Assembly: GCA_020201435.1 (NCBI GenBank)
Contig: JAIVGS010000192.1
Coordinates: 1 to 36,449, forward strand
Reading direction: 5' to 3'
Source: Myxococcales bacterium
GTDB lineage: Bacteria; Myxococcota; Myxococcia; Myxococcales; 40CM-4-68-19
DNA length: 36,449 nt
Notes under the pieces: generated by a model
Seen by the model: only the letters and a program-made list of their open reading frames with translations
Database searches by the model: none
What the model was told of the DNA's origin: nothing
Shown here: in pieces, positions 1 to 36,449 of the stretch
Layout: the number at the start of each line of letters is the position of its first letter
How positions within the stretch are numbered: the stretch's first letter is position 1
Translations under genes and position numbers: made by a program

Positions 1-668
1 AGTCCGTACGAGGACGTGATCAGCACCACCCCCCGATGTCCGCTCTCGGTGTCGAGCGTGAAGAGCACCCCGGAGGCCGCCTTGTCCGAGCGGACCATCT
101 TCTGCACGCCGACGCTGAGCGCGATCTCGAGATGATCGAATCCCATGTCGGCCCGATACGAGATCGCGCGAGCGGTGAAGAGGCTGGCGAAGCAGCTGCG
201 CACCTTGTCGAGCAGCGCCTCGGCGCCGCGCACGTTGAGATACGTGTCCTGCTGACCGGCGAACGAGGCGCCCGGCAGATCCTCGGCGGTGGCCGAGGAG
301 CGGACCGCGACGTCGGTGTCGCCGTCGGAAAATCGCGCCGAAAGCGTCTGGTACGCGGCGATCGCCTCGTCGGCGATCTCGCGAGGCACCTCGGCCGACG
401 TGATCAGCCTGCGGATCTCCCCGCTTCGCGCGACCAGCGCCTGCACGTCGTCCTTGCCGATTCCGTCGAGGAGCTCGCGGATGCGCGCGTCGAGACCGGC
501 CGTCCGGATGAAATGCCGGTAGGCTTCGGCGGTGATCGCGAATCCGTCCGGGACGCGAATCCCGAGCGGCGACAGCTCGCGGATCATCTCTCCCAGCGAG
601 GAAACCTTGCCGCCGACCAGGCCGACGTCGTTCAAACCGACTTCCGCAAACCACCGGACGAAGCGCAT
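1..668 (-). CDS. ppsA: Phosphoenolpyruvate synthase / PEP-utilising dikinase, N-terminal part (runs off the left edge)
   Basis: Reverse-strand translation MRFVRWFAEVGLNDVGLVGGKVSSLGEMIRELSPLGIRVPDGFAITAEAYRHFI...VAVRSSATAEDLPGASFAGQQDTYLNVRG, the typical PPDK/PEP synthase N-terminal domain; start codon at 668. Confidence 0.92.
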   Translation of the reverse strand, partial: MRFVRWFAEVGLNDVGLVGGKVSSLGEMIRELSPLGIRVPDGFAITAEAYRHFIRTAGLDARIRELLDGIGKDDVQALVARSGEIRRLITSAEVPREIADEAIAAYQTLSARFSDGDTDVAVRSSATAEDLPGASFAGQQDTYLNVRGAEALLDKVRSCFASLFTARAISYRADMGFDHLEIALSVGVQKMVRSDKAASGVLFTLDTESGHRGVVLITSSYG

Positions 669-770
669 GGGACTGCCTCCCGGCGGCAATCTGCACATAC
701 GCACGTCGCGGTGCAGCATTCGTCATCTGCACGACAGCTTTTTTGTGCTATCGGAGTCAGTCGACGGAAT

Positions 771-2039
771 TCATCGCTGAGTGGCGGACCGGACGATCTC
801 TTCGATTCTCGACAGTGCCAGATCGATCTGCGCCTGCGGCGGGCCGAAGGAAAACCGGGTGTAGCTCCGGAACCGCGAGGCGCGGCGGCTGCGACGCTTT
901 CCCGGATTGACGTCGAAGAACTCGCCGGGAACGGTGATCACTTTCCTCGCCAGCGCCGCGCGGAAAAAACCCATCCCGTCGTTCAGCGGCGGCGGCAGGC
1001 TGGAGAGGTTTCCCCAGACGTAGAAGGTGCCGTCGGGAGCGCGATCGGGCCGGATTCCGATGCGCTCGAGCCGAGCGATCATCTTCTCGCGCTTGTCGCG
1101 GAACGCGGCGTGGATCGCCGTCGTCTCCTGTTTGACGACCTCGTCGCTCATCAACGAAATCGCCGCGCGCTGCAGCGGGCGCGATCCGCCGCCGTCGAGG
1201 AACGATCCCGCGCTGGCGACCGCTTCGATCACTTTCGCAGGACCGACCGTCCAGGTCACGCGCCAGCCGGGATACCGCCAGTTCTTGGTGAGCCCGTCGA
1301 AGAGGACGACCGGATCCCGGTTGACGTCCTCGACGTAGCGCGCCGCGCTCTCGATCGGAAGCTGCCCCGGGCGGCCGGTCCAGATGTAGTGCGAGTAGAA
1401 TTCGTCGATCAAGAGCGAGCAGTCCTGCTCGCGCGCGGTCCCCACCCAGCGCGACAATTCGTCGCCTTGGACGAGCTTGCCGGTGGGATTGCAGGGGTTG
1501 CTCAACAGAAGCGCCGACAAGCCGCGGCCCTGGATCTCCTTCTTCAGATCGTCGGGCGTGAACGCGTATCCGCGATCGCCCTCGAGCAGGATCGGGATCG
1601 CGGTGAACGCCTTGAAGACGTCGAGCAGCTCTTCGTATGCGGTGTAGTCGGGAAGGAAGTGGCCGAGGTTGACGTGGCCGAGCGACGCCGCCGCCCGCGT
1701 CAGCGCCGCGCGGCCGCCGCCGCAGATGCTGACGTTGTCCGCGCCGTACTGCGACGGCAGGCCCTTCCGGTAGAGACGGTTGTAGAGCGAGGCGACCGAC
1801 TCGCGCAGCTCCCACAGCCCCGGCACCGGCGCGTATTCCTGATCGTCGACCCGTACCGCGACCTCGTGCATGCGCGGCGGCGCGCCCGGCAGCTCGCCGG
1901 TCTCGGGCTGGCCCTGGCCGAGGTTGCACCAGTCCGGATCGCTGCTCCGATAACCGAGCTTGTGCGCTTCCGACGTGACGTAGATGACGCCGGTCCGCGG
2001 CACCGCGCGAAACGCGGGAATGGTGAAATCGTCGCTCAT
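771..2039 (-). CDS. Pyridoxal-phosphate aminotransferase, class I/II
   Basis: LLLSNPCNPTGKLV, LLIDEFYSHYIW and FDGLTKNWRYPGWRVTW motifs; start MSDDFTIPAFRAV. Confidence 0.88.
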   Translation of the reverse strand: MSDDFTIPAFRAVPRTGVIYVTSEAHKLGYRSSDPDWCNLGQGQPETGELPGAPPRMHEVAVRVDDQEYAPVPGLWELRESVASLYNRLYRKGLPSQYGADNVSICGGGRAALTRAAASLGHVNLGHFLPDYTAYEELLDVFKAFTAIPILLEGDRGYAFTPDDLKKEIQGRGLSALLLSNPCNPTGKLVQGDELSRWVGTAREQDCSLLIDEFYSHYIWTGRPGQLPIESAARYVEDVNRDPVVLFDGLTKNWRYPGWRVTWTVGPAKVIEAVASAGSFLDGGGSRPLQRAAISLMSDEVVKQETTAIHAAFRDKREKMIARLERIGIRPDRAPDGTFYVWGNLSSLPPPLNDGMGFFRAALARKVITVPGEFFDVNPGKRRSRRASRFRSYTRFSFGPPQAQIDLALSRIEEIVRSATQR

Positions 2040-2040
2040 C

Positions 2041-2421
2041 TCAGCCGCACGACGACAGCGAGCGGCAGGAGGCGCCCGAGCAGGTCTCCTCGACGCCGCA
2101 GAGATGCGCGCATCCACCGCAGTTCAGACGATCGCTCTGCAGATCGTAGCAGGAGCCGTTGCAATCGGTGAGATTGGCTGCGCACGCGCTGCCGCACTTT
2201 CCCGCGGAGCACTTCTGTCCGTCGGCGCACGGGGTGCCGCAGCTTTCGCAGTTGTGGAACGTGTCGTTGACGCAGTTGCCGCCGCAGAGGACGCAGCGCT
2301 GCAGGCACTGGTGGCTGGTGCAATAGAAGCCCTGCGGGCAGTCGCCGTCGCTGCCGCACACGTAGAGGCACGGCTGTTCGCAGGCAGCGAGCGCGAGAAG
2401 CAATGCGAATGCGAGCCGCAC
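2041..2421 (-). CDS. Cysteine-rich putative lipoprotein
   Basis: MRLAFALLLALAAC lipobox followed by a Cys-rich tail (CGSDGDCPQGFYC, CGGNCVNDTFHNCESCGTPC). Confidence 0.75.
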   Translation of the reverse strand: MRLAFALLLALAACEQPCLYVCGSDGDCPQGFYCTSHQCLQRCVLCGGNCVNDTFHNCESCGTPCADGQKCSAGKCGSACAANLTDCNGSCYDLQSDRLNCGGCAHLCGVEETCSGASCRSLSSCG

Positions 2422-2438
2422 GTGCGACGTGTATCACG

Positions 2439-4922
2439 TCATCGCCGGTAGCGCGGAAGCCGTACTCCTTGCGACAGCGCCGGCTCGAAGAGATCGCCCA
2501 GCTGCCGCAGCCGATCCGGCATCGTCCGCAGGTTGAACGCCTTCGGATCGAGCCCCGGCTTTACTTCGCTCCAGCGCAGCGGCGCCGAGACCGGCGCTCC
2601 TTGCGCGCCGCGCAGCGAATACGGCGCGATCACCGTCTTCCCGTATCCGTTCTGCATGCAGTCGAAGTACAGCCGGCCGCGGCGCTGCGACAGCGATCGC
2701 TCGAGGGTGACGCTGGGGAGCTGTTTCGCGATCGTCTCGCCGACCTGGAGCGCGAACGCCTGCGCGTCGTCGAAGGTGTGGCCTTTCGCGAGCGGAACGT
2801 AGATGTGGAGGCCGCGCTTGCCGGTCGTCTTCGGCACGCTCGGCAGCCCGAGCCGATCGAACATTCCCTGCAGGATCTGCGCGACCTCGATCGCCTGTTC
2901 GATGTCCTTTCCCTCCGCGGGATCGAGGTCGAACACGACCCAGTCCGGCTGGGTCAGGCTGTGCGCACGCGAGTGCCAGGCGTGGATCTCGAGCACCGAA
3001 TTCTGCGCCAGCCAGCGCAGCGCGTCGACGCTGTCGGCGACCAGGTGCTTGACCGGCTTCGCCTTGGTGCGCGCGGGCGTCTCGACGAGAGTCATCCACT
3101 CTTCGGCCATTGCGCCGACGTCCTGCTGGAACCACTTCGATCTCTCGATTCCCTGGTTCCAGTGCACCAGGGCGAGCGGCCTCTCGTGAAGCGCCCGGAG
3201 GAGCGCCGGCGCAACCGCTTCGTAATAGACAGCCACGTCCGCTTTGGTGATCTTGTCCTTCGGAAAGAGAAGTCTTCCCGGATTCGACAATTGGATCTGC
3301 GGCTTTTTGCCTGAGGCCTGAGGCCTGAGGCCCGAGGCCTTCTCCCTCACGCACTCTTCCGGTTTCTTGTCTGCCCTGAGCCCCTGAAAAGCGGGATGAC
3401 GGAGTTTTCCGTCGGACGTCCACTCGGTGAAGCGGACCTGCGCGACGAGGCGCGGAGCGACCCAGTGCGCGTCGCGCATGCGCGGAGCGCCGCGCGCAAC
3501 GGGCGTATCGACGAGATCTTTCGATAATTCCTTTTTCAATCCGGCGCGTTGTTTCGAGCTGAATCCCGTCCCGACCTTGCCGGCGAATTCGTATCCTCCG
3601 CGGCCGTCCGCGACGGCGAGCAACAGCGCGCCGAGAGACCCCGACGCGTTGCCCTTCCCCGGCGTCCACCCGACGATCGCGAGCTCCTGGTTCGCCTGCG
3701 CCTTGAGCTTCAGCCACTCGCGCGATCGGCCCTTTTCGTACAGCGATCCCGGGGCCTTCAGGATCAATCCTTCCAGGCCCCGCGCGCGCATGGCTTCCAG
3801 CGCCTCCGGGATCGCGCCGGGAACTTCTTCGGCGATGCGAAGCTCCGGCGGCGCGTTGGACAGCAGGCTGTGCAACAGGTCCCGGCGCTCCTGCAGCGGC
3901 CGTCGGCGCAGATCCTCGCCGTCGAGCCGCAGCACGTCGAACGCGAAGAGCACCGCGTCCTCGTCGCGGCCCTGCTGGATCAACTCGAACCGCGGCACGC
4001 CCTCGGCGTCGAGCACGCAAACTTCGCCGTCGATCACCGCGTCGCCGACGACGATCTGCGAAAGCGCCCGCGCGACGCGCGGAAACCGCGCCGAGAGGTC
4101 GAGCGCATTGCGCGTCCACATCGCCAGCCGTCCGTTGGAGAGCGCGGACAGCGCGCGATAGCCGTCGTACTTCACCTCGGCGATCCACTTTCCCGGCGGC
4201 GCCTCGTCGACCAGCGTCGCGAGCATCGGCGGCATGTATCCGGCGAGGATCGCGTCCGGCGCCGCGCGCGGCGCTCGCAGCTTCCCGCTTCGCTCCGGGC
4301 CGCGGGTCGCGATCCGCCCGCTCACCACCGACTCCGGTCGCTCGGCGATCACGTCGTACGCCGGGTTTTCCGCCCCGTCCTTCGCCTTGAACATCAACCA
4401 CTGCGCCTTGCCCGGTGCACCGCCATGCGTCCGCACCAGGTGCCACTGCCCGCGCAGCTTGTGCCCTTCGAACTGCACGACGATGTGGCCCTTCTTGCGC
4501 TGTTGCGAGAGCTGGCCCGGCGGCACCGAATCGCAGATGCCGTTGTCCCAGATCAGCGAATCGCCCGCGCCATATTCGCCGTCGGGAATCCGCCCTTCGA
4601 AGCTGCCGTACTCGAGCGGATGGTCCTCGGTCTGGATCGCGAGACGCTTCTGCGCGGGATCGTAGCTCGGCCCCTTGGGGACCGACCAGGAGGCCAGTGC
4701 GTCGTCCATCTCCAGCCGCACGTCGTAGTGGAGCCGCGTCGCGTCATGCTTGTGCACCACGAAGCCGGGCTTGTCGTGCTCCGGCGCCGCGCCCGGCGCC
4801 GGCTCGTTGGTGATCGAGAAGTCGCGCTTCGCGCGATACTCGTCGAGGTTTCGCCGCAGCGGCGCGCTCTTCGAAGGCTTGCGAGAGGCCATGCGTTTGC
4901 CCGACTTGCGCGGAACCGGCAT
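2439..4922 (-). CDS. ligD: Multifunctional DNA ligase D (3'-phosphoesterase, ATP ligase and polymerase domains)
   Basis: N-terminal FVVHKHDATRLHYDVRLEMDDALASWSVPKGPS (PE domain), central EVKYDGYRALSAL (ligase KxDG motif), C-terminal VVFDLDPAEGKD...LHIYVPL (Pol domain). A TTG at 4928 is an alternative start. Confidence 0.95.
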   Translation of the reverse strand: MPVPRKSGKRMASRKPSKSAPLRRNLDEYRAKRDFSITNEPAPGAAPEHDKPGFVVHKHDATRLHYDVRLEMDDALASWSVPKGPSYDPAQKRLAIQTEDHPLEYGSFEGRIPDGEYGAGDSLIWDNGICDSVPPGQLSQQRKKGHIVVQFEGHKLRGQWHLVRTHGGAPGKAQWLMFKAKDGAENPAYDVIAERPESVVSGRIATRGPERSGKLRAPRAAPDAILAGYMPPMLATLVDEAPPGKWIAEVKYDGYRALSALSNGRLAMWTRNALDLSARFPRVARALSQIVVGDAVIDGEVCVLDAEGVPRFELIQQGRDEDAVLFAFDVLRLDGEDLRRRPLQERRDLLHSLLSNAPPELRIAEEVPGAIPEALEAMRARGLEGLILKAPGSLYEKGRSREWLKLKAQANQELAIVGWTPGKGNASGSLGALLLAVADGRGGYEFAGKVGTGFSSKQRAGLKKELSKDLVDTPVARGAPRMRDAHWVAPRLVAQVRFTEWTSDGKLRHPAFQGLRADKKPEECVREKASGLRPQASGKKPQIQLSNPGRLLFPKDKITKADVAVYYEAVAPALLRALHERPLALVHWNQGIERSKWFQQDVGAMAEEWMTLVETPARTKAKPVKHLVADSVDALRWLAQNSVLEIHAWHSRAHSLTQPDWVVFDLDPAEGKDIEQAIEVAQILQGMFDRLGLPSVPKTTGKRGLHIYVPLAKGHTFDDAQAFALQVGETIAKQLPSVTLERSLSQRRGRLYFDCMQNGYGKTVIAPYSLRGAQGAPVSAPLRWSEVKPGLDPKAFNLRTMPDRLRQLGDLFEPALSQGVRLPRYRR
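3310..3339. repeat. Heptanucleotide tract (CCTGAGG)x3-CCCGAGG-CC inside the ligD linker
   Basis: Read directly: cctgaggcctgaggcctgaggcccgaggcc. Confidence 0.95.
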
Positions 4923-4940
4923 GCGCAAACGGTCGGCATG

Positions 4941-5753
4941 CTAGCGCAGGAATGCCAGCAGAAGCTCGTTGACGCGGTCCGCGGCCTCGGCGTGGACCCA
5001 GTGGCCCGCCTCGGCGATCCGCTCGACCCGCGCGTTCGGAACCCACCGCGGATCCGGTTCCGCGAGCTCCTTCCCCAGCCATCGATCGCGCTCGCCCCAG
5101 AGGACCAGGACCGGCGCTTCGATCGCCCGCCACCGCAGCGAGGGATGGCGCAGCGCGGCCCGGTAATAATGAATCGGCGGAGATCGATCGCGAACGCTCT
5201 GCACGATGATCTCGATCTCGTCCGGCGTGTGGATCTTGCGGTACAGGCGCCGCAGCGCCTCGTCGGTCATGAAACGCTCGGGGAAAAAAGGAAGCTGGAA
5301 GAAAAAGATGTACCAGCTCTTTCGCAACTGCCGCGGGGTCCAGAGCCGCCGCAACACCCGCTGCGGGTGGGGGATGTTGAGCTGCGCGAGCCGCCGCACG
5401 CGCTCGGGACGCCACATCGCGACGTACCAGGCGACGTAGCCGCCCCAGTCGTGTCCGACGACGTCGGCGCGATCGCGACCGAGCGCCTCGATCAGCGACG
5501 CCACGTCGCCGACGAGATGCTTCATTCGATACGAGTCGACTCCGCGCGGTTTGTCCGATCCACCGTATCCGCGCAGATCGGGGGCGACCGCGCGGAATCC
5601 GGCCGCCGCCAGCGCGGGAAGCTGCCTGCGCCAGGAGATCCGGCAATCGGGAAATCCGTGCAGGAGCAGGACCAGCGGCCCGTCGCGCGTACCCATCGCG
5701 TCGCAGCGCATGCGCACTCCGCCCGCCTGCACGTCGAGCTCTTCGAGGGTCAA
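4941..5753 (-). CDS. Alpha/beta hydrolase (epoxide hydrolase-like)
   Basis: LLLHGFPDCRISWRRQLPALAAAGFRAVAPDLRGYGGSDKP, VVGHDWGGYVAW nucleophile elbow, AGHWVHAEAADRVNELL. Confidence 0.9.
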   Translation of the reverse strand: MTLEELDVQAGGVRMRCDAMGTRDGPLVLLLHGFPDCRISWRRQLPALAAAGFRAVAPDLRGYGGSDKPRGVDSYRMKHLVGDVASLIEALGRDRADVVGHDWGGYVAWYVAMWRPERVRRLAQLNIPHPQRVLRRLWTPRQLRKSWYIFFFQLPFFPERFMTDEALRRLYRKIHTPDEIEIIVQSVRDRSPPIHYYRAALRHPSLRWRAIEAPVLVLWGERDRWLGKELAEPDPRWVPNARVERIAEAGHWVHAEAADRVNELLLAFLR

Positions 5754-7774
5754 CGATTGCGCCGTCGTGGCGCGAGAAGACCAAGCATCAGCATCGCGAT
5801 CAAGTCTGCCGCCGAAGCGCTGTCGCAGCCGGTCCGGCTGAGCGCGACCGGCGCGAACTCGACGTGGACCGTCGCCGCGATCGTCGCGCCGCTGCCCCGC
5901 GTCGCGGTCACGATCAGATCGTTCGGACCGAGCCGCAGCGGCGCCATGACGCTGAACGCGCCCGACGAATCGAAGTCGACCTGTTCGTCGCCGATGCGGA
6001 GCGAGTGGAGATCGGGCACCTCGGCGACGCCGCTGACCAGCACCGTGTCGGTGTCGATCGTCGATCCTTCGTCAGGCGTGTCGATTCGGATGTGCGGCGC
6101 GGGCGGCGGCGAATCCGGGGCCGGCTTGTGCACGATCAGATCGACGGTCACCACCTTCCCGGCAGGGATCGTCACGTTCTGCGAAAGCGGCAGAAAACCC
6201 TCGGCGTCGACCGAGAGCGCGTATGTTCCCGGCGCGGCCCCGATCGCGTAGCTGCCGTCGATGGCGGTGACGGTGTGGACGCTTCCGGTGGCGAGCGAGA
6301 CGGCAGCGTTCGCAACCGGGCCGTCCGCCGAGCTCACCCGCCCCTGGACTCCGGTCTGCGGCGGCGCATAGGTGACGTGAATCGCGGCGGTGCCGACGCC
6401 GCCGGAATTCGTCGCGCTCGCCGCGATCGTGTTCGGGCCGAGGACCAGCGCGACCGCGGCCGCGAACGCGCCGTTCGAGACCGCGACGACCTGGCCATTC
6501 ACCTTCGCGCTGGTCACCGTCGCGTCGCTCACCGTCCCACGGACCGTCGCCGGCGACGAGTCGAGCGTGCCGCCATCCAGAGGCTGTGTGATCTTCAACA
6601 CTGGCGGCGACCCCACCGTCGGACCGCCGCCGCCCGTGACGAGGTCCATGTAGTGCGCCCAATCCCAGTAGCAGGCGACGTTGTTGTGCCAGGTGGGATT
6701 GCCCGCCCACGAATCGCACGGATCGTGATGATTGCTCGCGCCGCCGTACCAGCCGGCGTGGTTCGGATCGGGCACTTCGTAGTGGCCGATGATGTGCGAC
6801 CGATCGCGCGGCACGCCGTACGTCGAAGTCAGCCAGCGCACCAGCGCCGCCGACGAGCGGTACATCGCCTCGGTGTACCAGGTGTAGCCGGTATGGGCGT
6901 ACCCCTCGTGCTCGATGCCGATCGCGTGCTGGTTCACCGTCCAGTTGCCGGCGTGCCACGCGGTGTCGCTGTCGTGCACCTGTTGGCTGATCTCGCCGTC
7001 GCTGGAGCGGACGTCGAAGTGCGCGCTGGCTTGCGCGGAGGGATTCTGGAACCAGGCGATCGATCCCGCGTAACTGCCCTCCATGTCGTGGATGACGATG
7101 GTGGTGATCGTGTTTCCGCCGCGTCCCGGCGTGTAGTTGCTCGTCGACGCCGGCACGAAGGCGACGCACGCGCCGTTCGGGCAGTACTCGCCGGAGAGAT
7201 CCTGCTCGATCGCGCCCCAGACCGTACGCGCCGAGGCGTCGTACTCCTGCGGAAGAAGGCGGACGAGCTCGCCCCCGGCATCGATCGCGAGTCCATCGCG
7301 GAGCACGCGATACACCTGCGACGCGTACGAATCCGCGGTGCGCGCGTCCTCCACGCCGGACATCCGCATCACCGCCATCCACCAGTCGCCGAGGCGGCGC
7401 TCGTCGAGATCGTGAAATTGCCCGAAGAGCGATTCGGCTTCCGCGCGGAGCAGAGCAGCGCCTCCTCGCGCATTTGCAAACGGATCGGTCCGCAGCGCCT
7501 CCGTCGAAAGCCCGGTCAACCGCGCCGCGCGCGCCAGCGATCGCGACGGCGGCGCGTCGTCCCGATCGATCAGGTGCAGCAGGCCGTACCCGCCGTCCGG
7601 TGACGGCGCGTTCATGGTCAGGCGCGAATCGACGTACGCCATCGCGATCAGGAGCGGTCGCGGCACGCCTTCGAGATCGGCCGCGCGCTCGAGTCTCTGC
7701 TGCAGGCTCGACGGCGGCCGCGGCTGCTCCGCGCAGGAGATCGCCAGCAACGCTGCGAGGGCCCGAGCGCGCAT
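5750..7774 (-). CDS. Lipoprotein N-acetylmuramoyl-L-alanine amidase with lytic-transglycosylase-like N-terminus, Ig-like and carboxypeptidase-regulatory-like domains and a MYXO-CTERM-like tail
   Basis: LAISC lipobox; TTIVIHDMEGSYAGSIAWFQNP...SAHFDV...IGIEHEGY...HIIGHYEVPDPNHAG (Amidase_2); GVQGRVSSADGPVANAAVSL...GSYAIGAAPGTYALSV; C-terminus TGCDSASAADLIAMLMLGLLAPRRRNR. Confidence 0.88.
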   Translation of the reverse strand: MRARALAALLAISCAEQPRPPSSLQQRLERAADLEGVPRPLLIAMAYVDSRLTMNAPSPDGGYGLLHLIDRDDAPPSRSLARAARLTGLSTEALRTDPFANARGGAALLRAEAESLFGQFHDLDERRLGDWWMAVMRMSGVEDARTADSYASQVYRVLRDGLAIDAGGELVRLLPQEYDASARTVWGAIEQDLSGEYCPNGACVAFVPASTSNYTPGRGGNTITTIVIHDMEGSYAGSIAWFQNPSAQASAHFDVRSSDGEISQQVHDSDTAWHAGNWTVNQHAIGIEHEGYAHTGYTWYTEAMYRSSAALVRWLTSTYGVPRDRSHIIGHYEVPDPNHAGWYGGASNHHDPCDSWAGNPTWHNNVACYWDWAHYMDLVTGGGGPTVGSPPVLKITQPLDGGTLDSSPATVRGTVSDATVTSAKVNGQVVAVSNGAFAAAVALVLGPNTIAASATNSGGVGTAAIHVTYAPPQTGVQGRVSSADGPVANAAVSLATGSVHTVTAIDGSYAIGAAPGTYALSVDAEGFLPLSQNVTIPAGKVVTVDLIVHKPAPDSPPPAPHIRIDTPDEGSTIDTDTVLVSGVAEVPDLHSLRIGDEQVDFDSSGAFSVMAPLRLGPNDLIVTATRGSGATIAATVHVEFAPVALSRTGCDSASAADLIAMLMLGLLAPRRRNR

Positions 7775-7840
7775 GCGGGGACGGTACGCTTCGGCTCAGC
7801 GGCTTTCGCCGGTCAAATGACCGACGGATGCCGCACGGCG

Positions 7841-8065
7841 TCACGCCACGTTTTCGTCGGTCGGTTCAGGCACGCAGCATTCGCGGCCCGCTCCGCAGCG
7901 ATTGGCGTGCACGAGGCCGTCGTCCGGCCCCGACGGCGACATCGTCAGCAGGCACCAGTACACGGTCGTGGCATCGTTGCGCAGCGCGAAGAGCGCGCGC
8001 TTGTCGCCGTGCGGAGCGTCGGTCACTTTCGCGCGAAGGTAATGACAGAGCTGTTCGGCGCTCAT
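7841..8065 (-). CDS. Small Cys-containing protein (74 aa) translationally coupled to the FAD subunit
   Basis: ORF MSAEQLCHYLRAKVTDAPHGDKRALFALRNDATTVYWCLLTMSPSGPDDGLVHANRCGAGRECCVPEPTDENVA; 4-bp ATGA overlap with the upstream CDS. Confidence 0.7.
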   Translation of the reverse strand: MSAEQLCHYLRAKVTDAPHGDKRALFALRNDATTVYWCLLTMSPSGPDDGLVHANRCGAGRECCVPEPTDENVA

Positions 8066-9009
8066 GCGACACCTCCGGCGGCGAGCAGCGCGCGCTTCAC
8101 CGCGGTCTGCAACAACGCGATCTTGTATTCGTTGCGCTGCAGCGGTCTCGCGCCCTCGATCGCGGCCTTCGCCGCCTGGACCGCGAGCTGCTCGTCGATC
8201 TTGCGGCCCTTGATCAGCGCTTCCGCTTTCGGCGCGCGCCATGGCACCGGCGCGGCAGCGCCGAGGACGACGCGCGGCTCGGCGCCGGGCGCGACCGCTG
8301 CCTCCGCGAGCGGCCAGTCGAAGGACTGCTTTTCCATCAGCTTGACGTAGGCGGCCTGCCGGATCGGCACGCGCACCTCGACGATCAATTCGCCAGGCTG
8401 CAGCACGTTCTCACGCATGACGTCCCGCTCGGGCCGCACGAAGAAATCGTCGATCGCGACGGTGCGCTCCCCACCGGGTCCTCTCAGCAGCAGCGACGCG
8501 CCGAGCGCGGTCAACGCCGTCGCGGTCCCGCTCGGATGCACGATCGCGCAGAGATCGTTGTCGAACACCGCATGCATCTCGTTCTGGCCGTCGATGGCAA
8601 AGCAGGTCGTGCCGCCCTTGCGGCGGCAGTGGAAGTCCTCCTTGCGGAAGTACCAGCAGCGCGGTCGCTGCGCGATGTTGCCGCCGAGCGTCGCGACGTT
8701 CCGGATCTGCGGCGTCGCCGCGGCGGCGGCAGCGTCGGCGAGCGCGGGGGCGGCCTTGCGAATCCGTGCGTCGTCCGCGATCGTCGCCAGCGTCACCAGC
8801 GGCCCGAGTCGCAGCGCTCCGCCATCGACGTCGACGAAGTCGAGGCCTTGAAGCCGGCGCAGGTTGACCAGCGTCGCCGGCTCGTCGATGTGCTCCTTGA
8901 GACGGTCGCCGACGTCCACGCCGCCGGCCTTGAAGAGCGCGCCTCGCTGGGCACCGGCCGCGATCGCGCTCTGCAGATCTTCCGGCTCGACCCAGGTAAA
9001 CGCTTTCAT
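8062..9009 (-). CDS. Molybdopterin dehydrogenase FAD-binding subunit (PaoB/CoxM family)
   Basis: TLVNLRRLQGLDFVDVDGGALRLGPLVTLATIADDARIRKAAPALADAAAAAATPQIRNVATLGGNIAQRPRCWYFR. Confidence 0.92.
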   Translation of the reverse strand: MKAFTWVEPEDLQSAIAAGAQRGALFKAGGVDVGDRLKEHIDEPATLVNLRRLQGLDFVDVDGGALRLGPLVTLATIADDARIRKAAPALADAAAAAATPQIRNVATLGGNIAQRPRCWYFRKEDFHCRRKGGTTCFAIDGQNEMHAVFDNDLCAIVHPSGTATALTALGASLLLRGPGGERTVAIDDFFVRPERDVMRENVLQPGELIVEVRVPIRQAAYVKLMEKQSFDWPLAEAAVAPGAEPRVVLGAAAPVPWRAPKAEALIKGRKIDEQLAVQAAKAAIEGARPLQRNEYKIALLQTAVKRALLAAGGVA

Positions 9010-11981
9010 GCCGGCACCCCCTTGAGCGCCGCGAGCACGCGGGCGGGCGTCAACGGGAGCGATCGCACGCGCGCGCCGATGGCATGCGCGACGGCATTCG
9101 CGATCGCCGCGCAGGTCGGCACCGTCGCGGGCTCGCCGATCCCGCTCACGTCGGTGTTCGTGCGCCCGCGGAAATGCTCGAGGATCACGGCCTCGATCTT
9201 CGGCACGTCACGCGCTCCCGCGATTCGATAGTGTTCCAGATCGGCGTTGACCATCTTCCCGGTCTGCAAGTCGATCGTGCGGCGCTCGTGCAGCGCGTAG
9301 CTCACGCCCTGGATGATCCCGCCGTTGATCTGCGACTCGATCGCCAGCCGGTTCACCGGCCGGCCGCAGTCGTGCACCGCCACCGCGCGCACCACGCGGA
9401 CGATGCCGGTCTCGGTGTCGACTTCCACCTCGACGAACTGCCCGCCGCCGATGGTGGCGGTGAACTTGTCGTCGTCCTGCCACCCGTCGTAGTCGCGCGC
9501 GCGCGACGCGTAGCCACGCACGGCGCGGCCCAGCTTCCGCGCGGCCGCGCGAACGTCGCTGGTCGCGTCGAGGCCGAGGGCCTCGCGTTTCGCGCGTTCG
9601 GCGGCGAGCCGCACCGCCGGCGTGAGCATCTGCGTGGTCTGGCTTCCGCCCGAGGGCGGACCCTGCGGTAACGCGGTGTCGCCGATGCGGACGTCGACCT
9701 CGTTGGGCGAGACGCCGAGCACTTCGGCCACCACCTGCGCGCAGGCGGTCCGGATGCCGCCGCCGATGTCGGCGACCCCGCTGCGGCACTCGATGCTTCC
9801 GTCGTCGTGGATGAGGACTTCCGCGGAGGACGGCGAGCGATCGAAGTTGTACCAGAGTCCCTGCGCGAATCCGACGCCGCGCTTCAAGGTCCCGGAAGAC
9901 TTCCGCGCGCGCGCCTCGGCCCAGCGGAACTTCTGGGCGCCGACGCGACGTTCTTCGCGGCGCGCCGGATGCTGATCGTTGCGGTCGCGCAGCGCGAGCG
10001 GATCGATGCCGAGCTTTTCGGCGAGCTCGTCGATCGCCTGCTCGAGCCCGAACGCGCCCTGCGGATGGCCTGGCGCACGAAAGGCGGCGGCCGGCCCGGT
10101 GTGGAGGAAGACGTCGTTTTCCTCGCTGCGCATGACGCGGGCCGGATAGAGGTTCTTCACCGGACCGGCGCAGCCCGCTCCCGCCGCGCAACCGGCGCTC
10201 CCATGTGCGGTGAGCTGCAGCGCGAGGAGCTCGCCGTCCTTCGCGGCGCCGATACGGATCTGCTGGATCGAGCTCGGCCGGTTGCCGACCGCGAGGTGCT
10301 CCGCGCGGCGGTCGAGGAACAGCCGCACCGGCCGCTTCGCCTTCTTCGACAGGTGCAGCGCGATCGCGCCGTAGTTGCCGGCGCCGAACTTGGCGCCGAA
10401 GCCGCCGCCGGTGAACTCGCTGATCACGCGCACCTTGCTCTTCGGCAGCTTGAACAGCGTCGCGATCTCGTCCTGCACCGAATGGATGCCTTGTGTACTC
10501 GCGTACAGGGTCACGCCGTCGTGGCGCCAGTCGGCGACGACGCCGTGGGTCTCGATCGCCGAATGCGTCTGCACTTCGGTTCGGTACTCCTGCTCGAGCC
10601 GCACCGGGCTTTCCGCGAACGCTCGTTCGATGTCGCCGCCGCGCTCGGCGACGACCGGGCCGCGGACGTTGCCCTCCTGCGGGACGTCCTTCGCCGCGCC
10701 GCCGCCGCCCGCGGTTCCGGCCTGCTCTACCGGCCCGGGAAAGACCAGTGGTGCTCCCGGTTTGCGCGCGTCGTCGATGTCGGCGACGTGCGGAAGCACC
10801 TCGATATCGATCCGAATCGCGCGCGCCGCGTCCTCGGCCTGCGCCTGCGTCTGCGCGGCGACCGCGGCGACCGGCTGTCCTTCGTAGCGCACCAGCGGGT
10901 ATTTTCCCCGCGCTGCCGACTTCAGCTTGAGCTTCGCCGGCCCCAGGACCCGCTCGACGACGTACGTGGCCGCCACACCCGGCATCGTCTGCGCGGCGCT
11001 CACGTCGACGCTCTTGATCCGCGCGTGCGCGTGCGGGCTGCGCGCGACGGCGGCGTACAGCATCCCGGGAAGCTGGACGTCGAACGAATACCGCGCCCGG
11101 CCGGTGACCTTTTCCGGCCCGTCGATCCGCGGCGTCGGCTGCCCGACCACGCGGAGCCGCGCGCTGCCGTCCCACGGCTGCGGCTCGCCGGGCGGCACCT
11201 TGCGCTCTTTCGGCGCCAGCGCGCCGGGGAGTCCGACCACGAACGAGCGTTCGTTCGTGCCTTCTCCCTTGTCCTGCGCCTTGCCGGCGTCGGTTTCCGC
11301 GGTGCCGCCTTCCACCGGCGACCGGTTCCCCCACGCGTCGGCCTTGCTCGGCGCGCCCGGCGGCGGCAGCTCGCCTTGCGCGACGCCGGCCCTCGACGGT
11401 GGCGTGCGCGCGGCGGTCAGCGCCGCTTCGAACACCTTCGGATACGTCCCGCAGCGGCAGGTGTTGCCCGACACCGCGCGGCGCACGTCCTCTTCGCTCG
11501 GCGACGCGTTCTTCAACAGAAGCGCGTGGCACGACATCACCATGCCGGGCGTGCAGAAGCCGCACTGCAGCGCATCGTGCGCGACGAATGCCGCCTGGAT
11601 CGGCGCGAGCTGGTCGCCGCGCGCGAGGCCTTCGATGGTCATGACCGGCTTGCCCACCGCGTCCAGAGCAAACGTCATGCACGACGCAACCGGCGTGTCG
11701 CCGACCATCACTGTGCATGCTCCGCACGCTCCGCGGTCGCAGCCGATCTTGGTGCCGGTCAGGTGCAGCTGATCGCGCAGCACCGAGACCAGCGTCGCGC
11801 GCGGCTCGACCTGAAGGCGTCGCTCCTCGCCGTTGACGTTCAGCGAAATCGACACCGCCCCCGGTCCGAACCGTGCGGGTGGCCTCTCCTTCGTCGCGCC
11901 CTCGAGCAGCGCCGCGGCCGACGCCGCAACCCCAGCTCCCTTGACAAAACCGCGCCTCGTCAGCTTGGTCTGATCGGACAT
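9006..11981 (-). CDS. Tat-exported molybdopterin oxidoreductase with fused [2Fe-2S] and molybdopterin-binding subunits (PaoA-PaoC-like fusion)
   Basis: MSDQTKLTRRGFVKGAG (twin-Arg); GCDRGACGACTVMVGD and CGFCTPGMVMSCHALL...NTCRCGTY (2Fe-2S clusters); then RVVGQPTPRIDGPEKVTGRARYSFD...GGGFGAKFG...FRAPGHPQG...GIGEPATVP (Mo subunit), all in one frame. The track ORF to 13445 over-extends the start. Confidence 0.9.
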   Translation of the reverse strand: MSDQTKLTRRGFVKGAGVAASAAALLEGATKERPPARFGPGAVSISLNVNGEERRLQVEPRATLVSVLRDQLHLTGTKIGCDRGACGACTVMVGDTPVASCMTFALDAVGKPVMTIEGLARGDQLAPIQAAFVAHDALQCGFCTPGMVMSCHALLLKNASPSEEDVRRAVSGNTCRCGTYPKVFEAALTAARTPPSRAGVAQGELPPPGAPSKADAWGNRSPVEGGTAETDAGKAQDKGEGTNERSFVVGLPGALAPKERKVPPGEPQPWDGSARLRVVGQPTPRIDGPEKVTGRARYSFDVQLPGMLYAAVARSPHAHARIKSVDVSAAQTMPGVAATYVVERVLGPAKLKLKSAARGKYPLVRYEGQPVAAVAAQTQAQAEDAARAIRIDIEVLPHVADIDDARKPGAPLVFPGPVEQAGTAGGGGAAKDVPQEGNVRGPVVAERGGDIERAFAESPVRLEQEYRTEVQTHSAIETHGVVADWRHDGVTLYASTQGIHSVQDEIATLFKLPKSKVRVISEFTGGGFGAKFGAGNYGAIALHLSKKAKRPVRLFLDRRAEHLAVGNRPSSIQQIRIGAAKDGELLALQLTAHGSAGCAAGAGCAGPVKNLYPARVMRSEENDVFLHTGPAAAFRAPGHPQGAFGLEQAIDELAEKLGIDPLALRDRNDQHPARREERRVGAQKFRWAEARARKSSGTLKRGVGFAQGLWYNFDRSPSSAEVLIHDDGSIECRSGVADIGGGIRTACAQVVAEVLGVSPNEVDVRIGDTALPQGPPSGGSQTTQMLTPAVRLAAERAKREALGLDATSDVRAAARKLGRAVRGYASRARDYDGWQDDDKFTATIGGGQFVEVEVDTETGIVRVVRAVAVHDCGRPVNRLAIESQINGGIIQGVSYALHERRTIDLQTGKMVNADLEHYRIAGARDVPKIEAVILEHFRGRTNTDVSGIGEPATVPTCAAIANAVAHAIGARVRSLPLTPARVLAALKGVPA

Positions 11982-12026
11982 GGCGATCGCGCCATACACC
12001 CTGACCGCGCCGGAAAGGAAGGTCTC

Positions 12027-12542
12027 GTGCCGGGCACGATTCTGATTCTCATCGGTCCCGAATATGAGGACTTGGAGGTCTGGTATCCGAAGCTGCGCCT
12101 CGAGGAAGCGGGATACACGGTCAAGCTCGCGGGCCTCGGCGAGCCGCACTATTCGGGCAAGCACGGCTACCCGTGCGCGGTCGACGGACGCATCGCCGAT
12201 TTCCCCGCTTCGCAGCTCGCCGGAATCCTCGCGCCGGGTGGCTGGGCGCCCGACAAGATCCGCCGCGATCCGGAAGCGCTCCGCCGCGTCCGTGAAGTTC
12301 ACGAGGCGGGCAAGATGGTGGCGACGATCTGCCACGGGCCGTGGGTCCTGATCTCGGCGGGCATCGTGCGCGGCCGCCGCTTGACCAGCACCGTCGGCAT
12401 CCGCGACGACGTGATCAACGCCGGCGCGGAGTGGGTCGATGCGCCCTCGGTGATCGACGGGAACATCGTCTCGGCGCGCGTGCCAAAGGATCTCCCGGCT
12501 TTCGGCAAGGCGATGATCGAGGTGCTTTCGAAGCAGCGCTGA
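12027..12542 (+). CDS. DJ-1/PfpI family protein
   Basis: ILILIGPEYEDLEVWYPKLRLEEAGYTVKLAG...MVATICHGPWVLISAGIVRGRRLTS; GTG start preceded by ggaaagga. Confidence 0.92.
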   Translation: MPGTILILIGPEYEDLEVWYPKLRLEEAGYTVKLAGLGEPHYSGKHGYPCAVDGRIADFPASQLAGILAPGGWAPDKIRRDPEALRRVREVHEAGKMVATICHGPWVLISAGIVRGRRLTSTVGIRDDVINAGAEWVDAPSVIDGNIVSARVPKDLPAFGKAMIEVLSKQR

Positions 12543-13466
12543 ATGAAGCTGCTGATCGCTCTCAGCCTCGTCGGCGTCGGGGCCGCGCTCGTCTACGGCA
12601 TGGTGCAGCCATGGACGGGATCGGGCGCGCGCTGGGATGGGCCGCGCGCCGACCCGCGCCGATTGCGCGAGAGCGTCCTCTCGCTCGTCGCGCTCGGGCC
12701 GCGCCACGACGAGGCCGGGATGGCGCGGACGGCCGATTGGATCCTTGCGCAATTGGCCGCTCTCGGCCTTGCGCCGATCGCGCAGGAGTATCGGTTTGCG
12801 AACGGCGGTTACCGAAACGTGACCGTCCGCTTCGGCCCGGGGACTGCCCAGCGGATCGTCGTCGGCGCGCACTACGACGTGCGCGGGCCGTACGCCGGCG
12901 CCGACGACAATTCGAGCGGGACCGCCGGCCTGCTCGAGCTCGCCCGTCTGCTGCGCGACAAGCCGCCGCCGATGCAGGCCGAGCTCGTCTTCTATCCGCG
13001 CGAAGAGGTCGACGGGATGGGCAGCGAAGTGCACGCCAGATCGCTCCTGCGCAGCGAAGTGCGGGCGATGATCGTCCTGGAGATGATCGGCACCTTCTCC
13101 GGGCGGCAGACGTTTCCCTTCGCGGCGCTTGGCCTTCTCTATCCTTCGGAAGGAAATTACATCGTCGTCGCCGGACGGCCGCGCGACCTGCCGCTCACGC
13201 GCACCGTCAAGCGCGCGCTGGCCTCGGCGGGAATCCCGGTCGAGTCGATCAATGCGCCGGAAGCGATCCCCGGGATCGGCGACTCCGATCACCGCAACTA
13301 CTGGCAGCAGGGGATGACGGCGGTGATGGTCACCGACACCGCGTGGTACCGGAACCCGCGCTATCACACAGCGCAGGACACACCCGACACGCTCGACTAT
13401 GCGAGGATGGCGCAGGTCGTCGAAGGGACGGCAGCGGCGGTGCACGCGCTAGCGATCCCACGCTGA
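12543..13466 (+). CDS. M28-family zinc metallopeptidase
   Basis: IVVGAHYDVRGPYAGADDNSSGTAGLLELARLL...ELVFYPREEVDGMGS...DSDHRNYWQQGMTAVMVTDTAWYRNPRYHTAQDTPDTLDY. Confidence 0.92.
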   Translation: MKLLIALSLVGVGAALVYGMVQPWTGSGARWDGPRADPRRLRESVLSLVALGPRHDEAGMARTADWILAQLAALGLAPIAQEYRFANGGYRNVTVRFGPGTAQRIVVGAHYDVRGPYAGADDNSSGTAGLLELARLLRDKPPPMQAELVFYPREEVDGMGSEVHARSLLRSEVRAMIVLEMIGTFSGRQTFPFAALGLLYPSEGNYIVVAGRPRDLPLTRTVKRALASAGIPVESINAPEAIPGIGDSDHRNYWQQGMTAVMVTDTAWYRNPRYHTAQDTPDTLDYARMAQVVEGTAAAVHALAIPR

Positions 13467-15284
13467 ACGCCAGGCCCCGATCGACTCGGCGTACCTGACG
13501 AAGCCCGCGTAGAACGGATGGCGCGCGACGGTCGCGCTGTCGCCGATCACGATCAGCTTCTTTCGCGCGCGAGTGAGCGCGACGTTGATGCGGCGGATGT
13601 CGGCGACGAAGCCGAGCTCACCCGCGTCGTTGGATCGGACCAGCGAGACGATCACTGCTTCCTTCTCGCGGCCCTGGAAGCCGTCGACGGTGTCGACCTC
13701 GAGATCGGCGACGTCGGCGAGGAGCTGGCGGATCCGCTGCACCTGAGCGTCGTAGGGCGAGATGACCGCGACGTCCTGCGCCCGTACCCCGGCCGCGAGA
13801 AGCCGACGCACTTCCGACGCCGCGAGCCCCGCTTCGCCCTCGTTGAATTTCGATTCGCTGTCGGCGGGCGTCTGTTCCTCGAACCCGCGGCCGGCGGTGT
13901 CGATCATCTCCAGCGGCGCGTCGTCGATCGCGTGGTGCGCCACCGATGGATGAGCGCGCAGCTTTCCTTCGTAGAGCACGTCGCTCGGATAGCGCATGAT
14001 CTTCTCGTTCATCCGGTGTTGCTCGGCCAGCGTCACCATCGCGGAAGGTTGCGCCGCCGTCAGCCGTTCGAAGAGCGACACCGAGAGCGGAGCGGCGTCG
14101 GGCGAGATCACGGTGGGCGGCAGTTGGCGGTGATCGCCGGCCAGCACCGCGCGGGAGCAGCGGAGCAGCGCGAGGTAGACGGCGGGTTCCACCGCCTGCG
14201 TCGCTTCGTCGATCACCGCGAGGTCGAACGTCCGTCGGGCGAGCGCGCGCGACTCGAGGCCGGTCAGCGTCGCGAGGATCACCTGCGCCTTTTCGAGGAC
14301 CGCGAGCTCCGCGCGCTCCTCGAGCTCGCGGGCTTCGGCGAGGAGCTTGCGCGCCTCCCGCTCCGCTTCGCGGGCCTCGCTGAAGCGGCCGGGGCCGCGG
14401 CGCTGCTTCCGCTTGCGCGCATCGGACCGCAGGCGCAGGGCTTCACGGACCAGATCGGCGGCGATCCGAGCCTGATCGTGCGCGGCGGTCTTCTGATCGA
14501 GCGTATGCTCCACCACCGACGGCAGCACCCGCGCCGGATGGCCGATGCGCACCGCGTCGATGCCGGTCGCGACCAGCCGCTCGACGAGGTTGTCGACGGC
14601 GAGGTTCGACGGCGCCGAAGCGAGCACGCTCTCTCCGCGCGCCAGGGCGCGACGGATCACCTCGACCAGCACCGTCGTCTTTCCCGTGCCGGGCGGACCG
14701 TGGACGAGCGCGACGTCGCGCGCGCGGTCGGCGAGATCGAGAGCCGCAAGCTGTTCTGGATTCAGAACATGCGTGATGTCGATCGGCCCGGGCGTTTCGA
14801 AACGAAGCGCCTCCGCGCGCACCACGGGGTGCCAGCGGCGCGCCTCGCGCATCCGCCGCACCGCGCCGGAGAGCCGCTCGTACGTCGCCGAGGAAGGCTG
14901 CAGCTCGATCATCACCCGCCCTTCGGTCGCCCAATCGGGCGGCGGCTCGTCGAACGCGACCGCCAGCCGCGCCCGCTGCCGGCGGGCGACGATCCCCGAC
15001 GGTGATTCGAACGCGCGTTCTTTTTTTGCAACGATCGTTATAATCGAGCCGACCCCGATCTCCGACCCGCCCAGCTCCCGCCCGCCCGGCCGGGCATACG
15101 TGACCAGCGAGCGGCCGGCCAGCCCGCCCTCCTCGACCGCCTCGACGTCCGCGAGCAGGATGCCGCGCGCCTCGCGCTGCGCGACCGACAGCCGCGAGCG
15201 CGCGTCCTCGAACCGCTCCGTCTCGGCCGCGCGCTCGGTGTCGAGGAGCGCACCGAGTCGCGCGAGGTGCTGTTCGAGGTCCAC
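13449..15284 (-). CDS. Superfamily 1 DNA/RNA helicase (IGHMBP2/SMUBP-2-like)
   Basis: VHGPPGTGKTTVLVE (Walker A), VIDEATQAVEPAVYLALL (DEAD-like), LAGDHRQLPPTV, DTVDGFQGREKEAVIVSLVRSN, NVALTRARKKLIVIGD; GTG start inferred. Confidence 0.9.
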   Translation of the reverse strand: MDLEQHLARLGALLDTERAAETERFEDARSRLSVAQREARGILLADVEAVEEGGLAGRSLVTYARPGGRELGGSEIGVGSIITIVAKKERAFESPSGIVARRQRARLAVAFDEPPPDWATEGRVMIELQPSSATYERLSGAVRRMREARRWHPVVRAEALRFETPGPIDITHVLNPEQLAALDLADRARDVALVHGPPGTGKTTVLVEVIRRALARGESVLASAPSNLAVDNLVERLVATGIDAVRIGHPARVLPSVVEHTLDQKTAAHDQARIAADLVREALRLRSDARKRKQRRGPGRFSEAREAEREARKLLAEARELEERAELAVLEKAQVILATLTGLESRALARRTFDLAVIDEATQAVEPAVYLALLRCSRAVLAGDHRQLPPTVISPDAAPLSVSLFERLTAAQPSAMVTLAEQHRMNEKIMRYPSDVLYEGKLRAHPSVAHHAIDDAPLEMIDTAGRGFEEQTPADSESKFNEGEAGLAASEVRRLLAAGVRAQDVAVISPYDAQVQRIRQLLADVADLEVDTVDGFQGREKEAVIVSLVRSNDAGELGFVADIRRINVALTRARKKLIVIGDSATVARHPFYAGFVRYAESIGAWRSAWDR

Positions 15285-15318
15285 GCCGTTTCCTATACTC
15301 GGCCCAACGGAGGCGCGC

Positions 15319-15738
15319 ATGGCCACCATCGAAAGGCACGTGACGAAGCAGGTCGTGGCGATGGATGCGATCACGCCCTGCCGCGAAGCGGCCAAGGTGA
15401 TGCGGGACAAGAAGATCGGCGCCATCGCGGTGCGCGAGGCCGGGCGGATCGTCGGCATCGTCACCGAGCGCGACCTGGTGGCGCGGGTGATGGCGTCGGG
15501 CGACGGCGGCGCGATGCCGATCGGCGAGGCGATGCGCACCGACCTGCCCAAGGTGGCGCTCAACGCGACCGAAGTGGAGACCACGGAGATGATGCGCACC
15601 CAGTACACCCGCCACCTGCTGGTCGAGGAGGGCGGCAACGTCGTCGGCATCATCTCGATGCGCGACGTGATCCAGCTGATGCTCGACGACAAGCAGTTCC
15701 TCATCGAGCAACTGCAGACGTATATAGATGGCCGGTGA
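15319..15738 (+). CDS. CBS-domain pair protein
   Basis: VVAMDAITPCREAAKVMRDKKIGAIAVREAGRIVGIVTERDLVARV and RHLLVEEGGNVVGIISMRDVIQLM. Confidence 0.92.
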   Translation: MATIERHVTKQVVAMDAITPCREAAKVMRDKKIGAIAVREAGRIVGIVTERDLVARVMASGDGGAMPIGEAMRTDLPKVALNATEVETTEMMRTQYTRHLLVEEGGNVVGIISMRDVIQLMLDDKQFLIEQLQTYIDGR

Positions 15739-15745
15739 ACGGCCG

Positions 15746-16663
15746 ATGAAGTTCGTCATGTTCGGATCAGGCGGCGTCGGCGGCTATTACGGCGCGCGCC
15801 TCGTCCAGGCCGGAAACGAGGTCGTCTTCGTCGCGCGCGGCGCGCATGCCGCCAGGATGCGCGAAAAGGGACTAAGTATAAAAAGCGAAACCGGGGACGC
15901 GCTCATCAGCCCGGTGAACGTCGTCGAAGACCCCGCCCGCGCCGGCGACGCCGACGTCATCTTCGTCGCCGTCAAGCTCTGGGACAGCGAGAGCGCGGCG
16001 AACGCGATCAAGCCGATCATCGGCCCCCGCACGACCGTCGTCTCGCTGCAGAACGGCGTCGACAAGGACGACGTCCTCGCCGGCGCGGCCGGCCGCGAGC
16101 ACGTCGTCGGCGGCATCACCCACATCGGCGCGGTCATCGCCGAGCCGGGCGTGATCGCCCACACCGGCAAGCTCCAGCGCGTCACGCTCGGCGAGCTCGC
16201 CAAAGGCCCGCCTTCCCCGCGCGTGATCGCGATCGTCGCGGCGCTGGCGCGGGCGAAGATCGAGGCCGTCGCGAGCGACGACATCGTCAAGGCGACCTGG
16301 GAGAAGTTCGTCTTCCTCACCTCGTTGTCGGGCATGACCGCGCTGACCCGAAAGCCGGTCGGCCCCGTCCGCGACAACCCGGCGACGCGCGCGATGCTGC
16401 GCGACGCGCTCGAGGAGACCGCCGCCGTCGCCCGCGCCGAGGGCGTCCCGCTCGCCGAAGACCTCCCCGAGAAGCAGCTCAAGATGATCGACGGCCTGAA
16501 CCCGGCGATGACCTCGTCGATGGCCCAGGATCTCGCGCGCGGAAAGCGGCTCGAGCTCGAGTGGCTGAGCGGCGCCGTCGTCCGCCGCGGCGAGGCGCGC
16601 GGCCAGAAGACGCCGGTGCACCGCGCGATCCATGCCGCGCTAGTGCTGCACGCGAACCCCTGA
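15746..16663 (+). CDS. panE: 2-dehydropantoate 2-reductase family protein
   Basis: MKFVMFGSGGVGGYYGARLVQAGNEVVFVARGAHAARMREKGL...LQNGVDKDDVL; ApbA/PanE fold. Confidence 0.88.
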   Translation: MKFVMFGSGGVGGYYGARLVQAGNEVVFVARGAHAARMREKGLSIKSETGDALISPVNVVEDPARAGDADVIFVAVKLWDSESAANAIKPIIGPRTTVVSLQNGVDKDDVLAGAAGREHVVGGITHIGAVIAEPGVIAHTGKLQRVTLGELAKGPPSPRVIAIVAALARAKIEAVASDDIVKATWEKFVFLTSLSGMTALTRKPVGPVRDNPATRAMLRDALEETAAVARAEGVPLAEDLPEKQLKMIDGLNPAMTSSMAQDLARGKRLELEWLSGAVVRRGEARGQKTPVHRAIHAALVLHANP

Positions 16664-18295
16664 ATCGTCGTCGAGCATCAGCCACTCGATGACCGACACC
16701 GGCAGGCTGCCGTAGGACAACAGCTCGTCGTGAAACGCGCCGAGACGGAAGGAAGCGCCGCGCCGATCGCGATACCGCCCGAGCAGCCCCATGATCTGCC
16801 ACTTCCCGGTGATGTACGCGATCTTCTGCAGCGGGCTCGCCGCCGCGCCCGCCGCCTCGCCCTCGGCAGCCTCGCGATCGAGCCCGCCCGCGTCCATGAA
16901 GTAGCGCACCGCCTCTTCGAAGCTCCACTTGCCGGTGTGCAGGTTGACGTCGACCCCGATCCGCGCCGCCCGGTACCGCGAGAGCCGCAGCACCTGCGCC
17001 TGCCCCGCGGACCCCTCCGGGTACAACCCCTGCCGCGAGAGCATCTCTTCGCCGTACAGCGCCCACCCCTCGACGAAGACGTTGTCCCCCTGCTGCCGCC
17101 GGATCTCGTCGGTGAGATGATTCGCGATCGAAAGCTGCAGGAAATGCCCCGGAATCCCCTCGTGCCCGAGGATCGGCCGAGGGTCCTCGATCGCCGCGCG
17201 GATGTAGAAGTTGCCGCTCTTCGGGTTGTAGGTGGGGATGAAATAGAACCCCTCCGGGTCGTTGTCGTAGAGCCCCGGCGGGTTCATGAACCCGCCCGGC
17301 GACGTCGGCTTGAACGCTTCCGGAAGCTGCCGGATGGTGAACGGCCCGAGATACGCCGGCAGCGTCACCAGCCGCCGCTCGCGGAGGAAATCGATCATCT
17401 CCTTCTCTCGCGCCTGGTACGCGGCCAGGAACGCCTGCTGGTCGGCCGGCACGCGGGCGGCGCGCGACGGATCCGGCGAGGCGAGCGACGGATCGCGCAG
17501 CAGCGACTCCAGCCCGCGGTAGCGGTTCAACTCGGCGACCCCGAGCATCGCCAGCTGGTCGGCATCGAGCGGCAGCAGGTTGACCTGGTGCAGCAGCTCG
17601 TCGTACCGCGCCCGCCCCATCGGCGCCCATGCCGCCATCTTCGGGATCCGCTCCTCCAGCCACGCCGCGAATCCGTGCAGCGCCGCGAGCGCGCCGTCGC
17701 GCGCTTTCACCAGCGCGTCCTTCTCCGCCGGCGACAGGTCCGCCGCCAGCGACATCAGGCTGCCGAGATAGAGATCGTCGCCCCCGCGCGCCGACTGCGC
17801 GGCCAGCCGTGCGTACAGCGCGATCGGCTTCGTCAGATTGCGCCGGGCCTGCTCGAGAAACGCCGGCATCTTTTGCAGCCGCTGCGTCGCCGCCAGCGCG
17901 CGCGTCCGCGGCAGCGCGTACTCCTTCTTGAGCAGCGAAAAGATGGCCGAGGAACACTCGCCGACGTAGATCTGCGGATCCTTCTCCTCCGGCTCGAGGA
18001 GTCCGCCGTAGACGCGATCGCGCTCGAGCTGCGCACGGAGCAGGACCGCGTCGACGCGATCGTCCTTGCTCCACCCCGAAGTCTGCAGCGCCTTCACCTG
18101 CCCGAGGATCGCCTCGACGTGACGCCTGCGCTCGCGAAAGGCGGTGGGGTCGGAGAGGTCCGCATCCCACATGTGCAGACCCTGGTCGCTGCTCGTCACC
18201 GGATCGATCCGGTTGCGCCAGTCGTAATAGTCGCGCGCGATCGCGCGCATGGCGGAGGGATCGGAAGCAGCCAGCAGGGCGAGAAGGAGGAGCAT
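16640..18295 (-). CDS. DUF885 family (putative metallopeptidase)
   Basis: ILGHEGIPGHFLQLSIANHL (HEGIPGH motif), FVEGWALYGEEM, N-terminal hydrophobic segment MLLLLALLAASD. Confidence 0.9.
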   Translation of the reverse strand: MLLLLALLAASDPSAMRAIARDYYDWRNRIDPVTSSDQGLHMWDADLSDPTAFRERRRHVEAILGQVKALQTSGWSKDDRVDAVLLRAQLERDRVYGGLLEPEEKDPQIYVGECSSAIFSLLKKEYALPRTRALAATQRLQKMPAFLEQARRNLTKPIALYARLAAQSARGGDDLYLGSLMSLAADLSPAEKDALVKARDGALAALHGFAAWLEERIPKMAAWAPMGRARYDELLHQVNLLPLDADQLAMLGVAELNRYRGLESLLRDPSLASPDPSRAARVPADQQAFLAAYQAREKEMIDFLRERRLVTLPAYLGPFTIRQLPEAFKPTSPGGFMNPPGLYDNDPEGFYFIPTYNPKSGNFYIRAAIEDPRPILGHEGIPGHFLQLSIANHLTDEIRRQQGDNVFVEGWALYGEEMLSRQGLYPEGSAGQAQVLRLSRYRAARIGVDVNLHTGKWSFEEAVRYFMDAGGLDREAAEGEAAGAAASPLQKIAYITGKWQIMGLLGRYRDRRGASFRLGAFHDELLSYGSLPVSVIEWLMLDDDSGVRVQH

Positions 18296-18360
18296 CGGCG
18301 CAGGCTAGCAGCACGCTTGCCCATGCCGCGAGTCCGTGCGATGGACCAAGAGGGAGTCCG

Positions 18361-19068
18361 ATGGCCGGCGATCCGGCTTCAAAGGGCAAGGAGAAAGCCT
18401 GGATGGCCGACGACGGCAAGCTGAACCGGTGGCGCCTCTTCGCCGAGCTGTCGACGGCGGACGCGGACGTGGTCCTCAAAGCGTGCGAGGGGCGGATCCT
18501 CGTCGGCGGCGAGGAGCTGTTCCACGAGAACGATTCCGGCGACTCGCTCTTCATCGTGCAGAGCGGGCGGGTCGACATCTTCAAGAACATCCGCGGCGAC
18601 GTCGATCGATCGCTGGCCTCGTTCGGCCCCGGCGACGTGATCGGCGAGATGAGCTTCATCGACGGCGCGCGGCGATCGGCGACCGCGCGCACCACCGAGA
18701 GCTCGGAGTTTCTGGTCCTCTCGCGGGCGAGCTTCGCGAAAGTGCAGAAGGAGCGGCCCGACATCGCCGCGGCGTTCTTCCGGAACATGGCGGCGATCGT
18801 CGCCACCCGCCTGCGCACGACCAACGAGCTGTACCGCGAAGCCGTCTCGTTCGGCATCGAAGCGACCGGCGCGCATACGCTGAATCTCAAGAACATGGCC
18901 GAAGAGCTGCGCCGCGTGACGCTGCACCTGGTCGGCGGCACCTCGGTCTCCGGCCGCATTCTACAGATGGATCACCACGCCGCCGGCTACACCGTCGTCC
19001 TCAAGATGGAGAACGACCGGCTGACGGTCGTCCCTTACCACGCGATCCAGAGGATCGACCTTGCATAG
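18361..19068 (+). CDS. Cyclic-nucleotide-binding-domain protein with Hfq/Sm-like C-terminal domain
   Basis: cNBD: EELFHENDSGDSLFIVQSGRVDIFKNI...FGPGDVIGEMSFIDGARRSATARTTESSEFLVLSR; C-terminus VTLHLVGGTSVSGRILQMDHHAAGYTVVLKMENDRLTVVPYHAIQRIDLA. Confidence 0.88.
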   Translation: MAGDPASKGKEKAWMADDGKLNRWRLFAELSTADADVVLKACEGRILVGGEELFHENDSGDSLFIVQSGRVDIFKNIRGDVDRSLASFGPGDVIGEMSFIDGARRSATARTTESSEFLVLSRASFAKVQKERPDIAAAFFRNMAAIVATRLRTTNELYREAVSFGIEATGAHTLNLKNMAEELRRVTLHLVGGTSVSGRILQMDHHAAGYTVVLKMENDRLTVVPYHAIQRIDLA

Positions 19069-19504
19069 GTGGCCGGTGACCATCGAGCTCCCCGTCCAAT
19101 GGGGAGACATGGACTCGTTCAACCACGTGAACAACGTCGTCTACCTGCGCTGGTTCGAGTCGGCGCGGATCGCGTACTTCGAGCGGGCCGGCATCCTGTC
19201 GCGGATGCCGGAGATCGGCCCGATCCAGGCCCGCCAGGTGATCGACTATCGATTGCCGCTCCGCTATCCCGACCGGCTGCTGGTCTCGGCGACGGTGACG
19301 AAGCTCGGCAACACCTCGTTCACCATGGGCCTGCGGGCCCGAAGCCACGGCCACGATCGGGCCATCGCGGCCGAGGGCGAGGCGGTGATCGTGATGGTCG
19401 ATTATCGAAGCAATCGCAAAGTCCCGCTCGGCGACGCGCTGAGAAAAAACATCGAGGATCTCGAGTCGACCGGGCCCGAGCTCCCGCCGCCGCAGGGCGA
19501 CTGA
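19061..19504 (+). CDS. Acyl-CoA thioesterase, hot-dog fold (YbgC/4HBT-like)
   Basis: VQWGDMDSFNHVNNVVYLRWFESARIAYFERAGI; TTG start at 19061 or GTG at 19076. Confidence 0.9.
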   Translation: MHRWPVTIELPVQWGDMDSFNHVNNVVYLRWFESARIAYFERAGILSRMPEIGPIQARQVIDYRLPLRYPDRLLVSATVTKLGNTSFTMGLRARSHGHDRAIAAEGEAVIVMVDYRSNRKVPLGDALRKNIEDLESTGPELPPPQGD

Positions 19505-19558
19505 CCAGGCAGGCAGCGACTCCTCCGCCTTCCTATTTTGCCGGAGGAGGATACCCAC

Positions 19559-19714
19559 ATGCTCTGGTTTCTCGGCGCGCTCCTGATCGTCATCTGGATC
19601 ATCGGTCTCGCTTTCAAGGTCACCACCGGCATCATCCACATCGCGTTGATCGCGGGCCTGATCCTGTTCGTGCTCGGCTTCTTCAGGGGACGGCAGACGC
19701 CGGCAGCGCCGTAA
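19559..19714 (+). CDS. Small two-TM membrane protein (lmo0937/DUF5670-like)
   Basis: MLWFLGALLIVIWIIGLAFKVTTGIIHIALIAGLILFVLGFFRGRQTPAAP; strong Shine-Dalgarno ggaggagg upstream. Not in the ORF track because it is short. Confidence 0.82.
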   Translation: MLWFLGALLIVIWIIGLAFKVTTGIIHIALIAGLILFVLGFFRGRQTPAAP

Positions 19715-19792
19715 GGTTGCAGTACAGCCGGCAGTCCATGGCTTGGCGGGCGCGGCCTGCCGCCTCGCGCTCGTCGTCGTTTGCGCCGGCAG

Positions 19793-21529
19793 TCACGCCT
19801 GTTTCAACTCGAAATGACAGCGGGCCTTTTCGGCTTCGATCGCGGCGCGATCCTCGGCCCGCGGCTCGACCCACTTCACCATCTCGTCGGCCTCCCACGT
19901 GTACGGCGCGCCGTTGAGCAGCACGCGTCCCTCCATCACCGCGCGGGTCGCGTCGACGAGCGGCAGGCCGCGCAGCGCTTCAACGAGCGCTTCGAAGCGG
20001 CCCTGGCGCGCCGGATCGAGAAAATGCAGCCGGTCGCGCCCCGCGTAGGCGAAATGATACGCCGCCGGCCGCAACGCCAGACCCTGCAGGCCGAGGCGCA
20101 CGGCCATCCGCATCAAAAGCAGCGACATCTCCCGCGCCAGCCCGAGCCCTGGCACGTCCTGCCCGGGAAGCCGCGGCCGCTCCGCGGAGAACCGCGCGCG
20201 CGGATGGCGCAGCGCGAGCCAGTGCACGTAGAGCATGTCGCCGTGGCGCTCGACGACCACTTCGATCAGCACCTCTCCGGTCGGCGCGTTCACCAGCCGC
20301 GCGCTCTGGCCCACGCTCTCGTCGTGGATCTCGACGCGAAACGGGCCGTAGCCGAGGCGGCGGATCTCGCCGAGCACCCCGTAGCGGTGCAGCGCGTGCT
20401 CGATGCCCTCGGCGGTGTAGAAGCTCATCCACAGCTTGCGCTCGCCGGTCGAGAATCCGAGGTCGGCCGCGACGTCGTCGATCTCCATCTCGGCCGTGCG
20501 GCCCAGATCCGACGGCGCGAGGCTCTGCGCGATGGCCGTGAACCGCGCGACCAGCGGGTCGTACCTGCGCGGGATCGGCGCCCGGCTGCGGATGCCGAGC
20601 GCGAGGCCGGTCCCCGCCAGCGCGCGCCACGCATCGTCAGTGTAGCCGCCGCCCGGGAGCCACACCGAGGGGACGCGAAGCAGCGCGTCGGCCACGCGCA
20701 GGTCGCGCTCGCGGCATCCTTCCAGCGTCAATCCGAGGTCGCCGAGCGGATCGCCTCCCAGCACGTCGCCGCTCGCGATCACGAAGGCGAGGTCGCCTTT
20801 CGGGATGCGCGCCAGCAGCGCATCGAGCGCGGCGAGGTAGGCCGCATCGCCGGCGCCCTGCGCCAACACGGTCTCGTCGACGCCTGGCAGCGGTCCCCAA
20901 TCGGCGACGGAGATCGATCCTAAAAAGCACGACCGGTCGTGCTGCAAACAGGCGGCCGTCCCGTCCGGCGGGTGTGCGTCGAGGTCGAGGACGACCACCC
21001 GGCCGGAAAAGCCGTCGGCACGAACGGCGGCGATGGCGATCGCGACGTCGTTGACCGGGCAGAATCCGCCGGCGACGTCTGGCCTCGCGTGATGGAATCC
21101 GCCCAGCAGGTTCAGCGCCCGCGTCCCGAAGCGGCGCGGATTCGCCGGCGAGAGCACCTCGCGGGCGGCGTCGACGGTGCCGCCGCAGGCGAGGCGCACG
21201 GTGTTCATCACCTCGTCCACCGGCACGTCGCCAGCGTCGGTGTTCCAGATCCGCGCCAGCGTCTCCGCCCGGCCGAGCGACTCGAGCAGCTCCGGCGTGT
21301 GTACCCGCGACAGCTCGTCGTACCCGGCGCGGCGCGGCGTGCGCAGGTTCTGCCGGGCGATCGCGCGCCGCTCGAGCAGGAACCAGACCGCGTTGTCCGC
21401 GCGCCTCGGCGCAAATCCGGTGCGCGCCTCGAGCGAGGTGAGCGGCAGCCGGTAATCGGGCGAGTACCAGACCGCGAGATCGCGGCCGAAGAGCCAGCGC
21501 CGGACCCGGTTTTCGGCCCCAAAGAGCAT
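19793..21529 (-). CDS. Histone deacetylase / acetoin-utilisation family protein with long C-terminal extension
   Basis: NLLGGFHHARPDVAGGFCPVNDVAIAI, VVVLDLDAHPPDGTA, DVLGGDPLGDLGLTLEG, PSVWLPGGGYTDDAW; about 230 aa beyond the catalytic domain. Confidence 0.88.
   Translation of the reverse strand: MLFGAENRVRRWLFGRDLAVWYSPDYRLPLTSLEARTGFAPRRADNAVWFLLERRAIARQNLRTPRRAGYDELSRVHTPELLESLGRAETLARIWNTDAGDVPVDEVMNTVRLACGGTVDAAREVLSPANPRRFGTRALNLLGGFHHARPDVAGGFCPVNDVAIAIAAVRADGFSGRVVVLDLDAHPPDGTAACLQHDRSCFLGSISVADWGPLPGVDETVLAQGAGDAAYLAALDALLARIPKGDLAFVIASGDVLGGDPLGDLGLTLEGCRERDLRVADALLRVPSVWLPGGGYTDDAWRALAGTGLALGIRSRAPIPRRYDPLVARFTAIAQSLAPSDLGRTAEMEIDDVAADLGFSTGERKLWMSFYTAEGIEHALHRYGVLGEIRRLGYGPFRVEIHDESVGQSARLVNAPTGEVLIEVVVERHGDMLYVHWLALRHPRARFSAERPRLPGQDVPGLGLAREMSLLLMRMAVRLGLQGLALRPAAYHFAYAGRDRLHFLDPARQGRFEALVEALRGLPLVDATRAVMEGRVLLNGAPYTWEADEMVKWVEPRAEDRAAIEAEKARCHFELKQA
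20922..20942. repeat. A-tract plus 16-bp perfect palindrome AAAAAGCACGACCGGTCGTGC, copy 1 (inside the HDAC-family gene)
   Basis: Exact 21-bp identity with 33932-33952. Confidence 0.95.
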
Positions 21530-21554
21530 CGCGGCGGCGATACTATCGGCTGCG

Positions 21555-22712
21555 ATGCCCGTGCGCGCGATCCTGCACGTCGACATGGACGCGTTCTACG
21601 CGTCGGTCGAGGTCCGCGACGACCCGCGGCTGAAAGGAAAACCGGTCGTGGTCGGGGGCGCCGCACGGCGCGGCGTGGTCCTCGCCGCCAGCTACGAAGC
21701 ACGACCGTTCGGCGTCCGCTCGGCGATGCCGATGGCCCGCGCGCTGCGGCTCTGCCCGCACCTGATCGTCGTGCCGCCCGATTTCTCCAAGTACTCGAAA
21801 GCGAGCGAACAGGTCTTCGACATCTTCCACTCCTTCACGCCGGAAGTCGAAGGCCTGTCGCTCGACGAAGCGTTTCTCGATGTGACGCGTTCGCAGGCGT
21901 TGAAAGGGCCCGCCTTCGAGCAGGCGCGGGCGATCAAGGGACAGATCCGCCGCCAGACGCAGCTCACCGCCAGCGTCGGGATCGCGGAGGTCATGTTCGC
22001 GGCCAAGATCGCGTCCGATCTTTCCAAGCCCGACGGCCTGCTCGAAGTGCCGCCGGGAAAGGTCCCCGAATTCCTCGCTCCGCTGCCCGCCTCGCGCCTG
22101 TGGGGCGTGGGCCCGAAGACGGACGAAGAGCTGAAACGGGTCGGCCTCCAGACCATCGGCGACGTCGCGCGCGCAGACCGGGCCTACCTCGAGGCGCGGC
22201 TGGGCTCGATCGGACCGTGGCTGCACGATCTCGCCAACGGCATCGACGAGCGCACCGTCCAGTCGGACGCGCTGGCGAAGAGCATCGGGGCCGAAGAGAC
22301 CTTCGACGACGACCTCGAGGGCGAAGCGCTGCTCCCGTTCATCCACGAGCAATCGCTCCGGGTGGGAGCGCGGCTGCGGCGGGCCGGCCTCAAGGCGCGC
22401 TCGGTGCACCTCAAGGTCAAGTACTTCGACTTCCGCATCCAGACCCGCCAGGAGACGCTGCCGCTCGCGACCGACGACAGCGCCGAGATCTACCGCGTCG
22501 CGTCGCGCCTGCTCGAGAAGGTCGAAGCCCGCCCGATCCGCCTCACGGGTGTGCACGCAGGCGACCTCGGAGCAGATGCGCCCCAACTCGGCCTCTTCGA
22601 CGCGGAGCGCAAGAAGCGCGAGCGGCTCAACCGCTCGCTGGACGCGATCGCCGAGAAGTTCGGCGACGGCGCGGTGTTGCCCGCCGATCTCCTACCTCCG
22701 CGCAAGAAGTGA
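21555..22712 (+). CDS. dinB: Y-family DNA polymerase IV
   Basis: RAILHVDMDAFYASVEVRDDPRLKGKPVVVGG, VEGLSLDEAFLDVT, SVGIAEVMFAAKIASDLSKPDGL, LWGVGPKT. Confidence 0.96.
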   Translation: MPVRAILHVDMDAFYASVEVRDDPRLKGKPVVVGGAARRGVVLAASYEARPFGVRSAMPMARALRLCPHLIVVPPDFSKYSKASEQVFDIFHSFTPEVEGLSLDEAFLDVTRSQALKGPAFEQARAIKGQIRRQTQLTASVGIAEVMFAAKIASDLSKPDGLLEVPPGKVPEFLAPLPASRLWGVGPKTDEELKRVGLQTIGDVARADRAYLEARLGSIGPWLHDLANGIDERTVQSDALAKSIGAEETFDDDLEGEALLPFIHEQSLRVGARLRRAGLKARSVHLKVKYFDFRIQTRQETLPLATDDSAEIYRVASRLLEKVEARPIRLTGVHAGDLGADAPQLGLFDAERKKRERLNRSLDAIAEKFGDGAVLPADLLPPRKK

Positions 22713-22771
22713 GGGCGGGTAGGAGCGCGTAAAGGTTGCCGACGACCCTCGACCAAGGTCAAAATGTACAT

Positions 22772-23314
22772 ATGCGCCAGAACCTGCGACGCCATCACCG
22801 CGGCTTCACGCTCATCGAGTTGATGATCGTGGTCGCATTGATCGGGATCATCTCCAGCCTCGCGATCCCGAACTACCTCAGGTTCACGGCGCGTTCGCAG
22901 CGGGCCGAGATGCTCGAGACGGTCAGCAAGATGAAGCTGTTCTTCAAGACCACGTACGACAACAGCGGCACGTTCATCACGCCGAATACGCCCTCCGCCG
23001 GCCAGCAGAGCGACGTCAACCCCGACCCCGCGCTCAGCCCGGTGGGGCAGCCGGCGGTGTGGAACAACCACCGCGGCGGCTGGACCGACTTGCCCTTCCC
23101 GCCGGAAGGCGCGCTGCGCATGCGCTACGCCTATACGCCCGACGCCGACCACGTCACCATCGATGTCTGCGGCTCGTTCCCCGGCATGGGACCTGTGACC
23201 AGCGTGACCTGCGCCGCGACCAGCCTCGGACCGATGACGGGCAACTACCGCTACATCGAGGTCATGTACCCGAACGGGACCTCGGACGTCACCGAGCTTC
23301 CGACCGCCCTCTGA
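22772..23314 (+). CDS. Type IV pilin / pseudopilin-like protein with prepilin cleavage motif
   Basis: RGFTLIELMIVVALIGIISSLAIPNYLRFTARSQRAE; type III prepilin signal. Confidence 0.9.
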   Translation: MRQNLRRHHRGFTLIELMIVVALIGIISSLAIPNYLRFTARSQRAEMLETVSKMKLFFKTTYDNSGTFITPNTPSAGQQSDVNPDPALSPVGQPAVWNNHRGGWTDLPFPPEGALRMRYAYTPDADHVTIDVCGSFPGMGPVTSVTCAATSLGPMTGNYRYIEVMYPNGTSDVTELPTAL

Positions 23315-25276
23315 TCACTTCGGCTTCTTGAGTCCCTGCGCCTTGCCGGTCGTCACGTCGACGACGCCGGCGGCGGCGCCCGACGGCAGCGCCAGGATCG
23401 CCTTCTTCACCTCCCGCTCGCGCAGGAAGGCGATCAGCTTGTTCAATTCCGACTCCGACCGGGCGAAAAATTCGGGCGTGACCGTGACCAGGGCCGACTG
23501 CCCGGTGATGTCGACATGGACGACGCCCGCGATTCCCTCGGGGGTGACCTCTTTGTGGTGTGGCACGCTCAGGTAGAACGCGTCGAAAGCGGCGGCGGCG
23601 AAGCCGAGCACCAGGATCAGCGCGAAGACCGGCTTCCACCGCCCGCCGCGGCTCGTGTCGAGGGCCTGGAAATCGCGCAGCTCGGCCTTTGGCTGCACGG
23701 TGGTGCTCGGCAGCGGCTTCGGCCTCGGCGCCTGGCCGGGAAGGACCAGGTCGGGATCGAGCGCGCCGGCGCCGAGGCGGGGAGCGGCGCCGATGCCGCG
23801 CAGCCGGTCGGCGATCTCCTTGAAGTTGAGCAGGTCGCGGCTCAGCGCCGCGCTCGCGGCGGTGACCATCTGCAGCGAGTCGACCGCGCCCTTGCCGATC
23901 GCGGCGTTGGCTTCCTTCTGCAGCGCGGTGGCGGCTTCGTCGGCCTGTTTGGTGAGCGCGCCGACCGCCGCGGCGTCGACGGCGGGCGCCGGTATGCTCG
24001 AGTAGAGCCGCACTCCCTCGGTGGTCGCTGCGTCGAGCGCGATGCGGGCGGCGAGGACGTTGGCGAACTGCGAGTCCGAACCGAGCCGTTCGAGCGCGCC
24101 GCGTTCGGCCGAGCTGAGCATGCCGGTGATCTTGCGCGCCGACGCCGCGATGCCGGCCGGCGTGTCCGGCGAGGTGCTCTTGTCCTTGAGGGCCTGCATC
24201 GCCGCCGTCCTGCACACGTCGGCGGATACCGGGACCGGCCACGGCGGGCCTTGCGGGACCGGCGGCGCAGCGGCCGCGGCTTCCGGCGTGGCGGCCGGCG
24301 CGGGAGAGGCGCCCTCCTCGAACAGTCCGGCGAGGGCCGGCGCCGGAGGAGCGACGTTCGGCGCGGCCGGCGGCAAAGGCGGAGCGACCGCCGGCGCTGT
24401 CGCGGCAGGTGCGCCGGACGACGGCATCACCGGCGGCGGGATCCGCGTCGGCGCCTTCGACGCCGGCCGGATCGACTTGCGGTCGGCGAATCCCGGCGGC
24501 GGCCCCGCAGCCGGCGCCGCGCGCACTCCGCCCGGCGGCGTGGGCATCTCGTCGGTGACGGGGCGCGCTTTGGGCAATTCGTTGGACGGAGGCGGCCTCG
24601 ACGGCGGCGCGGACGCCGCCGGTTGCGCGACTGCGGCGCCGTTCTTTATCCAGTCGCGGATCTTCGCTTCCTCGTCGGGGGCGAGGCCTGCGAATCGGAT
24701 TTGCGCGCTCGGTCCCGGCCGGACGACGATACCCCAACTCTGGAACGTCCCCCACGACAGGCGGACCGTGTCGCCGATCTTGACCGGCAGCGCGGCAGGC
24801 GCCTCGACGCCGGCGGGCGAGACCTTCGCCTGATCGACTTTCGACGCCGCGGTCCGGGTGGCGACGGCGACCTGCGCCGCAGCGCCGGGATCGACGGCCG
24901 TCCACGCCAGATCGACCGCGGCCTGCAGGCGCGCCACGAACTGGTTCTTCGGCATCGGCATGAAGAGCAGGTCGCTCGCGCCGGCGCGAAAGCAGTCGTC
25001 GCGCTGCGCCGCCTGCTCGCGCTGCAGGACGGCGATCACCCGCCCGCCGCGCTCCCGCACTTTCGGCGAGAGCGACTGCAGCGCGGTCGGCAGCGGCACC
25101 CCGGGAGCGCCGTAAAAGACCGCGATGGCGTCGACTTTTTCCGCGGCTGCCTGCGCGCCCGCCGGGTCGGAGAGCGGCACGGTGGACACGTCGAACGTCG
25201 CGCCCTCGCGGAGCCCGTTCGCCAGAGCGGGCAGCATTTTCGAGTCAGCGATGACCAGAAGGCGAGTCGCGGGCAC
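23315..25276 (-). CDS. Pseudo-receiver plus PilZ-like putative regulatory protein with Pro/Ala-rich linker and C-terminal TM domain
   Basis: GTG start; N-terminal TRLLVIADSKMLPALANGL...GASDLLFMPMPKNQFVARLQAAV (receiver-like); KIGDTVRLSWGTFQSWGIVVRPGPSAQIRFAGL; TM WKPVFALILVLGFAAAAFDAFYL. Confidence 0.7.
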   Translation of the reverse strand: MPATRLLVIADSKMLPALANGLREGATFDVSTVPLSDPAGAQAAAEKVDAIAVFYGAPGVPLPTALQSLSPKVRERGGRVIAVLQREQAAQRDDCFRAGASDLLFMPMPKNQFVARLQAAVDLAWTAVDPGAAAQVAVATRTAASKVDQAKVSPAGVEAPAALPVKIGDTVRLSWGTFQSWGIVVRPGPSAQIRFAGLAPDEEAKIRDWIKNGAAVAQPAASAPPSRPPPSNELPKARPVTDEMPTPPGGVRAAPAAGPPPGFADRKSIRPASKAPTRIPPPVMPSSGAPAATAPAVAPPLPPAAPNVAPPAPALAGLFEEGASPAPAATPEAAAAAPPVPQGPPWPVPVSADVCRTAAMQALKDKSTSPDTPAGIAASARKITGMLSSAERGALERLGSDSQFANVLAARIALDAATTEGVRLYSSIPAPAVDAAAVGALTKQADEAATALQKEANAAIGKGAVDSLQMVTAASAALSRDLLNFKEIADRLRGIGAAPRLGAGALDPDLVLPGQAPRPKPLPSTTVQPKAELRDFQALDTSRGGRWKPVFALILVLGFAAAAFDAFYLSVPHHKEVTPEGIAGVVHVDITGQSALVTVTPEFFARSESELNKLIAFLREREVKKAILALPSGAAAGVVDVTTGKAQGLKKPK

Positions 25277-25337
25277 GTTCCCTCTCGGAGGTTATACCTA
25301 CACCGCCCCTGCGCGGTTGAGAAATTTTGGACGTTCA

Positions 25338-25724
25338 GTGACGCTGGAAATGCCCCTGCGAACCCGCCGCTGGAACGACCCCGGAAAGCCCGACGACGGC
25401 GAGCGGATCCTGATCTGCCGCTACCGTCCGCGCGCGCTGCCCAAGGCGAAAGAGACGTGGGACGCTTGGATCCCCGCCCTCGGGCCGAGCCGCGCGCTGC
25501 ACGCCGATTTCTACGGCAAGAACGGCCCGCCGATCGGCTGGGACGCCTACCGCAAGCGCTACCTGACGGAGATCGAGGAGCAGCGGCCGAGGATCGAAGA
25601 GCTGGCGCAGAGGGTGCGCAAAGGTGAGACGATCACCCTCCTCTGCTCCAGCGCGTGTGTCGACGAGTTGCGTTGCCATCGGGCACTTCTGAAGGCATTG
25701 ATCGAGAAGGCTGTCGGTGGCTGA
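25338..25724 (+). CDS. DUF488 family protein
   Basis: ILICRYRPRALPKAKETWDAWIPALGPSRALHADFYGK...GWDAYRKRYLTEI...ITLLCSSACVDELRCHRALL; GTG start. Confidence 0.85.
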   Translation: MTLEMPLRTRRWNDPGKPDDGERILICRYRPRALPKAKETWDAWIPALGPSRALHADFYGKNGPPIGWDAYRKRYLTEIEEQRPRIEELAQRVRKGETITLLCSSACVDELRCHRALLKALIEKAVGG

Positions 25725-25778
25725 ACAGGCGTGCGCCGCCCTCTTCGGCGGCGGGCGCTCAGGGTGTAGAGGTTTCTC

Positions 25779-26201
25779 ATGTCGAGAAGGGCGCTCTGGT
25801 TCTTCCAGCGGCTCGGACCGGGCGAGATCAAGCGGATATCGAATCCCTCGATGCAGCGTTTTCTGGTCGGGGAGCGGCCGCTGCAGCACGACGGCGACGG
25901 ATTCGTGCGGTGCATCGGGATGTCGCTCGAACTGCGCGACAAGAAGCCGGCGATGGTGGCGCGGGTCTGGTTTTCCAAGATTCGCGTGCGGGACGACGGG
26001 CGGGTCGATCCGCACCATCGCCACGAGATGGCGAAGCTCGCGCAGGCGCAGGCGGAGCAGACCGAGTCGTCGGTGGTGAGCGCGGGACACCGGTTCGCGC
26101 AGCGGAGGCTGTCGCACCTCGCGGAGTGGCGGCCGGAGGAGAAGGACCTCGTGGCGCTGCGGACGGTGGTGAATACGCGCGCCGGGAAGGAAATGCTTTA
26201 A
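25779..26201 (+). CDS. Hypothetical protein (140 aa)
   Basis: Intact ORF MSRRALWFFQRLGPGEIKRISNPSMQRFLVGERPLQHDGDGFVRCIGMSLELRDKKPAMVARVWFSKIRV; no family recognised. Confidence 0.7.
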   Translation: MSRRALWFFQRLGPGEIKRISNPSMQRFLVGERPLQHDGDGFVRCIGMSLELRDKKPAMVARVWFSKIRVRDDGRVDPHHRHEMAKLAQAQAEQTESSVVSAGHRFAQRRLSHLAEWRPEEKDLVALRTVVNTRAGKEML

Positions 26202-26204
26202 GAA

Positions 26205-26375
26205 CCGTGCCCGTGCCCGTCCCTGTTTTCGAGCAGGTGGCCGTCCGCGTTTTCGTTTCGAGCAGGTGCCAGTGCCCGTGCCGGTGGGCAATACCCGCAC
26301 GGGCACAGGCACGAGCCCCCGAAAACCTGCACAGCACGGGCGCGAGACTCCGCAAACGGGGACGGGCACCGGCAC
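26205..26375. repeat. Nested inverted repeats built from GTGCCC / GGGCAC hexamers in a convergent intergenic region
   Basis: Outer arms 26207-26228 and 26354-26375 (one mismatch, one wobble). Inner arms GTGCCaGTGCCCGTGC 26266-26281 and GCACGGGCACaGGCAC 26297-26312. Confidence 0.88.
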
Positions 26376-26379
26376 TGCT

Positions 26380-27030
26380 TTAGCGGTTCCGAAGCTTGTC
26401 GAGATAAGCGTCGAGCCGCGCTCGAAACGAATCGTCGGCGGCAATGAACTGGACCCCGACGCCCGGCGTCGCCGCCGTCCCCGCCACCACCCGGTGCAGC
26501 ACGATGCCCTGCACTTCCAGCGGCGGCTTGCCGTCCGGCAGCTCGAGGATCACGTGCACGATCTGGTCGACGGCCGGCGGCGCGTCGGTCTCGATGAACA
26601 TGCCGCTCGCCGAGAGGTTCAGCGCCTCGCGCTGGGCGCGGTGCTTGCCAACGTTGAGCGTGACCCGGAAGCGGTCCAGGTAGCGCGGTAAAAAGCGCCT
26701 GTTTTCGCCGGGTCGCAGCGGTTCGACGTCGAGCGCCGCGACCGCGGCCGAGCCCTTGCGCAGCGCCGAGGCGATGTGCTCGCGGGCCTCGTCGGCGATG
26801 TCGACGAACCTGGCGCGAAAGCCCTCGCCGCCGGACTCGACGACCTCGGCGTGGATCGAATCGCCCGCCGCGATGCCCGGCAGATACAACCGCAGCACGA
26901 CCTGATCGCCGAGGCGCGGTGGCTCGACGCAGCGCACGAACACGCTGTCTTCGTCGAGGTCGCGCGAAGTCGACTGCACCGACTGCCCCTCGGCGACGAA
27001 ACGGACGGGAAAGGCCATCGCTTTGCGCAT
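26380..27030 (-). CDS. PilZ-domain protein (probably tandem PilZ)
   Basis: MRKAMAFPVRFVAEGQSVQSTSRDLDEDSVFVRC...PGDQ-like segment and RRFLPRYLDRFRVTLNVGKHRAQREALNLSASGMFIETDAPPAVDQIVHVILELPDG. Confidence 0.8.
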   Translation of the reverse strand: MRKAMAFPVRFVAEGQSVQSTSRDLDEDSVFVRCVEPPRLGDQVVLRLYLPGIAAGDSIHAEVVESGGEGFRARFVDIADEAREHIASALRKGSAAVAALDVEPLRPGENRRFLPRYLDRFRVTLNVGKHRAQREALNLSASGMFIETDAPPAVDQIVHVILELPDGKPPLEVQGIVLHRVVAGTAATPGVGVQFIAADDSFRARLDAYLDKLRNR

Positions 27031-27043
27031 GTGCCTTGAACAT

Positions 27044-27064
27044 ATCTCACGAAAAGGGTGAGAT
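27044..27064. promoter_or_regulatory. Inverted repeat ATCTCAC-gaaaagg-GTGAGAT in the divergent promoter region; candidate operator
   Basis: Perfect 7-bp arms with 7-bp spacer between the PilZ gene (minus) and the lipid operon (plus). Confidence 0.5.
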
Positions 27065-27133
27065 GGATCAGCTCTCGACCGACAGTCGCCAAACCGCCTC
27101 CGGCGGGCGCGATTGGAGTACATCGCGGCGCGC

Positions 27134-28186
27134 ATGGCGTGGATGATCTACGGAGCGAGCGGCTATACCGGCGAGCTGGTCGCGAGGCTCGCGAAAGCGC
27201 GCGGCCACGCGCCGGTGCTGGCCGGACGCAGCGCCGACAAGGTGCGGCCGCTCGCCGGAGACCTCGGCCTCTCCTGGCGCGCCTTCGGGCTCGACGCGCC
27301 GGACATCCGCGACGTCGCGCTGGTCCTCAACTGCGCCGGGCCCTTCTCGCACACCAGCCGCGCGATGGTCGACGCGTGCCTCGCCGCGCGGGCGCACTAT
27401 CTCGACGTCACCGGCGAGATCGAGGTCTTCGAATCGGTCCTCGCGCGCGACGCCGAGGCGCGCGATCGCGGCGCCGTCCTCCTGCCCGGGACCGGATTCG
27501 ACGTGGTGCCGAGCGACTGCCTCGCGCTCACGCTCAAGAAACGGCTGCCGTCGGCGACCTCCCTCGAGCTTGCCTTCGCAACCCGGGGCCGCGCGAGCCG
27601 CGGCACGTTGAAGACGATGATCGAAAACCTGCCCAGGGGCGGCCTCGTCCGCCGCGGCGGCAGGCTGGTAAAAGTGCCGGCGGCGCACCTGGTGCGCGAG
27701 ATCCCCTTCGGCGACAAGCGGCGGCTGGCGATGTCGATCCCGTGGGGAGACATCTCGACCGCGTACAGATCGACCGGAATCCGCGACATCACCGTCTACA
27801 TGAGCGCGAGCCCGTCGGCGATCCGCGGCGCGCGGTTGTCGCGGTATGTCGCGCCGATCCTCCGCCTCGGTCCGGTGCAGGGCTTCTTGAAAGCGCGCGT
27901 CGAAGCGCGCGGCGCGGGACCCGGCGAAGCCGAACGAGCCCGCGGCAGCGTTCAGCTCTGGGGCCAGGTCTCGGACGGGTCGAAGACGGTCTCCGAGACG
28001 ATGCAGGTGCCCGACGGATACGACTTCACCGCCGAGGCGGCGCTCGCCTGCGCGTTGCGCGTGCTTTCAGGGGCCGTCGCGCCCGGAGCATGGACGCCGT
28101 CTCTGGCGTTCGGGGCGGAGTTCGCCGCTTCCCTGCCGGGAGTGCGCGTCCCCTCTTGCGGCGAGCCCGCTCCTGTGCGCGTCTAA
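27134..28186 (+). CDS. Saccharopine dehydrogenase-like / trans-acting enoyl reductase family protein
   Basis: MAWMIYGASGYTGELVARLAKARGHAPVLAGRSADKVRPLA...VLNCAGPFSHTSRAMVDACLAARAHYLDVTGEIEVFE. Confidence 0.9.
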   Translation: MAWMIYGASGYTGELVARLAKARGHAPVLAGRSADKVRPLAGDLGLSWRAFGLDAPDIRDVALVLNCAGPFSHTSRAMVDACLAARAHYLDVTGEIEVFESVLARDAEARDRGAVLLPGTGFDVVPSDCLALTLKKRLPSATSLELAFATRGRASRGTLKTMIENLPRGGLVRRGGRLVKVPAAHLVREIPFGDKRRLAMSIPWGDISTAYRSTGIRDITVYMSASPSAIRGARLSRYVAPILRLGPVQGFLKARVEARGAGPGEAERARGSVQLWGQVSDGSKTVSETMQVPDGYDFTAEAALACALRVLSGAVAPGAWTPSLAFGAEFAASLPGVRVPSCGEPAPVRV

Positions 28187-28191
28187 ACGAC

Positions 28192-30065
<1,874 letters not shown>

Positions 30066-30069
<4 letters not shown>

Positions 30070-31121
30070 GCGCGCGGATCCTCTCCGCCTCGCAGGCGCT
30101 GCCGCCGAACTACGTCGATCAGGACACCCTGCTCGCCGCATTCCGCGCGCAGTGGGGAAAGAAGCACTTCAACCTCGACCGGCTCGAGCAGCTGCACCGG
30201 GCGGTGCAGGTCGGCGGCCGCCATCTCGCGCTGCCGCTCCGCGAGTACGAGCAGCTGGAGAGCTTCGCGGCCCGGAATGCCGCCTGGACGCGCGTCGCCA
30301 CCGAGGTCGGCGAGGAGGCGGTGCGCAAGGCGCTGCTGGCCGCCGACGTCGCGCCGTCGCAGGTCGATCACCTCTATTTCGTCACCGTCACCGGCATCGC
30401 GACGCCGTCGATCGACGCGCGCCTCGTCGACCGCGTCGGCCTGCGCCCCGACGTCAAGCGGGTCCCGATCTTCGGCCTCGGCTGCGTCGCCGGCGCCGCC
30501 GGGATCTCGCGGGCCGCCGACGTCCTGCGCGGCGCCGCCTCCGAAGTCGCCGTCCTCCTCGCCGTCGAGCTCTGCTCGCTGACGCTGCAGCGCGAGGACC
30601 TCTCGATCCCCAACATCATCGCCAGCGGCCTCTTCGGCGACGGCGCGGCGGCGGTCGTCGTCGACGGCGGCGCGCGCCGCAAGGGCCCGCGGATCGTCGC
30701 GAATCGATCGGTGTTCTACAGCGGCACCGAGCGGGTGATGGGCTGGGACGTGGTCGATTCCGGCTTCAAGGTCGTCCTTTCTCCGTCCGTACCGCAGCTG
30801 GTGCGGGAGCGGCTGCGCTCCGACGTCGACGGCTTCCTCGCCTCGCAGGGGCTGACGCGGGCCTCGGTGGAACATTTCATCTGCCACAGCGGCGGGCCGA
30901 AAGTGCTCGAGGCGTTCGAAGAGGCGCTCGAAGTGCCGCGCGAAAAGCTGCAGCGAAGCTGGGACTCGCTGCGCAACGCCGGAAATCTTTCTTCCGCGTC
31001 GGTGCTGTTCGTGCTCGGCGATCTGCTCGCCTCGGGCGAGGCGAAGCCCGGCGACAAGGGGCTACTGCTCGCGATGGGGCCCGGGTTCTGCTCCGAGCTG
31101 GTGCTCCTCGAATGGACGTAA
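30066..31121 (+). CDS. Type III polyketide synthase (chalcone/stilbene synthase family)
   Basis: Catalytic Cys in PIFGLGCVAGAAGISRA, His in FICHSGGPKVLEAFE, Asn in LRNAGNLSSASVLFVL; ATGA overlap with upstream gene. Confidence 0.94.
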
Positions 31122-31639
31122 AAGTATACTACGTATTCCTGGCGCTGATCGGCGCGGAGCGGCTCGCCGAGCTGTGGCTCTCGCGCCGCAACGCCCGGAA
31201 AGCTCTCGGCCGCGGCGGCGTCGAACGGGGCAACTTCGTGCCGATGGCGCTCGCCCACGCACTGTTCTTTCCGGCCTGCGCGATCGAAGCCGGCGGGTTT
31301 CATCCCGCGATCGCCGCCTCCGTCGTTCTCACGCAGGCGCTGCGGTGGTGGGCGGTCTTCTCGCTCGGCGACCGCTGGAACGTGCGCGTGATCGTCGTCC
31401 CCGGCGAGCGTCCTTCCCGGCGCGGCCCCTATCGTTTCGTCCGCCATCCCAACTACATCGCGGTGGTTGCGGAGATGCTCCTGATTCCGCTCGCCGGCGG
31501 AGCGGTCTTCACCGCGATCGTCTTTTCGGCGCTGAACGGGATCCTGCTGCGCAGCCGCATCCGCGACGAGGAGGAGGCGCTCGGCGAGAGTTACGCGCGC
31601 GAGTTCGAGAAGGTCCCGAGGTTCATCCCGCATGGATGA
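31112..31639 (+). CDS. Isoprenylcysteine carboxyl methyltransferase (ICMT)-like membrane methyltransferase
   Basis: LGDRWNVRVIVVPGERPSRRGPYRFVRHPNYIAVVAEMLLIPL...RIRDEEEALGESYAREFEKVPRFIP; position after a T3PKS as in BpsB/SrsB-type methyltransferases. Confidence 0.9.
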   Translation: MDVKVYYVFLALIGAERLAELWLSRRNARKALGRGGVERGNFVPMALAHALFFPACAIEAGGFHPAIAASVVLTQALRWWAVFSLGDRWNVRVIVVPGERPSRRGPYRFVRHPNYIAVVAEMLLIPLAGGAVFTAIVFSALNGILLRSRIRDEEEALGESYAREFEKVPRFIPHG

Positions 31640-31871
31640 AGTCGTCGCCGAGATCCGCCGCGTGCTGCACGACGAGCTGGGGCTCTCCCGCGAGCCTCGG
31701 CCCGACGACGACCTGGTCTCCGATCTGCAGCTCGACAGCGTCGGCCTGCTCACCCTGGTGGTCGGGCTCGAGGACCGCTTTCGCGTCGCGCTCGCGGAGG
31801 AGGACGCCGCGAAGGTACGCACCGTGCGCGATCTCGCCGCGCTCGTCTGCGCCCGGAGGAAGGCGTGCTGA
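31632..31871 (+). CDS. Acyl carrier protein
   Basis: DDLVSDLQLDSVGLLTLVVGLEDRFRVAL (phosphopantetheine Ser in LDSVGL). Confidence 0.9.
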   Translation: MDEVVAEIRRVLHDELGLSREPRPDDDLVSDLQLDSVGLLTLVVGLEDRFRVALAEEDAAKVRTVRDLAALVCARRKAC

Positions 31872-33460
31872 GCGGCGGTCCGGCTCCAAAGCCGAAGCAC
31901 GCGACGATCCAGCGGGCGCTGGCGGCGGCGAAGAGCGGGCTGACGTTCGTCGACGCGCGCGAGAACGAGCGGTCGTTCTCCTTCGCAGACTTGTATGCTC
32001 GGGCCAGACAAGTGGCGGGCGCGCTGCGCGAGGGGGGCGTGGAGAAGGGCGATCGAGTGGCGATCGTCCTGCCCACCGGCGTGGAGTTCATGGACGCGTT
32101 CTTCGGCGCGCTGTTCGCCGGCGGGGTGCCGGTGCCCCTCTATCCGCCGGTTCGGCTCGGCCGCCTCGACGAATTCCACGCCCGCACCGCGCGGATGCTG
32201 GAGACGACCCGGCCGCGGATCGTGCTCAGCGACGCCCGGATCGGCCGGCTCCTGCGCGTCCGCAGCGAGCGGGTCGAGCACGGCCAGCCTTACGAAGACC
32301 CGGGGGCGCCCGACGATCTGGCGCTGATCCAGTTCTCCTCCGGCACCACCGTCGATCCGAAGCCCGTCGCGCTGACCCATGCCAACGTGCTCGCCAACGT
32401 CGCCGCGATCGACACCATCGTCCCGGCGGACGACGCCCAGGCCGGCGTCTCGTGGCTGCCGCTCTACCACGACATGGGCCTCATCGGCTGCCTGCTGCTC
32501 GCGGTGGTGCATCCCGGTCCGCTGACGCTGATCCCGCCCGAGCTCTTCCTCGCCCGGCCGGCGCTCTGGCTCCGAGCGATCTCGCGGCACAGGGCGACGG
32601 TGTCGGTCGCGCCGAATTTCGCGTACGGCCTGTGCGCGCGGCGGATCCGCGACGAGGAGCTCGTCGGCGTCGACCTCTCCTCGTGGCGCTTCGCGCTCAA
32701 CGGCGCGGAGCCGGTCGCGCCCGGCGTGTTGCGGCGCTTCGCCGATCGCTTCGCCCGCTGGGGATTCCGGTCCGAGGCGCTGATGCCGGTGTACGGGCTG
32801 TCCGAGGCCTCGCTGGCGGTCACCTTCACGCCGCCCGGGCGCGGCGCGCGCACGCTGAAGGAAGGCAACCGCGAGCTGGCCTCGGTCGGCGCGCCGCTGC
32901 CCGGCGTCGACGTCGAGGTGCGCGAGGACCGCATCTTCGTCCGCGGACCGTCGGTCATGCGAGGTTACTTCGGCGATCGCGAGGCGAGCGAGGCCGCGCT
33001 CGACGACGGCTGGCTCGACACCGGCGATCTCGGATTCATCGAGGCCGGCGAGCTCTTCGTCAGCGGGCGCGCGAAGGACGTGATCATCGTCGCCGGCCGC
33101 AACCATGCGCCGCAGGAATTCGAGGACGCGCTCGACGGGCTCCCGGGCGTGCGTCCCGGCTGCGCGGTCGCGGTCGGGAGAACCGGCGAGGAGGGCGAAG
33201 AATTGATCCTCCTCGTCGAACGGAACGGCGACGACCTCGTCGCCGACGCGATCTCGGGGCGGGTCGTCGAGCGGACCGGCGTCCGGCCGCACGCCGTGCG
33301 TCTGCTCGAGCCGGGGACGCTGCCGCGCACCTCGAGCGGGAAGCTGCGCCGGGCCGAGGCCCTGCGGCAACTGGAACGGGGCGAGCTCAGGCCGCCCGAC
33401 AAAGTGACGCTGCTCCACCTCGCGAAGGAAGTGGCGCGCTCGGCGCTGCGGCGGACTTGA
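31865..33460 (+). CDS. Fatty acyl-AMP ligase (FAAL)-type adenylating enzyme
   Basis: ALIQFSSGTTVDPKPVALTHANVLANV, SWLPLYHDMGLIGCLL, VSVAPNFAYGLCARRI, LDTGDLGFIEAGELFVSGRAKDVIIVAGRNHAPQEFED. Confidence 0.93.
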   Translation: MLSGGPAPKPKHATIQRALAAAKSGLTFVDARENERSFSFADLYARARQVAGALREGGVEKGDRVAIVLPTGVEFMDAFFGALFAGGVPVPLYPPVRLGRLDEFHARTARMLETTRPRIVLSDARIGRLLRVRSERVEHGQPYEDPGAPDDLALIQFSSGTTVDPKPVALTHANVLANVAAIDTIVPADDAQAGVSWLPLYHDMGLIGCLLLAVVHPGPLTLIPPELFLARPALWLRAISRHRATVSVAPNFAYGLCARRIRDEELVGVDLSSWRFALNGAEPVAPGVLRRFADRFARWGFRSEALMPVYGLSEASLAVTFTPPGRGARTLKEGNRELASVGAPLPGVDVEVREDRIFVRGPSVMRGYFGDREASEAALDDGWLDTGDLGFIEAGELFVSGRAKDVIIVAGRNHAPQEFEDALDGLPGVRPGCAVAVGRTGEEGEELILLVERNGDDLVADAISGRVVERTGVRPHAVRLLEPGTLPRTSSGKLRRAEALRQLERGELRPPDKVTLLHLAKEVARSALRRT

Positions 33461-34509
33461 TCTGGGACGTGGCCATCGCGGGCGGCGGACCGGCGGGCCT
33501 CGCGGCCGCCATCCGCGCCGCGCAGAAGGGCCTGAAAACACTGGTGATCGAACGTTCGGTCGACCCGCCCGACAAGGCCTGCGGCGAGGGGCTGATGCCT
33601 TCCGGCGCGCGCGAGCTCGACGCGCTCGGCGCGCGAATTTCCGAGTCGGCAATCTTCCGCGGAATCCGGTACCTGCAGGAGGACGGGTCGGAGGCGCAGG
33701 CGTATTTCCGCGACGGAGCCGGGATCGGAATCCGCCGCACCGCCCTTGCCCGAGCGCTCCGGGATCGCGCGATCGAGTCCGGCGCGGAGATCCGTCACGC
33801 CGCCGTGCAATCGGCGAGGGCGTCGAAGGCGATCGTCGAGCTCGCGACCGACGCGGGACCGATCGAGGCGCGGCTCGCGGTCGCCGCCGACGGCCTCCAC
33901 TCGCCGCTGCGCAAAGCGGCCGGGCTGGAAAAAAAAGCACGACCGGTCGTGCCGCGCTTCGGCATCCGCCGCCACTTCGCGCTCGCGCCCTGGAGTGACC
34001 TGGTCGAGGTCCACTGGGCGCCTGGCGCCGAGGCGTACGTCACGCCGGTCGGCCCCCGATCGGTCAACGTCGCCTTCCTCACCGGCCGCGCGCTGGACTA
34101 CGGCGAGTTGATGAAGACGTTTCCGAAGCTCGCTGACCGGATCGGCGACGCCGGTGCCGAATCGGAAGCCCGCGGCGCCGGCCCGCTGTTGCAGAAAGTA
34201 CGCGCGCGCTGCGCGGACCGCCTGGCGCTGATCGGCGACGCCGCCGGCTACGTCGACGCGATCACCGGCCAGGGCCTCTCGCTCGCCTTCCACGGCGCGC
34301 GCGTCCTCATCGAGCTGCTGCCGAGAGACCTCTCGACCGACCTGACGCCCGCTCTCGCCGCTTACGATCGCGCGCTGCGACGCCCCTGGCTGCGCTACGC
34401 CCTTCCCGCCCACGCGCTCGTCGCGCTGTCGCGCAGGCCCATGCTGCGGCGCGTCGCAATCCGTTCGACGCGATTCGCCTTCAGCGCGCTGCTGGATGTA
34501 GTTGGATGA
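33457..34509 (+). CDS. FAD-dependent oxidoreductase (geranylgeranyl reductase / aromatic hydroxylase-like family)
   Basis: WDVAIAGGGPAGLAAAIRAAQKGLKTLVIER, CGEGLMPSGARELDALGA, RLALIGDAAGYVDAITGQGLSLAFHGA; TTG start in a TTGA overlap with the FAAL stop. Confidence 0.88.
   Translation: MIWDVAIAGGGPAGLAAAIRAAQKGLKTLVIERSVDPPDKACGEGLMPSGARELDALGARISESAIFRGIRYLQEDGSEAQAYFRDGAGIGIRRTALARALRDRAIESGAEIRHAAVQSARASKAIVELATDAGPIEARLAVAADGLHSPLRKAAGLEKKARPVVPRFGIRRHFALAPWSDLVEVHWAPGAEAYVTPVGPRSVNVAFLTGRALDYGELMKTFPKLADRIGDAGAESEARGAGPLLQKVRARCADRLALIGDAAGYVDAITGQGLSLAFHGARVLIELLPRDLSTDLTPALAAYDRALRRPWLRYALPAHALVALSRRPMLRRVAIRSTRFAFSALLDVVG
33932..33952. repeat. A-tract plus 16-bp perfect palindrome AAAAAGCACGACCGGTCGTGC, copy 2 (inside the FAD oxidoreductase gene)
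   Basis: Exact 21-bp identity with 20922-20942. Confidence 0.95.
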
Positions 34510-34560
34510 AAGTCTCGTCGTCGTATTGCCCGACGGCGGTTTCCCTGTAATCTCGCTGCG

Positions 34561-36449
34561 ATGGCCGTCACGCCCACGCCGGCGCCGGAGGTGAAGGCGC
34601 GCACCGACGAAACGCTGCGCCCGGTGTCGGAGCCGGCGGTGATGGTCACGCCGACCGACACCGCGAAGCTGCCGCAGTCGGAGCGTTACGAGATCCAGTC
34701 GGTGATCGGCTCCGGCGGCATGGGCAAGGTCTACAAGGCCTTCGACCGCAAGCTGAAGCGCAACGTCGCGCTCAAGTTCCTCCGCGGCGCCGACGCCGAG
34801 CTCGAGCGGCGGTTCCTCCAGGAGGCACAGGCGCAGGCGCGGGTCGATCACCCCGGCGTATGCAAGGTGTACGAGGTCGGCCGGATCGGGGAAGAGCCGT
34901 ACATCGCGATGCAGCTGATCGAGGGCGAGACGCTGCGCGACGCGGCGCGAAACCTCAGCGTCCCGCAGAAGCTCGCCCTCCTGCAGGACGTGGCCGAAGC
35001 CGTGCACGCCGCGCACAAGATCGGCCTCGTCCACCGCGACCTGAAGCCGGCGAACATCCTGATCGAAGCCGCGTCCGACGGGCTGCGCGCGTTCATCACC
35101 GACTTCGGCCTCGCCCGCGACACGCGCGAGCCGGGCGAGTCGATCCAGGGCGCACTCCTCGGCACCCCGCAGTACATGGCGCCCGAGCAGGCGAAGGGCG
35201 ACCATCAGAAGATCGATGCCCGCACCGACATCTACGGCCTCGGCGCGACGATGTACGAGGTGCTCACCGGAAAGCCGCCGTTCGAGGGCGGCACCCACCT
35301 CCAGACGCTCTACAAGATGATGCACGAGGACCCGCTGCCCCCGCGGCGGCACGCCCCGTCGCTGCCTCCCGAAGTGGAAGGCATCGTCCTCAAATGCCTG
35401 GAGAAAGACCCGCAGAGGCGATACGAGACCGCGCGCTCTCTCGCGAACGACATCGGCGCGGCGCTGCGCGGCGAGCCGGTCACCGCCCGTCCTCCGGGCG
35501 CCGCCGGCCGCTTGTGGCGGAAGATCAAGCGGCACAAGGCGGTCACCGCCGCCCTCGCCGCTGTCGCGCTCGCCCTGATCGTGCCGAGGGTCTGGGCGCT
35601 CTTCACCGGCAGCGCGCCGGTGATGGTCGCGGTCGCGGACTTCGACAACCAGACCGGCGACGACGGCCTCGACGGTTTGTCGGGCATGTTGATCACCTCG
35701 CTCGAGCAGTCGCGCAAGCTCTCGGTCCTGACCCGTTCGCGCATGTTCGACCTCGCCCGCCAGCAGGGCCATCCGGACGCGGCGAAGATCGACGAGCCGC
35801 TCGGACGCGAGATCGCGCGCCAGGCCGGGTCGCGGGCGCTGCTGCTCGCGGCCATCCGCCGCTTCGACAACCTCTACAGCATCGACCTCAAGATCCTCGA
35901 CCCGCGCACCAACGTCTACATCGGCGGCGTCCAGGAATCGGGCCAGGGCAAGGCCAGCATTCCGCCGATGATCGACAAGCTTTCCGAGGGCGCGCGCCGC
36001 ATCCTGCGCGATTCCGCCGGCGATAAACGGCCGCCGGTCGAGGACGTGACCACCCGCGACCTCACCGCGTACCAGCACTTCTTCCGCGGCGAGGAAGCGA
36101 TCGATCACCTCCAGTTCGCCAAGGCGGCCGAGGAGATGCGGGCCGCGCTCCGGATCGACAAGGACTTCGCGCTCGCCTGGTACGGGCTCGCCTACGCCGA
36201 GATGTGGATGCACGACGGCCCGCGCGGGCGGGAGGCCATCGATCGCGCCCTGGCGCTCGCCGACAAGCTGCCGGAGAAGGAGCGGCTGCTCGCGCACGGC
36301 GTCTCGGGCAGCCTCCATTCGAAAGGCCAGGAAGCGTACGACGCGTACAAGGAGTGCGCCGACCGGTGGCCTTCGGAGAAAGAGTGTCAGTTCATGCTCG
36401 GCGACGTCGTCTTCCACGGCGGCTACGTGAGCTATTCGCTGCCGAAATT
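34561..36449 (+). CDS. Serine/threonine protein kinase with TM and C-terminal TPR-like region (truncated at window edge)
   Basis: YEIQSVIGSGGMGKVYKAFDRKLKRNVALKFL, GLVHRDLKPANILIE, ITDFGLARD, GTPQYMAPEQAKG; TM AVTAALAAVALALIVPRVWALF; DLTAYQHFFRGEEAIDHLQFAKAAEEMRAALRIDKDFALAWYGLAYAEMW. Confidence 0.94.
   Translation, partial: MAVTPTPAPEVKARTDETLRPVSEPAVMVTPTDTAKLPQSERYEIQSVIGSGGMGKVYKAFDRKLKRNVALKFLRGADAELERRFLQEAQAQARVDHPGVCKVYEVGRIGEEPYIAMQLIEGETLRDAARNLSVPQKLALLQDVAEAVHAAHKIGLVHRDLKPANILIEAASDGLRAFITDFGLARDTREPGESIQGALLGTPQYMAPEQAKGDHQKIDARTDIYGLGATMYEVLTGKPPFEGGTHLQTLYKMMHEDPLPPRRHAPSLPPEVEGIVLKCLEKDPQRRYETARSLANDIGAALRGEPVTARPPGAAGRLWRKIKRHKAVTAALAAVALALIVPRVWALFTGSAPVMVAVADFDNQTGDDGLDGLSGMLITSLEQSRKLSVLTRSRMFDLARQQGHPDAAKIDEPLGREIARQAGSRALLLAAIRRFDNLYSIDLKILDPRTNVYIGGVQESGQGKASIPPMIDKLSEGARRILRDSAGDKRPPVEDVTTRDLTAYQHFFRGEEAIDHLQFAKAAEEMRAALRIDKDFALAWYGLAYAEMWMHDGPRGREAIDRALALADKLPEKERLLAHGVSGSLHSKGQEAYDAYKECADRWPSEKECQFMLGDVVFHGGYVSYSLPK

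Follow-up and report, generated by a model that had tools for sequence, protein, structure and literature searches.

A conserved fusion of a cyclic-nucleotide-binding domain to an Hfq-like Sm domain, linked to PilT-type ATPase genes: a candidate regulator of the type IV pilus motor

The locus and a deleted pilT gene

The window is the whole 36,449-nucleotide stretch of DNA that was analysed, contig JAIVGS010000192.1 of a Myxococcales bacterium (assembly GCA_020201435.1). Translation returned the forward-strand open reading frame of 235 residues exactly as an earlier note, made from the sequence alone, had described it (Table 1). The product carries an N-terminal cyclic-nucleotide-binding (cNMP) domain of the CRP type and a C-terminal Hfq-like Sm domain, and is referred to here as cNMP-Sm. 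The gene overlaps at its 3' end a thioesterase gene that the neighbour table records beside it in some relatives only. Less than about 8 kb downstream are genes for a pilin-like protein with an N-methylation motif (22748-23314, forward strand) and a PilZ-domain protein (26383-27039, reverse strand). A short low-complexity stretch of Pro-Val/Thr-Gly repeats (GGCACG-type units) lies just past the PilZ gene at about 26200-26360.

Table 1. Coordinates of the features at the cNMP-Sm locus, numbered from the first nucleotide of the window.
Feature	Position	Strand	Evidence
DUF885 protein, divergent, upstream (context only, outside the system)	16640..18295	-	PF05960, E 2.8e-73
Former pilT promoter/leader block (GGCTAGCAGCA.GCTTGCCC..TCCGTGCGATG)	18300..18360	+	Precedes pilT in G020 (DNA comparison, L065)
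Scar of deleted pilT: ATGGCC start joined to last codons	18361..18402	+	DNA alignment with the end of G020 pilT
cNMP-Sm fusion gene, form of the earlier note (235 aa plus stop)	18361..19068	+	Translation; homologues
cNMP-Sm gene, orthologous form (ATG 18403, 221 aa)	18403..19068	+	Homologues begin at the matching ATG/GTG; upstream DNA alignment
CRP-type cNMP-binding domain, residues ~26-129	18436..18747	+	PF00027; PDB phmmer CRP/PKA-R; Foldseek CRP
Phosphate-binding cassette, G95-E96 to R105-S106-A107	18643..18681	+	Alignment of 12 members
Long C-helix, model residues 133-169	18757..18867	+	AlphaFold2 full-length model; conservation
Hfq-like Sm domain, residues 174-235: helix, five strands, Sm2-like PYHAI	18880..19065	+	PF17209; PDB hmmsearch; hhalign; AlphaFold2; Foldseek
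PYHAI motif, aligned with Hfq YKHAI	19033..19047	+	Family alignments
4HBT-type thioesterase, overlaps the cNMP-Sm 3' end	19061..19504	+	PF13279, E 5.9e-24

A Myxococcota sister species, G020, keeps pilT immediately before cNMP-Sm. Its gene order is DUF885, divergent from pilT, followed by cNMP-Sm and the thioesterase, and its PilT shares 68% identity with the Geobacter-like PilT. In the window the leader block runs into ATGGCC, the start of pilT; next come the final pilT codons with AAGGAGAAAGCCTG, and then the ATG at 18403. Because the leader, the start and the last codons of pilT all remain ahead of the cNMP-Sm gene, pilT was deleted almost completely from this site. A second, different pilT scar is present in G024, while in the other members of the genus the site shows no pilT and no visible scar.

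The ATG at 18403 is the probable ancestral start of the gene, and a ribosome-binding-like AAGGAG precedes it in the DNA alignment at 18388-18393. The former pilT start codon at 18361 shares this reading frame and could serve as an alternative. Residues 1-14 were considered as a conserved feature of the protein and rejected, as they are debris of the deleted upstream pilT. At 18333-18345 there is a TCCGTGCGATGCAC-like element, an inverted repeat (GTGC-N3-GCAC) that is imperfect in the window. This element, a possible regulatory site, is kept in all genus members, upstream of cNMP-Sm or, in G020, of pilT.

The cyclic-nucleotide-binding domain

The Pfam scan identified cNMP_binding (PF00027) at residues 50-129 with an E-value of 1.1e-19, above the cut-off. 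Searching the PDB with phmmer returned CRP and PKA-R matches to the N-terminal domain (down to 1.8e-19), and Foldseek of the full-length model returned CRP matches for the same barrel. The Gly, Glu and Arg of the phosphate-binding cassette are invariant in 12/12 aligned cNMP-Sm members, and by eye the cassette residues are also kept in G859 (GEM...PRSS). The CRP-type barrel proposed in the earlier note was thus recovered, and its suggestion of second-messenger sensing is supported, at the level of sequence, by the invariant cassette. Class III cyclase domains were found in 12/12 carrier genomes searched, with five in the window's genome.

The barrel is followed by a long C-helix that is likely the dimer helix. 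It carries R152 and T154, the latter at the CRP Thr127 position when matched by eye. CRP-type NCBIfam matches stop before or at this helix and no HTH family was found by the Pfam scan at E-values up to 10, in agreement with the note's reading of a C-terminus without HTH. Identity as a CRP transcription factor was ruled out, since the HTH is absent and an Sm fold stands in its place.

The C-terminal Sm domain

The best sequence match for the C-terminal domain is Hfq. Pfam Hfq (PF17209) matched residues 176-232 with an E-value of 4.8e-3 in the whole protein and 4.5e-4 in the isolated domain (20.2 bits, under the 27-bit cut-off). NCBIfam Hfq (TIGR02383) gave 2.3e-4 (21.0 bits, under the 61.7-bit cut-off). 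PF17209 matched 11/12 family members, with a best E-value of 2.8e-5. When a profile of the domain was run against all PDB sequences with hmmsearch, the top matches were mostly Hfq with weak E-values (best 0.054). Using hhalign against a five-sequence Hfq profile an E-value of 4.4e-5 and 69% probability were obtained, both profiles being shallow. In the PYHAI motif P and Y are invariant, and one lineage has S or G in place of the H.

The isolated domain was modelled with AlphaFold2 using a 12-sequence alignment as input. The model consists of one helix and five strands that follow the Sm order (H14-25, E28-33, E38-49, E52-58, E64-68, E72-77), and PYHAI makes a short turn from strand 4 to strand 5. 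Mean pLDDT was 74, reaching 82-89 across most of the barrel. A Foldseek search of the PDB, the check that the earlier note had proposed, returned Hfq for all of the top 50 matches (best E 1.6e-4; TM 0.72 by query, 0.79 by target). The Hfq/Sm-like domain is therefore borne out by PF17209, the predicted strand order and Foldseek, and the non-Sm fold that would have spoken against it was not seen. Two other candidates, PRC-barrel (RimM; PF24986, 4/12 members, best 6e-4) and PilZN (one member of 12, 0.19), were ruled out by the all-Hfq Foldseek result. The full-length model contains the CRP barrel, the long C-helix and, at the C-terminus, the fold seen in the model of the isolated domain; with pLDDT 70, pTM 0.50 and pLDDT below 50 at residues 162-175, its arrangement of domains is not reliable.

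The RNA-contact residues of Hfq were then compared. The proximal (uridine) pocket of Hfq comprises Gln8, Phe42, Lys56 and His57, and the lateral pocket on the rim Asn13, Arg16, Arg17, Ser38 and Phe39 (PMC5379935). Equivalent positions were assigned by sequence alignment rather than structure superposition. The Phe42 position is aromatic across the family (Tyr, Phe or Trp; His in one member) and Tyr in the window. The Lys56 position is Tyr in every member, and the Gln8 position is not conserved. At the His57 position His is retained, including in the window lineage, with Ser in G678 and Gly in G859 as the exceptions. The hhalign alignment places Lys177, Ala180, Glu181, Gln202 and Met203 of the window protein at the five rim positions. 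Thus cNMP-Sm lacks most of the residues with which Hfq contacts RNA, the whole lateral set among them.

Distribution and conservation of the fusion

15 distinct full-length homologues of cNMP-Sm were found. All 7/7 examined genomes of the window's genus (g1) carry the full-length gene. A sister genus has a 21-residue fragment at a contig end, and G013, of another family, has one divergent copy. A second group consists of Geobacter-like and other Desulfobacterota-type genomes (G200, G201, G202, G438, G511, G850, G678, G859). The group names Myxococcota and Desulfobacterota are used here as interpreted from record titles ('Deltaproteobacteria', 'Geobacter sp.') and kinship tables. The fusion is rare, with 4/277 genomes in one class and 4/396 sampled in the phylum, and was absent from 245 cyanobacterial genomes except for two weak partial matches. 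Within the genus dN/dS is 0.03-0.30 and both domains are constrained. The 15 homologues and the low dN/dS indicate that the fusion did not arise by chance. Its members, held under purifying selection, form a conserved family that spans a Myxococcota genus and a scattering of Desulfobacterota-type genomes.

No description of a cNMP-Hfq fusion or of a cNMP-PilT pair was found in the open-licence papers searched. The architecture is real, unusual and, in that literature, apparently undescribed; the earlier note did not recognise it as standard.

Canonical Hfq was also sought. No match exceeded the Pfam cut-off in 187 genomes of the window's phylum, Myxococcota (0/187), and no hfq homologue was found in myxobacteria in published work (PMC5684412). 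The C-terminal domain of cNMP-Sm is the only Hfq-like domain found in the Myxococcota sampled. The Geobacter-like carriers tested (G200-G202) have canonical Hfq as well, and G202 encodes a second, divergent Hfq-like small protein (L051:1507-1785, reverse strand; PF17209, 45.5 bits).

Linkage to PilT-type ATPase genes

A PilT/PilU-type ATPase gene directly adjoins cNMP-Sm in 8/8 genomes of the Desulfobacterota group, the two genes lying from a few up to a few tens of nucleotides apart. It precedes cNMP-Sm in G200, G201, G202 and G438 and follows it in G678, G859, G850 and G511, the last two having a second PilT gene. The five adjacent ATPases tested all exceed the TIGR01420 PilT/PilU cut-off. 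Since each genome of this group has no more than some 4-5 PilT-type genes at E 1e-60, the probability of chance adjacency is low, an estimated 0.2-0.3% per independent lineage (about 10 neighbouring slots in about 4,000 genes). The linkage occurs in at least two independent gene orders. Together with G020, and with pilT scars in two more genomes, it extends to the Myxococcota, while an adjacent pilT was absent from the window, most of its genus and G013 by neighbour comparison.

In G850 and G511 a histidine kinase and an OmpR-type response regulator, recognised by Pfam matches in G850 and from sequence similarity in G511, lie ahead of cNMP-Sm and the two PilT genes, which suggests two-component control of this type of pilus operon. 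At L107:5142-9782 (forward strand) and L108:6229-10853 (reverse strand), cNMP-Sm sits between such a pair and two tandem PilT genes. At L065:1376-2833 (reverse strand) and L067:8538-10022 (forward strand) the operon PilT has an extra N-terminal region of about 120 residues, which has the appearance of a decayed second PilT N-domain with a linker.

The window's genome still has six PilT-type matches at other sites. At one of them (G000:C180:39659-41121, reverse strand; L105 ~3660-5120) a cNMP-binding protein without an Sm domain (168-residue open frame) is encoded directly upstream of a PilT-family gene. The cNMP-PilT partnership therefore recurs, as this is a second pair in the window's own genome.

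Proposed function

One defining feature of Hfq and one of CRP were each absent from cNMP-Sm, and it is filed here as neither; it resembles, and may work like, both fused. The PilT-family operon partner points to a protein rather than RNA as its partner. With moderate confidence, we lean towards cNMP-Sm as a cNMP-responsive regulator of a PilT-family type IV pilus ATPase, where we infer the hexamer, the ligand and the contact with PilT. The Sm domains would assemble into a hexameric ring, and the CRP-type domains would pair via their C-helices. Binding of cAMP or cGMP would alter the ring or its exposure. The ring would stack on the hexameric PilT motor and switch or tune pilus retraction. In the window lineage, because the neighbouring pilT has been deleted, the protein must have another target, which would be a different PilT paralogue or something broader in the pilus.

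Hfq forms hexamers (PMC5379935), as does PilT (PMC6821130). In cyanobacteria Hfq is required for piliation and binds PilB, a pilus ATPase, with RNA substrates not identified (PMC7690835, PMC4390875, PMC8092324). It is this precedent that makes us favour a cNMP-responsive Sm adaptor of PilT. Against such a regulator, the linkage could reflect mere co-regulation, no pilT adjoins the gene in the window, most of its genus or G013, and cyanobacterial Hfq contacts PilB via a C-terminal domain that is peculiar to the PilB of cyanobacteria. The more specific proposal that a cAMP/cGMP-sensing Sm hexamer, stacked ring-to-ring on the PilT hexamer, gates retraction, with Sm rings as wider, possibly RNA-free, ATPase adaptors, is offered tentatively. 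Such a protein would represent a new class of pilus-motor regulator, and the cyanobacterial Hfq-pilus link would be one instance of this broader use.

The earlier note had suggested RNA binding. Its case is weakened, as the proximal pocket keeps the aromatic residue and mostly the histidine, the lateral set is gone and the operon partner is PilT-like. A ligand-gated RNA chaperone, in which the Sm ring binds RNA under cyclic-nucleotide control and which could replace Hfq in Hfq-less Myxococcota, is unlikely. In both sequence and fold the closest family is Hfq, canonical Hfq is missing from the Myxococcota sampled, and the window lineage keeps both the Phe42-position aromatic and His57. These points are set against the Tyr that replaces Lys56 throughout, the loss of Gln8 and the rim residues, the Ser and Gly in G678 and G859, the canonical Hfq of the Geobacter-like carriers tested, and linkage to pilT rather than to RNA genes. 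An RNA role is possible, and likeliest in the window lineage because the histidine was kept there and the neighbouring pilT lost.

Somewhat less likely still, the Sm domain could be an oligomerisation device only, multimerising cNMP sensors that are directed at a different target, not linked to the gene, with co-regulation accounting for the adjacency to pilT. The barrel is indeed kept while RNA-contact residues are lost, and strong constraint persists after loss of pilT, but adjacency to pilT in two gene orders and several lineages, and the Sm-less cNMP-PilT pair in the window's genome, argue otherwise. Finally, that the window species retains a fading relic of a lost pilT operon is very improbable: the adjacent pilT is deleted with a scar left, but the gene is full length throughout the genus with dN/dS far below 1 in both domains.

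If the regulator reading of cNMP-Sm is true, it would connect a cyclic nucleotide directly with pilus retraction and offer a testable explanation for the presence of Hfq at pilus bases. To our knowledge, nearly all known roles of bacterial Sm rings are in RNA binding. Whether cNMP-Sm binds RNA bears on what replaces Hfq in the Myxococcota sampled, where none is known.

Comparison with known systems

Like Hfq (PF17209/TIGR02383), cNMP-Sm has the Sm fold with an N-terminal helix and five strands, the HAI turn between strands 4 and 5, and an aromatic residue at the Phe42 position. Unlike Hfq, it is fused behind a cNMP sensor, scores under the curated cut-offs, is linked to pilT, has a loop between strands 2 and 3 about four residues longer, and shows the substitutions at Lys56, Gln8 and the rim. 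With CRP/FNR factors it shares the cNMP-binding barrel, the phosphate cassette and the C-helix, but the Sm domain replaces the HTH DNA-binding domain.

The complex of cyanobacterial Hfq with PilB1 (and EbsA) at the pilus base likewise ties an Hfq-type Sm protein to a pilus ATPase, and cAMP is a motility signal in cyanobacteria too (PMC7690835). There Hfq is a separate protein that binds the extension motor PilB via the cyanobacteria-specific C-terminal domain, whereas in cNMP-Sm the cNMP sensor is part of the Sm protein itself and the linkage is to a PilT-type ATPase. No direct control of a PilT motor by a mononucleotide (cAMP/cGMP) was found in the open-licence literature. FimX-PilB and MshE are cases of c-di-GMP control of pilus motors (PMC5595344, PMC7096442). 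The proposed action of cNMP-Sm is similar, that of a second-messenger protein on a pilus ATPase, but it differs in its mononucleotide (cAMP/cGMP-type) sensor, its PilT-type ATPase and its Sm-fold adaptor.
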